From positions 1 through 50,144 of the forward strand of contig JAFUKJ010000082.1 in NCBI GenBank assembly GCA_017467805.1: 50,144 nucleotides of DNA, read 5' to 3'. Shown here one piece after another: positions 1 to 50,144 of the stretch (positions are counted from its first letter, which is position 1; every line of letters begins with the position of its first letter). The notes below the pieces were generated by a model. That model did not search any database, was not told where the DNA came from, and saw nothing but the letters and a program-made list of their open reading frames with translations. Position numbers and translations under genes: made by a program. Source of the stretch: Lachnospiraceae bacterium. GTDB lineage: Bacteria; Bacillota; Clostridia; Lachnospirales; Lachnospiraceae.

Positions 1-719
1 CATTCTCAGCAGATACATCTTACAGCCGTGACCGTAACATCTGGCACATCAGCCATGAGGGTCTTGAGTTAGAGGATCCTGCTAACGAGCCTAACTTTGA
101 CCATTTATTAGTATTAGGTACTACACCTGAGAAGGCTCCTGAAGAGGGCGAGTATGTTACTATGACATTCGAGAAGGGTGTTCCTACATCTGTTAATGGT
201 AAGGCTATGAAGGTTTCTGATATCATCAGAGAGCTTAATAAGCTTGGCGGTAAGCATGGTATCGGTATCATCGATATCGTTGAGAACCGTGTAGTTGGTA
301 TGAAGTCTCGTGGTGTATATGAGACACCAGGCGGAACTATCCTTATGGAAGCTCATCAGCAGTTAGAGGAATTAATCCTTGACCGTGACACATATACATT
401 AAAGAAGGAAATGGGCAACAAGTTTGCTGATACAGTATACGAAGGAAAGTGGTTTACACCTAAGCGTGAGGCTATGCAGGCATTCATCGAGAAGACCCAG
501 GAATATGTGACAGGTGAAGTTAAATTCAAGCTTTACAAGGGTAATATCATTAAGGCTGGTACAACAAGCCCATATTCATTATACAATGAGAGCATTGCAT
601 CCTTCACAACAGGTGACCTTTATGACCACCATGATGCAGAAGGCTTCATCAACTTATTCGGTTTATCTTGCAAGGTTCGCGCTATGAAGATGCAGGAAGC
701 TGAAAAGAACAACAAGTAA
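1..719 (+). CDS. argG: Argininosuccinate synthase, C-terminal part (5' end outside window)
   Basis: Argininosuccinate synthase joins citrulline and aspartate with ATP in arginine biosynthesis, in the cytoplasm. The open frame enters the window already running (first full codon at base 3) and reads NIWHISHEGLELEDPANEP near its start, a hallmark of the family. It continues with GGKHGIGIIDIVENRVVGMK and GVYETPGGTIL, which belong to the synthetase/tetramerisation half, and ends in a natural TAA. About 238 residues are visible, so roughly the first 40 percent of the usual ~400-residue protein (including the ATP-binding PP-loop) lies upstream. An internal ATG at 162 is not a real start: the conserved sequence begins well before it. 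No clear terminator follows; the next gene starts 41 bases downstream. Confidence 0.95.
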   Translation, partial: FSADTSYSRDRNIWHISHEGLELEDPANEPNFDHLLVLGTTPEKAPEEGEYVTMTFEKGVPTSVNGKAMKVSDIIRELNKLGGKHGIGIIDIVENRVVGMKSRGVYETPGGTILMEAHQQLEELILDRDTYTLKKEMGNKFADTVYEGKWFTPKREAMQAFIEKTQEYVTGEVKFKLYKGNIIKAGTTSPYSLYNESIASFTTGDLYDHHDAEGFINLFGLSCKVRAMKMQEAEKNNK

Positions 720-760
720 TTTTTAATACCATAATCACTCAAAGCAAAGGATTAACACAT

Positions 761-1054
761 ATGAATGTAATTGCAATTATTGCAGCCTATCTTTTCATTG
801 TGAATTTACTTGGTTTTGTCAGTATGGGTGCTGATAAAAGGCGTGCTGTCAAGAAGCATTGGCGCATTCCTGAGGCAACGCTTTTTATCATCGCCCTGAT
901 TGGTGGAAGCATCGGTTCCATTATTGGAATGCATTTCTTTCATCACAAGACCAGACATTGGTATTTTGTATACGGAATGCCCGCTATCTTAGTTTTACAG
1001 ATAGCGGCTTTTGTGTTGCTTAGCAGATTACCGATAGAGTTTTATATTATTTAA
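761..1054 (+). CDS. DUF1294 family small membrane protein
   Basis: A 97-residue membrane protein. The central part carries the DUF1294 signature: DKRRA at about residues 25-29, RIPEATL after it, the GGSIGSIIGM segment and the HHKTRHWYF block. Three hydrophobic stretches (about residues 3-22, 40-57 and 70-90) predict membrane insertion. AAAGGA lies 9 bases before the ATG. The family's biochemical role is unknown. It lies between argG and the response regulator on the same strand (12-base gap to the latter), so the last two are probably co-transcribed. Confidence 0.85.
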   Translation: MNVIAIIAAYLFIVNLLGFVSMGADKRRAVKKHWRIPEATLFIIALIGGSIGSIIGMHFFHHKTRHWYFVYGMPAILVLQIAAFVLLSRLPIEFYII

Positions 1055-1066
1055 GGAGGTTTTTCT

Positions 1067-1807
1067 ATGCGTATTGCTATCTGCGATGACAATATTGCTG
1101 ACAGAAAGCATTTACAACGTTTATTGGAGCGTGAATCTGATAAACGTGCGGGTACTCCTAACATTTTCTATATTGATTCCTTTGGTGACAAAGAGCATTT
1201 TCTTTTTAATCCTCTGCTATATGACCTTATCTTTCTTGATATGACAGGTACGCCTACCTTAGCCGAGGAGATTGTTGCTGAGCTTGGAAGACTTGGATAC
1301 GAGGCACCACTGGTTATGTACTCTTCTACGATTAATCATAGTGCGAATCCTAATCTTCCGACCACTATCATTCACAAGCAGAAGCCCTATCTTGCAGAGC
1401 AGTTACCCGAGTTGATTGCCCTGGCTGAGGAGTATCAGAAGCAACAGGTTATTACTATGGAGTTTCGTACCCGCGAGCAAACCTACTATATTCGCAAGGA
1501 GGATATTCTTTATGCAGAGCTTATAAGCCGCTCAGAGCTTATTCTCCACTTGAATGACGGTACGATACAGAATATTGTTGGAGACCACGAAGATTTTACA
1601 AATGAATTTGAACCATATATGGAATTCTATCCTTTGAATTCAAAACTCATTATTAACGCTAATTATATTTCATTATTGCTGCCTTTTTCAGTAATGATGC
1701 ATAATCATGAAACGTTGCGTATTTCACCATTTACGTATTTTGATTTGAAGCGTTGGTGTAAGATGTTAAAAGAAAAGGAAGCTGAGTTTCCAAGAGATAA
1801 AGAATAG
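1067..1807 (+). CDS. Response regulator with divergent receiver and LytTR-type DNA-binding domain
   Basis: A 246-residue cytoplasmic regulator. Residues 1-115 look like a receiver: acidic pair in RIAICDDN, a candidate phospho-acceptor Asp in LIFLDMTGT, and a Lys in HKQKPY. The LDMTGT site departs from the usual LDIxMP. Residues ~130-240 have the all-beta pattern of LytTR DNA-binding domains (FRTREQTYYIRKEDILYAEL, a LILHLNDG strand, then FYPLNSKLIINANYI). A strong AAGGAGG precedes the ATG by 7 bases. No histidine kinase gene is adjacent, so its partner, if any, lies elsewhere. LytTR regulators commonly control peptide-signalled or cell-surface genes; the target here is unknown. The gene ends at a bidirectional terminator. 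Confidence 0.75.
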   Translation: MRIAICDDNIADRKHLQRLLERESDKRAGTPNIFYIDSFGDKEHFLFNPLLYDLIFLDMTGTPTLAEEIVAELGRLGYEAPLVMYSSTINHSANPNLPTTIIHKQKPYLAEQLPELIALAEEYQKQQVITMEFRTREQTYYIRKEDILYAELISRSELILHLNDGTIQNIVGDHEDFTNEFEPYMEFYPLNSKLIINANYISLLLPFSVMMHNHETLRISPFTYFDLKRWCKMLKEKEAEFPRDKE

Positions 1808-1840
1808 GCTGTCGCGCATTTAAGCGCAACAGCCTATTCT
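1802..1840. terminator. Bidirectional intrinsic terminator
   Basis: The arms GAATAGGCTGT and ACAGCCTATTC, with an inner GCGC/GCGC pair around ATTTAA, form a long hairpin overlapping the stop codon of the response regulator gene. T-rich sequence follows on the + strand. It sits between convergent genes and probably ends both transcripts. Confidence 0.75.
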
Positions 1841-1870
1841 TTTGTAATATTATTATGATATGTTATAAGC

Positions 1871-2710
1871 TTATAAAGTTACGATGATACCGCCGTCATT
1901 GGCATACAAGCTGCTTAATCCCGCCATATCTATAATCTTAATGTCCTTAAACTTTGCCTTTGCCTCAAACTGAGCCTTCACATTCTTTGCTCTTTCCAAT
2001 GCATTGCAATGTGAAATCATCAGTCTCTTCTCTGCTGTTTCTACAGCATCATGTAGAGCTGTTTCTACCAGCTTTGACAAAGCTTTCTTCGTACCGATAG
2101 CCTGACTCAGCTGAATAATCTCTCCCTCATCAGCACTCATAACAGGCTTAATATTCAGCGTAGACGCCACCAAAGCCTTTACGCCTGTCAATCTGCCGTT
2201 CTTGCGAAGTGTATCCAGATTATCTAACACAAAATAGGTCTTCATGGCATTGACAAACTGTTCTATCTGCGTGGTAATCTCTGCAAATGATAAGCCCTGC
2301 TCCTCTAACTCTACCAGCTTACATGCAATCTGTGCTTCACCACAGGATGCTGACTTAGAGTTAATCACATAAATATCCTTCTCACCATATATCTCATGAT
2401 AAAGATTTGCACCAAGTACGGCACTGTTATAGCTTCCACTTAGCTTTGCAGATAAGGTTACTACATATATCCTCTCCGCATCAGTCTTATATGCCTCCAT
2501 ATATCTCTCTGGTGACGGACATGCTGACTTTGCACATACAGGACACTCTGCTACCACCTTCAAAAACTCTGCCTGATTAAATGTATCATCATCCTCTCTC
2601 TCATAATCATCACCGACGATTAATGTTAAAGGGACTCTTTCAAAACGTGAATCCCCACGAAACTCCTCTGGCAATTCACAGCAACTGTCAACAACAATCT
2701 TGTAGCTCAC
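1871..2710 (-). CDS. DegV family fatty-acid-binding protein
   Basis: A DegV/FakB-type protein (about 279 residues), a family that binds a single fatty acid and can present it to the FakA kinase. It begins with VSYKIVVDSCCELP, matching the ligand-site start of the family (I.DS..dlp), followed by SACPSPERYMEAY, TLSAKLSGSYNSA, the DLxTLRKNGRL-type segment (LDNLDTLRKNGRLTG) and NIKPVM. The start is set at the GTG at 2710 because it directly precedes the conserved first strand; the frame is open further upstream only to a TTG without a convincing ribosome binding site. No fakA-like gene is seen in the window, so which kinase it serves is unknown. Confidence 0.9.
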   Translation of the reverse strand: MSYKIVVDSCCELPEEFRGDSRFERVPLTLIVGDDYEREDDDTFNQAEFLKVVAECPVCAKSACPSPERYMEAYKTDAERIYVVTLSAKLSGSYNSAVLGANLYHEIYGEKDIYVINSKSASCGEAQIACKLVELEEQGLSFAEITTQIEQFVNAMKTYFVLDNLDTLRKNGRLTGVKALVASTLNIKPVMSADEGEIIQLSQAIGTKKALSKLVETALHDAVETAEKRLMISHCNALERAKNVKAQFEAKAKFKDIKIIDMAGLSSLYANDGGIIVTL

Positions 2711-2871
2711 ACTAATACCTAAACCTTTCCGACACAACACAAGCAAGTTTACATAACACCCTTACTCATATTCACTTCTTAAATTACTTCTCACTACCTT
2801 ATGTAGTTTTGATTACTATATAGAATCGTATCATATATTATAACGTTTGAAAAGATGTTTTACATAAGTTC

Positions 2872-2899
2872 TTGTTTTATTTACAAAAAAAGATATAAT
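2872..2899 (+). promoter_or_regulatory. Probable sigma-A promoter for the DUF5721-like gene
   Basis: TTGTTT (2872-2877), a 16-base spacer and a perfect TATAAT (2894-2899) lie about 28 bases before the ATG at 2928. The surrounding sequence is very AT-rich. Confidence 0.5.
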
Positions 2900-2927
2900 A
2901 GTGGATTATACGGCAAGGGAGAATACC

Positions 2928-3410
2928 ATGACATCACTTCAAATCAAAGAACTAAAGCTTTTTATGAATACATTACTGCTCGGAGAACAATTTGACATGT
3001 TTCAGGTCGCAGAGGCAACTATTACAACCTTCAATACCTTTCATATCGATGGACATATTGTAAAGGAATTCTATTCCTCAGACGAAGAGATTTCTACAGA
3101 TTTATCTCTTTGGAAAGATATTCGTCCTATTTGTTTCCAATTAATCAAGGGAAAGAGGACTCCTGTTTCCTTCCGCATCATTTTACAGGCAAGCCCGCAG
3201 CTTATCGAAGAGCTTGCAGGTAGTGAAGAATGTGAAGTAGCTGCAAATCTTATTCAGTCACTCACTCTGAACATTCGCTTTGAGTCTGGTCGCGCTACCT
3301 GTGTGACAGGAACCTCCTTCACTACATTTCTCATGGACAAGACCACAGATGCCGTATGGGACAAATACATTCGTCTTTTCTTCGAAAAGGCTGGAATAGC
3401 ATATGAATAA
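2928..3410 (+). CDS. DUF5721-like conserved protein
   Basis: A soluble protein of about 160 residues with no signal peptide or membrane segment. It resembles a family I associate with Lachnospiraceae (DUF5721): a short helix, then a beta-rich body (TFHIDGHIVKEFYSSDE, LNIRFESGRATCVTGTSFTTF) and a C-terminal DAVWDKYIRLFFEKAGI. The ATG at 2928 is preferred over the in-frame GTG at 2901 because GGGAGA lies just before it and the GTG overlaps the region right after the predicted -10. Function is unknown. It is monocistronic, with a promoter in front and a terminator behind. Confidence 0.65.
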   Translation: MTSLQIKELKLFMNTLLLGEQFDMFQVAEATITTFNTFHIDGHIVKEFYSSDEEISTDLSLWKDIRPICFQLIKGKRTPVSFRIILQASPQLIEELAGSEECEVAANLIQSLTLNIRFESGRATCVTGTSFTTFLMDKTTDAVWDKYIRLFFEKAGIAYE

Positions 3411-3413
3411 AAC

Positions 3414-3478
3414 GTGCGCCACAAGGCGCACATAACAAAAACGCAGAAGTGTTATCGCAACACTCCTGCGTTTTTCTT
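3414..3478. terminator. Two consecutive hairpins, terminator between convergent genes
   Basis: First hairpin GTGCGCC-ACAA-GGCGCAC at 3414-3431. The second, at 3441-3471, has arms ACGCAG..AGTGTT and AACACT..CTGCGT followed by TTTTTCTT. The A-rich stretch between them would serve as the T-tract for the opposite strand. Together they separate the + strand gene ending at 3410 from spoVAE. Confidence 0.8.
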
Positions 3479-3482
3479 ATGC

Positions 3483-3842
3483 CTAAGCTTTATTTGTTTT
3501 GGGTTTAAATATAAGACTTGCCAAATATCCAAACACCAATGCTGCAGCACATCCTACTGCACCATTGGTAAATCCACCTTTGAAAAGTCCGATAAATCCA
3601 TACTCGTCAATTGCTTCCTTCACGCCGCTCATCAATAAATGTCCATATCCCAATAACGGAACTGTTATACCACTTCCTGCATACTCGGCAATCGGTTCAA
3701 ACAGACCAAAAAAACTGACGATAGCTCCTGTTACCACCAAAAACACCATAACTCTTCCAGGTAACATCTTTGTCCTATCCAGCAAAATCTGTGCCAACGC
3801 ACAAACCAGTCCTCCAACCCAAAAAGCATTGATATACTCCAT
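3483..3842 (-). CDS. spoVAE: Stage V sporulation protein AE
   Basis: SpoVAE is a small integral membrane protein of the SpoVA channel that moves dipicolinic acid into the forespore and releases it at germination. This 119-residue copy shows the family landmarks: FWVGGLVCALAQILLDRTK at the N-terminus, GLFEPIAEYAGSGITVPLLG in the middle, and GVKEAIDEYGFIGLFKGG followed by FGYLASLIFKPK at the end. An AAGGAGG lies 8 bases before the ATG at 3842 and only 2 bases before an alternative ATG at 3848, so 3842 is chosen. It stands alone, away from the usual spoVAC-spoVAD-spoVAE operon, with its own sigma-G promoter. Confidence 0.93.
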   Translation of the reverse strand: MEYINAFWVGGLVCALAQILLDRTKMLPGRVMVFLVVTGAIVSFFGLFEPIAEYAGSGITVPLLGYGHLLMSGVKEAIDEYGFIGLFKGGFTNGAVGCAAALVFGYLASLIFKPKTNKA

Positions 3843-3917
3843 CTCCATATCCTCCTTGTTTTTCCAAAGGAAAAATCCCTGTCCGCATATGCGCGAATAT
3901 CAAATTTCAGATATGGA

Positions 3918-3948
3918 TAGTATGAACCGCTTTCAAGACTCTTATTCA
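3918..3948 (-). promoter_or_regulatory. Sigma-G (forespore) promoter of spoVAE
   Basis: On the minus strand TGAATA (3948-3943), an 18-base spacer and CATACTA (3924-3918) exactly match the known Bacillus sigma-G consensus (TGMATA, 17-18 bases, CATACTA). The -35 starts directly after the stop codon of the shikimate-kinase-like gene. About 75 bases separate the -10 from the spoVAE start. A match this complete, upstream of a spore gene, is unlikely to be chance. Confidence 0.85.
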
Positions 3949-4458
3949 TTATTTATGAATTGTATTTTCCATAAGCTTTGCAATCTCATGTACAATTTCT
4001 CTAATATTTTTATTTTCGCACTCAATCGTTACATGTGCATACTTCTCATAGAGTGGTACACGTTCATTATACAGATCTTGCAGAGTCTGCCCTTCCTTCA
4101 GAACAACACCTCTTTGCCCCAAATCGCCCAGTCTGTCGCAAATCCCTTCATAGGAAAGCTTCAGATAGCAGATAACGCCACACTCTCTGAAATGCTCCAT
4201 GGCATTCTTACAATAAACAGCACTTCCGCCTGTTGCAATAATCGTATTGACTGGATTAAGAGATGCATTTACTCTGTCTTCAATTTCTAAAAATCCATCT
4301 ATTCCATATGCTTCAATTAACTCATGCAGCTTATGGCCTTCCTGCTCCTGTATCACAAGGTCCGAATCCATAAATGACATTCCAAGGTTCTTTGCAAGCA
4401 CAACACCGATTGTACTCTTACCAACGCCTGGCATTCCAATAAAAATAATATTCTTCAT
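3949..4458 (-). CDS. aroK: Shikimate kinase-like protein
   Basis: A P-loop kinase of 169 residues, the usual length for shikimate kinase, which phosphorylates shikimate in aromatic amino acid synthesis. The Walker A motif is GMPGVGKST (residues 9-17), the substrate Asp is in MDSD (about residue 33), and QRGVVL plus NERVPLYEKYA give the lid and the late Arg. Two substrate positions differ from the textbook enzyme: the FRxxE Arg is Leu (FLEIE, residues 56-60) and the GGG loop reads GGS (ATGGSAVY). It may be a true AroK with a variant site or a related small-molecule kinase. It starts 10 bases after ridA ends, so the two are probably co-transcribed. Confidence 0.75.
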   Translation of the reverse strand: MKNIIFIGMPGVGKSTIGVVLAKNLGMSFMDSDLVIQEQEGHKLHELIEAYGIDGFLEIEDRVNASLNPVNTIIATGGSAVYCKNAMEHFRECGVICYLKLSYEGICDRLGDLGQRGVVLKEGQTLQDLYNERVPLYEKYAHVTIECENKNIREIVHEIAKLMENTIHK

Positions 4459-4468
4459 AATAAATCAA

Positions 4469-4846
4469 CTAACCTAAATATGCGATTACTTCTACTTCAC
4501 ACAGAACTCCCTTAGGAAGGTCCTTTACTGCTACACAGCTTCTTGCAGGCTTCTCGGTAAAATACTTAGCATACACTTCATTAAATGCTGCAAAGTCTCC
4601 CATATCAGCAAGGAAGCAAGTTGTCTTAACAACGTTATCATAAGTAGCTCCTGCTGCCTTCAAAATCTCTCCTGCATTAATAATTGACTGCTCTGCCTGT
4701 GCCTGAATGCCTTCTGCCTCTACATTACCTGTTGCAGGATTAATCGGAATCTGTCCTGATGCAAATAACATATTTCCTGCGATAATTCCCTGTGAATATG
4801 GTCCGATTGCTGCTGGTGCCTTGTCTGTACTGATTTTCTTTAACAT
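4469..4846 (-). CDS. ridA: RidA family enamine/imine deaminase
   Basis: RidA hydrolyses reactive enamines and imines (such as 2-aminoacrylate) made by PLP enzymes, releasing ammonia in the cytoplasm. The 125-residue length is standard. Family landmarks are AIGPYSQGI near residue 15, FASGQIPINPATG, NVVKTTCFLADM, the essential Arg in PARSCVAV (Arg102) and the acidic residue in CEVEVIAYLG. A GAGAGAATATT stretch precedes the ATG. It sits in a probable operon with the small upstream protein and the shikimate-kinase-like gene. Confidence 0.93.
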   Translation of the reverse strand: MLKKISTDKAPAAIGPYSQGIIAGNMLFASGQIPINPATGNVEAEGIQAQAEQSIINAGEILKAAGATYDNVVKTTCFLADMGDFAAFNEVYAKYFTEKPARSCVAVKDLPKGVLCEVEVIAYLG

Positions 4847-4873
4847 AATATTCTCTCCTTCTTTCTTATATTC

Positions 4874-5104
4874 CTATTCATCAAACTCTACTGTTACATA
4901 ATAGCCTCTGGCATTCTCCACTACGGATAGCACCTTACCATTTCTAACAGTCAGTCGTTCTCTAAATGGAATGTTTCCCGACATGGCAACTGCTGGATTA
5001 ATCGTATAGAAGTAGCTGCTTGGAAGCACACCCTCCGTCACAGTCACCATATCTCCCTCTGCAACCAATCCTGGACGCTCCATCTTAAATTCCATCTGAC
5101 GCAT
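4874..5104 (-). CDS. Small conserved hypothetical protein
   Basis: A 76-residue acidic protein predicted to be mainly beta (VAEGDMVTVTEGVLPSSYFYT, RERLTVRNGKVLSVVENARGYYVTVEF). There is no signal peptide or membrane segment. I do not recognise the family with certainty. It lies 27 bases upstream of ridA behind its own candidate promoter, probably as the first gene of a hyp-ridA-aroK transcript. The start could also be one of the internal Met codons in the first eight residues; AAAGG lies 13 bases before the first. Confidence 0.6.
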   Translation of the reverse strand: MRQMEFKMERPGLVAEGDMVTVTEGVLPSSYFYTINPAVAMSGNIPFRERLTVRNGKVLSVVENARGYYVTVEFDE

Positions 5105-5137
5105 TCACATCACCATGCCTTTCTAAACATATACTTT

Positions 5138-5167
5138 ATAATACTCTGAAAATACGGGGGGCGTCAA
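5138..5167 (-). promoter_or_regulatory. Probable sigma-A promoter of the hyp-ridA-aroK operon
   Basis: TTGACG (5167-5162), an 18-base spacer and TATTAT (5143-5138) on the minus strand, about 34 bases before the ATG at 5104. Confidence 0.5.
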
Positions 5168-5189
5168 GAGACTTACGAAAGACGAAAAA

Positions 5190-5219
5190 AAGACCCGTCA
5201 CCCTTCAATGACGAGTCTT
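5190..5219 (-). terminator. Intrinsic terminator of the 182-residue protein gene
   Basis: The arms AAGAC-CGTCA and TGACG-GTCTT enclose an eight-base loop and are followed on the minus strand by a run of seven T. It lies about 65 bases beyond the stop codon at 5286. Confidence 0.8.
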
Positions 5220-5285
5220 CCCCCTTATAAAATTCTCCCCCGTAAAGTAATGACTCTGATAAATGTTATATCGGATTATGAAATA

Positions 5286-5834
5286 TCAGATTGCTATATC
5301 AAGCTTTGTTCTTGTATAACCTGTCAACTGCTGGCTTTTAACTCTAAACATTACGGATGCGCTTCTGTGATATACAGCCGCTTCATTAATTGTTTTCGTC
5401 AAATTGCTTATCTTCTGGGAAAGCTGGACATTATCAAATTTACTAAAAGAAATACCATCTCCACTATACTGATTAATCTCTCTTGTCAGCATCTGGATTT
5501 GCATCTGAAAGCTATTGCGGTCTGTCATGGAGAAATTGCCGTTAATCACCTGACTGGACAAGCCTTCTATCTTGCGTCTCATTTCTTCAAGCTCCTCTGA
5601 AGTTACAAGCATTCCCTCATTTGCCTGTATTCCTTCCTGATTCTGACTCTTTCGCATACCTGCTGCTGAAATCGAAAGTTTGACAGTTTCCTCTTCATTA
5701 TTCTGCAGTTCATCTACTGCCCCCGCAACTTTTCTTGCGTATTCCTGCTTATTGTTACTTTCAGAATTTGAGTTTTCTACTGCTGTAGTTACCCTGTTCA
5801 TTTGTTGCATTACACGAGCACTTTTTACCTCCAT
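5286..5834 (-). CDS. Uncharacterised helical protein, probably in the motility regulon
   Basis: A 182-residue, Gln/Asn/Ser/Glu-rich protein without signal peptide or membrane segment. Heptad-like helices dominate: the N-terminal third (MEVKSARVMQQMNRVTTAVEN) and residues ~90-180 containing EELEEMRRKIEGLSSQV, NSFQMQIQMLTREINQYS and VQLSQKISNLTKTINEAA. The Gln-rich segment followed by an aromatic SFSKFD vaguely recalls flagellin-type N-terminal helices, but I would not call it a flagellin. An AAAGGAG 8 bases before the ATG fixes the start. A strong sigma-D-type promoter upstream and its own terminator make it a single-gene unit, probably expressed with flagellar genes. Molecular function is unknown. 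Confidence 0.7.
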   Translation of the reverse strand: MEVKSARVMQQMNRVTTAVENSNSESNNKQEYARKVAGAVDELQNNEEETVKLSISAAGMRKSQNQEGIQANEGMLVTSEELEEMRRKIEGLSSQVINGNFSMTDRNSFQMQIQMLTREINQYSGDGISFSKFDNVQLSQKISNLTKTINEAAVYHRSASVMFRVKSQQLTGYTRTKLDIAI

Positions 5835-5954
5835 ACAAACTCCTTTCCCTTATATATGGCATATACTCCCCAGCCTATGCACTATAAGTTAGTGGCTACC
5901 TTTTATGTAGCATTTTTATTGAACTAATCTATGTTAACTATCCCCTCGCTATAT

Positions 5955-5981
5955 ATATCGACCATTCTCTACCATACTTTA
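5955..5981 (-). promoter_or_regulatory. Sigma-D/sigma-28-type promoter
   Basis: On the minus strand TAAA (5981-5978), exactly 15 bases, then GTCGATAT (5962-5955). The known SigD/FliA consensus is TAAA-N14-16-GCCGATAT, so there is one mismatch in twelve positions. It lies 121 bases before the ATG at 5834, leaving a long leader that includes a small GGCTACC/GGTAGCC-like hairpin. Confidence 0.7.
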
Positions 5982-6048
5982 GTGTATTTTTTATTTTTTT
6001 TAAATTTTTTCAAAAATTCTGTGTTACACCACTTTTTCCCATAAAAAA

Positions 6049-6071
6049 TGTCGCCCTTCCCCAAGGCGACA
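6049..6071 (-). terminator. Intrinsic terminator of the dagK-like/histidine kinase operon
   Basis: Minus-strand hairpin TGTCGCC-TTGGGGAA-GGGCGACA (about 7 pairs) followed directly by six T. It lies a few bases after the kinase stop codon. Confidence 0.85.
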
Positions 6072-6077
6072 CTTTCT

Positions 6078-7814
6078 TTATTTTATACACTTATGTAATA
6101 CTCTAAAAAGCTGGTCAACATCAATTGGCTTCGCCAAATGACCATCCATTCCAGAATCAAAGGCATGCTGCACATCCTCATCAAAGGCATTTGCCGTTAA
6201 TGCATATATCGGAACTCTGATGTCTCTGCCATTCTCCAAATTACGAATCGCACTTGCTGCTTCATAGCCATTCATTTCAGGCATCATAATATCCATTAAA
6301 ATCACATCATAAAATCCATCCTCACAAGCCGAGTACTTCTGCACTGCCTCTTTTCCGTTATCAGCAGGTTCTACTATAAAACCTACCTCCTTTAATATCT
6401 CCATGGCAATCTCCTGATTCAGGACATTATCCTCCACTAGCAAAATATGCTTTCCCTGGAATTTATTAAAATCCAGCTCTTCCAAAGAACCTTCTGTCTC
6501 CTCCTTTGTATGCACTTCCTCAAACTCCAGTGTAAGTACAAACTCAGTGCCTTCGCCCTGCTTACTTTTCACAGCAATATTTCCATCCATCAGGTCGATA
6601 ATGTTCTTGGCAATTGCCATACCAAGCCCTGTTCCCTGCGTTCCATTCACCACACTTGTATTTTCTCTGGTAAATGGTTCAAATAAGCGCTTTAGGAATT
6701 CTCCGCTCATACCGATTCCAGTATCACTTACTGTAATCATATATTTTACAAATCCGACCTTCGCATATGGCATCTGCTGTATAATAATCTTTACCTGACC
6801 ACCTCTAGGCGTAAATTTCAAGGCATTACTTACCAGATTAATCAGAACCTGCTTTAGTCGAAGCTTATCACAATGAACATTTGCCTGCATGACATTGATG
6901 ATTTTGGTATCCATCCTTATCTCTCGCGCTGCCGCTTCCTCTGCAGTAAGGCTCTTAATTTCCTCAATAATATCCAGAATATTTTCTTCCTTCTCATGTA
7001 GCAGCATTCGTCCCGCTTCTATCTTAGACATATCCAAGACATCATTAATCAGACTTAGCAAATGATTACCAGAACTCATAATCTTCTCTAGATAATCCTT
7101 CACTACTACTTCATCATCGGTATGCTTTAGTGCCAGCCTGCAAAAGCCCATAATGGCATTCATCGGCGTACGCATGTCATGGGACATATTAGAAAGAAAC
7201 AGTGACTTACTCTTTGTAGCCTGCTTCGCCTCATCACGCTTCTCTCGAACCAGCATCAGCAAATCGTCCATACTTTGTTCTGACTCGTGATTCTGGCGCA
7301 TCATATACTCAAAGCTGCGAATGATATTAATTACAACCCACTCTAAACCTAATGTACAAAGCGCATAAATTACCAAGTCCTGCAAATCAGCAACCACTGT
7401 AAGCATTGGAAAATCGAATATAATCAGTACTATAAACGCAACCGCAAAAACCCGAACCGTCTTACGCACCAGTTTTATATCCATATAAAGCATGGCTATA
7501 AACATTTTAAACAACAACGCCACAAAAAACATGTGAAGATTATCCAAAACATAGCTAAGGATAATTGCCTGTATCACAAACATCCAACGATTTGCAAATT
7601 CAAAACGCTTTATATCCTTCTCCCAGCCGCCTTTACCAGCAACACCAATCAGCGCTGCCTGCGATAAAAACAAATAACCGATAATCAAAACTCTGTATTC
7701 AGACAACTGCGACTTAAAAATCAACTCCACGATAATGGTAAGCATAGCCGAAAGAATATAGCCTAACAGATTAATCATTTTACCATTGAAGTAGTCCTTT
7801 TTTATCCCATTCAT
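6078..7814 (-). CDS. Membrane hybrid histidine kinase with C-terminal receiver
   Basis: A 578-residue sensor kinase. Residues ~10-165 form five or six hydrophobic membrane segments with no large extracellular loop, so the signal is probably sensed in or near the membrane. After a short coiled coil come the HisKA domain (phospho-His in SNMSHDMRTPMNAI, about residue 210), the HATPase domain (NLVSNALKFTP, VSDTGIGMS, GTGLGMAIAKNI) and a receiver (ILLVEDNVLNQEIA, phospho-Asp in VILMDIMMPEMNG, Lys in LAKPID). No DNA-binding output domain follows, so phosphoryl transfer to a separate protein is expected. The start overlaps the end of the lipid-kinase-like gene by 4 bases (ATGA), indicating translational coupling. 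Confidence 0.9.
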   Translation of the reverse strand: MNGIKKDYFNGKMINLLGYILSAMLTIIVELIFKSQLSEYRVLIIGYLFLSQAALIGVAGKGGWEKDIKRFEFANRWMFVIQAIILSYVLDNLHMFFVALLFKMFIAMLYMDIKLVRKTVRVFAVAFIVLIIFDFPMLTVVADLQDLVIYALCTLGLEWVVINIIRSFEYMMRQNHESEQSMDDLLMLVREKRDEAKQATKSKSLFLSNMSHDMRTPMNAIMGFCRLALKHTDDEVVVKDYLEKIMSSGNHLLSLINDVLDMSKIEAGRMLLHEKEENILDIIEEIKSLTAEEAAAREIRMDTKIINVMQANVHCDKLRLKQVLINLVSNALKFTPRGGQVKIIIQQMPYAKVGFVKYMITVSDTGIGMSGEFLKRLFEPFTRENTSVVNGTQGTGLGMAIAKNIIDLMDGNIAVKSKQGEGTEFVLTLEFEEVHTKEETEGSLEELDFNKFQGKHILLVEDNVLNQEIAMEILKEVGFIVEPADNGKEAVQKYSACEDGFYDVILMDIMMPEMNGYEAASAIRNLENGRDIRVPIYALTANAFDEDVQHAFDSGMDGHLAKPIDVDQLFRVLHKCIK

Positions 7815-8737
7815 AGTACTACCCCCTTAGGCACCACAAACTGTAAGCCTTTCGTAACTACCTCGATTTCACACTCTGGAATATTTGGCACAAGTTCACC
7901 GTCAAAATTCACAGCAAATGGTGCATGGTCCTCTCTTCTAATAATAACCCTGCGGCATTCCGCACTGGTAGATAATCTATCTATCTCCTCCATCTGCCCT
8001 GCAATCATATAACTTAATGCTTTTGGTATTCTTTTTCGCCTCCAGTTTAGAAAATATCTGATTTGAAGCCTTCCATCCGTAACATCTGCATCTTTGAAAA
8101 TTCTAAGATTACCATTAATCATAACTCCATTCCCTACCAACAGCTGCGTAATCCAGCCACTGACAATCTTTTCATCATACTGCACCTCATATATTTGTGG
8201 TTTCACCGCAAACGCAGCATACAATAATGACAAATTATATGGTACCTGCTTTCCGAAAACACTCAGGAAACGATAGTCCTCTTCGAATCTTTTCAAAGCA
8301 AGAGAATCAAGCCCAAGTGAAACCGTATTCAATGCGATTCCATGATTGGACTTGATATAATCAATATTTATAACATCTCCTTCTATGAGATTTTCAAGCT
8401 CTCTAAACTTTTTCTCATCATCTCCGAACACCTTCAGGAAATCATTTGTCAGACCACATGGATAAAATGCAATTTCACGCTTTTCAAAATCATCCACACC
8501 ATTAATTGCATGCCTGAGCGTTCCCGAACCGCCGCAACAATAAATTCTAAGCTTTTCATTCTCAAAGCACTTACAAATCTCTCTGGTTAATTCGGTTTCA
8601 TAACCTCTATATCTTGTATTAAATACAAAATACTTAAAATTACGATGTGTTCGACTATAATCTGCAAGCCTGCTTCTCAAATCGTCTGCAAAGGTCTTTT
8701 TTCCTGCATAGGGATTCACGATAAATACATGTATCAT
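7811..8737 (-). CDS. Diacylglycerol kinase catalytic-domain protein (YegS/DgkB-like)
   Basis: A 308-residue protein of the DAGK_cat lipid/sphingosine kinase fold. It starts IHVFIVNPYAGKK (nucleotide-binding start of the family) and has ALNTVSLGLDSLA and GNGVMINGNLRIFKDADVTDGRLQI in the C-terminal beta domain. The usual GGDGT motif reads GGSGT (residues 69-73) and GTxNDF reads CGLTNDF. The Asp lost from GGDGT is important in related enzymes, so catalysis may be changed or absent. It is coupled to the downstream histidine kinase by a 4-base overlap, and AGAGGAAACAG precedes the ATG. Confidence 0.85.
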   Translation of the reverse strand: MIHVFIVNPYAGKKTFADDLRSRLADYSRTHRNFKYFVFNTRYRGYETELTREICKCFENEKLRIYCCGGSGTLRHAINGVDDFEKREIAFYPCGLTNDFLKVFGDDEKKFRELENLIEGDVINIDYIKSNHGIALNTVSLGLDSLALKRFEEDYRFLSVFGKQVPYNLSLLYAAFAVKPQIYEVQYDEKIVSGWITQLLVGNGVMINGNLRIFKDADVTDGRLQIRYFLNWRRKRIPKALSYMIAGQMEEIDRLSTSAECRRVIIRREDHAPFAVNFDGELVPNIPECEIEVVTKGLQFVVPKGVVL

Positions 8738-8817
8738 CTTCTGTTTCCTCTAATACTCTTTTGCTCGTACACAAACTTTCACACATTAATTTTACAGTTT
8801 TTTTATCAAATTTTCAA

Positions 8818-9876
8818 TTAAATTCTTTCTATTACAACGCCATGCGCAATTCCAGGTACATTTTGCCCTTCATTAAATGAAGTCTTATTCAATAAAGCGC
8901 CAGTAGGTACAAAAAGGATTCTGCTCCACTCTCCACTCTCAAGTCGTTTTAGCAAATAAGCACTCAATACACATGCAGCACATCCACAACCGCTGCCTCC
9001 CGCGTGTACATCCTGACTTTCGCTATCATACATCAACACGCCGCAATCATAATGCCTGTCGCGAATATCAATCTGTTCTTCCTCTAAAAGCGTATACAAT
9101 GCCTCCTGTCCGACACTTCCCAAATCTCCTGTGATAATTGCATCATAATCCTCTACTGTTCTTCCAAAGTCCTTCAAATTCGTTGATATCGTCCATGCAG
9201 CCGCAGGTGCCATCGCACAGCCCATATTAAAGGAATCCTTGATGCCGTAGTCCACAACCTTACCAGGCGTCACTCCCGTAATACCAATATTGACATCAAA
9301 ACAGTTCTTTGCTCGCTTTGTTTTCCCCTTAAATTCCTGCGCCTGCAAGACAAAGCCTGCACTTCCTGTTACTGTCCATGATGCATACAAAGGTCTTTGT
9401 CCACCATATTCCAACGGAAACCTGAATTCCTTCTGCGCACTGGCAAAGTGACTGGAGGTTAACGCCATAGTCGTATCTGCAAATCCGCCTGCAATTGCCA
9501 TACTCGCTAATATCAGAGATTCTCCACTGGTAGAGCAGGCACCAAATAACCCAAACCACGGAATCTCAAAATCCATAATACCAAATGCACTTGCAATAGA
9601 CTGTCCGAGCAAATCTCCTGCATACAAATAGCGAATATCCTTTGCCTTCAATCCTACCTTTTCCAAAGTCTTCTCCACAGCCTTTGTCTGCAGCATACTC
9701 TCTGCCTTCTCCCAAGTGTCCGCTCCAAACATATCATCTGCTTCCATTCCCACTTCGTCAAAGTATTCGCCAAGTGGTCCTGCACCTTCATTCTTTCCTA
9801 CAACTGAGCCGCTTCCTTTAAGCAAAACAGGTACGCCGTAAGAAATACTGCTTGTCCCCATAAACTGATTATTCAT
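8818..9876 (-). CDS. spoVAD: Stage V sporulation protein AD
   Basis: SpoVAD is the soluble, thiolase-fold component of the SpoVA dipicolinic acid channel; it binds dipicolinic acid at the forespore membrane. The protein has the family string VLLKGSGSVVGKNEGAGPLG, then LYAGDLLGQSIASAF, GLFGACSTSGESL (the thiolase-like Cys loop), SSHFASAQKEFRFP and AGGSGCGCAACVLSAYLL near the end. The ATG at 9876 is chosen: GAGG lies 9 bases before it, it sits just before the conserved sequence, and it gives 352 residues, close to the family norm. An upstream in-frame ATG at 9942 would put a candidate forespore promoter inside the gene. No spoVAC or spoVAE adjoins it. Confidence 0.93.
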   Translation of the reverse strand: MNNQFMGTSSISYGVPVLLKGSGSVVGKNEGAGPLGEYFDEVGMEADDMFGADTWEKAESMLQTKAVEKTLEKVGLKAKDIRYLYAGDLLGQSIASAFGIMDFEIPWFGLFGACSTSGESLILASMAIAGGFADTTMALTSSHFASAQKEFRFPLEYGGQRPLYASWTVTGSAGFVLQAQEFKGKTKRAKNCFDVNIGITGVTPGKVVDYGIKDSFNMGCAMAPAAAWTISTNLKDFGRTVEDYDAIITGDLGSVGQEALYTLLEEEQIDIRDRHYDCGVLMYDSESQDVHAGGSGCGCAACVLSAYLLKRLESGEWSRILFVPTGALLNKTSFNEGQNVPGIAHGVVIERI

Positions 9877-9911
9877 ATTCTTATACCTCACATCCAAATC
9901 ATTTTTAACAT

Positions 9912-9941
9912 TATTATTTACAGCATTCAAAAAGTAATTCA
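9912..9941 (-). promoter_or_regulatory. Candidate sigma-G-type promoter of spoVAD
   Basis: TGAATT (9941-9936), 17 bases, AATAATA (9918-9912) on the minus strand. Each element is one base from the sigma-G consensus (TGAATA, CATAATA). The region is AT-rich, so chance is possible. If real, translation must begin downstream, in agreement with the ATG at 9876. Confidence 0.35.
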
Positions 9942-10070
9942 TTTCTGCACAATAATCATATGTTTTTAAGTTGTAAAAGAAAAATCTATGGACTATGATT
10001 GTTTTATAAAATGATTAGATTAGCAGTCATATGTGTATTCAGACTGCTGTTTACAAATGGAGGGTTACAT

Positions 10071-11018
10071 ATGCAGGCATATTTGTTTGTACATTTTAAG
10101 GAAAAGAGAACACCTGACGGCGAGCAGGTTTATTTTGGAATCAGTACGGACGGTTTCAACTGGGATGAGGTGAATCACGGCAATCCTGTGCTTTGGAGCT
10201 ACGAGGGCGACTTAGGCGTTCGTGACTTTACCATTACACGCACCAAGGACAATAAGTTTGTCATTCTTGCAACCGACTTAAGTCTTGCTTACGGCTGGCC
10301 ATATAAGTATAAGCAGTCATGGAAGGAAATTGGCGAGAACGGCAGTAAGTGCCTTGTTATGTGGGAGTCTGAAGACCTGATTCACTGGTCTAACCAGAAG
10401 ATGATTAAGCTTGGTGACGATGACTACGGTTGTCTGTGGGCGCCAGACATCATCTATGATAAGGAAAATGATGATTACATTATTCATTGGTCATCTTCTC
10501 ATAAGAAGAATAACTACGGACCAAAGGCAATCTACTACACCAGAACCAAGGATTTCAATGAATTTACTCCTGCTACTGAGCTTTACCGCAAGGAGGATTC
10601 AGGAATCATTGACTCTGCGATGTATGAGGAGAATGGTATCTACTACAACTTTGTTAAGAGCGAGGGCAATCCGTCCCGCATTATCTTAGTAAAGAGTAAT
10701 TGCGTGACTGGTCCATGGGAAAGAGTATATGAATTCGACAAATATATGGAGCCTTTACAGGAAGGGCTTTATGAAGCACCTACCGCTTTCCGTTACGAGG
10801 ATGGCAGATGGTGTCTGATGCTTGACTTCTATGGCACTGACGCTACAGGACAGGGTTATGTGCCATTCCTTGCTGACAGCTTAGAGAAGGCGAACTTTGT
10901 CAGAAGTGACGCTTCCTTCTCATTCCCTTACGGCTTCAAACACGGTACTATCCTTCCAATTACTATGGAGGAGTATGAGAGATTGAAAGCTTACGAGAAG
11001 AATCCGAATGAAAGATAA
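10071..11018 (+). CDS. Glycoside hydrolase family 43-like protein
   Basis: A 315-residue five-bladed beta-propeller enzyme of the GH43 type (arabinofuranosidases/xylosidases). Candidate catalytic and structural residues are the early Asp in GVRDFTITR, the WAPD motif in GCLWAPDIIYD, the Asp in GIIDSAMYEE, the Glu in LYEAPTAFRYEDG and the late His in FKHGTILP. There is no signal peptide, so it should act in the cytoplasm on imported oligosaccharides. GGAGGG 7 bases before the ATG at 10071 sets the start; the frame is open 24 codons further up but lacks a site there. It is a single gene ending at a strong terminator. The exact sugar cannot be told from sequence. Confidence 0.85.
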   Translation: MQAYLFVHFKEKRTPDGEQVYFGISTDGFNWDEVNHGNPVLWSYEGDLGVRDFTITRTKDNKFVILATDLSLAYGWPYKYKQSWKEIGENGSKCLVMWESEDLIHWSNQKMIKLGDDDYGCLWAPDIIYDKENDDYIIHWSSSHKKNNYGPKAIYYTRTKDFNEFTPATELYRKEDSGIIDSAMYEENGIYYNFVKSEGNPSRIILVKSNCVTGPWERVYEFDKYMEPLQEGLYEAPTAFRYEDGRWCLMLDFYGTDATGQGYVPFLADSLEKANFVRSDASFSFPYGFKHGTILPITMEEYERLKAYEKNPNER

Positions 11019-11045
11019 CAATGTCTTGCTTACGCAAGCCATCAG

Positions 11046-11073
11046 AAAAGGAGATGCTCCCGCATCTCCTTTT
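11046..11073. terminator. Strong bidirectional terminator
   Basis: A perfect 12-base-pair hairpin AAAAGGAGATGC-TCCC-GCATCTCCTTTT with A/T tracts on both sides, between the convergent GH43-like and uridine-kinase-like genes. Confidence 0.9.
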
Positions 11074-11109
11074 CTCTACTCTTATATCCTTTCGTACGAA
11101 AGCCCTTTC

Positions 11110-11661
11110 TTAACCTCGAATAAGCAAATCACATTGCTCTTTTATCTTATATTCTTCAAAATACCGCTCTTCGTACGGTATCCACTTCGTCAGGAACTGC
11201 TCTAACCGTTCCTCTCCATTGCGCTTGCGAATACGCTCCTGCTGGACTGTAGGCACCACATCCATGAATATCTTCATCGCATAATCAAGCTCTATCTGCG
11301 GATGTAGCGCATATGCACCTTCAACGACAATCAAAGGAACATTTGGCACCTCTACCCATGCATCAAGCGCCATCTTCGCACAGTTAAAACGCTGGTAACG
11401 AAAGCTGCCACCCTGTCTTAGCGACTCTGCCACCTCTTTATTGAAACGTTCATAATGAACATTACCTCCAGCCTGCTGATAACGTTCAGAAGTCCTCATC
11501 TCCATAGGTAAATAAAAATCATCCATATGAATCACTGCTGCCTGATATCTGTCCTGCAATAGCTGTGCCAGCGTACTTTTGCCCGCCGCTGCTCTTCCGT
11601 CTATTGCGATAATACTTCTCTTCTCATTGCGTATTAACAATTCTGCCCATCCTGTATTCAT
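11110..11661 (-). CDS. Uridine kinase family P-loop kinase
   Basis: A 183-residue P-loop kinase of the uridine kinase/phosphoribulokinase/pantothenate kinase superfamily. The Walker A is GRAAAGKST (residues 22-30), followed by the superfamily HMDDFYLP motif, VVEGAYALHP (Walker B area) and an Arg-rich lid (QQERIRKRNG). It starts 12 bases after an ECF transporter S-component gene, so transporter and kinase are almost certainly one transcript. This suggests the kinase traps the imported vitamin or nucleoside by phosphorylation. Uridine is only the default name; pantothenate or a riboside would fit the fold as well. Confidence 0.8.
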   Translation of the reverse strand: MNTGWAELLIRNEKRSIIAIDGRAAAGKSTLAQLLQDRYQAAVIHMDDFYLPMEMRTSERYQQAGGNVHYERFNKEVAESLRQGGSFRYQRFNCAKMALDAWVEVPNVPLIVVEGAYALHPQIELDYAMKIFMDVVPTVQQERIRKRNGEERLEQFLTKWIPYEERYFEEYKIKEQCDLLIRG

Positions 11662-11673
11662 GCATTACCCCGA

Positions 11674-12216
11674 TTAAACTGTTTCCACTTCTCTTGTATC
11701 TATTCTAATGCCAGCCTTCGACAGTGCCATAACCAGTATCGGAATAACGATAACCTGACTAACCATTCCTGGAATTGCCGTCACAAATCCCTCTGTGACA
11801 AATATCTGCCAGCTAAACTCTACACCAAAAGCTGCTGCCATAATACAGCGAATCACGCCCCAAACAAAACGTCCGCCAAGCATAGCTCCGAGTAATGAAA
11901 TATAGACATGCCATACTCTGGAATGCAGTCTGCTATAGAGTACTCCTGCAAGTATCCCATATGCCGTCAGTTCAAAGCACATAGAAATTCCCGTTGGAAA
12001 AAGCATAGGTCGCCCGAACATCACAAAGCGAAGCAGGGGTGCAATCACGCCAACTGCTGCACCATATCCCCAACCACATATCATACCGCACAAAAGCACT
12101 GGCAGATGCATCGGACACAGCATATTTCCAATCTCAGGTATCTGTCCTGTTACAAAGGGTAGGACAAGACATAGAGCAAGACAAATACCCGATATGGCTA
12201 TCTTTCGCGTTTTCAT
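11674..12216 (-). CDS. ECF transporter S component
   Basis: A 180-residue membrane protein with about six hydrophobic segments and the signature arrangement of energy-coupling-factor substrate-binding subunits: an N-terminal KIAISGICLALCLVLPF helix, then the MHLPVLLCGMICGWGYGAAVG block and a loop with GRPMLFPTG. It binds a vitamin-type substrate and depends on the shared EcfAA'T module, which is not in this window. AGGGGGAAGG precedes the ATG. The gene follows trpS by 38 bases with no terminator visible, and the uridine-kinase-like gene follows at once. The substrate is not deducible from sequence alone. Confidence 0.8.
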   Translation of the reverse strand: MKTRKIAISGICLALCLVLPFVTGQIPEIGNMLCPMHLPVLLCGMICGWGYGAAVGVIAPLLRFVMFGRPMLFPTGISMCFELTAYGILAGVLYSRLHSRVWHVYISLLGAMLGGRFVWGVIRCIMAAAFGVEFSWQIFVTEGFVTAIPGMVSQVIVIPILVMALSKAGIRIDTREVETV

Positions 12217-12254
12217 CCTTCCCCCTGCCTTTCCTCATATCATATATTGAAAAT

Positions 12255-13370
<1,116 letters not shown>

Positions 13371-13418
13371 CTAGCACATGTAGCAGTCTCGCCACATCCT
13401 CTTGCGTTCATGTACATA

Positions 13419-13660
13419 GAAAAGACTCCTATCCCACAAAGGATAAGAGCCTGTTAATGCCTTATTATGCCACCTTGTACATACTATCATATGCTCCTTC
13501 TATAACGGTAAGGCTTCCGTCAATTCCTACTAACATTCATTAAAATCATGCGTTCAGATTGCCCTCATAAGTCCATTCAATATCCATCGAAATATCCTGC
13601 TCCCAGCCCCCAGGACTCTCTGTAACTTCTCACGAATATCTACTACTCTTATTCATCGGT
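13419..13660 (-). promoter_or_regulatory. T-box riboswitch (tRNA-Trp) of trpS
   Basis: The leader reads like a classic T-box. Stem I carries AGAGTAGTAG near its 5' end, then the GCTGGGAGCAGGA and GAATGGAC segments; the specifier codon is TGG (13575-13573), i.e. Trp, followed by the usual purine. Next come AGTAGG and stem III (TGACGG...CCGTTA, about 13522-13504). The antiterminator bulge sequence is AAGGTGGCA (13478-13470); its TGGC would pair with the GCCA end of an uncharged tRNA-Trp. The competing terminator is a 12-base-pair hairpin at 13452-13423 followed by TTTTC. The T-box core is degenerate beyond GGTGGCA (no ACCGCG). Confidence 0.88.
13423..13452 (-). terminator. Regulated terminator of the T-box
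   Basis: AGGCTCTTATCC pairs with GGATAGGAGTCT over 12 positions (two wobbles) around a six-base loop, then TTTTC. It lies 80 bases before the trpS ATG and should be disrupted when uncharged tRNA-Trp stabilises the antiterminator. Confidence 0.85.
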
Positions 13661-13672
13661 TTCGCTTCTCTC

Positions 13673-13701
13673 AGAATATCATTAAATGAAAGGGCAGTCA
13701 A
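13673..13701 (-). promoter_or_regulatory. Sigma-A promoter of the trpS leader
   Basis: TTGACT (13701-13696), a 17-base spacer and TATTCT (13678-13673) on the minus strand. Transcription would begin near 13666, just before the T-box stem I, which is the expected position. The -35 directly abuts the stop codon of the upstream membrane protein gene. Confidence 0.75.
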
Positions 13702-13703
13702 GA

Positions 13704-14366
13704 TTAGAACAGCTTTTTCATCCATTTATTAAACAGGTCAATAGTCGGTCCAAGAAGCACCACCATACCAACCGTAAGTGGTCCAACACTACCGCCAAGA
13801 AGCAACGCAACAACTGTTGCCAGACCATCATAACACATTCTCGTAATCTTAAATGCATACTCTCTCTTTAACACCTTCTGCACGCCATTATGTATCATGT
13901 AAGGAAGCGCATCATAGGGCGCAGCCCCTAGGTCACAATTCAGATATACGGAACATGCCGCAACAAATATCAATAAAGCAATCGCACTGACAACCACACG
14001 AGTCACAATGCCAAACTCCGTTGGTACATGTAAGATATCATCCATCAACCAGTTAGTAAACTGTATAAAATATCCAACGACTACCATATTACCAAGAGTT
14101 CCAAGTCCTAAGAGCTTGCGGTTACCAAACAGCACAATCAGCAACAGGATAATGTTGAAAATCAACTGATAATTACCAATTGGCATATTCAACAGACGTG
14201 ATGCACCAAGATTCATCGCTGTAAATGGATCAGGTCCTGCATTGGTTCTGTCTAAAATAGCCGCACAGATTCCCATGATACTGACTGCAATCAGCATCAG
14301 TACTGTCTTTTTTATCAACGTCGCATCGATTACAATTTTTTTCTTAATAACCAGTTTCTTATTCAT
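13704..14366 (-). CDS. YczE/YitT-type multi-pass membrane protein
   Basis: A 220-residue integral membrane protein with five or six hydrophobic segments. The glycine/proline-containing AGPDPFTAMNLG loop near residue 45 and the repeated CDLGAAPYDALPYMI motif are typical of the YczE/YyaS family, distant relatives of YitT. Biochemical function is unknown; some are annotated as permeases. The ATG at 14366 has AAGGAG 11 bases upstream and overlaps the last codons of the GH31 gene by 8 bases, so it is translationally coupled to the GH74-GH31 pair. That context makes a role in sugar uptake worth considering, although this is inference only. Confidence 0.75.
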   Translation of the reverse strand: MNKKLVIKKKIVIDATLIKKTVLMLIAVSIMGICAAILDRTNAGPDPFTAMNLGASRLLNMPIGNYQLIFNIILLLIVLFGNRKLLGLGTLGNMVVVGYFIQFTNWLMDDILHVPTEFGIVTRVVVSAIALLIFVAACSVYLNCDLGAAPYDALPYMIHNGVQKVLKREYAFKITRMCYDGLATVVALLLGGSVGPLTVGMVVLLGPTIDLFNKWMKKLF

Positions 14367-16428
14367 AGATATTATACTCCTTACCATCCCTAATCATAAC
14401 AGGAATGATATCAATTGGTGCAGGAACAGTTACCTTCTGTCCGCCCTCGTACACCTTCTTGGTATACGCATCTGTCCATGTTGCACCCTTTGGAAGATAG
14501 ATTTCTCTTTCTGTAGCACCAGCTTCCATTACAGGGGCTACTAAGAGGTCTGGTCCAAACATATACTGGTCCTCTACATTCCAGCAGGTTTTATCCTTAG
14601 AAAAGTCAAAGAACATCGGACGCATAACTGGCTCACCTGTTCTTGAAGTCGCATCCATACACTCTCTAATGTAAGGGCGAAGTCTCTCTCTGATAAAGAG
14701 GTACTTTGTCAAAATCTCATAGTTCTCCTCGCCAAAGCTCCATACCTCATTATCCTGTCCTGAGGTAAGCTGTCTTACACCATTAATAAATTCTTCTTCT
14801 CTTTCATACCAAGGAGAACGCTCTCCATGCATACGGAATACAGGGCAGAATGCGCCCCATGCAAACCATCTTACCAAAAGCTCCTGGAAATCCTTATCCT
14901 TAATATTTCCGCCAAGGAAGCCTCCAATATCACTCGTCCACCAAGGAATACCTGCCATACCCATATTTAAACCTGCCTGTAGCTGCTCACGCATTGAACG
15001 GAAGGAAGAATAAATATCTCCAGACCATGTAAGCGCACCGTACTTCTGGCTTCCAGCCCACGCACAGCGAATCAGACTTAACTGCTCTGTCTCGCCTGCT
15101 GCCTTTAAGCCGTCATAGAAGCCCTTAATATAGCCTACAGGATAAGTATTGGTACACTGCTGTGCAGGTCCCGCATAATATCTGTAATTATCAAAATCAT
15201 ATGGACCATACTCAGGCTCTGCCTCATCTAACCAGAAGCAGCGGATACCAAGGTCATAATAATTCTCCTTGCACTTATCCCATACAAACTTTTGCGCGCC
15301 TGGGTTAGTCGCATCATAGAAAATGGTGTTACCCATCCATGTCATATGGTTCGGATTACCTCTGTCGGCATTCACAAGATAGCCCTTGTCTGCCATTTCT
15401 CCGAAGTTCTCACTTCTCTCATCAATCGTTGGCCATACAGATACAACCGTCTCGATTCCCATAGACTTTAATTCATCTACCATTGCCTTAGGATTCGGCC
15501 AGTCTCTAGGCTCAAACTTAAAGTCACCCTGTCTGGTCCAATGGAAGAAATCAACTACGATGGCATCCATCGGAAGTCCTCTTCTCTTATGTTCTCTTGC
15601 AACCGCAAGAATCTCATCCTGATTACGATAACGAAGCTTACACTGCCAATATCCAAGACCATACTCTGGCATCTTTGGCGCTCTACCCGTTACTGCACTG
15701 TACTGCTCCATGATTTCGGCAGGAGTTTCCCCTGCTGTAATCCAGTAGTCAAGCTTCTTTGTGCTTACTGCATGCCACTCTGTCTTATTGGTTCCAAAGG
15801 TAGCTGTACCAATGGCAGGGTTATTCCAGAAGAATCCATAGCCTCTGCTTGATACCATAAATGGCACACTTGCCTGAGAATTTCTATGTGCAAGCTCTAA
15901 CACAGCGCCTTTTTTATTCATATGCTTTTCCTGATACTGTCCCATACCAAAGATTTTCTCATCATCAAATGCCTCAAATCTGGCCGTTAAGGTATAATCA
16001 GAAGACCCTTTAATTGGCTTCAAATCTCTAGCTTCTACTCTAAGCGGAACACAATAACGGTTGATTCTGTCTCTCGTTCTCCAGTACTCCTCTGTCAGAA
16101 GCTCTCCCTTTTCATTGTAATAGCTAATCCAGCCCTCATGAGATACCTTAGCTGTGATATTTCCATTCGTAATACTTGCCTGTGTCGCAGTCTGATGATA
16201 CTGTGCATACTCCTCACTCTTGTACCAAGGGTCTGTTACATCCACTGTTTCAAAGGCAATCTCCGCCTTCAAAAATGGCTGTGGAATCTCCAATGCCCAG
16301 TCATTTGCATCCATCTTCGCTTCTCTTGTCATGCGCACACGTAGTGAGTTAACACCCCAAGGCTCAATCACTACCTTAGAAACACCATTTGCAATGACAA
16401 GTGTGTTATTTTCTTCATATAATCTCAT
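14359..16428 (-). CDS. Glycoside hydrolase family 31, probable alpha-xylosidase
   Basis: A 689-residue GH31 enzyme. The catalytic (beta/alpha)8 barrel shows VVDFFHWTRQGDFKFEP, the nucleophile Asp in CFWLDEAEPEYG and the acid/base Asp in LTWSGDIYSSF, followed by GIPWWTSDIGGF and FRMHGERSPW. The FHW...QGDFKFEP and WLDEAEPE strings match YicI-type alpha-xylosidases rather than maltases. There is no signal peptide: the protein is cytoplasmic. Its ATG overlaps the GH74 stop by 4 bases, so the two are coupled; together they would remove xylosyl side chains from xyloglucan oligosaccharides. AAGGCAGGG, a weak ribosome binding site, lies 9 bases before the ATG. Confidence 0.92.
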   Translation of the reverse strand: MRLYEENNTLVIANGVSKVVIEPWGVNSLRVRMTREAKMDANDWALEIPQPFLKAEIAFETVDVTDPWYKSEEYAQYHQTATQASITNGNITAKVSHEGWISYYNEKGELLTEEYWRTRDRINRYCVPLRVEARDLKPIKGSSDYTLTARFEAFDDEKIFGMGQYQEKHMNKKGAVLELAHRNSQASVPFMVSSRGYGFFWNNPAIGTATFGTNKTEWHAVSTKKLDYWITAGETPAEIMEQYSAVTGRAPKMPEYGLGYWQCKLRYRNQDEILAVAREHKRRGLPMDAIVVDFFHWTRQGDFKFEPRDWPNPKAMVDELKSMGIETVVSVWPTIDERSENFGEMADKGYLVNADRGNPNHMTWMGNTIFYDATNPGAQKFVWDKCKENYYDLGIRCFWLDEAEPEYGPYDFDNYRYYAGPAQQCTNTYPVGYIKGFYDGLKAAGETEQLSLIRCAWAGSQKYGALTWSGDIYSSFRSMREQLQAGLNMGMAGIPWWTSDIGGFLGGNIKDKDFQELLVRWFAWGAFCPVFRMHGERSPWYEREEEFINGVRQLTSGQDNEVWSFGEENYEILTKYLFIRERLRPYIRECMDATSRTGEPVMRPMFFDFSKDKTCWNVEDQYMFGPDLLVAPVMEAGATEREIYLPKGATWTDAYTKKVYEGGQKVTVPAPIDIIPVMIRDGKEYNIYE

Positions 16429-18851
16429 CTTGATAACCCTGCCTTTCTTACAGGCGCGCCCGTAATAATTCCTCTCGAACCTGTTGCTATGTAGAATCTG
16501 CCAAACTCGCGGCAGTCTGCGTCCATACTGTTAATCTCGCCAAACATCTGCTTAGAGGTGTTTAGTCTTTCAAAGCTCTTACCTTCATCAAAGGAACGAT
16601 AGAAGCCATACTCTCCATCCACGATACCGCTGATATAGATTGCCTTATCTGCACCAAGGTACTCGCCGCCTTCGCACATTAATCCAAGTCCCATGCGATA
16701 AACCACTTCATCCTTGGTCAGCTTGGTTAGCGTAATCTTATCCGCTGCTTCGTCATACTGATACTTCCATAAGCCTTCCTTGGCAAGTGCCATATAGAAG
16801 CTGCCGCTTCTGCCTGCATCTCCCCGCACCTCCGTCTTATTGGCACAGTCAATCAAACCAAACTGCACCTTCGGAAACTCCAATGCCGCTCCTGTCACAT
16901 CCCGAGCATCCACAGGATACTGGTAAAAGCTCTCTCCAAAGTCCTTACTGATATACATCTGTGAAGCCTCTCCGAAGCCATAGAAGAGATTACTCTTCAC
17001 ACGGTCAGAGAATACCTTCACCAGGCGTTTCTCATCATCCTCGATTAATCTGCCATCAAGGTCATAGACCCTACACTTTCCGTAGGTCTTACCCTCATCA
17101 TGCGTATACACAATCGTCTTTGTCGGCAAATCAATCACATCTGCCATTGACCACACAATATGCTTTGCATCCGCTGATAATGCCACCCAGCCTGGATTCA
17201 CATTCGGATGCTCCATATGCTCTGCTGTTGCATCAATTGTCTCATTGATTCCCCAAGGCATCGGCAATCTCGTAAAGCTTTCTGCCTGGTCTTTCGAGAA
17301 TATCAATCCGCCCTTGGTTCTTCCTGTCCAGTTACCTCTTGCTGCCACAATTAAATTCTGCGGCATGGTATCAGGAAAATCAGCATTGATGCAGGTAATA
17401 TATCTGTTCCCCCCTGCATCAGCAAAGGAATTATCACACGGTGTTTCAAAATCCTTAAAGGCGAATCCGCCCAAATCTCCTAAGATATCCACAACCCTTA
17501 CATCACCTGACGGCATCGCATACACATTCAGGTGTACCGTTTCCTCAATACCGTCACACCAGTCTGTAAAGGAAGGCTCCTCCGACAAGAGATTCTCTGT
17601 TAAAAAGACTCCTGTTCCAGTATTAAACCATGCTTCATTTGGATTCTTAGGGTTTATCTTCAAATCCGTCAGCCAGTGTGCAATAGAATGACCACCATTG
17701 CACTCAGGTCTCATATATGGTGCGCGGAAGCTAATCTTACCGACTTCAAGATTCTGCAATATCTTTTTCCACGTTGTTCCATAATCTTTAGAAAGAAATA
17801 CACAATCTCCATCCTTTTCACGGGTAATTGTGGAACAAATTACCAATCCTGGCACTGCCTCGCAGGTTGCAATACCACTATATCCAAACGGAGTACAACT
17901 GTGTCCCTGCTCTAAAAGCATCTCTGGTGTTATCTCCTCCATATGTACACTCTTTGCCACCGCATCTATCTGATAACGAACCACTCGCCCATTCATCGTA
18001 GCACCACCATCGCAGGAATATCCCTGGTCTACCACATAAGAATATGCACCTGTTGATTCATAAGTCACATAGAAATACTTCTCATCCACTGCATAGCGAA
18101 GTCCTACAAGTCCTGGCATTCTACACTTTGCTGCTGCATATACGCTAGTCTCATCCCTGTCAGGCTGTACCATCTTCTCAAAGCTCTTACCGCCATCATA
18201 GGAAATGTACATACTGTGTCCTCTTCTCACTGTCACTTCCATATTCCATCCGTCAATATAACGTTCTTCCTCTGAAAGCTCTATCTGATTCGTAACGCCT
18301 GCCGTTCCGCAGATAAGCATATTACCATCCTCAGACACATAGATAAAGGTCATATACTCCTCGCCACAAACATCTATATGTTCCCAGCTTGCGCCATTAT
18401 CCGTAGTTCTCCATAAGCCATTCTGTCCAGAAGCATAGTACAAGGTATTCTCTTTGCTATAATCCACTACCAGACGCCATCCCGTTCCTCTGCCGTTGGC
18501 ATTACCATGTACAAACATCGGCATCGGATAATGTCTGAAGCTCTCACCATAATCCTCTGACACTGCAAAGACACCCTTTGAACTGCGGTCACTAACACCA
18601 CAAGCCATATACAGACTTCCTGGCTTTCTGTTATCCGTTGCTATCGCAAAAGGGAAGGTCTCGCTCAAATCATCCATCGTTACATGGTCAGCAAGACTTT
18701 TCCACATCTTATTCTTTCTTTCAAAACGATATGCACCACCAATGTCCGTTCTGATATACAAGGCATCTGCACTATCGCTATATAAAAATCCTGTTACATA
18801 TCCGCCTCCAGGAATCGGAAGATTGCGGTATTCGTAGTCAACTCTTTTCAT
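16425..18851 (-). CDS. Glycoside hydrolase family 74-type xyloglucanase, apparently cytoplasmic
   Basis: An 808-residue double seven-bladed beta-propeller of the GH74 type. The start PIPGGGYVTGFLYS and LYIRTDIGGAYRFE hold the first catalytic Asp; VVDILGDLGGFAFKDFE in the middle holds the second (the family GDxGGF motif). Asp-box-like repeats (SEDYGESF, SYDGGKSF, SKDYGTTW, SKDFGESF) recur throughout. GGGGGAGACT directly before the ATG at 18851 sets the start; the frame is open another 31 codons upstream but runs through a near-perfect palindrome. GH74 enzymes are usually secreted, yet no signal peptide is seen here. It is the first gene of a GH74-GH31-YczE unit. Confidence 0.88.
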   Translation of the reverse strand: MKRVDYEYRNLPIPGGGYVTGFLYSDSADALYIRTDIGGAYRFERKNKMWKSLADHVTMDDLSETFPFAIATDNRKPGSLYMACGVSDRSSKGVFAVSEDYGESFRHYPMPMFVHGNANGRGTGWRLVVDYSKENTLYYASGQNGLWRTTDNGASWEHIDVCGEEYMTFIYVSEDGNMLICGTAGVTNQIELSEEERYIDGWNMEVTVRRGHSMYISYDGGKSFEKMVQPDRDETSVYAAAKCRMPGLVGLRYAVDEKYFYVTYESTGAYSYVVDQGYSCDGGATMNGRVVRYQIDAVAKSVHMEEITPEMLLEQGHSCTPFGYSGIATCEAVPGLVICSTITREKDGDCVFLSKDYGTTWKKILQNLEVGKISFRAPYMRPECNGGHSIAHWLTDLKINPKNPNEAWFNTGTGVFLTENLLSEEPSFTDWCDGIEETVHLNVYAMPSGDVRVVDILGDLGGFAFKDFETPCDNSFADAGGNRYITCINADFPDTMPQNLIVAARGNWTGRTKGGLIFSKDQAESFTRLPMPWGINETIDATAEHMEHPNVNPGWVALSADAKHIVWSMADVIDLPTKTIVYTHDEGKTYGKCRVYDLDGRLIEDDEKRLVKVFSDRVKSNLFYGFGEASQMYISKDFGESFYQYPVDARDVTGAALEFPKVQFGLIDCANKTEVRGDAGRSGSFYMALAKEGLWKYQYDEAADKITLTKLTKDEVVYRMGLGLMCEGGEYLGADKAIYISGIVDGEYGFYRSFDEGKSFERLNTSKQMFGEINSMDADCREFGRFYIATGSRGIITGAPVRKAGLSR

Positions 18852-18915
18852 AGTCTCCCCCTGTGTTCCAGTATCATAATTCATCCCAACACAAGCCAAA
18901 TCTTGCATTTGAAAC

Positions 18916-18958
18916 GTAAACATAAGGCTGAAAACTATTTTCAACCTTATACGTTTAC
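18916..18958. promoter_or_regulatory. Long interrupted palindrome upstream of the GH74 operon (candidate operator)
   Basis: The core TGAAAACTATTTTCA is a perfect inverted repeat with a CTA centre. It is flanked symmetrically by ATAAGG/CCTTAT and further out by GTAAAC/GTTTAC, making about 43 bases of nested dyad symmetry 65 bases before the GH74 ATG. The outer TGTAAACG half resembles sugar-responsive LacI-family or catabolite (cre) half-sites. No T-tract follows, so an operator is preferred over a terminator. Confidence 0.5.
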
Positions 18959-19027
18959 ATCTTAAATGATTACTTCAATATACAAAACCATACTTTTTCT
19001 TGATTTTTACTTAAAATATTTGACACA

Positions 19028-19684
19028 TTACAGCTTAGGAAAGCTTTCCAGACGCTGATAGAACTGCCCGTAAAAGTCCCCCTCCACATCATATGGCTGC
19101 ACGAAAAAGATATTCAGCAGCAACATACTGGTATTCTTAATCGTCGCCTCATCTGCACCATTTTTCAGACTCTCATGAATATCCTTTAGAAAATAGTGCC
19201 AGTCCTTAATAAACTTCTGGTTCTTCTTCAGTTCTGGCGTATCTATCCATTTACTGACCTTTACCTTGGATTTATTAGGCATTGGACACTCATGCACCTG
19301 TAAAATATACTCAAACTCCCGATTTTCATAGATTCTTCCAAGTGGGAAAATACGGCAAATGCCTGGACGCGCAGAATGAATACTGCACCGCCCTGCCTCA
19401 TTTAAGAATACACAGGCTTCTCTGTCCCCTGCCATTTTCAGATTAGGCAGAATTACACCGTCTACTACATTTAATTCCATACACTCTGCTAACAGCTCGC
19501 CAAAGCCCTTTTGCAGATGTTTACCTAATCGGAAACAGTCTAACGGATCTAACACGATTGAGCTTCCCATACCACGACAGCAGTCGCTACAGCCCTTACA
19601 GTCGTTACAATCTGCCTTTACCATATCCGAAAGTCCATAACGCTTACCGTCTGTCATTTCCTCTAAATTACATTCTCTTAACAT
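19028..19684 (-). CDS. YkgJ family cysteine-cluster protein
   Basis: A 218-residue cytoplasmic protein of the YkgJ (Fe/Zn-chelating) family. Cys residues are clustered as CNDCKGCSDCCRG at about residues 26-38, CSIHSARPGICRIFP in the middle (the second metal-ligand group) and CPMP later. The family's function is unproven, with roles in metal binding and protein modification proposed. The ATG at 19684 is preferred to an upstream GTG at 19705 because of its AAGAGAAG ribosome binding site. It lies between the GH3 and GH74 units on the same strand. Confidence 0.85.
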   Translation of the reverse strand: MLRECNLEEMTDGKRYGLSDMVKADCNDCKGCSDCCRGMGSSIVLDPLDCFRLGKHLQKGFGELLAECMELNVVDGVILPNLKMAGDREACVFLNEAGRCSIHSARPGICRIFPLGRIYENREFEYILQVHECPMPNKSKVKVSKWIDTPELKKNQKFIKDWHYFLKDIHESLKNGADEATIKNTSMLLLNIFFVQPYDVEGDFYGQFYQRLESFPKL

Positions 19685-19736
19685 AGCTTCTCTTTTCCAT
19701 ATCACACATATTTATTGCCAAATGGCATAAGGACTC

Positions 19737-22091
19737 CTAATCAATCTTAAGAATCAGCTCCAAAATTCTCTTTGCACAACGCTCCATATCTTTACGGGTA
19801 ATTACGCCCTGCTCCAATGCCTTTAATAGCTGCTGCGGGAATCCGATAGCCATTTTCACATCATTGCCTGCCAGTACTTCCTTATAATGCTCACCATTAG
19901 TCCACCAGTCACTGGTTACCATGCCCTCATAGCCCCATTCGCCACGAAGAATATCCTCTAACAGTTCTTTGCACTCGGAGGTTCTGTGACCATTTACAAT
20001 GTTATAGGAAGACATGATTGCCCAAGGCTTTGCCTCCTTCACAATGATTTCAAACGCCTTAAGATAAATCTCGCGGATTGCTCTCTCCGATGCTCTCGAA
20101 TCACTTTCCTTGCGATTTACTTCCTTATTATTCAATGCAAAATGCTTCACCGTCGCAGCAATGTGCTGACTCTGAATACCACGCACCATAGCACCTGCAA
20201 GCTTACCTGTTACCAATGGGTCCTCTGAATAGTACTCAAAATTACGTCCGCAAAGAGGACTTCTATGTATATTAATCGCAGGTGTCAACCACATACTGAT
20301 ATTGTTCTCTTTTACCTCTGCTGCACCTGCCCCACCTACGCATTCCACAAGCTCCTCATTCCATGTACATGCAAGCAAAGTTGCACAAGGCCATGCAGTC
20401 GTGCAGACACCACATTCAGGCAGAATACGAAGTCCCGCAGGACCATCCGCAGTCATAATATTCGGTACACCATAGTCAGGTATGTTACCGATACCAAATA
20501 CATTGGCTACTCCTGTGTTAGGCTGACCTCCAAGCAGCCACGCCAAATCCTCATCAGAAAGCTGCGCCATAAACTCCTCTAAGCTTATCTTGCCTTCTGC
20601 CACCTCTATCAGGAAATGATTCTTCTGCTGTGGCGTATTCGTCCAGAGATGATACTTCTCTCTAAAGCGTGTCTGTGGCGCAAAACCGTCTGTTTCTTCC
20701 AATGGTAAACGTTCAATCAAAGAAGCATTATAATCATTTGGCTCTGTTACTGTAAGCTCCATGAAGCTTCCATCCTGTAACATTCTCTTTGGCAGAGAGG
20801 TTGGTGCCATTTTCTCGCTAAGTTGCTCTATCATAATATCCTTACCTAATGTATATGCATACTTTAACTCCTTGGCATCGCGCACATTTGTACCTGCATA
20901 GAAGTAATAAATACCCGCCTCTAACACATAGGCTGACTTGCTGATAGCTCCCAAGTCATCGTAAAATGCCATGCGTGATAAATCCCACTTTAAGATTAAT
21001 CTCTGACTCTCACCTGGCTGTAATAATCTGGTTTTTTCAAATGCTACCAGCACTCGTAAAGGCTTATGCAGTCTGAATGCAGGCGCCCATACATACACCT
21101 GTACTACCTCTTTACCTGCATAGTCGCCCGTATTCGTTACTGTTACATGCTGATAAATGGTACCATTTTCTTCATAGCCCTCTCCCCAGTTTAACTCAAA
21201 CTGTGTATACGAAAGACCGTAGCCAAATGGGTATACTACCTTATCCTTTGCACCTGGAATGGTCTCAAAGTAACGATATCCCACATAAATATCTTCAATA
21301 TAATTCACATAGGCTTCTGACTCGTGGAAGGTCTGAGTCGATGGATAATCCTCCAGTCTTGCCGCAAAGGTATCTGTAAGCTTACCGCTTGGATTACCCA
21401 TTCCCAGTAAAAGCTCTGCTGCCGCAAGGCCGCCCTCGATTCCGCCCTGCCATGCAAGAAGCACTGACTGTATCTTCTCATCGGAAACAAACCATGAGGT
21501 ATCCACCATACCGCCTACATTCAGCACCACGATTACCTTGGCAAAATTCTCTTTTACCTTCTGTACCAAAGCAGTCTCCTCCACAGTCAGGCAGAAATCC
21601 TCATTGCTTCTGTCCCAGCCCTCTCCTGAAAATCTGCAAATTGATACAATCGCAGTATCTGTATAAGCCTTTGCCAGCGTCCATAGCTCCTGTGGTACCT
21701 CAGGCTCCACAGTAAGTCCTGGCTCCTTTCCGTCCTTATACTGCTGCTTTACATTCTCCTTATAAAAGTCTGCAAGCTCCTCTAAAACACTAATATGCTC
21801 TGGATATAGCTTTAGTCCTTCATACAAATTTCTAGTGTAGGAAACCGTTACATCGCCACTTCCACCACCGCCTTTTACATAATCAATGGTTGCCTTTCCA
21901 AAGAGTGCTACCTTGCTTCCCTTTGCCAAAGGAAGTACCTTATTCTCATTTTTCAAAAGAACCATACCTTCCTTTGCCGCATCCTTCGACAATGTGATAT
22001 GCTCCTTACTTGCTGTTACCTTAGTGCCGTCCTTTCCCAATGGAAGATTTGGCTGAAATCTGCTTCTACTCCATCTTGTAGCCTTCTGCAT
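19737..22091 (-). CDS. Glycoside hydrolase family 3 beta-glucosidase with permuted domain order
   Basis: A 784-residue GH3 enzyme in which the usual order is reversed. The alpha/beta sandwich domain (GMVLLKNENKVLPLA, GGGGSGDV, VNYIEDIYVGYRYFE) comes first, then a fibronectin-III-like domain (YQHVTVTNTGDYAGKEVVQVYV), and the TIM barrel is last (TADGPAGLR, AATVKHFALNNKE) with the nucleophile Asp in GMVTSDWWTNG near the C-terminus. This permuted order is known from some rumen bacterial enzymes. There is no signal peptide. The ATG at 22091 follows AGGCAGGG, like the GH31 gene. It probably removes glucose from imported cello- or xyloglucan oligosaccharides. Confidence 0.9.
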   Translation of the reverse strand: MQKATRWSRSRFQPNLPLGKDGTKVTASKEHITLSKDAAKEGMVLLKNENKVLPLAKGSKVALFGKATIDYVKGGGGSGDVTVSYTRNLYEGLKLYPEHISVLEELADFYKENVKQQYKDGKEPGLTVEPEVPQELWTLAKAYTDTAIVSICRFSGEGWDRSNEDFCLTVEETALVQKVKENFAKVIVVLNVGGMVDTSWFVSDEKIQSVLLAWQGGIEGGLAAAELLLGMGNPSGKLTDTFAARLEDYPSTQTFHESEAYVNYIEDIYVGYRYFETIPGAKDKVVYPFGYGLSYTQFELNWGEGYEENGTIYQHVTVTNTGDYAGKEVVQVYVWAPAFRLHKPLRVLVAFEKTRLLQPGESQRLILKWDLSRMAFYDDLGAISKSAYVLEAGIYYFYAGTNVRDAKELKYAYTLGKDIMIEQLSEKMAPTSLPKRMLQDGSFMELTVTEPNDYNASLIERLPLEETDGFAPQTRFREKYHLWTNTPQQKNHFLIEVAEGKISLEEFMAQLSDEDLAWLLGGQPNTGVANVFGIGNIPDYGVPNIMTADGPAGLRILPECGVCTTAWPCATLLACTWNEELVECVGGAGAAEVKENNISMWLTPAINIHRSPLCGRNFEYYSEDPLVTGKLAGAMVRGIQSQHIAATVKHFALNNKEVNRKESDSRASERAIREIYLKAFEIIVKEAKPWAIMSSYNIVNGHRTSECKELLEDILRGEWGYEGMVTSDWWTNGEHYKEVLAGNDVKMAIGFPQQLLKALEQGVITRKDMERCAKRILELILKID

Positions 22092-22152
22092 ATATAACCC
22101 TGCCTTTCTGGTTGTGTCCTTACTTACACAACCTCTGTCATATTTCCTTCTC

Positions 22153-24615
22153 TTATAACATCTCAGGATACCCTTCCTGTGCCTCCTCAAAGTTCAGATA
22201 TCCATAATACTCTATCGTATTCCCCATAATTTTCTGCGCCAGATTCTCCCCCGCTGTTGCACATGCCACAACATATCTTCCGTATAGCGCCAGCATCTTG
22301 TCAGAATATGTCCCTAGTTCTCCTCGAAGATAGGTCTCATAGGAGGTATCATATGGCATATCTTCACTGGTATGAATGAATCTTGCGTTATCTGCGAGCT
22401 TAGGATATTTTGCTGCAAATTCTTCCATCCAGCTTACCTGCAGCCTGATAATCTCCTCCATAATCGCACGCTTCTCCTGCGAAATCTCTGGAAGTCTGTC
22501 CGCAAACTCTGCGTATTTCTCAGGTGCCGTAGATTCCATCATCCTTGCATACTTTTCCTCTATCATATTTCTCCCAATAGCAAGATTGGTCTTGAACTCA
22601 TAGAGATACTGCATCAGCATATCCTCCGTCCAAGTCTTGTACTGGCTCATTCGCATAATTTTGAAGGTATGCCAGTTGTTCTGACAGCTTGCTCTTCCAC
22701 CTTCATTCTGCACCTTATCAAAGGCCTCAAACTCTGCCTTGGTAATCTCCAAAGCCAATGCCTCTATAATAGCTGTTCTGTCATTTGGTGCCAGCATCTG
22801 TGTTGCATGCATTTGCATTATATCTCCTGCCTGAATCAGCGCATCACTTCTAAATATCATCTCCTGTGTATTGGCATCCAGATAAGGATTTGCCGCCTCC
22901 ACGATATTCTCTGTGGTTAAATACTCTGCAAATATCTGCGCAATCGCCTCTACCACTGTCATCAAATAGTCCGCTGTATCAGGAAGCACTGCAATACCTG
23001 ATAACTGCTCTATCAGCCCACATAATTGCTGTCCATTTACTGTTTGCTCCTTAGCCGCCTGCAATTCAAGTCCCTTATAAAGCCACTTGTCATGTGGTGC
23101 ATATTGATGATTTAACAAATACTGCAACTTCATCGCCTGCTTCATGCATTCAGCCTTGGCAAGCTCCGCTGCCACGAATTGCCCTCTCTTTAGCATTCTT
23201 GGCATATTGTACTGTCCGTTCTGCGAAAAGAGTGCTGCTGCCTGTGCCAGTCTGCGATACCAGACAGCCTTTGGATAGTATGCTTTGAGCTTGTTACGAT
23301 AGCTTGTAAAAATACCCTCTGCATCAGTAAACACCTCACCATTAGTTGCTGCTGCCAAGGCATATTCCTCTACTTCTAACCAATCCTGTATGCTTGGATT
23401 ATCGAATAAGTCTGCTCCCAGAAGCTTCTTATAAAACTCCTCGATAGCCATAACACCTGCTCTGTCACGTCCATGGAAGGTTTCGATTCGCTCTACTCCC
23501 TGATAGCTTGTCGGAAGCTTCTCATATGCCTGCTGTAGTGCTTCTCCAATCTCCTCATAGGTCTTAGCAGTCACCCACATCACAAAGCGAGGACCATAGT
23601 CGTGGTCTCTGGAATATTCGTCATCAAAGCCAAAGCAATCTGAGCCTTTTCCTACAAGTCCTACTGCAATTTTATCCTTGTAGTCAGGAAATTGTGTTTC
23701 TATCATTGGCTTGCCGTATGCTTCGTAATAGCTACGGCAGAGTTGGATGCCGCTTATCCATTTTTCCATATCTGTATCATGTTCTTGTGTCTGATTCATA
23801 ATATCTGACACGTCTTTTCCTCGCATCAGCTCCTGAATATACTCAATATTCTCTGTCAGCCTCTGATACTGTGTATTCTCTGTACCAAGATATTTTTCTA
23901 CACAGTTACGGCTCTTTTCAAACATCTCAATCGCCTGCTCATACTCCGCTTTCTTATAATACAAGCCCCCTAATGCCGCTACTGCCGCGCTATAGTGCGC
24001 ATCATCTACATTTATCTCTTCAAAGATTCTAACTGCTTCATTAGCATACTCAATAGCAATATCATTCTCGTCTAAAGCAATACAGGTATTCGCAAGATTC
24101 GCATAGGTTACAGCTACCTCGAACGCCATATTTTCCTTCTTCTTCACAATATCAAGAGCCTTCAGTAGCTGCTCCTTTGCCTTATCAAACTCCTGCTTCT
24201 CCTGATATAAAAGGCTTAAATTGTTATACAGGCTTGCAAAGTAAACATCATCAGGCTCAAGCTTTGCACTATAAATTGGAAATACCCTCTGATAATACAG
24301 ATAGGACTCCTCTAACAAGCCTGCTGCTCTGTGTGCATTTGCTACATTTAATAATGTCGTTGCAAACGGAACTGTGTCCTCATACCCAAGCCCCTCTAAA
24401 AGCTCTATCGCATCATGACAATAACCGATTGACTTATCATACTGTCCCGTTTCACGATAAAGTCCTATCATTTCATTATATAACACAGGAAGCACGTCAA
24501 ACTCTCCTCGTTCTCCTGCTTCCTTACATTTTTCTTCCAAAAATGCCTCTATCTCCTGTGTCTTTCCTGATAGAAACATCTGATTCAATTCTTCCATAAT
24601 CTGTCTGATATCCAT
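22153..24615 (-). CDS. TPR-DUF4037-DUF4125 multidomain protein
   Basis: An 820-residue cytoplasmic protein. Residues ~1-260 are tetratricopeptide-type helical repeats (FATTLLNVANAHRAAGLLEES, NNLSLLYQEKQEFDKAKEQL, TYANLANTCIALDENDIAIEY). The middle contains a nucleotidyltransferase-like DUF4037 region with GLVGKGSDCFGFDDEYSRDHD, in which the G-S-D plus acidic residues resemble a polymerase-beta-type active site. The C-terminal ~200 residues match DUF4125 (SWMEEFAAKYPKLADNARF, DTSYETYLRGELGTYS). AAGGGG 6 bases before the ATG at 24615 sets the start. The function of this family is unknown; a nucleotidyl or small-molecule transferase is suggested only by the motif. Confidence 0.8.
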   Translation of the reverse strand: MDIRQIMEELNQMFLSGKTQEIEAFLEEKCKEAGERGEFDVLPVLYNEMIGLYRETGQYDKSIGYCHDAIELLEGLGYEDTVPFATTLLNVANAHRAAGLLEESYLYYQRVFPIYSAKLEPDDVYFASLYNNLSLLYQEKQEFDKAKEQLLKALDIVKKKENMAFEVAVTYANLANTCIALDENDIAIEYANEAVRIFEEINVDDAHYSAAVAALGGLYYKKAEYEQAIEMFEKSRNCVEKYLGTENTQYQRLTENIEYIQELMRGKDVSDIMNQTQEHDTDMEKWISGIQLCRSYYEAYGKPMIETQFPDYKDKIAVGLVGKGSDCFGFDDEYSRDHDYGPRFVMWVTAKTYEEIGEALQQAYEKLPTSYQGVERIETFHGRDRAGVMAIEEFYKKLLGADLFDNPSIQDWLEVEEYALAAATNGEVFTDAEGIFTSYRNKLKAYYPKAVWYRRLAQAAALFSQNGQYNMPRMLKRGQFVAAELAKAECMKQAMKLQYLLNHQYAPHDKWLYKGLELQAAKEQTVNGQQLCGLIEQLSGIAVLPDTADYLMTVVEAIAQIFAEYLTTENIVEAANPYLDANTQEMIFRSDALIQAGDIMQMHATQMLAPNDRTAIIEALALEITKAEFEAFDKVQNEGGRASCQNNWHTFKIMRMSQYKTWTEDMLMQYLYEFKTNLAIGRNMIEEKYARMMESTAPEKYAEFADRLPEISQEKRAIMEEIIRLQVSWMEEFAAKYPKLADNARFIHTSEDMPYDTSYETYLRGELGTYSDKMLALYGRYVVACATAGENLAQKIMGNTIEYYGYLNFEEAQEGYPEML

Positions 24616-24713
24616 AGCTGTCCCCTTCTTAATATGTTTCTGCATCCGCAGATTGTATTACCTTTCCATCCCTTTCAGTATATACAAAAAGTCGGATTTT
24701 TCATAGTCATTTT

Positions 24714-26759
24714 TCATTGCATCACAAACAGTTCATGCAGTGCGCGGGTTGCGGCTACATAAAGTTGCTTGGCAAGCTTCGGGTTGTCCTTATAGCTCTT
24801 CATGTCAGGCTTCCAGAGGACAACTGCATCAAACTCAAGTCCCTTGGTTTCCTTAACAGATAAAACCATAACGCCTTTAGAAAAGCCACTCTTAGAAGCC
24901 TCTACCATATCCAGGTAGCTATGAAGCTTGCCTGAGATTTCCTCAGCCTCTTCTTTCGTCATACAGATAACAGCAATCGTCTCATACCCCTTCTTACGCA
25001 TATCTTCTACAATATCTACAGTAAGTCCCAGTGCTTCTTCCTTGGATATACTGTCCACATAATGCACAGGCTCTCCATGACGAATCACAGGCTCAATCTT
25101 ATACGCGCCCTTAGAGGCTCTGTCCAAAATAGTTCCCGCAAACTCTGAGATTTCGATAGTATTACGATAGCTCTTTGCCAACACCTTGAAGTCATCTGTT
25201 TCCTCCGCAAATATTTTCTGACACATATCACGCCAATCATTCATACCGCACTCGTAATTTACGTTCTGCGATACATCACCCATAATCGTGAAAAAACACT
25301 GCGGTAATACCGTCCTGAGCGCATAATAAACAATTGGTCCAAAGTCCTGCGCTTCATCTATAAACATCTGCCCAAACTCCTCATCAGGCTTCTTCTGCAA
25401 AGCTCGATAGTAAATAATTACCATTGCCGCTACATCATACACATCAAAGATACCCCTATGAATGCGCTCCAGCACTGGTGTCATATCTATATAATATGCC
25501 TTTCCATAGGCATCCAAAAACATCTCGTAAAGGTTCACTACACCGCCCTTATACTGATACTTACTAAAATAATTCTTATATTCTGCCAGCTTTCGTCTAA
25601 AGATTCCCACCTCGTCACGTCCAACACACTGCAGCTTAATTCTTGCGCGCAGTCTCTCGTCCAAGGTAGTCAAAAGCCTGTTAATCGAATAATCAGGATT
25701 ACTATTGATGAAGTTATCATTATTCTTCTGAGACAAAAGATTGCCGATTTCCTCATCATAGACTACACAATTAGCAAGAATCCTCTTTCGCAGTTTGCTA
25801 AGATATAGCTCAAGCTCACTGGCAAAGAGCATCTTACTCTTCCATGCATAGGCTGGTTCAGGCTCTACCAGCTTGAACTTCTTCTTCCATTCCTTCTTCA
25901 ACAAATAGCACAGAAGCTCATCCATACGCATATGCTTCACATCAGGAACATCAAGCTCTGGCAGGCCGCCCGTAATATAATCAATCAGGATATCGCTTCC
26001 ACCTACGATACAGAACTCATTAGAGGTAAAACGTTCCTTATAATTGTACATAATGTAAGAAATGCGGTGCATCGCAACCGTAGTCTTACCGCTCCCTGCC
26101 ACTCCCTGCACGATGATATTGTGAAAAGGATTCGCTCGGATAATCTCATTCTGCTCCTTCTGAATGGTTGCAATGATATCGCCTAACACCGCATCCCTGT
26201 TCTTACTTAAGTATTTCACAAGAAGCTCATCATTGGCCGCCACGTCGCTGTCATAGAAGCCAATCAGCTTACCGCCGTCAATATCATAGGTTCGCTTGAG
26301 GTTCAGATCAATGTGATATACTCTGCCGTCAGGAATGGAATAAGTACCCTCGCCCAGCTCATTTTCATAATAAACCGTCGCAATCGGTGCTCGCCAATCC
26401 ACAATCGCCACATTAGTCTTATCCTTTTGTACACCATTCTTACCGATGTAAATGGATTCAAACATTCGCTCATCCAGATTCTTGTAATCAATTCGCCCGA
26501 AAAATGGCTTTTCATAGGCAGCCTGATTCTTCCGAAGCTGATTCTTACTATGCTCCTCCAAGCTCTTTGAGGTAAACATCTGGTCATATAGCTCCACGTT
26601 ACCGCTTTGCACCTCATCAAAAAGTGCCTGCGTTTCCTTATGCCGCTCCTCTACCTGCTGCTCATACATGGCAATATTTTCCCGTATCAGCCTGCGGCAC
26701 TCCTCCAAATGTTCCTCTTCCTTACGTCTTACTACCTGATTCATTCCTTGTTGTTCCAT
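24714..26759 (-). CDS. HelD-type UvrD/Rep-family helicase
   Basis: A 681-residue superfamily 1 ATPase. A long N-terminal coiled coil (residues ~10-95) precedes GRIDY...ERMFESIYIGKNGV and VDWRAPIATVYYENELG, both typical of HelD. The Walker A is GVAGSGKTTVAMHR, Walker B FIDEAQDFG, then AKSYRN and VKETKGLEFDAVVLW, and AATRALHELFV is near the end. HelD proteins bind RNA polymerase and recycle stalled complexes; some give rifamycin tolerance. AAGGAGG precedes the ATG. An AT-rich leader of about 175 bases lies in front. Confidence 0.88.
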   Translation of the reverse strand: MEQQGMNQVVRRKEEEHLEECRRLIRENIAMYEQQVEERHKETQALFDEVQSGNVELYDQMFTSKSLEEHSKNQLRKNQAAYEKPFFGRIDYKNLDERMFESIYIGKNGVQKDKTNVAIVDWRAPIATVYYENELGEGTYSIPDGRVYHIDLNLKRTYDIDGGKLIGFYDSDVAANDELLVKYLSKNRDAVLGDIIATIQKEQNEIIRANPFHNIIVQGVAGSGKTTVAMHRISYIMYNYKERFTSNEFCIVGGSDILIDYITGGLPELDVPDVKHMRMDELLCYLLKKEWKKKFKLVEPEPAYAWKSKMLFASELELYLSKLRKRILANCVVYDEEIGNLLSQKNNDNFINSNPDYSINRLLTTLDERLRARIKLQCVGRDEVGIFRRKLAEYKNYFSKYQYKGGVVNLYEMFLDAYGKAYYIDMTPVLERIHRGIFDVYDVAAMVIIYYRALQKKPDEEFGQMFIDEAQDFGPIVYYALRTVLPQCFFTIMGDVSQNVNYECGMNDWRDMCQKIFAEETDDFKVLAKSYRNTIEISEFAGTILDRASKGAYKIEPVIRHGEPVHYVDSISKEEALGLTVDIVEDMRKKGYETIAVICMTKEEAEEISGKLHSYLDMVEASKSGFSKGVMVLSVKETKGLEFDAVVLWKPDMKSYKDNPKLAKQLYVAATRALHELFVMQ

Positions 26760-26934
26760 ACGTCCTCCTTAGTGGTATTCCACTTTCCACAAGCACTTCC
26801 CAAGCTTCGACGTCACTACCTGGGGTTACCTGTTCGAGTTTAATTATCTGCTACATCTATAAGTATATCGGAAAAGAAATTTATTACTAGACTTTTATTT
26901 CAAAGTATGGTAAGGTGTATATGATAGTTGTATC

Positions 26935-26968
26935 AAAGGCACACTTTAGTTAACTAAAGTGTGCCTTT
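26935..26968. terminator. Perfect 34-base palindrome
   Basis: AAAGGCACACTTTAGTT is followed at once by its exact reverse complement (no loop), then T-rich TCTTTCT on the + strand. It lies in the gap between helD and the MATE gene, both on the minus strand. It could back up the MATE terminator, end an unannotated + strand transcript, or be a protein-binding dyad. Confidence 0.5.
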
Positions 26969-26982
26969 TCTTTCTCCTCCGC

Positions 26983-27005
26983 AAAAAGAGCAGCTTAAGC
27001 TGCCC
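26983..27005 (-). terminator. Intrinsic terminator of the MATE gene
   Basis: The minus-strand hairpin GGGCAGC-TTAA-GCTGCTC is followed by TTTTTGC, 14 bases after the stop codon. Confidence 0.8.
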
Positions 27006-27018
27006 TTCAAAACAAATC

Positions 27019-28380
27019 TTATTCATCCGCAGGTAATCTGCGTATATATCGTAACACCAATGGCACCGCTACTATAAATGCAAGCACATCTGCCACCGTC
27101 TGAGACACTTGAATGCCCGTCAAGCCGATTACTCCCTCCAAAATAATCAAAGTCGGAATAAAGAATAATCCGCTTCTAAGCAGAGAAAAGAAGCTGGCAA
27201 GCTTATTCTCTCCTACGCTCTGGAACAGCATGGACGCACAAATCGTCACAGGCTGGAAGAATAACGCCACCAATTGAAAACGAAGTGCCTGCGTACCAAT
27301 CTCAATTACCTGCACATCATCTCTAAAGATTCCGACTAAACTTCCTGAGATAAAGAAAGCTATTACCGCCAAAGTTCCCAGCAACACCTCTCCAGCTCCC
27401 CATGTGAAGAAGAACGCTTTCTTCACTCTGGAATACTTCTTCGCGCCATAGTTAAAGCCTGCTACAGGCTGGAATCCCTGACCGATTCCTAAGCCAACTG
27501 CAAAAATAAAGAAGCACAGACGATTCACAATCGACATCGCTGCAACTGCTGCATCTCCATATCCACCTGCAAGGCCATTCAGCACCATAGTCGAAATACT
27601 GTTCAAGCCCTGACGCAGAAGACTCGGGAAACCTGTCTTCACTACATCTGTAATACCTCTTGGATTCTTTGTAATTGCCGTAATCGCAATCTTCGACTGC
27701 GTCTTACCGCGAAGAAACATACTTAATAAAATACAAAAGCTGACACACTGTGAAAGTGCTGTCGATAAGCCTGCTCCTGCGATTCCCATATCAAAACCAG
27801 AAATAAGAATCGGGTCGCCAATCATATTCAATAAACCACCTGTAACCAGACCAATCATAGCAAGATTTGCCTTGCCTTCATATCGAAGAATATTATTTAG
27901 AACAAAGCTTGCCATCATAACAGGCGCAGCCATCAATATGTATCTTCCATAATCTCTTGCATATGGTAGAATCGTGTCCGTACTACCAAGCAACAGCATC
28001 AGCGGGTCAATAAAAATCAATCCCAGTACGCCAATCACAACTCCTAAAAATAATGCCGTAAAAAAGCTCAGGGAAGCTGTAACCTTTGCACTTTCCACAT
28101 CCTGATTACCAAGTCTTCTGGAAATAATACTTCCTGCACCCTGTCCAAGCATAAAGCCGAATGCCTGAATAATCGCCATCAGTCCAAATACGATACCAAC
28201 CGCACCACTGGCACTGTTACCAAGAGCACTTACAAAATAAGTATCTGCCATATTATAAATATTGGTTACCAGCATACTGATTGTCGTTGGAATCCCCAGC
28301 ATAATAACCAGCTTAGACACAGGTGTCTGCGTCATCTTCTCATACTGCGTCATCTGCGCAGCCTTACTACTCCTACTCAT
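27019..28380 (-). CDS. MATE family multidrug/metabolite exporter
   Basis: A 453-residue protein with twelve hydrophobic segments and the MATE internal repeat: first half MLGIPTTISMLVTNIYNMADTYFV and GQGAGSIISRRLG, second half GFPSLLRQGLNSISTMVLNG and GIGQGFQPVAGFNYGAKKYSRV. MATE proteins export cationic compounds using Na+ or H+ gradients. The ATG at 28380 has AGGAGG 10 bases upstream; an ATG at 28401 is an alternative. It is divergent from the GntR-ABC operon and shares its 270-base intergenic region. Confidence 0.9.
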   Translation of the reverse strand: MSRSSKAAQMTQYEKMTQTPVSKLVIMLGIPTTISMLVTNIYNMADTYFVSALGNSASGAVGIVFGLMAIIQAFGFMLGQGAGSIISRRLGNQDVESAKVTASLSFFTALFLGVVIGVLGLIFIDPLMLLLGSTDTILPYARDYGRYILMAAPVMMASFVLNNILRYEGKANLAMIGLVTGGLLNMIGDPILISGFDMGIAGAGLSTALSQCVSFCILLSMFLRGKTQSKIAITAITKNPRGITDVVKTGFPSLLRQGLNSISTMVLNGLAGGYGDAAVAAMSIVNRLCFFIFAVGLGIGQGFQPVAGFNYGAKKYSRVKKAFFFTWGAGEVLLGTLAVIAFFISGSLVGIFRDDVQVIEIGTQALRFQLVALFFQPVTICASMLFQSVGENKLASFFSLLRSGLFFIPTLIILEGVIGLTGIQVSQTVADVLAFIVAVPLVLRYIRRLPADE

Positions 28381-28518
28381 ACCTAATGAACCTCCTACCA
28401 TCAAATTATAAACCTTCCTTTCATTTATGTAAACTTTTCAATAGTAACAAATTCCAGTAAAATCAATGCTTTCAGACATTTCTTCCAAATCTCTCGAAAA
28501 TTTTTTCATAAAAATGTG

Positions 28519-28547
28519 TTGACAGGTTACCCAATTAGTTGTATGGT
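28519..28547 (+). promoter_or_regulatory. Sigma-A promoter of the GntR-ABC operon
   Basis: A perfect TTGACA (28519-28524), a 17-base spacer and TATGGT (28542-28547), 105 bases before the gntR ATG. The -10 overlaps a 24-base dyad. Confidence 0.75.
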
Positions 28548-28568
28548 TAATTACATAAGTAATGAACC
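28545..28568. promoter_or_regulatory. Probable GntR/YtrA operator
   Basis: Arms GGTTAATTAC and GTAATGAACC around ATAA are symmetric at 9 of 10 positions. The dyad covers the end of the -10 and the expected transcription start, so binding of the downstream GntR-type protein would block initiation. Autorepression is the usual arrangement for YtrA-type operons. Confidence 0.65.
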
Positions 28569-28652
28569 TACGAACCCAAACATGATTTAGGGACATCGTT
28601 ATCTGGTAATCAAATATTCAAGTAATAAAATTATAAGAAACGGAGGAGCGCA

Positions 28653-29018
28653 ATGAACGAATATCTGAATCAGGAAAAGTCCATCTATCTTCAGATAAGC
28701 GAAATGATTGAAACCGATATTCTGCGTGATATTTTGCTAGAGGAGGAGAAGGTACCGAGTACGAATGAGCTGGCTAAGCTCTACTCCATCAATCCTGCAA
28801 CAGCGGCAAAGGGAATCAACCTACTGGTAGATTCGGGAATCCTATACAAGAAAAGAGGTATCGGTATGTTTGTAGCAACAGGCGCCAAGGCGCAGATTCG
28901 TGAGCGAAGAAAAGAAGAATTTTACGAGCATTACCTGCAGGCTATTTTGCAGGAGGCCTTACACTTAGGCATCAGCAAGGAAGAATTAATTGAAATGATA
29001 CAGCAATCAAAGAACTAA
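28653..29018 (+). CDS. GntR family regulator, YtrA subfamily
   Basis: A 121-residue repressor with a winged helix at residues ~8-75 (IYLQISEMIETDIL, EKVPSTNELAKLYSINPATAAKGINLLVDSGILYKKRGIGMFV). The short helical tail (RKEEFYEHYLQAILQEALHLGIS) replaces the large effector domain of other GntR proteins. This is the YtrA layout, commonly found next to ABC transporters that respond to cell-wall-active peptides. GGAGGAG precedes the ATG. It is the first gene of the operon, with a dyad over its promoter. Confidence 0.9.
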   Translation: MNEYLNQEKSIYLQISEMIETDILRDILLEEEKVPSTNELAKLYSINPATAAKGINLLVDSGILYKKRGIGMFVATGAKAQIRERRKEEFYEHYLQAILQEALHLGISKEELIEMIQQSKN

Positions 29019-29033
29019 GAGGGAATGAGAGAT

Positions 29034-29924
29034 ATGAGCGATTTTAAATTAGTATGTAATGACATTGTAAAGAAATATGGTAAGAAAGAGATTCTCCACA
29101 ACATTGATTTAGAAATTGAGCCTGGTAAAATCTACGGCTTAATCGGAAGAAACGGCGCAGGCAAGACTACATTGCTCTCTGTTTTATCCGCACAGACACC
29201 AGCCACCTCAGGTAATGTAACCTACAGCGGTATGCAGGTATGGGAGAATCAGGAAGCACTTGACCACATCTGCTTCTCACGAGAGTTAAATGCAGTATCT
29301 GCTTATGGCCCTAATAACCTCAAGGTAAAAGATTATTTTGAAGCTGCAGAAGCCTTCTTCCCTAACTGGGATAAAGAAATGGCAAAACGCCTTTGCAAGG
29401 AGTTCGGTCTTGAAGAGAAGAAGAAAATCAGCAAGCTATCAAAGGGTATGATGTCCATGGTTACCATCATCGTAGCTCTTGCAAGCAAAGCCGACATTAC
29501 CTTCATGGATGAGCCTGTCGCAGGACTTGATATCGTTGCCAGAGACCAGTTCTATAGAGAGTTGTTAAATGAATATACAGAGACAGGAAGAACCTTCGTA
29601 GTTTCTACACATATTATTGAAGAGGCTGCCGACTTATTCGAAGAGACCATTCTTATCAAGGATGGAAATATTCTTCTGAAAGAAAACACCTTAGAGCTTT
29701 TAGAGCGTGCATATCATATCAGTGGCAAGGCTGATGTTGTGGATGAATTCTTAAAAGGCTTAACTGCTTACCGAATTGAGAATATTGGCAGAAGCAAGGG
29801 TGCTACTGTTCTCCTGAATCCTGGTCAGGAGCTTCCAACAGGCTTTGATGTTACAGTACAGCCTGTAAGTCTTCAGAATTTATTTGTTGCTTTATGCGGT
29901 TCAGATACTGCAAGCGGAATGTGA
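29034..29924 (+). CDS. ABC transporter ATP-binding protein (YtrB-like)
   Basis: A 296-residue ATPase. Walker A is GRNGAGKTT, the signature is degenerate (LSKGMMSM instead of LSGGQ), Walker B FMDEPVAGLD, and the switch His is in VVSTHIIEEA. A ~70-residue C-terminal extension follows. Two ATGs are possible (29025 and 29034); the second is 10 bases after GAGGG and the first only one base, so the second is chosen. The next two genes supply its likely membrane partners. Confidence 0.88.
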   Translation: MSDFKLVCNDIVKKYGKKEILHNIDLEIEPGKIYGLIGRNGAGKTTLLSVLSAQTPATSGNVTYSGMQVWENQEALDHICFSRELNAVSAYGPNNLKVKDYFEAAEAFFPNWDKEMAKRLCKEFGLEEKKKISKLSKGMMSMVTIIVALASKADITFMDEPVAGLDIVARDQFYRELLNEYTETGRTFVVSTHIIEEAADLFEETILIKDGNILLKENTLELLERAYHISGKADVVDEFLKGLTAYRIENIGRSKGATVLLNPGQELPTGFDVTVQPVSLQNLFVALCGSDTASGM

Positions 29925-29931
29925 GGAATCT

Positions 29932-30606
29932 ATGAATAGAACATTTAGAAATATCAAATACATATTCCTTCAGGCACAGGTTATTTTCGCCTTTGCAGCT
30001 GTACTTGGGATTATTCTCATGCTTATGTTTGAAGGTTTTATGAACTTAAAGAATGGCTTTCAGTTAGAAAACATTATCAGCACCGCCTCCTTTAATATTC
30101 CTTTATTAGGAATCCTGACCATCGCTTTGGTATTAGGAAGCTACTATCAGCTGCTGTGTCCTTTCTATCTGACCTTCTCCACCACGAGAAAAGCGATTTA
30201 CCTTATTTTGAAGGCACTTGCATGGGGACCTGTACTGGAGTTAATTCTGGTAAGTCTGATTCTATTGATTTTTGTTGAACCTTCCACGAAAGCAACAATC
30301 ATTAGCAGTTACCCTGGATTAATCGGGATTACTTTTATCGGCTTATCCTTTGGCGAATTGATGGGTGTTATCAGTCTTCGATATGCTAAATTCGGTCGAA
30401 TCTTTCCTGCAATTTTAGGCGGTATCGCAGGTGGTGTCGGAGGATTCTGTGGCAGCTTTTTAGCAGATGTAGGAAGCGTAAGAATCATTTCCATGGCAGC
30501 CGTAATTGCCAAATATGCACATATATTTTTAATTATCGGTATTGTGCTTTATCTGATTGCAAATATTGCAGTATACCGCATTCTTAAGAAATTATCAGCA
30601 CACTAA
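29932..30606 (+). CDS. ABC transporter membrane subunit
   Basis: A 224-residue protein with six hydrophobic segments and little else, beginning NRTFRNIKYIFLQAQVIFAF. GAGG lies 5 bases before the ATG and 7 bases separate it from the ATPase stop codon. FLTFSTTRKAIYL, a charged segment between helices, matches the SxxxTRK pattern common in Firmicutes ABC-2-like permeases. It is a probable permease half of the upstream ATPase. Confidence 0.75.
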   Translation: MNRTFRNIKYIFLQAQVIFAFAAVLGIILMLMFEGFMNLKNGFQLENIISTASFNIPLLGILTIALVLGSYYQLLCPFYLTFSTTRKAIYLILKALAWGPVLELILVSLILLIFVEPSTKATIISSYPGLIGITFIGLSFGELMGVISLRYAKFGRIFPAILGGIAGGVGGFCGSFLADVGSVRIISMAAVIAKYAHIFLIIGIVLYLIANIAVYRILKKLSAH

Positions 30607-30618
30607 AGGAGATTACCT

Positions 30619-31329
30619 ATGTTGAAAGATATATTAAAACGTTATCGTCTACATATGACAACCCTCTATATGACGCTCGGCATGATTTGGGGAATGGCAC
30701 TGTTTGGTATTATACTTTTCGAAATCATTATGCAGGTTGCGATTCATAACGGAAAAGAACCCGAAACCTTCCAAATGGCATTCCTAATGGCATTTATTAT
30801 GTATTTCGGTGCAGCCATATTTGCAGGCAGTATTTCAAGCTACACCAGTTTTAACACTGCTATTTCCATGGGATGCACCAGAAAAAACTATATTATCATG
30901 CGAACCATATTCTTGTTTATAACAAACCTATTCGGAATTCTTTCCGTATGTGCAATATACGGACTGGAGATGCTCTATCTGAACTGGCATTGGAAGGGTT
31001 ACACATTGGAAGTAGACCTACATTTCCTAATGAATCCGCTTCTGCTCTTCATCTTATGGATTGCAGGAACCATACTTCCTTTCTTTATCAGTGCTTTGAC
31101 ACTTCGATTCGGAAAGGTTATATCCATCATCACTTATACAATATGGTTAATCGGTTGCTTAAGCTTTGCGCATATAGATGAATTTATTCATTCAGAGAAT
31201 CCGCTCCTGCTTGTTCGAATTTTCCAGACTCTGCAGCCTTACCAATGGAGCTTAATACTCATCGCGATATGCGCAGTACTTTACATGATAACTTACAGAA
31301 TTTATAAAAAACAGGCAGTTGTTGCCTAA
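30619..31329 (+). CDS. ABC transporter membrane subunit
   Basis: A 236-residue six-helix membrane protein. FNTAISMGCTRKNYIIMRTIF carries the same SxGxTRK-type cytoplasmic motif as the preceding gene, so the two are probably a heterodimeric permease. AAAGGAG lies 7 bases before the ATG, and the gene follows its neighbour by 12 bases. Confidence 0.75.
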   Translation: MLKDILKRYRLHMTTLYMTLGMIWGMALFGIILFEIIMQVAIHNGKEPETFQMAFLMAFIMYFGAAIFAGSISSYTSFNTAISMGCTRKNYIIMRTIFLFITNLFGILSVCAIYGLEMLYLNWHWKGYTLEVDLHFLMNPLLLFILWIAGTILPFFISALTLRFGKVISIITYTIWLIGCLSFAHIDEFIHSENPLLLVRIFQTLQPYQWSLILIAICAVLYMITYRIYKKQAVVA

Positions 31330-31363
31330 ATAACGCACAATACATTGAGAGAGGAAATTAACT

Positions 31364-32197
31364 ATGAAAGAAAAAGTAAAAAGTATTTTTTGTGGATTGG
31401 GCTATATGGCTCTATTATTAGGAATTAATTTGGCAGTATCTTTGGTATTTCAATTTATTATTTCATTTGCAATGGGCTTCCAGATGGCTGCTGCAGGCAT
31501 CACAATGGTAGGGGAAGAGTTTTTAGAAAAATACACGGACTTTGTAATGCAGTATCAATTGCATGCCACTATCGCATATCAGATATTCGCATTATTTATC
31601 ATCTGGCTTATCAGTAAATGCAGAAGACATAAGCTTTCCACAGACGCAAACCTTACTAAGTTTCGCCCGACATCTGCTCCATTTATCGTAATACTTGGAA
31701 TTGCCCTGAGCTTCTTAATCTCGATTGTTATGTCAGCTGTAGTACCAGAAGCTATGCTTGAGGACTACATGGAGGCATCAGCAGGTATTGCAAATGCACC
31801 TATGCTGGTACAGTTTATCAGTGCAGTTATCCTTGCTCCAATTGTAGAAGAAATCTTCTTTAGAGGCTATGTGCTTCCAAGATTCCGTAAGGCAATGCCG
31901 CTTCCGCTTGCAATCTTTTTCAGCTCTCTTGCCTTTGGATTGATTCATGGTCAGATTGTATGGATTACTTACGCTACTATCCTTGGCATTATCATGACGC
32001 TGATTGCACTTCGCGAGAACTCAGTATGGGCATCCATCCTGATGCATGTTGCTTTTAACTCTGTAAGCTTATTCTCAGAGTATTTACCTGAGAGCGATAT
32101 CTTCTACCTTGTTATCTTTGTGATTTCATTAGTAGCTTGTATCGGATGCTTCTGGTTATTATTTAAAAATAAGAAAGCAAACACAGTAGTCGCATAA
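31364..32197 (+). CDS. CPBP family intramembrane metalloprotease
   Basis: A 277-residue protein with about eight membrane segments and the three Abi/CPBP motifs: EEIFFRGYVLPRFR (EExxxR), FGLIHG (His) and HVAFNS (HxxxN). Known relatives include Rce1-type CAAX proteases and bacteriocin-immunity or peptide-maturation proteins. Its place between two ABC modules suggests it processes or degrades the peptide those transporters handle; that is inference. GAGAGGAAA precedes the ATG. Confidence 0.9.
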   Translation: MKEKVKSIFCGLGYMALLLGINLAVSLVFQFIISFAMGFQMAAAGITMVGEEFLEKYTDFVMQYQLHATIAYQIFALFIIWLISKCRRHKLSTDANLTKFRPTSAPFIVILGIALSFLISIVMSAVVPEAMLEDYMEASAGIANAPMLVQFISAVILAPIVEEIFFRGYVLPRFRKAMPLPLAIFFSSLAFGLIHGQIVWITYATILGIIMTLIALRENSVWASILMHVAFNSVSLFSEYLPESDIFYLVIFVISLVACIGCFWLLFKNKKANTVVA

Positions 32198-32234
32198 ACG
32201 ACATTTATTATAAAAATTGAAGGAGAGAACGAAA

Positions 32235-33203
32235 ATGAGTTTAGTAGTAAAAAATTTATCTAAGAAATACGGCGAAAAGACCGTACTTGAGAACTTAAGC
32301 TTTACAATGGAGAAGCCTGGCGTATACGCACTTCTTGGTACAAATGGTGCAGGTAAGACCACATCAATCAGAATGATGCTTGGTATGCTTTCAAAGAACA
32401 GCGGAGAGGTATTGTGGAATGACAAGCCTCTTGATACCGCTACCTGCAACGTGGGTTACCTTGCTGAGGAGCGTGGATTATACCCTAAATATACATTAAT
32501 GGACCAGTTAATCTACTTTGCAGGCTTAAGAGGTGTTTCTAAGTCTGAAGCAAAGAAAAGAATTAAATACTGGGCAAAGCGTCTCGAGGTAGAAGAATAT
32601 CTCTATCCGAACGCTTCCACAGAAGAAACGAAAGGCAAAAAAGGACGCAAAAAGCCTGAGAAGCCAAAGACAGCCGACCAGCTTTCAAAGGGTAATCAGC
32701 AGAAATTCCAGTTTATGACTGCACTTATCTCAGATCCCGAGCTTCTCATCCTTGATGAGCCGTTATCAGGTCTTGACCCTGTAAATACAGACCTCTTTAA
32801 AAATATTATTCGCGAAGAAATCGCAAAGGGTAAGTACTTAATTATGTCCAGCCATCAGATGGCTACTGTTGAGGAGTTCTGTACAGAGATTACTATCCTT
32901 GACCACTCTAAGGTAGTATTGCAGGGTAACTTAAATGAAATCAAGAAGAGCTATGGACGTGTAAATCTCGCACTCAAGGTTGAACAGGATATTACTTCTT
33001 ATATCAATGCTGTTGGTGCAGAAATTGTTACCGAGAAGGAATATGAATATCAGATTAAGGTTACAGGTGAGGAGCAGGCAAATAAGCTCTTAGGCTCATT
33101 AATTCAGAACAATATCAGTATTATTACTTTCGACCTTCGTGAGCCGTCACTTCACGAAATCTTCGTTGAAAAGGTAGGTGGAGATGCCCATGAAACAGTA
33201 TAA
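32235..33203 (+). CDS. ABC transporter ATP-binding protein (NatA-like)
   Basis: A 322-residue ATPase: Walker A GTNGAGKTT, signature LSKGNQQK, Walker B LILDEPLSGLD, switch His in MSSHQMATVEEF, then the ~80-residue C-terminal domain typical of NatA. An unusual Lys-rich, charged insertion (about 20 residues, ETKGKKGRKKPEKPK) sits just before the signature motif. The ATG at 32235 follows GGAGAG; the upstream TTG is not needed. It overlaps the start of the next gene by 14 bases. Confidence 0.9.
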   Translation: MSLVVKNLSKKYGEKTVLENLSFTMEKPGVYALLGTNGAGKTTSIRMMLGMLSKNSGEVLWNDKPLDTATCNVGYLAEERGLYPKYTLMDQLIYFAGLRGVSKSEAKKRIKYWAKRLEVEEYLYPNASTEETKGKKGRKKPEKPKTADQLSKGNQQKFQFMTALISDPELLILDEPLSGLDPVNTDLFKNIIREEIAKGKYLIMSSHQMATVEEFCTEITILDHSKVVLQGNLNEIKKSYGRVNLALKVEQDITSYINAVGAEIVTEKEYEYQIKVTGEEQANKLLGSLIQNNISIITFDLREPSLHEIFVEKVGGDAHETV

Positions 33204-34521
33204 GAACAAATTACAGGGAACTGGAAGCGTCTTCCGTTTTACCTTACAGCAGTTTTTTAAGAATAAAGCAAATATGATATCGTTACTTATCGTATTACTG
33301 GTTTCCACACTGGTAACACCGATTACCACACTGCTTAGCGGTGCCGAAAGCAAGGAAGTAGAAATAGCTAATATCAGCAGAGTATTTGTGGCAAACAGCA
33401 CACCTTACACTATTACAGATGAAGACTTTACAGAAGCAGTTAGTGAAAACAGCTACTGGGCAAACACAACCTTCTGTGAGTTATCTGATGTTTTACCGAA
33501 TCCTGGTGTTTACTCGCTTGCAGAGGATGAGGTTGAAGTACGCTTCATGGCTTCCGAAGACCAGACAGGCTACACAATCAACATTACCACCTGTGATGCT
33601 GAAACAGTCAGTGAGGACTCCTTAGAGGCCTTAGAAGCACTTTCAACAGAGCTTTTTGAGATTGCCAGATATAAGAGTCTCAATGTCAGTGACGAGCAGC
33701 TTGCTATCCTTATGGCATCCTGGAGATATGATACCGACAGTATCGACGGTTATCTGGAGGACGATAACAAATGGGGTACACAGTATATGCTGCAGTATGC
33801 ATATTCCTTTGTTTTAATGATGGTATGTACCCTTTCTGTTTCCTACATTGTACGAAGCGTAATTGAAGAAAAAGCATCTAAGCTTGTGGAAACCTTAATG
33901 GTCAGCATTCAGCCTCTTGCATTGATTGTTGGTAAGGTACTGGCATCTATGGCATATGTACTTATCTTCATGGGCGCAATGCTGGGCGGATATGTACTTT
34001 CCTTCTATATAACAGGCATCTTCCTTGAGGTAGGCTCACTTGGTGATACACTCGGCAATATGGGAATATCTCTGGATTTAATGAACTTTACACCAATTTC
34101 CATTATTGCATTTGTAGTTTCCTTATTATTAGGCTACTTAACCTTCTCGTTAATTGCAGGACTGTCAGCCTCAGGCTGCTCTAATATGGAGGAATCAGAA
34201 GGTGCAACCCTTGGTGCTACTTTCCTTATTATTTTTGGATACATCATTGCATGCGCAGCTGGCGCAACCTCAGCACCTGTTGCTGTATATATCAGCAGCC
34301 TTGTGCCATTTGTTTCCATCTTCTGCGCTCCTGTGCATTACCTGATGGGAAATATCGGTCTTGGTGCTTTAATCCTTGCATGGGTATTGCAGATAGTTGT
34401 TGTGATTGCTCTTGCAGTTCTGTGCGGAAAGATTTATCGTTCACTGATTATGCATAGAGGAACCCGCATCACTTGGAAGCAGATGCTTGTTATGTTCCGT
34501 CAGAATACAACAGCAAATTAA
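33190..34521 (+). CDS. ABC-2 type permease (NatB-like), first copy
   Basis: A 443-residue membrane protein. One N-terminal membrane segment (residues ~28-48), a ~170-residue extracellular domain, then five or six segments from residue ~205. VIEEKASKLVETLMVSIQPLALIVGKVLA is the cytoplasmic motif typical of NatB/YhaP permeases. The ATG at 33190 is 6 bases after GGTGGAG, and the frame overlaps the ATPase. Together with the next gene it forms a probable heterodimeric exporter of Na+ or a peptide. Confidence 0.88.
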   Translation: MKQYKNKLQGTGSVFRFTLQQFFKNKANMISLLIVLLVSTLVTPITTLLSGAESKEVEIANISRVFVANSTPYTITDEDFTEAVSENSYWANTTFCELSDVLPNPGVYSLAEDEVEVRFMASEDQTGYTINITTCDAETVSEDSLEALEALSTELFEIARYKSLNVSDEQLAILMASWRYDTDSIDGYLEDDNKWGTQYMLQYAYSFVLMMVCTLSVSYIVRSVIEEKASKLVETLMVSIQPLALIVGKVLASMAYVLIFMGAMLGGYVLSFYITGIFLEVGSLGDTLGNMGISLDLMNFTPISIIAFVVSLLLGYLTFSLIAGLSASGCSNMEESEGATLGATFLIIFGYIIACAAGATSAPVAVYISSLVPFVSIFCAPVHYLMGNIGLGALILAWVLQIVVVIALAVLCGKIYRSLIMHRGTRITWKQMLVMFRQNTTAN

Positions 34522-34542
34522 TAAATAGAGAGGAATCAAATT

Positions 34543-35892
34543 ATGAATAGACATGAATTCAAAGGCTTAGGCAAGATTTTCTCTTTCACACTTGCCCAGC
34601 AGCTTAGAGCCAAAGGCTATAAGACAACAAGCTTAATCTTTGCTATCTTATGCTTTCTTCTTCCAGCTTGCATCATTCCAATCTGTGAAAACAGCAATGC
34701 CAAAGAGAATGCATCTGGTGCAACCACTACGATTGAAACTGTATATGTGGTAGACAATACCTCCACTGACGCAATTGACTTTAATATATTGAATCAGTTA
34801 GGAAACGAAACCTTTTCTGATATTTCCTATATTACCAGTGCTTCTGTCGAAGAAGCATCCGAGCAGGCTGGTGATTCAGCTAAGTCATTAATTCTTGCTT
34901 TAGACCAGAAGGATACCAGCTACATGGCTACTCTCCTTTCAACGGAAGCTACCGACTTGGAAGGCTTTGAAAAGGATATTTTCTTAGACTTTATTCGTAA
35001 TAATATGTCAACCATTATGATTTATAAGAGTGGAATTCCTTATGAGTCACTTATTGAAATGACTCTGCCCGTATCCACAGCTATTTATCAAGGAGGAGAA
35101 GCCCCAGAGGCAGAGAACCCATTAGATAGTTTGAAGGAATCCCTTAGCTTTGTGCTTCCAATGCTGAATCTCATGATTTTATACTTCATGATACTCTTCT
35201 ATGGACAGAATATTGCTAACGTTGTCATTATGGAGAAAACCTCCAAGCTTATGGATACCTTCCTTGTATGTGTAAAGCCTGGTGCCATGATATTCGGTAA
35301 GGTATTTGCCAGCATTTGTGCCTGCGTATTACAGCTTTTTGTATGGATTCTTTCCTTAGTACTTGGCTTTGGTGCAGGTATTGCAATTGCCAAGCAAATG
35401 CTTCCTGGCACAACTCTTTCCACAGTAGCGATTATGGATGAACTTAGCGGTTTTTCAGGAATCTTCTCCTTACAGGGCATTGTATTCGCTATCCTGATGC
35501 TTATTCTTGCTTTTGCTTTATACTGTGCAATTGCTGCTGTAGGCGGTGCATTAGCTGGAAAGCCTGAAGATTTAGGTTCTGCAAATACCTTATTTGCTCT
35601 GATTCTGATAGCCAGCTTCTTCGCATTACTGTATGGCGATGTTATGGGTAGCAGCTTAGCTGTTGGCCTTGTATGGTATGACTTTATCCCATTTACAGCA
35701 TCGCTGATTACACCGAGTAAGATTCTTTTAGGCTACTTAACAGTCCCTGAGATTCTTATCAGCTTATGCACAATGCTCCTTGGTATCTTCTTCTTCCTGT
35801 ATCTTGCAGGCAGACTTTACAAGCTGATGTCTCTTTACAAAGGAGATTTTCCTAAGCTTAATCAGGTAATCAAGATGTTAACAACAAAATAA
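34543..35892 (+). CDS. ABC-2 type permease (NatB-like), second copy
   Basis: A 449-residue paralogue of the preceding gene with the same plan: N-terminal anchor (TSLIFAILCFLLPACIIPI), ~170-residue outer domain, then MEKTSKLMDTFLVCVKPGAMIFGKVFA and five or six membrane segments. AGAGGAA precedes the ATG. Last gene of the operon, followed by a strong terminator. Confidence 0.88.
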   Translation: MNRHEFKGLGKIFSFTLAQQLRAKGYKTTSLIFAILCFLLPACIIPICENSNAKENASGATTTIETVYVVDNTSTDAIDFNILNQLGNETFSDISYITSASVEEASEQAGDSAKSLILALDQKDTSYMATLLSTEATDLEGFEKDIFLDFIRNNMSTIMIYKSGIPYESLIEMTLPVSTAIYQGGEAPEAENPLDSLKESLSFVLPMLNLMILYFMILFYGQNIANVVIMEKTSKLMDTFLVCVKPGAMIFGKVFASICACVLQLFVWILSLVLGFGAGIAIAKQMLPGTTLSTVAIMDELSGFSGIFSLQGIVFAILMLILAFALYCAIAAVGGALAGKPEDLGSANTLFALILIASFFALLYGDVMGSSLAVGLVWYDFIPFTASLITPSKILLGYLTVPEILISLCTMLLGIFFFLYLAGRLYKLMSLYKGDFPKLNQVIKMLTTK

Positions 35893-35904
35893 ACGTACTG
35901 CAAT

Positions 35905-35938
35905 GAGGGCAAACCTTTTAGAATGGTTTGCTCTTTTT
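35905..35938 (+). terminator. Intrinsic terminator of the GntR-ABC operon
   Basis: The hairpin GAG(GG)CAAACC / GGTTTGCTC with a short loop is followed by TTTTTG and a second T-run. Confidence 0.85.
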
Positions 35939-35956
35939 GTATTTTTTAGTCAATGG

Positions 35957-35985
35957 TTGACGTAATTTGGAAAATAATATATTAT
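35957..35985 (+). promoter_or_regulatory. Sigma-A promoter of the small membrane protein gene
   Basis: TTGACG (35957-35962), a 17-base spacer and TATTAT (35980-35985), 38 bases before the ATG at 36024. Confidence 0.7.
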
Positions 35986-36023
35986 GTTTATATAAATTTT
36001 ATAATTCAAGGGGGATTTTTATC

Positions 36024-36482
36024 ATGGAATTATTTGCAGTTGCTGTTACTGGAATTGTAGCAGTCATCACTATTATTTTTGGTATTATTATGTACATTCT
36101 GACAGCGCTCAGCCATATGAAGGCGCTTAAGATGATGGGCTATCATACACCGTGGCATGCGTGGATTCCTATCTTACGTTACATGGCATATGCAGATTCA
36201 GTCTGCCGCGAAAACGGTGTTACAATCTTAGGTCAGCAGATTCCAACCAATGTCTTCAAGTTCTGGTGGGTTCTTATCGTTATCGCTGACGTTGTAGCTC
36301 TTAAGTTTTCAACATTAGGTTCTATTCTCAACCTTGTTGTTATGGTTATTTGTCTGGGTACCATCTATATTAAGATGTACGCAAGACTTGAAGGTAAGGA
36401 AGAGTCAGAGGTACAGGTTATCGGTTATTTATCAGGCTGGCTTCCTATCATTGCTGTTGTGAAGTTTTTCTTATACAAATAG
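36024..36482 (+). CDS. Small four-helix membrane protein, uncharacterised
   Basis: A 152-residue protein with four hydrophobic segments (about residues 5-28, 78-95, 97-113 and 130-150). The loop after the first helix contains GYHTPWHAWIPILRYMAYAD, a pattern seen in small uncharacterised membrane proteins (DUF5684-like; I am not certain of the family). AAGGGGGA lies 8 bases before the ATG at 36024; the open frame upstream overlaps the promoter. It has its own promoter and terminator, and its function is unknown. Confidence 0.7.
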   Translation: MELFAVAVTGIVAVITIIFGIIMYILTALSHMKALKMMGYHTPWHAWIPILRYMAYADSVCRENGVTILGQQIPTNVFKFWWVLIVIADVVALKFSTLGSILNLVVMVICLGTIYIKMYARLEGKEESEVQVIGYLSGWLPIIAVVKFFLYK

Positions 36483-36510
36483 AATAATTAGTGACATAGT
36501 CACATCTACA

Positions 36511-36538
36511 AAAGGGATTGCCTTTCGGCAATCCCTTT
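36511..36538. terminator. Bidirectional terminator shared by convergent genes
   Basis: A perfect 12-base-pair hairpin AAAGGGATTGCC-TTTC-GGCAATCCCTTT. The stop codon of the minus-strand EAL gene begins in its last base. Confidence 0.85.
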
Positions 36539-38754
36539 TAGCTTGCTAGCAAATCTCCATAATTCACTTCTGGTAATGGCTTTGAGAAATAATATCCCTG
36601 TATCGTATTACACTTCATCTTCTGCAGGAATCTGAACTGTTCCTTAGTCTCCACACCCTCTGCTGTAATATAAAGCCCAAGACTTCTTGCTAAAGCTATA
36701 ATAAAGTACAAGAGCTTCTCACCTCGGTCATCACCGATATGGTCGATTAATCCCTTGTCCAGCTTCAATTCATCAAACTGTGCCATATTCAGTGTAGCAA
36801 GAGAAGAATATCCATTTCCAAAATCATCCAGCAAAAGCTTAAAGCCTGCTACTCTAAAGCACTGTATCAGCGACTGAATCTGCTCATTATCCTCCATCGC
36901 ACTTTCTGTAATCTCCAATTGGATATACCGAATATCTAACTGATACTTATTCAAAATGTTCATATAACGTTCTACGATATCCAGATAATAAAGGCTTGCT
37001 CTTGAAATATTTACAGACACAGGTACTATCTTCATACCTTCATCCTGCCAGCGCTTCTGCTGCTTACATACCTCTTCAAACACATACTCATCCAATATGG
37101 ATATCATACCATTTTTCTCGAATAGAGGAATGAAATCTCCAGGTGAAACCACAGTTCCATCTGCCTTACGCCAACGTACCAAAGCCTCCGCTCCATCCAT
37201 TGACTGCGCATTTGCCCCATATTTCGGCTGATACCAAATTTCAAATTCATGATTCTGAATACCTGTTTCAAAGGCATCCTCTATCTGCTTATTCTTCTGC
37301 AAATCCTCATAGTCCTTGGCATTGTAAAAGCGATAAAGCTTATCACTACGCTGCTTTGCAAACTGATTGGCACGCTTCGCATGACCAATCGCTTCCTCTA
37401 CAGTCTCCTGATGAGAGGTTGGATAAATACCAAAATATGCTGCAATCCTTGGCACATTAAGCTCTTCTGAAATAGTCTTCATACCGTTCTCAATATCCTC
37501 AACCCGCAATAACAGGCTCGCATCATTGGTCTCTTTTAAGAATAATACAAAATCAGCACCATTTACTCTTGCCACCAGCTCCTTCTCATTCAATAACTGT
37601 GAAAGCTTTTCAGAAATCTCACATATGACCTGATCTCCCTTAGTTACTCCACAGGTATTATTGACAATCTTAAAATCCTTAATGTCCATATATACCACAT
37701 AGCCTGGACAATCTCTTAAACGATGCATTTTCACCTTAAATGCTTCCACATTATCTCTCTGGGTCAATGCATCAACATATGCCAATCTCTTTAACTGCTT
37801 CTTACTGTTTCTATATACAATAATATACAAGCTTCCTGCCACCACGGTCACTGCCAGAAGAATCATTGCCAGCATATCTGCATGATGCATAACCGAATCT
37901 AATCTGGACGCCAATACCAGCTCAGGAACCACGGTTATTACATACCACGACTCCGTGCTATTTTGAAATGCTACAGGTGTAAAATAAATATATCTGGCAC
38001 CTGCATAATCCACATATGTGCTTCCACTTAAGCCTAAACGCATATTCTTACGCATCAGCTTTACTGCATCCTGATTCGCCTCTGACGCCTGTGTTAATGC
38101 TGTTAACACATTCTTTTTTCCGTAGCCTGGAGACTGCTTTGCATTTACAATATAATCTCCATTTGAATTGATTAATGCACTATATCCCTGACCATCAAAT
38201 AAATCAGAATCAAATATATTCTGTACATACTCTGTGCTGTATACCGCAAAAAGTACGCCCTGCACATCCTCTTGATTCTCACTATAAATCGGAGTCGTAA
38301 TTACATTAATTTTGTCATCGTTATCTACAATATCTGTTATGGCACTGGTTACCACTACTTCCCCTTTCATACTTCTACGGAAGTTATCATGGGATGCCAG
38401 ATTCATCTGTTCATTATCTGTAGAATAAACCGTTCCATCTGCATATGCTACACCCATACGCTTAAACTGGTGAACCTCTACAAGCGGCATCAATAATTCT
38501 CTGCCTGTTTCCTCATCTGCAATCAAATATTCACCTAATTCTAACGACGTACCAATAAGCAAATCCTGCATTGCTTCAATTTCCCGCTCAATTGTATACG
38601 CATTCTGTTCCGCAACATTCCTAAGCGTCTCCACAAGCTCAGTCTGCAAGTCATTCCTTATACTTTTAGAAAATCGAATTACTACCCCCGTAAGCACCAG
38701 CATGGTTATTATTAATACCAATACCATACCCAAAACATATCTTTTCTTACGCAT
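36538..38754 (-). CDS. Membrane dCache-GGDEF-EAL protein, probable c-di-GMP phosphodiesterase
   Basis: A 738-residue membrane sensor. Two membrane helices (residues ~6-28 and ~283-305) flank an extracellular Cache-type domain (VAYADGTVYSTDNEQMNLASHDNF, ITTPIYSENQ, SALINSNGDYIVN). The GGDEF domain is degenerate: the active loop reads VNGADFVLF, so cyclase activity is unlikely. The EAL domain is intact: GAEALVRWR, VNISRASL, QLEITESAMED, LLDDFGNGYSSL, KLDKGLID, AEGVETKEQ and QGYYFSKPLP. It should therefore hydrolyse c-di-GMP in response to an extracellular ligand, matching a motile lifestyle. Confidence 0.92.
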   Translation of the reverse strand: MRKKRYVLGMVLVLIITMLVLTGVVIRFSKSIRNDLQTELVETLRNVAEQNAYTIEREIEAMQDLLIGTSLELGEYLIADEETGRELLMPLVEVHQFKRMGVAYADGTVYSTDNEQMNLASHDNFRRSMKGEVVVTSAITDIVDNDDKINVITTPIYSENQEDVQGVLFAVYSTEYVQNIFDSDLFDGQGYSALINSNGDYIVNAKQSPGYGKKNVLTALTQASEANQDAVKLMRKNMRLGLSGSTYVDYAGARYIYFTPVAFQNSTESWYVITVVPELVLASRLDSVMHHADMLAMILLAVTVVAGSLYIIVYRNSKKQLKRLAYVDALTQRDNVEAFKVKMHRLRDCPGYVVYMDIKDFKIVNNTCGVTKGDQVICEISEKLSQLLNEKELVARVNGADFVLFLKETNDASLLLRVEDIENGMKTISEELNVPRIAAYFGIYPTSHQETVEEAIGHAKRANQFAKQRSDKLYRFYNAKDYEDLQKNKQIEDAFETGIQNHEFEIWYQPKYGANAQSMDGAEALVRWRKADGTVVSPGDFIPLFEKNGMISILDEYVFEEVCKQQKRWQDEGMKIVPVSVNISRASLYYLDIVERYMNILNKYQLDIRYIQLEITESAMEDNEQIQSLIQCFRVAGFKLLLDDFGNGYSSLATLNMAQFDELKLDKGLIDHIGDDRGEKLLYFIIALARSLGLYITAEGVETKEQFRFLQKMKCNTIQGYYFSKPLPEVNYGDLLAS

Positions 38755-38919
38755 AAAACACCTATCCCATTTTGTACCCTATTACACATTGTTTATATAT
38801 TTTATTTTATCACTTCTCGACTTTTTTTCTACAATTCTTTTGCTTTTTTTGCTTTAGTTTGCATTTTTGGTATTATTTACCAAAATGCATTAACATTAAT
38901 CAACATAAGATTTAAGTGT

Positions 38920-38957
38920 AAAAAAAAGGAGTGTTCACACAATTGTGCAAACACTCC
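38920..38957 (-). terminator. Intrinsic terminator after the interrupted lipoprotein gene
   Basis: Minus-strand arms GGAGTGTT and AACACTCC enclose a loop that is itself partly self-complementary and are followed by eight T. Confidence 0.85.
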
Positions 38958-38974
38958 AATATCTTTATTTAATA

Positions 38975-41065
38975 TTAACCTATAATTGCATCCGCCTTTG
39001 GTGATTCGACTACAATATCGTCATCTGGTGAATCAATCGTTTCCTGCTTCTTTGCAGTAACATCCATTTTAATTTCACCTGGTCCCCACCACCAAAGCTG
39101 AATCTGTATATTGTTATCTGTTTCAAATGGTACATCTACTGTAAATGTAGCAGTTGCTTCATTTGTAGCTGAGCTTTCAAAATTTGTCTGTTTCCAGCTT
39201 GCACCACCTGTACTTGCATCATAGGAATTCACACCAATTCCACCGCCATACCATGTATTACCACTCATATTGACAGTAACATCTACCTTATCTCCTACTG
39301 CCAAATCAGATATGTAATCATTCAAATTAACAATATGGGTTGGCTTTACCTCATCTGCTGCTCCTGTAGAAGCACTGTCAGTTGTGAAAGTAACAGTTGC
39401 ATTCGATTCTGTACTGTCATCTGACGATTCACCGCTCTCTGGCTCCTCCTCGTCAGCCTTTACATCACCTTCATATACTGTCAGATAGAGGTTAAGACTT
39501 CCTTCTCCATCCCACCACCATACCTGTACCTGCGCTTCTGTACTATCATATGGTACATTTATTGTCAAAATGGCACTTGCCGCTCCATCTACCGTCTCAT
39601 AGTATGCTGATGTCCATGCCTCTCCTGGTAACGAATTACATCCGATACAACCATTCGCATATACATCACCTTCTAAGCGAATCTCCATTGTCACTTTATC
39701 TCCAACTTCGATTCCGCCTATATAATCCTGAATCTTGAACTTAAAGTCCTGTTTCTCTGTAAATGTATGTACCAATAAATCCTTTACGCCATCTGGACTT
39801 GCTGTACTGCTTTCTGACTCTTCCTCGGATGGTACTGAGCCTTCGGACTCTCCTCCTGATGGTGTGGACTCTGAAGAACCGCCGCCTGATGGTGTTGACT
39901 CTGTAGGTGTTGACTCATCAGGAATCATAGTACCTGGGATTTCTTCTGTCTCGGTCTGAGTTTCACCTGGTATCTCTGTATCAGCTTCTTCGCCCTTACC
40001 CTTCTCTACAACACTTACACTAATTGACTTAACTGCTAACTTATTACCGTTCATCCACCACACCTGCAGTTCGGCTGTTCCTGCTGAATCTGAAACAGTC
40101 AGACTCCATGTAGTTGTGCCTCCATTACATTCCTTAGTACCAGCCTGCTTCCAGTTACCATTTCTGTCACTCATGCCAATCGTACCGTTGAAATACTCCT
40201 CTGAGTACAGGGTTGCAGTAATTTTAACTGTATCTCCCTCGGCATAATCACTACAGTATGAACTTGGATCAATCTTTATATTGGTTGGTCCACTAATAAC
40301 CTTTACGCCAGAATAATTACCTGATGTGCTGCTGTTATTAGAAGCTTTCTTATCAATACTAACAGATACTGACTTAACGCCTACGGAGCTTCCGCCTACA
40401 TACCAGATACCAAGCTGTGCGCTGTCACCTGTTGCTTCACCGCTAACAGAGAAGGTATGTGTTCCTGCACCCTTTTCATAGTCATTCTGTTTCCATGCAT
40501 AGTTAGAACCTGTTGTCATACCCAAGCTTCCGCTGAAATCACCATCCGACTCTACTGTTACGGATATTGTTACCGTATCACCGATTTCAAATCCCGATGC
40601 GTAGTTCTTCAAATCAATGTTCATCATTCCTGATGAACGGAACACCTGTGAATAAGAGCCTGTTAAGCCAGGTGCCTTCTGTGTATTCTGTGCAGCCTGT
40701 GATGCTGTATCTGTTCCAGTTCCAGTTGCTGCCGCATCTGGAATTGTAGCTGTTGTTGCAACAGCATCGTCTGCTATCTCTGCAATAATAGAATCTGCAT
40801 CACTCTTTGCTCCAATGTGAAGTGAAATAATCTTACCACCATTCCATGCTCCGATTTTGAATGCTGTTACCTGCGATGAAGCAGTAATGCCTAATGACTT
40901 TCTAAGCTCTCCAACTGTCATCGTAGCATATACCATGCCAGTTGGATTCTCCACATCTGCTGAATAAGACAGACCTTCTACCCATATGTTATCTACGGTA
41001 GCTCCCACACCGAGAATTCCCCAGCCGCCATGTGTTTTATCCGTACAGGTATAAACCAAAGTCAA
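38975..41065 (-). CDS. Multidomain carbohydrate-binding-like protein, part after an in-frame stop
   Basis: An open stretch of 696 residues counted from a TTG at 41065, which has no ribosome binding site. It is in the same frame as the lipoprotein fragment ending at 41111, and in-frame sequence between them (SWLLDASDDSVLTLVYTCTD) flows straight into the first domain, so this is best read as the rest of one gene. Contents: a beta domain (GGWGILGVGATVDNIWVEG...), a linker, two similar ~100-residue beta-sandwich repeats, a Ser/Pro/Glu-rich linker, and two more repeats. Each repeat has GD.V.I..., a strand with IG, and ends in an aromatic strand (LQVWWMNG, LGIWYVGG, VQVWWWDG, IQLWWWG), as in carbohydrate-binding modules. 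No catalytic domain is seen. Confidence 0.6.
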   Translation of the reverse strand: MTLVYTCTDKTHGGWGILGVGATVDNIWVEGLSYSADVENPTGMVYATMTVGELRKSLGITASSQVTAFKIGAWNGGKIISLHIGAKSDADSIIAEIADDAVATTATIPDAAATGTGTDTASQAAQNTQKAPGLTGSYSQVFRSSGMMNIDLKNYASGFEIGDTVTISVTVESDGDFSGSLGMTTGSNYAWKQNDYEKGAGTHTFSVSGEATGDSAQLGIWYVGGSSVGVKSVSVSIDKKASNNSSTSGNYSGVKVISGPTNIKIDPSSYCSDYAEGDTVKITATLYSEEYFNGTIGMSDRNGNWKQAGTKECNGGTTTWSLTVSDSAGTAELQVWWMNGNKLAVKSISVSVVEKGKGEEADTEIPGETQTETEEIPGTMIPDESTPTESTPSGGGSSESTPSGGESEGSVPSEEESESSTASPDGVKDLLVHTFTEKQDFKFKIQDYIGGIEVGDKVTMEIRLEGDVYANGCIGCNSLPGEAWTSAYYETVDGAASAILTINVPYDSTEAQVQVWWWDGEGSLNLYLTVYEGDVKADEEEPESGESSDDSTESNATVTFTTDSASTGAADEVKPTHIVNLNDYISDLAVGDKVDVTVNMSGNTWYGGGIGVNSYDASTGGASWKQTNFESSATNEATATFTVDVPFETDNNIQIQLWWWGPGEIKMDVTAKKQETIDSPDDDIVVESPKADAIIG

Positions 41066-41110
41066 AACACTGTCGTCAGATGCATCTAATAACCATGAAA
41101 TATCTGTCGG

Positions 41111-41524
41111 CTAATATGACTCGTTATTACCTCCTGAGAAGAGAAGCTGCGCATTAATATCTGCCTTTACTTTTTCCTCTACAATGGTCTCAGTTTCTGT
41201 CTCTGTCTCAGTTTCTGTCTCTGTTTCCTCCTCAGTCTCTACGACTGTAGTTTCCTCCTCTACTGTTGTTGAAGACATCTCAGTCTCTTTCACACTTTGT
41301 TCTTCAACCTCTTCCTTCTTTGTATCTGCCGTATCCGCCAATGGTGCCTTTTCTTCGGTAATCTCCACTGACTCCTTCTCGGTAGTTACACTGCTCTGGC
41401 TATCCGCACTCACTGCTGCACTATCATCGGCATTCTTCTTCGAACAACCGCTCAAAGAACCAACTACCAGCACAAGTACAAGCGCCATCGCAATACTCTT
41501 TACAATACTCCTTCTCCCTTTCAT
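41111..41524 (-). CDS. Lipoprotein N-terminal fragment ending at an in-frame TAG
   Basis: A 137-residue product that starts with a lipoprotein signal peptide: MKGRRSIVKSIAMALVLVLV, then lipobox LSGC (Cys about 27). It is followed by a low-complexity Ser/Thr/Glu linker that includes a run of alternating Glu-Thr, then DINAQLLFSGGNNESY and TAG (41113-41111). The frame stays open beyond the TAG into the carbohydrate-binding-like domains. GGGAGG 4 bases before the ATG at 41524 sets the start. Without readthrough only the anchor and linker would be made. The whole unit, 41524-38975, would encode about 850 residues of surface-displayed polysaccharide-binding protein. Confidence 0.65.
   Translation of the reverse strand: MKGRRSIVKSIAMALVLVLVVGSLSGCSKKNADDSAAVSADSQSSVTTEKESVEITEEKAPLADTADTKKEEVEEQSVKETEMSSTTVEEETTVVETEEETETETETETETETIVEEKVKADINAQLLFSGGNNESY
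41186..41236 (-). repeat. Simple repeat coding alternating Glu-Thr
   Basis: Tandem GAAACAGAGAC-type 6- and 12-base units encode a run of alternating Glu and Thr in the lipoprotein linker. Such runs can slip in replication, but since the unit is a multiple of three, slippage would change linker length and not the frame. Confidence 0.7.
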
Positions 41525-41718
41525 ACTGCCTCCCATAATATTATTAGAAAATACGTTCTCTATTCGTATTTCTTGTATAATATTACTATGTTTTATCAAA
41601 AAGTGTCAACACGAGTTGTCATTTTTAGCCATTTAACCACCATTTGCTAAATTATTATGTATAATATTTGTCATTTTTTTTGCAAGCTTTTGTTTTTCTT
41701 TTTAGCACTATTGCTAAA

Positions 41719-41743
41719 AGGCACCATCCTTACGATGATGCCT
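41719..41743 (-). terminator. Intrinsic terminator of the SGNH hydrolase gene
   Basis: The minus-strand hairpin GGCATCATC-GTAA-GGATGGTGCC is followed by TTTT. A second small hairpin (TTTAGCA/TGCTAAA, 41701-41718) lies directly after it. Confidence 0.75.
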
Positions 41744-41749
41744 TTCTCT

Positions 41750-42394
41750 CTAATTATTATTAATATAATGCACTATCTGCTCTTTAATCTGTCTCATGCC
41801 CTTGCGGGTAGGATGTCCATTCTGTAAATCAATCGGCTTTAACACAATATTCTCAATCTCATAGTGCTCACAAACCTCTGAGATTATCTTCTGAATCTCT
41901 GGAGTCGTTTCCATATTCGTAATATTGTATATCTTTGTCCCAGGATTCCACTTTATAAGATAGTCCATCATATAGCAGAATGCAGGTGCAAAGCTGTATA
42001 ATTCCTCTGCCGTCCAGTCTGCATACTTTATCTCTCCGACAGGACTTCCTGCCCATGAGTCATTGGTGCCGCCAAACACAAACAGAATATCAGGCTTACT
42101 ATTCAGAACATTCCTCTCGCCCAAATCTTCCTTCATTCGTGTAATAAATGAAAACTCCGCTGCATTATCATCATATCCTGTATTACAAATAGTACTGCCG
42201 CTGTAGCTGCTATTACGAAGAAGTACCATCCCTTCCTCCTGACAAAGCTGCCACCACCAAGTCTGTCTAACATCATTAACATCTGTCGTCAGCTCACTCT
42301 GCTCATCAAAGTACCATGTGTGATATCCTGCAGGAAGCCAGCCCTCATAGCTTGAATAGGAATCCCCTAATATTGAAATATGTGGTCTTTTCAT
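41750..42394 (-). CDS. SGNH/GDSL-family hydrolase
   Basis: A 214-residue cytoplasmic protein of the SGNH hydrolase fold: block I SILGDSYSSYEG (nucleophile Ser), block III FVFGGTNDSW (Asn) and block V GHPTRKG (His). Members remove acyl or acetyl groups from carbohydrates and lipids; here no signal peptide is present. The ATG at 42394 has AAGGTG 6 bases upstream and is preferred to a GTG at 42403. It starts 10 bases after the stop codon of the NSS symporter gene, so the two are one transcript. The substrate is unknown. Confidence 0.85.
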   Translation of the reverse strand: MKRPHISILGDSYSSYEGWLPAGYHTWYFDEQSELTTDVNDVRQTWWWQLCQEEGMVLLRNSSYSGSTICNTGYDDNAAEFSFITRMKEDLGERNVLNSKPDILFVFGGTNDSWAGSPVGEIKYADWTAEELYSFAPAFCYMMDYLIKWNPGTKIYNITNMETTPEIQKIISEVCEHYEIENIVLKPIDLQNGHPTRKGMRQIKEQIVHYINNN

Positions 42395-42404
42395 CTCATT
42401 CACC

Positions 42405-43760
42405 TTATACCGTAATTAAACCGAATGCTTCCATTGTATAGAATACAAGGATAATAATCATCATAACTGGGCATACATACTTAATCATAAACTCGAACAG
42501 CTTCTTACGGCCAAAATGCTCACCATTCTTAGAAACCTCATCTGAGATAACCTTAGTTCCACAAATCCAACCAATCATAATACATGTAAGAAGTGCTACG
42601 ATAGGCATCAATACGCTGTTACTAATATAATCAAAGAATGTAAGGAAATCCATTCCAAGTGGTGTTACTCCGCTCAGTACTCCAAAACCAAGTGATGAAG
42701 GAACTCCTAAAATTGCACTAAATACCAATACTGCAATCGCTGCTGTAGTTCTCTTAAGATGGAGCTTATCCATTACGCAGGATACAATCGCCTCCATAAC
42801 CGATACAGAGCTTGTTAATGCAGCAAATAATACCAATACGAAGAATGCAAGACCTACAATGGTTCCTCCAGGCATATCGCCAAAGATTGCAGGCAACGAC
42901 ACAAACATCAGGCTTGGTCCCTTTGTCATAGACTCCACACCTGCTGATGAAATATATACCGCAGGAACTACCATCATACCTGCAAGTAAAGCTACTACTG
43001 TATCAAAAATCTCAATATAATTAACAGACTTCACAAGATTTACATCGTCTGATGTATACGAACCGTATGTAACCATGATTCCCATTGCAAGACTCATAGA
43101 GAAAAACAGCTGTCCCATCGCTACACATACCGTCTTAAATGAAAGATTAGCAAAATCAGGTAACAGATAATACTTAATACCCTCTAATGCACCTGGCAAG
43201 GTTGCAATGTAAATACAAATACCAACCATTAACACAAGTAAAATAGGCATAAGAATACGGCTTGCCTTCTCAATTCCCTTATCAACACCTGCTACGACAA
43301 TAGCAAAGGTTGCTAACAGATAAATCCAGAAAAATACTAACGGTGCTACTGTCTCGCCCGCAAAGCTTCCAAAGAAAGTACTCTCTGCCGCCATTGCAGT
43401 CTGACCTGTCATATAAACTGTCATGTACTTAATTACCCAGCCGCCAATTACGCAGTAATAAGGCAGAATAATTACAGGTACAAGACACGCAAGATAACCT
43501 ACAAACTTAAACTTCTTATGAAACATACCATATGCAATCATAGGACTCTTCTTCGTCTTACGTCCCATTGCAATCTCTGTTACCAATAAGGCAAATCCAA
43601 AAGTCAATGCCAAAATAATGTATACTAAAATAAAAATACCGCCGCCATACTCCGCAGCCAAATACGGGAATCTCCAAAGATTACCCAAGCCTACCGCACT
43701 ACCTGCTGCTGCCAGCACAAATCCAATCTGTCCGGTAAAACTACCTCTCTTCTTTTCCAT
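42405..43760 (-). CDS. Sodium:neurotransmitter symporter family (NSS/SNF) transporter
   Basis: A 451-residue protein with about twelve membrane segments and the LeuT-fold signature at the start: FVLAAAGSAVGLGNLWRFPYLAAEYGGG, the Na+/substrate site. Bacterial members import amino acids (Trp, Tyr, Leu, Ala) with Na+. The short C-terminal tail and the MAESTFFGSFAGETVAP loop are normal for bacterial forms. Co-transcribed with the SGNH hydrolase; no obvious functional link is known. Confidence 0.92.
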   Translation of the reverse strand: MEKKRGSFTGQIGFVLAAAGSAVGLGNLWRFPYLAAEYGGGIFILVYIILALTFGFALLVTEIAMGRKTKKSPMIAYGMFHKKFKFVGYLACLVPVIILPYYCVIGGWVIKYMTVYMTGQTAMAAESTFFGSFAGETVAPLVFFWIYLLATFAIVVAGVDKGIEKASRILMPILLVLMVGICIYIATLPGALEGIKYYLLPDFANLSFKTVCVAMGQLFFSMSLAMGIMVTYGSYTSDDVNLVKSVNYIEIFDTVVALLAGMMVVPAVYISSAGVESMTKGPSLMFVSLPAIFGDMPGGTIVGLAFFVLVLFAALTSSVSVMEAIVSCVMDKLHLKRTTAAIAVLVFSAILGVPSSLGFGVLSGVTPLGMDFLTFFDYISNSVLMPIVALLTCIMIGWICGTKVISDEVSKNGEHFGRKKLFEFMIKYVCPVMMIIILVFYTMEAFGLITV

Positions 43761-43938
43761 TCTAAAAAACCATACCCTTTCTGATACCTGTGAAAAATCC
43801 TATTTTCACACTAACCTCACTTATACTCCATTTAATGCCAAATATCTCATTTGCGCATCATACGCACTATTTTATCTTATTTCTTTTCATAAGCCAAGAC
43901 TTATTTTTATGTTTTATGTTTACTTCCTCGGTATACTT

Positions 43939-45588
43939 CTACATCTGACAAACTCTGTCAGCCAACTGAACAGTAGACGGTCTGTGTGCTATCATCACTA
44001 TCGTTTTCTTTCCATGCATTTTCCGCAAAGCATCATTTACCAACTGCTCTGATTCATTATCCAAAGCCGAAGTAGCTTCATCCATGAGGATAAGCTGAGC
44101 CTCCTTTAAAATGGCTCTTGCAATGGCAATTCGCTGTCTTTGTCCGCCCGACAAATTATTTCCTCGCTCTCCGACCTTTGTATCATATCCTTCTGCAAAA
44201 CCCATGATAAATTCATGCGCATTTGCCATTTTAGCAGCCTCTATAATCTCTTCCTCAGAAGCCTCAGGTCTTCCCATTCGAATATTATCCATAATAGAAC
44301 CATGAAAAAGATATGGTTCCTGTGGTACATAAGATATTTGTTTTCTAAGCTCTGTCAAACTGCATTTTCTGATATCCAATCCATTGACTCTGATTGTTCC
44401 ACCATTGAGCGGATACAATCCTAGTAAAAGCTTTGAAAGAGTCGTCTTTCCACATCCCGAAGCACCTGTAATGGCAATACACTCTCCTCTTTTTATATCT
44501 AAAGAAAAGTCCTTTAAAACCTCTGCTTCCTCATGATACGAAAATGAGATTTTTTCAATCTCTATAGCCTTTTCCTCACCCATGTCTTTGCCTTCATCCA
44601 CCTTATCCGTATACCAATTCTTAGGTTCTCTGGCTTCATCTAAGAAATCAAAGATATTCTTTGCATTAGCAAGACATCCTACAAGCTCAGGAATATATTT
44701 TCCCATTTGCAGGAACTGAAAGGAAAACGAACCGTACATTGTATATATAGCAGTCAAAGCCCCCAAGGTTGTATAACCCTTATTCACAAAATAGATACCA
44801 AGCACCAGAAATACCAGGGAACACAAAAGCTCAAAGCCCTTTCCACTACATTCTAAGCAGGCAGTGTATAAAAGCTTTTTGTTGTATTTCTTTGAATAAG
44901 CATGATTCTGTATTTTAAAGTCCTCAACTGTCCGATGTCCGCTTTCATACATTCTTGCCTGTTCCATACCTTGTAGCAGGTCAGACAATCGACTGGTCAT
45001 TTTGGTATTGATTCCTGAAAGTTCCTTGCTCACTCTATGCATTGGATTTAAGAGAAGCATTTCAATTCCCATCATTACCGCATTGACTGCAATCAGGCAT
45101 AGCGTCAACTGCCAGCTCATTAAAAGCATCGGTATCAGAAACGCCACAACCTGTAAAAATGGCATTACCACTCTTCGTAGTCTGGAACCATAAATATCTC
45201 CCATTTTCGTCAAATCATAGGATACCTTGGAAATAATCTCTCCACTGTGATGCTTCTCGTAATAGCTGTAGGGGAGATTCATCTCTGCATCCAATACAGC
45301 CTCTGACAACACACCATATACACGCTTTGCCTCCACATTATAGCGAATCGTTGCAACTCGATATATCAGCAAAGACACCAATCCAACTACAACAATCACT
45401 ACGATTGTCACTGCCAGTCTCTGATACTCCCCCGTCTGCGCTATATCTACCACACTTTTCATCAGAAGAGAGGTCATGATTGAAAACATGGCAAAGCTTA
45501 CACTCATAACAAAGATGGCTCCAAGATAAAGATACATCTTCTTTCCCATTACCTTCATGGAACGTACAAAAAGCTTATAATTCTCCAT
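43939..45588 (-). CDS. ABC exporter half, type IV fold, C-terminally short
   Basis: A 549-residue fused permease-ATPase. Six membrane segments fill residues ~15-300, with the coupling-helix region YSYYEKHHSGEIISKVSYDL. The ATPase has Walker A GASGCGKTT, signature LSGGQRQR, Walker B LMDEATSALD and switch His in MIAHRPSTV. It stops 11 residues after the switch His (RVCQM), about 25-35 residues earlier than its relatives, which continue with a V..G.IVE.GTHEEL strand. All ATP-site motifs are still present. The ATG at 45588 (GGAGGGAACAGATA before it) overlaps the partner gene by 14 bases. It forms a likely heterodimer with the upstream half. Confidence 0.88.
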   Translation of the reverse strand: MENYKLFVRSMKVMGKKMYLYLGAIFVMSVSFAMFSIMTSLLMKSVVDIAQTGEYQRLAVTIVVIVVVGLVSLLIYRVATIRYNVEAKRVYGVLSEAVLDAEMNLPYSYYEKHHSGEIISKVSYDLTKMGDIYGSRLRRVVMPFLQVVAFLIPMLLMSWQLTLCLIAVNAVMMGIEMLLLNPMHRVSKELSGINTKMTSRLSDLLQGMEQARMYESGHRTVEDFKIQNHAYSKKYNKKLLYTACLECSGKGFELLCSLVFLVLGIYFVNKGYTTLGALTAIYTMYGSFSFQFLQMGKYIPELVGCLANAKNIFDFLDEAREPKNWYTDKVDEGKDMGEEKAIEIEKISFSYHEEAEVLKDFSLDIKRGECIAITGASGCGKTTLSKLLLGLYPLNGGTIRVNGLDIRKCSLTELRKQISYVPQEPYLFHGSIMDNIRMGRPEASEEEIIEAAKMANAHEFIMGFAEGYDTKVGERGNNLSGGQRQRIAIARAILKEAQLILMDEATSALDNESEQLVNDALRKMHGKKTIVMIAHRPSTVQLADRVCQM

Positions 45589-47293
45589 TATCTGTTCCCT
45601 CCCCGTACATAGTCGCATATGCCTGTCCAAGAGCCATCAATTCTTCATGTGTACCACTCTCTACTATCTGTCCCTGCTTTAGCACCATGATTCTGTCAGC
45701 ATTTACTACCGTTGATAAACGATGCGCAATGGTAATACAGGTTCTTCCACGCATTACTGCACTGATGGCATTCTGTATACTGCTCTCTGTTTCTACATCA
45801 AGCGCAGATGTCGGTTCATCCAGGAGCAATATTGGCGCATCCTTTAAAATTGCTCTCGCAATAGATATTCTCTGTTTCTGTCCGCCAGACAATATAGCAC
45901 CACGCTCACCAACCAAGGTCTGATAGCCCTGCGGTAATGTCATAATGAAATCATGAATCTCAGCCTTTTTACATGCATCCACAACTTCTTCATGTGTTGC
46001 ATCGGGCTTTCCATAGGAAATATTTTCTTCTACTGTAGTTGGAAACAGAAATACATTCTGTGAGACCAATGCAATCTGCGCTCTTAATGCTTCTATATTC
46101 CAATCTTCCACAGCTCTTCCCAATAACCGATAACAGCCTTTTGTATTTTGATAGAAACCGCAGAGAATATGGAATATCGTACTCTTACCGCCGCCTGATT
46201 CACCCACAAAGGCTACATTCTCTCCTTTCTTTACTTCAAAGGAAAGCTTTCGCAAGATTTGTGACTCTTCTGTATAGCCGAATTCTATATTTTCAAAGGA
46301 AATAGCCGTATCTGTATCAAGCGGCTGTGTCTGCTCGCCGCCATATTCCTCTTCTGTCTCCAATATTTCCTCCACACGCTTTATACTAACCACACCTGCA
46401 GACGCATCTACCATACAGAATGGCAATCCGATAAATGCCTCTACAAACTTATTCAATATCAAAATAAACGAAACTAACCCACCAAGACTTATATCTCCAC
46501 AGCTAACCAAATACACAGCATAAACCGCACTGATAATATTAGGCAGCCACTGCACCACCTTTCGTATTACAATTGCCGTATTAGAAATCTGCGTACGCTT
46601 CTCTTCATTTTCCACCAGCTCCTGTGCTGCCGTGTGCATCCTCTTTCGAAATACATCCTCTATTCCAAAGGAACGCAAGACCAATATGCCATTTACCGCA
46701 TCCTGCGCAATCTCTGCCATGGTATCCGTCTTCTGTCTATAAGTTACCTGCAAGCTGCTGATTCTCTTCACCAATGCACTTGCAATCCAGAATATCAAAG
46801 GATAAGAAACCAATATCAATATCAGCAAGCCAAGATTTAATCTGCCTATGTACACAGAATAAATAATAAGCGCAACCAAACTGCTCATAATCTCAGGTAG
46901 CACTGACTCTAAGAAGCTCGCAATCTCTCCTAAATCACCGATTACTTTATTCAAAAGTGTCGCAGAATAATTAGAATCAAAATATTTATATTCAATGCGA
47001 TACAGCTTATCTACCACCATATCCTTATACTTTGTACATATTAATATCGCAAACTTTGACGCTACAATACTTTGCACAAATGCCGCCATTGCTCCTACTA
47101 TCGTGAAAATTAAGAACTGCACCACAAAGCTTCCAAAGCTTACCTCTTGACCTGCCAGCATCTCATCTATTGCTACACTGATGATTTCGTTTCCCTGTAC
47201 CAGCGTATAGCTTACAATAATTGCCAGTACTGCTTCTATTAATAAAAGCCAGCCGTATCTCGCCATACAGCTTACAAATTTTCTCTTTCGCAT
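45575..47293 (-). CDS. ABC exporter half, type IV fold
   Basis: A 572-residue fused permease-ATPase, partner of the next gene. The membrane domain spans residues ~12-300 (VSYTLVQGNEIISVAIDEML, YRIEYKYFDSNYSATLLNKV). The ATPase has GESGGGKST, LSGGQKQR, LLLDEPTSALD with a catalytic Glu, and IAHRLSTV, followed by a full C-terminal strand GQIVESGTHEELM. AGGTGGGG lies just before the ATG. Divergent AraC-type regulator suggests substrate-induced control. The exported compound is unknown. Confidence 0.92.
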   Translation of the reverse strand: MRKRKFVSCMARYGWLLLIEAVLAIIVSYTLVQGNEIISVAIDEMLAGQEVSFGSFVVQFLIFTIVGAMAAFVQSIVASKFAILICTKYKDMVVDKLYRIEYKYFDSNYSATLLNKVIGDLGEIASFLESVLPEIMSSLVALIIYSVYIGRLNLGLLILILVSYPLIFWIASALVKRISSLQVTYRQKTDTMAEIAQDAVNGILVLRSFGIEDVFRKRMHTAAQELVENEEKRTQISNTAIVIRKVVQWLPNIISAVYAVYLVSCGDISLGGLVSFILILNKFVEAFIGLPFCMVDASAGVVSIKRVEEILETEEEYGGEQTQPLDTDTAISFENIEFGYTEESQILRKLSFEVKKGENVAFVGESGGGKSTIFHILCGFYQNTKGCYRLLGRAVEDWNIEALRAQIALVSQNVFLFPTTVEENISYGKPDATHEEVVDACKKAEIHDFIMTLPQGYQTLVGERGAILSGGQKQRISIARAILKDAPILLLDEPTSALDVETESSIQNAISAVMRGRTCITIAHRLSTVVNADRIMVLKQGQIVESGTHEELMALGQAYATMYGEGTDNGEL

Positions 47294-47429
47294 CCTGCCC
47301 CACCTTTCTTCTGCAAACCAAACTTCAAATCACATTCTAAGCATTTCCACACCATTACTTTGTTTTCTTCCTGTAATCCTCCTCATTTGTATGCCCTATT
47401 CATTACTGTTTCCGTTCTTATGTTTACAT

Positions 47430-47457
47430 AATTAGTATATATCATAAAACACTAATT
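47430..47457. promoter_or_regulatory. Possible operator between the ABC exporter and AraC genes
   Basis: AATTAGT (47430-47436) and ACTAATT (47451-47457) form a 7/7 dyad around a 14-base AT-rich centre in the 287-base divergent intergenic region. The region is AT-rich, so the dyad could be chance. Nothing else in this gap stands out beyond AT-rich promoter-like stretches. Confidence 0.3.
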
Positions 47458-47580
47458 TTCTTACAATCTAACACGATGTTTTATTGCCATTTTTACGTTT
47501 TCATGACATTATATGCTTATAGCTTTATGTAAATCATTCCGTCATAAACCTATCACTATTTACAGAAAAGAGGACTTAAG

Positions 47581-48414
47581 ATGCCAAAACCATTGCCAGA
47601 CAATTGCCAATTTTATATAGAAAGGAAGCTTAGAGTCAGTGAATATCAGATGCCTGGATTGGAAGCCGCTACCGACCACTATGAACTAGGATATAGTGTA
47701 TCTGGAGATAGAATCTTTATTACTCCAACTACTACCTATACCTTGCATTCTGGAGAGGTTGGTACAATTCCACCATTTCTATATCACAAGAATGGTCCCG
47801 CCTCTGATGCTCCGTATGACAGATTTCTCATAAAATTTACTCTCGAATTTATAAAACCCTTTACAGACAGATTGGGTAAGCAAGCTTTAGAACAAATCTA
47901 TGCCTATCCCTCGCATAGATTTACGCCGCCTTTGCAGACTAAAATTTTTCATTTGTTTGATGATATGCTACAGGTATATCAATGTGATTCTATATATAGT
48001 GAGTTCCGCCTTCAGTGTATGCTTTTTGAGCTTTTCCTGCTTATACTAGAGGAAAGCCTCCCTCAACGCAATGAAGCTTATCACCCAACCTCACTAACAC
48101 CACCAATTATTGATGCCCTGTATTATATTGAGAATCATTATTCCGAATCGATATCTTTAGATATAGCAGCTCACATTGCAGGCTTTTCCTCAGGACATTT
48201 CTCACGCCTTTTTCAGTCTCAGCTTGGAAAATCCTACTCGGAATATGTAACAAGTGTGCGCCTTAAGCATGTAAAGGAACTCCTGCTTACAACCAATAAG
48301 TCTATCACTGAAATCGCTTTGGATACAGGCTATTCCCATGCCAGTAACCTAACCGAGCAGTTCAAAAAGAAAATCGGCATGACTCCATTGTCATACCGAA
48401 AGGCAAATAAGTAA
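47581..48414 (+). CDS. AraC family transcriptional regulator
   Basis: A 277-residue regulator: an N-terminal cupin-like effector domain (YELGYSVSGDRIFI, TLHSGEVGTIPPFLYHKNG) and two C-terminal HTH motifs from residue ~175 (SISLDIAAHIAGFSSGHFSRLFQSQLG; SITEIALDTGYSHASNLTEQFKKKIGMTPLSYRK). GAGGAC 5 bases before the ATG sets the start. It is divergent from the ABC exporter pair, the likely target. No hairpin terminator is apparent right after the stop, so transcription could run into the palindrome array downstream. Confidence 0.92.
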   Translation: MPKPLPDNCQFYIERKLRVSEYQMPGLEAATDHYELGYSVSGDRIFITPTTTYTLHSGEVGTIPPFLYHKNGPASDAPYDRFLIKFTLEFIKPFTDRLGKQALEQIYAYPSHRFTPPLQTKIFHLFDDMLQVYQCDSIYSEFRLQCMLFELFLLILEESLPQRNEAYHPTSLTPPIIDALYYIENHYSESISLDIAAHIAGFSSGHFSRLFQSQLGKSYSEYVTSVRLKHVKELLLTTNKSITEIALDTGYSHASNLTEQFKKKIGMTPLSYRKANK

Positions 48415-48505
48415 ATACAGCAATTCGGGGTTGCATGGCGGGGTATATCACTACTATTTAGAAAAGGCTTTCTTGTACACCTTTTTATTAAGCACATTTA
48501 CAGTT
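48415..48505. other. Leader of the palindrome array, no gene seen
   Basis: Ninety bases between the araC stop and the first clear palindrome. One weak dyad (GGTATA at 48442 with TACACC ending at 48481, 40 nt across, one mismatch) resembles an array unit in size but is out of the 51-base phase. No convincing promoter, ribosome binding site or terminator is visible. Confidence 0.5.
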
Positions 48506-49127
48506 GTGGCAATAGTAAGCCTTTTTGTTCCTATTGCCACGGTTAGGGTCATAGATGTGGCAATGAGCAGCACTTTTATTACCATTGCCACAGGTAGTAT
48601 CATAGGTGTGGCAATGAGCAAACTTTTTATTACTATTGCCACAATTAGCATCATAGATGTGGCAATGAGCAGACTTTTTATTACCATTGCCACATCAACA
48701 CATTGAACTACTTGAATATTGTTAGATATTGGGCAATAGAAGAAGTTAAGGAGTCCTATTGCCCAAGGTATTCGAGAAACTTGGCATAGAGGAGCATCAG
48801 AAATGTTCAATACCAAGTCAAACGAAAAAAATTGGAAGTTAGTTGATTTGTAATAAGGTTCTTTTCAGCAGTATCTGTATAATTCACTTGGTCTTTTGCT
48901 TGCCAAATGTTTCTCATGACCAAGTTTCTAGGATTCACTTGGTCTTTGACTTGCTAAATGCCTTTCAAGACCAAGTTGGAATAGGAAAATTGGTATTGAG
49001 AAGCATTTGAAGCGTTCTATATCAAATTCAATCTACAAAATGGGCAATAGCAATTAAGAGAATGTTCTTTGCCACATCCACGATACCAACTGTGGCAATA
49101 GGAACAAAAAGAGTGCTCTTTGCCACA
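48506..49127. repeat. Array of about twelve palindromes with 51-base centre-to-centre spacing
   Basis: Non-coding block of imperfect hairpins. Class A (35 nt, GTGGCAAT/ATTGCCAC): 48506-48540, 48557-48591, 48608-48642, 48659-48693. Related TTGGGCAATAG/CTATTGCCCAA: 48729-48766. Class B (36 nt, TTGG-AT/AT-CCAA type): 48781-48816, 48990-49025, and a degenerate one at 48832-48867. Class C (40 nt, ACTTGGTC/GACCAAGT): 48886-48925 and 48937-48976. Inverted class A: about 49041-49075 and 49092-49126. Centres are about 51 bases apart within each run; the runs are broken at 48694-48728 (71 bases) and once by 56 bases. The spacers in the class A block are also similar to each other. Confidence 0.85.
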
Positions 49128-49248
49128 ACAATAGTAAAAGTAATCTACTTCTTCAACCAAATTAAAATATGGCTCAGTACCCATATAGACGACAAATTCT
49201 TTCTTGCGCCGAGGTAACTCGACAAACTCGAATTCATATATATAAAAA
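49128..49248. other. Gap after the palindrome array, no gene seen
   Basis: AT-rich sequence without an open frame of note. One small hairpin ATATGG-CTCAGTAC-CCATAT (around 49168-49187). No promoter could be assigned. Confidence 0.4.
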
Positions 49249-49269
49249 GGGTGTCGCGCTGCGACACCC
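49249..49269 (-). terminator. Intrinsic terminator of the surface protein gene
   Basis: A perfect nine-base-pair hairpin GGGTGTCGC-GCT-GCGACACCC, with TTTTTAT after it on the minus strand and a run of seven T on the + strand. It would also stop any + strand transcript crossing the palindrome array. Confidence 0.9.
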
Positions 49270-49278
49270 CTGATTTTT

Positions 49279-50144
49279 TTAGTTCTCTACCATGATTACA
49301 ACGTCTGTCATTTCGCTTGTAAATAAGCCTACATTACCGATTTCGTTTACTGTCATGGCTGCCTTGAATTCTAACTCTCCTGTTAAGATGTTCTTAGCAT
49401 AGATATATGCTTTCTTGCCTTCGAATTCCTTACCAAGATTTACATGAAGTCCTACTTCCTGTCCTAACTTAGCTGCCTTAGATGGCTTTACATGGAAAGT
49501 ACTAAATCCATCTGCAAATGTATCAATTGTTCTCAACTCTGAAGAAATGTTCATCTCAACATTCGCTGCTGAAAGTGTATTGGCATCAATTGTGAAACCT
49601 ACACCATTTCCTAAGTGTGCCTGAAGAATCATATCCACACCAAAGTACTTACCTAATAACTTGCTTGTTAATGAAGCATTCTTATTAGAAAGAAGTAAAT
49701 CTACGAATGAATATCCTGCCTCTTCAACTGAAGATGCCATAGGAATAATCTCTTCGATAATCTCTACAATCTCAACAACCTTCTGCGGTATCACCGCTGG
49801 TATCACCGCTGGCTTGCTGCTTGAACTTGAAGAACTTGAGCTTGAAGAAGGCTTACTCTCAGGAGTTGTTGACTCCTCTTCCTTTGAAGACTCTTCCTCT
49901 GATGATTCTACATCACTTGATTCCTCTTCTGTTGAAGACTCTACTTCACTTGACTCTTCTTCTGTTGATGACTCTACTTCACTTGATTCCTCTTCTGTTG
50001 AAGACTCTACTTCCGATGATGATTCTTCATCATTTGACTCCTCTTCTGTTGAAGACTCTACTTCGCTTGACTCCTCTTCTGTTGATGACTCTACTTCCGA
50101 TGATGATTCTTCATCATTTGACTCCTCTTCTGTTGAAGGCTCTA
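49279..50144 (-). CDS. Ser/Glu-repeat surface or secreted protein, C-terminal part (5' end outside window)
   Basis: The frame is open from the window edge to a TAA at 49279 (about 288 residues visible). The first ~110 residues are a Ser/Glu/Thr-rich repeat (SSEVESSTEEES-type), then a Ser run, VIPAVIPQKVVEIVEIIEEI and a folded ~150-residue C-terminal domain (GYSFVDLLLSNK, LQAHLGNGVGFTIDANTL, EVGLHVNLGKEFEGKKAYIYAKN, ending TDVVIMVEN). A GTG at 49806 is not the start: the same frame continues without a stop through the repeats. There is no LPxTG motif or membrane anchor at the C-terminus. The repeat resembles stalk or linker regions of cell-surface proteins; the C-terminal domain is not one I recognise. 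Confidence 0.7.
   Translation of the reverse strand, partial: EPSTEEESNDEESSSEVESSTEEESSEVESSTEEESNDEESSSEVESSTEEESSEVESSTEEESSEVESSTEEESSDVESSEEESSKEEESTTPESKPSSSSSSSSSSSKPAVIPAVIPQKVVEIVEIIEEIIPMASSVEEAGYSFVDLLLSNKNASLTSKLLGKYFGVDMILQAHLGNGVGFTIDANTLSAANVEMNISSELRTIDTFADGFSTFHVKPSKAAKLGQEVGLHVNLGKEFEGKKAYIYAKNILTGELEFKAAMTVNEIGNVGLFTSEMTDVVIMVEN
49906..50144 (-). repeat. Coding tandem repeat of 33- and 51-base units
   Basis: The marker CTTCTGTT recurs at 49926, 49959, 49992, 50043, 50076 and 50127, i.e. spacings of 33, 33, 51, 33 and 51 bases, all multiples of three. The 51-base unit is the 33-base unit plus an 18-base Asp/Glu-Ser insert. The array runs off the window edge, so copy number is unknown and may vary between strains. 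Confidence 0.85.

Follow-up and report, generated by a model that had tools for sequence, protein, structure and literature searches.

A palindrome array forms the interior of a compound intergenic element

The window analysed here is a 50,144-nucleotide stretch of DNA from a Lachnospiraceae bacterium. Near its right end, a non-coding compound element of approximately 813 nt (48422-49234) sits between convergent genes, and an array of imperfect palindromes forms its interior. The array had originally been predicted at 48506..49127; the enclosing element extends further. All features of the element lie on the plus strand except its right end. The left end (AATTCGGGGTTG, 48422..48433) is similar to the terminus that starts other elements and is too divergent in this copy to enter the list of AATTCGGGTTTGTCG matches with up to two mismatches. 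It is followed by a probable remnant of the 3' end of a head module, referred to as M (GCATGGCG, 48433..48440, compared by eye), and by a linker (TATCACTACTATTTAGAAAAGG, 48446..48467) common to several classes of tail behind M when 11 loci are stacked by eye. In the sister copy L010, M ends directly ahead of the same linker (by eye).

The tail begins with four GTGGCAAT/ATTGCCAC palindromes of period 51 (48504..48696; centres 48523, 48574, 48625 and 48676), identified by TRF and a shuffle test; three of the four also fit an exact pattern. A TTGGGCAATAG/CTATTGCCCAA palindrome (48729..48766, centre 48747.5, shuffle test), whose arms are identical in L010, and a ACTTGGCATAG.../...AATACCAAGT palindrome (48779..48818, centre 48798.5, p 0.0009) come next, followed by two ACTTGGTC/GACCAAGT palindromes with a period of 51 (48886..48976, centres 48905.5 and 48956.5, shuffle test). 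A weak AATTGGTAT palindrome (48987..49028, centre 49007.5, p 0.005) holds a place like that of the TTGGTAT unit in locus L009 (by eye). The mirrored right block (49043..49127, shuffle test) comprises a weak palindrome, GGCAATAG...CTTTGCC, centred at 49058, and a second, TGTGGCAA...TTGCCACA, centred at 49109. Beyond it lie a decayed copy, recognised by eye, of an end module known from L009, L011 and L012 (49140..49163), and the right end of the element (CGACAAACTCGAATT, 49220..49234, minus strand, one-mismatch match), inverted relative to the left end.

A terminator-like hairpin, present on both strands (49247-49271), separates the element from the convergent gene. A minus-strand open frame at 49279-50142, cut by the end of the window and contig, contains a long Ser/Glu/Asp-rich repeat region and has no Pfam match.

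Most of the predicted palindromes exceed chance

Approximately twelve palindrome centres had been predicted. These were compared with 40 dinucleotide shuffles of 48401-49200, p being expressed, uncorrected, per random centre for the best of five half-base offsets. Nine of the twelve were far above chance (p ≤ 0.001: 48523, 48574, 48625, 48676, 48747.5, 48798.5, 48905.5, 48956.5 and 49109), but two were weak (49007.5, and 49058 with p 0.015) and the centre at 48849.5 was unsupported (p 0.19). The proposed 51-base spacing was confirmed: TRF reports a period of 51 at 48505-48694, and the same spacing is found at 48882-48977 and 49043-49127. Additional palindromic centres fall at linkers (48548.5, 48599.5, 48650.5, 48931, 48982 and 49083.5); several linkers are palindromic too because the arms alternate in orientation. 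The whole array is mirrored, with 48602-48691 and 49043-49132 being 78% complementary over 90 nt.

RNA folding of the array region gave z scores of -13 and -18 on the two strands against 20 shuffles, as any palindrome array must fold far better than shuffles on both strands. A known RNA family was rejected, as no Rfam family matched the window at its gathering score. A repeat protein was also rejected: frames cross the array on both strands, but the periods of other tails are not divisible by three.

Related loci share their ends, and orthologous sites differ

A DNA search of the source genome (G000, 2.99 Mb, 121 contigs) returned 15 array matches on five contigs, giving five loci: the window (C75) and one each on C4 (L009), C111 (L010), C42 and C41. 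One of them is 88% identical over 215 nt. By eye, the sister loci share a class order of end module, GTGG units, a GGGC unit, a TTGGTAT unit and TTGGTC units, complete in L009 and partial in L011 and L012. In the window this order is read from the right end; from the left end it appears mirrored and less complete (by eye). The number of GTGG units differs behind the same flank, with two in L010 and four in the window. A search of 38 other genomes of the genus gave a match to the array in one, G010. The tandem ACTTGGTC pattern was found in three stretches of genome contigs, all from MAG SIG329, in a search from which the near records of the window were possibly excluded. The window array is not a solitary one, since related arrays occur elsewhere.

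With at most two mismatches allowed, G000 contains 29 matches to the terminus AATTCGGGTTTGTCG and G010 contains 37, compared with 4 and 11 for a reversed control. Inverted AATTCGGGTTTGTCG/CGACAAACCCGAATT pairs enclose 299, 585 and 635 nt on contigs C17, C20 and C57 of G000 (L255 1501-1799, L259 1501-2085 and L265 1501-2135); no palindrome array was seen by eye in these three stretches. Terminal inverted repeats, imperfect in the window, several dispersed copies and a lack of coding capacity are traits of a MITE. No target-site duplication was recognised; AATT is present at both ends of the element, and as this is self-complementary, duplication and terminus cannot be separated. We conclude that the palindromes exist and form part of a dispersed non-coding repeat with inverted ends. 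As its sequence changes, the tandem tail of this repeat tends to retain its pairing and spacing.

Two orthologous sites were compared in G010, the closest relative with a match. The araC orthologue there is 84% identical, and the gene on its far side resembles, by eye, the transporter gene next to araC in the window; we take it to be an ABC transporter gene. Directly behind the araC orthologue lies another repeat module that shares the left end (L244 2340-2508, C71), and the stretch ends inside this module. The gene beside L009, presumably korB, has a 99% orthologue in G010, behind which no such element was seen by eye in approximately 900 nt; its right neighbour differs. Neither site in G010 is a clean empty site. 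The gene beside L010, which we assume to be RACo, has no match in G010, so that no orthologue was found there. In L009 (5440-7285, C4 of G000), the array ends near an open frame that may lack its start and that looks, to us, RHS-like.

The head module M resembles Clostridiales-1 RNA

Searches with L012 and L017 identified M as a structured module of approximately 130 nt which begins with GAGCCATGC, ends with GCATGGCG and precedes many tails, with copies in the source genome, in G010 and, once, in G002. Alignment of 17 copies gave 36 consensus pairs, 17 of them with at least one double change, in multi-branched, covarying stems. Of 299 genomes from this family, 128 contain the module according to the covariance model built for M (R1), the source genome among them; 60 neighbourhoods of these matches were retrieved. 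Among the five array loci of that genome, R1 detects M in two (L010 and L012) and does not find it in the window (E ≤ 0.01), L009 and L011. The window copy seems to have lost nearly all of M, apparently keeping its last bases.

M was also compared with Clostridiales-1 RNA (RF01699), a candidate RNA of Clostridiales and the human gut whose description, in the part available, does not mention arrays (PMC2864571). RF01699 matched M at 9 of 14 loci (23.1-32.4 bits) and at 3 of 15 loci (31.3-38.6 bits), and gave nine matches in the source genome at E ≤ 1. The two are alike in that most matches run end to end, at 21-40 bits, and both contain CAUGAG and CGAAUG stretches. They differ in that no M match reaches the gathering score of 48 bits (the best in the source genome has 39.6 bits, and one set gave 0 of 11 loci), and the window holds only the last bases of M. 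Judged by these scores, M is not formally a Clostridiales-1 RNA. The original prediction knew of no named element like the array; none was found for the tail, but the head does resemble RF01699.

Tails of different sequence and period lie behind one head

Besides the GTGGCAAT/TTGG tail (period 51), the source genome contains GGGTATA (52-53), GGTGTAC (61-62), GGTATAC (72) and TACGGAGAA (53, 2.2 copies) tails. In G010 the tails are TTGGTCTC (51), TTGGCAC (51), TTGGTCTTT (52), TGGACC (52-53), CCCGACTAG (53), GGTGTAC (61-62) and ACGGAAAA (63); G124 contains GGGGTAT (72-73) and CCAAAC/GTTTTGG (54) tails, and G207 one 62-nt array. A like linker (TATCACTA.TAT.TAGA) precedes GTGG, GGTGTAC and TGGACC tails at 9 of 11 loci stacked by eye, and is missing from the other two, both GGGTATA tails. 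Tails of different arm sequence therefore sit behind one head and linker. A GGGTATA array pattern gave one match, in G124, among 299 genomes, and its misses say little because it also missed the known GGGTATA arrays of the source genome.

A survey of 94 loci (954,252 bases) yielded 53 repeat rows, of which 31 were judged to be tails; the remainder, with periods between 40 and 90, comprise coding repeats, repeats derived from M and unexplained ones. At consensus level, at most 5 of 60 shuffles were as palindromic for 22 of the 31 tail rows, and nine were not palindromic beyond shuffles: the GGGTATA 52-nt row, three GGTATAC 72-nt rows, the G124 72-nt row, TTGGCAC, one CCCGACTAG row, the G207 array and one of two L009 rows. 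Consensus palindromes are weakest in the 72-nt tails, for which 43, 30, 45 and 22 of 60 shuffles did as well, though arms can be seen in single units of the G124 72-nt tail. Tail periods fall mostly at 51-54, 61-63 and 72-73, values that differ by less than 0.2 from a whole number of turns if one turn takes 10.5 bp. These near-whole-turn periods are suggestive only. Contig starts were also scanned: no new tail was recognised in those of G000 (286,433 bases), and those of G010 (246,328 bases) gave one clear tail (L224 13926-14267, period 52).

Strong arrays lie on the 3' side of M

Strong arrays were defined, with a cut set after the output had been seen, as tandem repeats scoring at least 140 and lying within 600 nt of M. 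In other genera, where loci were fetched by M alone, they were found downstream of M in 7 of 62 cases and upstream in 1 of 62, the single upstream array lying 3' of a second M. In the source genus a strong array followed M in 14 of 25 cases and preceded it in 0 of 30; these loci had been retrieved mostly with queries combining M and a tail, or as contig starts, and several are near-copies. When all repeats scoring above 50 were counted, the genus set gave 16 of 25 downstream against 6 of 30 upstream, and other genera were even, with 18 of 62 on each side; the polarity thus lies in the strong arrays.

For other genera, 62 of 64 model matches were used, two further tandem copies in L167 being left out. 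For the genus set, 31 of 37 were used; those left out were two in L080 (which repeat L012), L076, where M lies at the contig start, L236 and L237, which are cut off, and one 29-bit match in L010. The denominators omit flanks under 200 nt, and the strong tail of L083 is thus uncounted.

Among 29 loci of other genomes inspected by eye, one (L129, from G124, period 72-73) has a palindrome tail right behind M. L138 contains a weakly palindromic 62-nt repeat, L122 is partly masked, and L135 and L137 repeat the 3' part of M itself. Three of the seven downstream arrays in other genera likewise repeat parts of M. In these, the 3' part or nearly all of M is in tandem (L165 7846-8109, period 50; L167 7766-8134, period 124; L198 8064-8309, period 61). 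Such M-derived repeats are a possible origin of the tails.

Arm pairing is kept between classes

According to the original prediction, the second arm of most units changes to match the first. This held between arm classes: in 40 distinct units, 5.97 of 7 outer pairs were Watson-Crick with a unit's own arms and 2.09 with arms swapped between classes, an excess that is partly built in because units were picked by their arms. It was not evident inside the TTGG class (31 units, with 23 distinct ones, three being shifted by one base), where compensatory changes did not clearly exceed those in shuffles. The paired fraction of 0.726, against 0.675, was above 2000 of 2000 shuffles, but the four compensatory pairs (mean 3.1) were reached by 668 of 2000 shuffles and the 11 cells with compensatory change (against 7.7) by 119 of 2000. 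Pairing is kept between arm classes, which is not claimed as proof of selection on pairing.

Wobble pairs were counted on the M-sense strand, which was assigned by analogy for the window units, one window unit being set aside. The 40 distinct units contain 301 Watson-Crick, 16 G-U, 16 A-C and 33 other pairs, some GGGTA units being a base out of register and adding to the 33. Counted as distinct events, there were 15 G-U and 9 A-C; a looser count gave 14 and 17, and the TTGG class in arm orientation gave 18 and 10. The counts show no clear strand bias and, if any, lean towards RNA. GGTGTAC-type arms occur behind M in both orientations, which speaks for DNA. For the array, the DNA level is tentatively favoured over the RNA level.

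Nature of the array

We favour, with a probability of roughly 0.55, the view that the array is the interior of a dispersed, modular, non-coding mosaic element, similar to a MITE or BIME, with an exchangeable palindrome tail. Of the three explanations offered originally, a decayed mobile repeat family fits best, on account of the five loci in the source genome, their shared ends, and the absence or replacement of the element at the two orthologous sites examined. Elements or cassettes would move or recombine between intergenic sites via their ends, and slippage or unequal exchange would add and remove tail units, as the two GTGG units of L010 and the four of the window suggest. Arm pairing would be kept at the DNA level, either by a replicating or binding factor whose target is the palindrome itself, in the form of a DNA hairpin or of a dimer-type site along a single helical face, or by hairpin-templated repair, which can keep arms complementary. 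Against this mosaic reading, most M copies in other genera have no strong tail, and L089 has a tail without M. The search for a mobiliser, which covered PF01797, found none in the source genome, and target-site duplications and clean empty sites were likewise not recognised. M is detected at just two of the five loci of that genome, nine of the 31 tail rows fail the palindrome comparison with shuffles, and the wobble counts by distinct event and in the TTGG class lean towards RNA.

The array could instead belong to a structured non-coding RNA and make up its 3' portion, with tandem hairpins following M in a long RNA that would act as a sponge, scaffold or processing substrate. The covarying helices of M, its resemblance to RF01699 below the cut-off, the position of strong tails 3' of M, the folding scores, and the excess of G-U over A-C in distinct events and in the TTGG class are all consistent with such an RNA. 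It is nevertheless a doubtful explanation: per-unit wobble is equal (16 each) and the looser count is reversed, both strands fold equally well, GGTGTAC-type arms lie either way round relative to M, promoters are not in excess (1 found, 3.6 expected), and the window keeps good palindromes without M. The original version of this idea, a structured RNA from the araC transcript, is unsupported as put forward, as sister copies adjoin other genes. A helically phased array, in which a nucleoid, regulatory or cruciform-binding protein would bind every palindrome from the same side of the DNA, was also among the original proposals. In its favour, the period of 51 recurs and other tails lie near whole turns (4.86-5.14, 5.81-6.0 and 6.86-6.95 turns of 10.5 bp), with palindromes staying at approximately 35-42 nt as the gap grows by about one turn. 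The arms of arrays within one genome are, however, wholly different in sequence, which argues against one sequence-specific protein. The period groups may represent as few as three independent origins, for which a tolerance of 0.2 turn either way gives 0.4 cubed, or approximately 0.06; a period of 51 drifts by 51 degrees per unit, consensus palindromes are poorest in the 72-nt tails, and M-derived repeats have periods of 50, 90 and 124. We regard this explanation as unlikely.

Alternatively, the array may be a neutral by-product with neither function nor mobility, slippage having amplified chance palindromes whose arms are maintained by hairpin-templated repair. The differing unit numbers between copies, the tandem 3' part of M in L165, L198 and L167, and compensatory changes in the TTGG class no more frequent than in shuffles fit this account, yet local slippage alone would not be expected to produce like geometry with unrelated arms, shared linkers and ends, dispersal and 3' polarity, and we consider it quite improbable. 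The mosaic element remains the preferred reading. A more specific and speculative form, which we think unlikely to be correct as a whole, would be a modular Lachnospiraceae element with a Clostridiales-1-like head and a replaceable 3' tail, read or built by a factor that recognises structure, with cassettes swapped at fixed sites via common ends. Pairing, palindrome length and a helically quantised period (approximately 5, 6 or 7 turns) would then be kept and the sequence left free.

Such an element would tie an unexplained family resembling Clostridiales-1 RNA to a class of intergenic DNA elements, and would offer a palindrome mosaic lacking a Y1 transposase in Lachnospiraceae. It would also be an example from nature of pairing and spacing that persist after the sequence has changed, and the recogniser of the palindromes and the growth of tails would become directly testable.

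Comparison with known systems

REP, BIME and REPIN elements are described as palindrome mosaics kept by complementary changes (PMC2817692; PMC3116915, in the parts available). The element described here is likewise intergenic and dispersed, with imperfect palindromes in alternating orientation, regular spacing and mosaic structure. REP sequences have a GT(A/G)G head and a G+C-rich stem with a middle of 2-4 nt (available part of PMC2817692), whereas the array units lack both and have arms of 7-13 nt around a middle of approximately 12-25 nt. Unlike REP and BIME, the element is tied to the structured head M, in a genome without a Y1 transposase: PF01797 has no match in G000 (assembly 95% complete) and is present in 5 of 14 control genomes. 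A REP/RAYT system was rejected on this ground; judged by gene content, the element is not a RAYT-linked REP system. It shares with MITEs, of which Correia and RUP are examples (PMC2817692, available part), its short length, non-coding sequence, inverted ends and dispersed copies, and differs in that no target-site duplication was recognised, no parent transposon was found in a search covering PF01797, and the interior consists of tandem palindromes. The element thus resembles a BIME or a MITE and may work likewise. PARCELs are 25-residue coding palindromic repeats (PMC2996958, available part); the array has similar tandem palindromic units in variable number, but none of the tail periods 52, 53 and 62 can be divided by three, and in the window the array is intergenic. 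A phage origin was rejected: blastn found no match in 50,697 phage records (E 1e-5), the tandem ACTTGGTC pattern is missing from viral contigs, and five viral stretches with the GTGGCAAT palindrome contain it alone, with no array (by eye). No description of these arrays was found among the titles and beginnings of abstracts of openly accessible papers.

Additional palindromic repeats

Other repeats were observed at the loci examined. The contig of the sister copy on C111 of G000 contains a second palindromic repeat, TACGGAGAA/TTCTCCGTA, with a period of 53 and 2.2 copies (L010 7418-7535). In G010, a nine-unit TTGGTCTC array of period 51 on C66 (L089 908-1377) has no M match at E ≤ 0.01, and the contig starts also contain 2.3 copies of a palindromic 51-nt unit (L224 2742-2857) as well as a repeat present twice (L234). 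In G045, a 72-nt repeat (L154 14169-14341), for which 0 of 60 shuffles were as palindromic, lies several kb from the M of that stretch.
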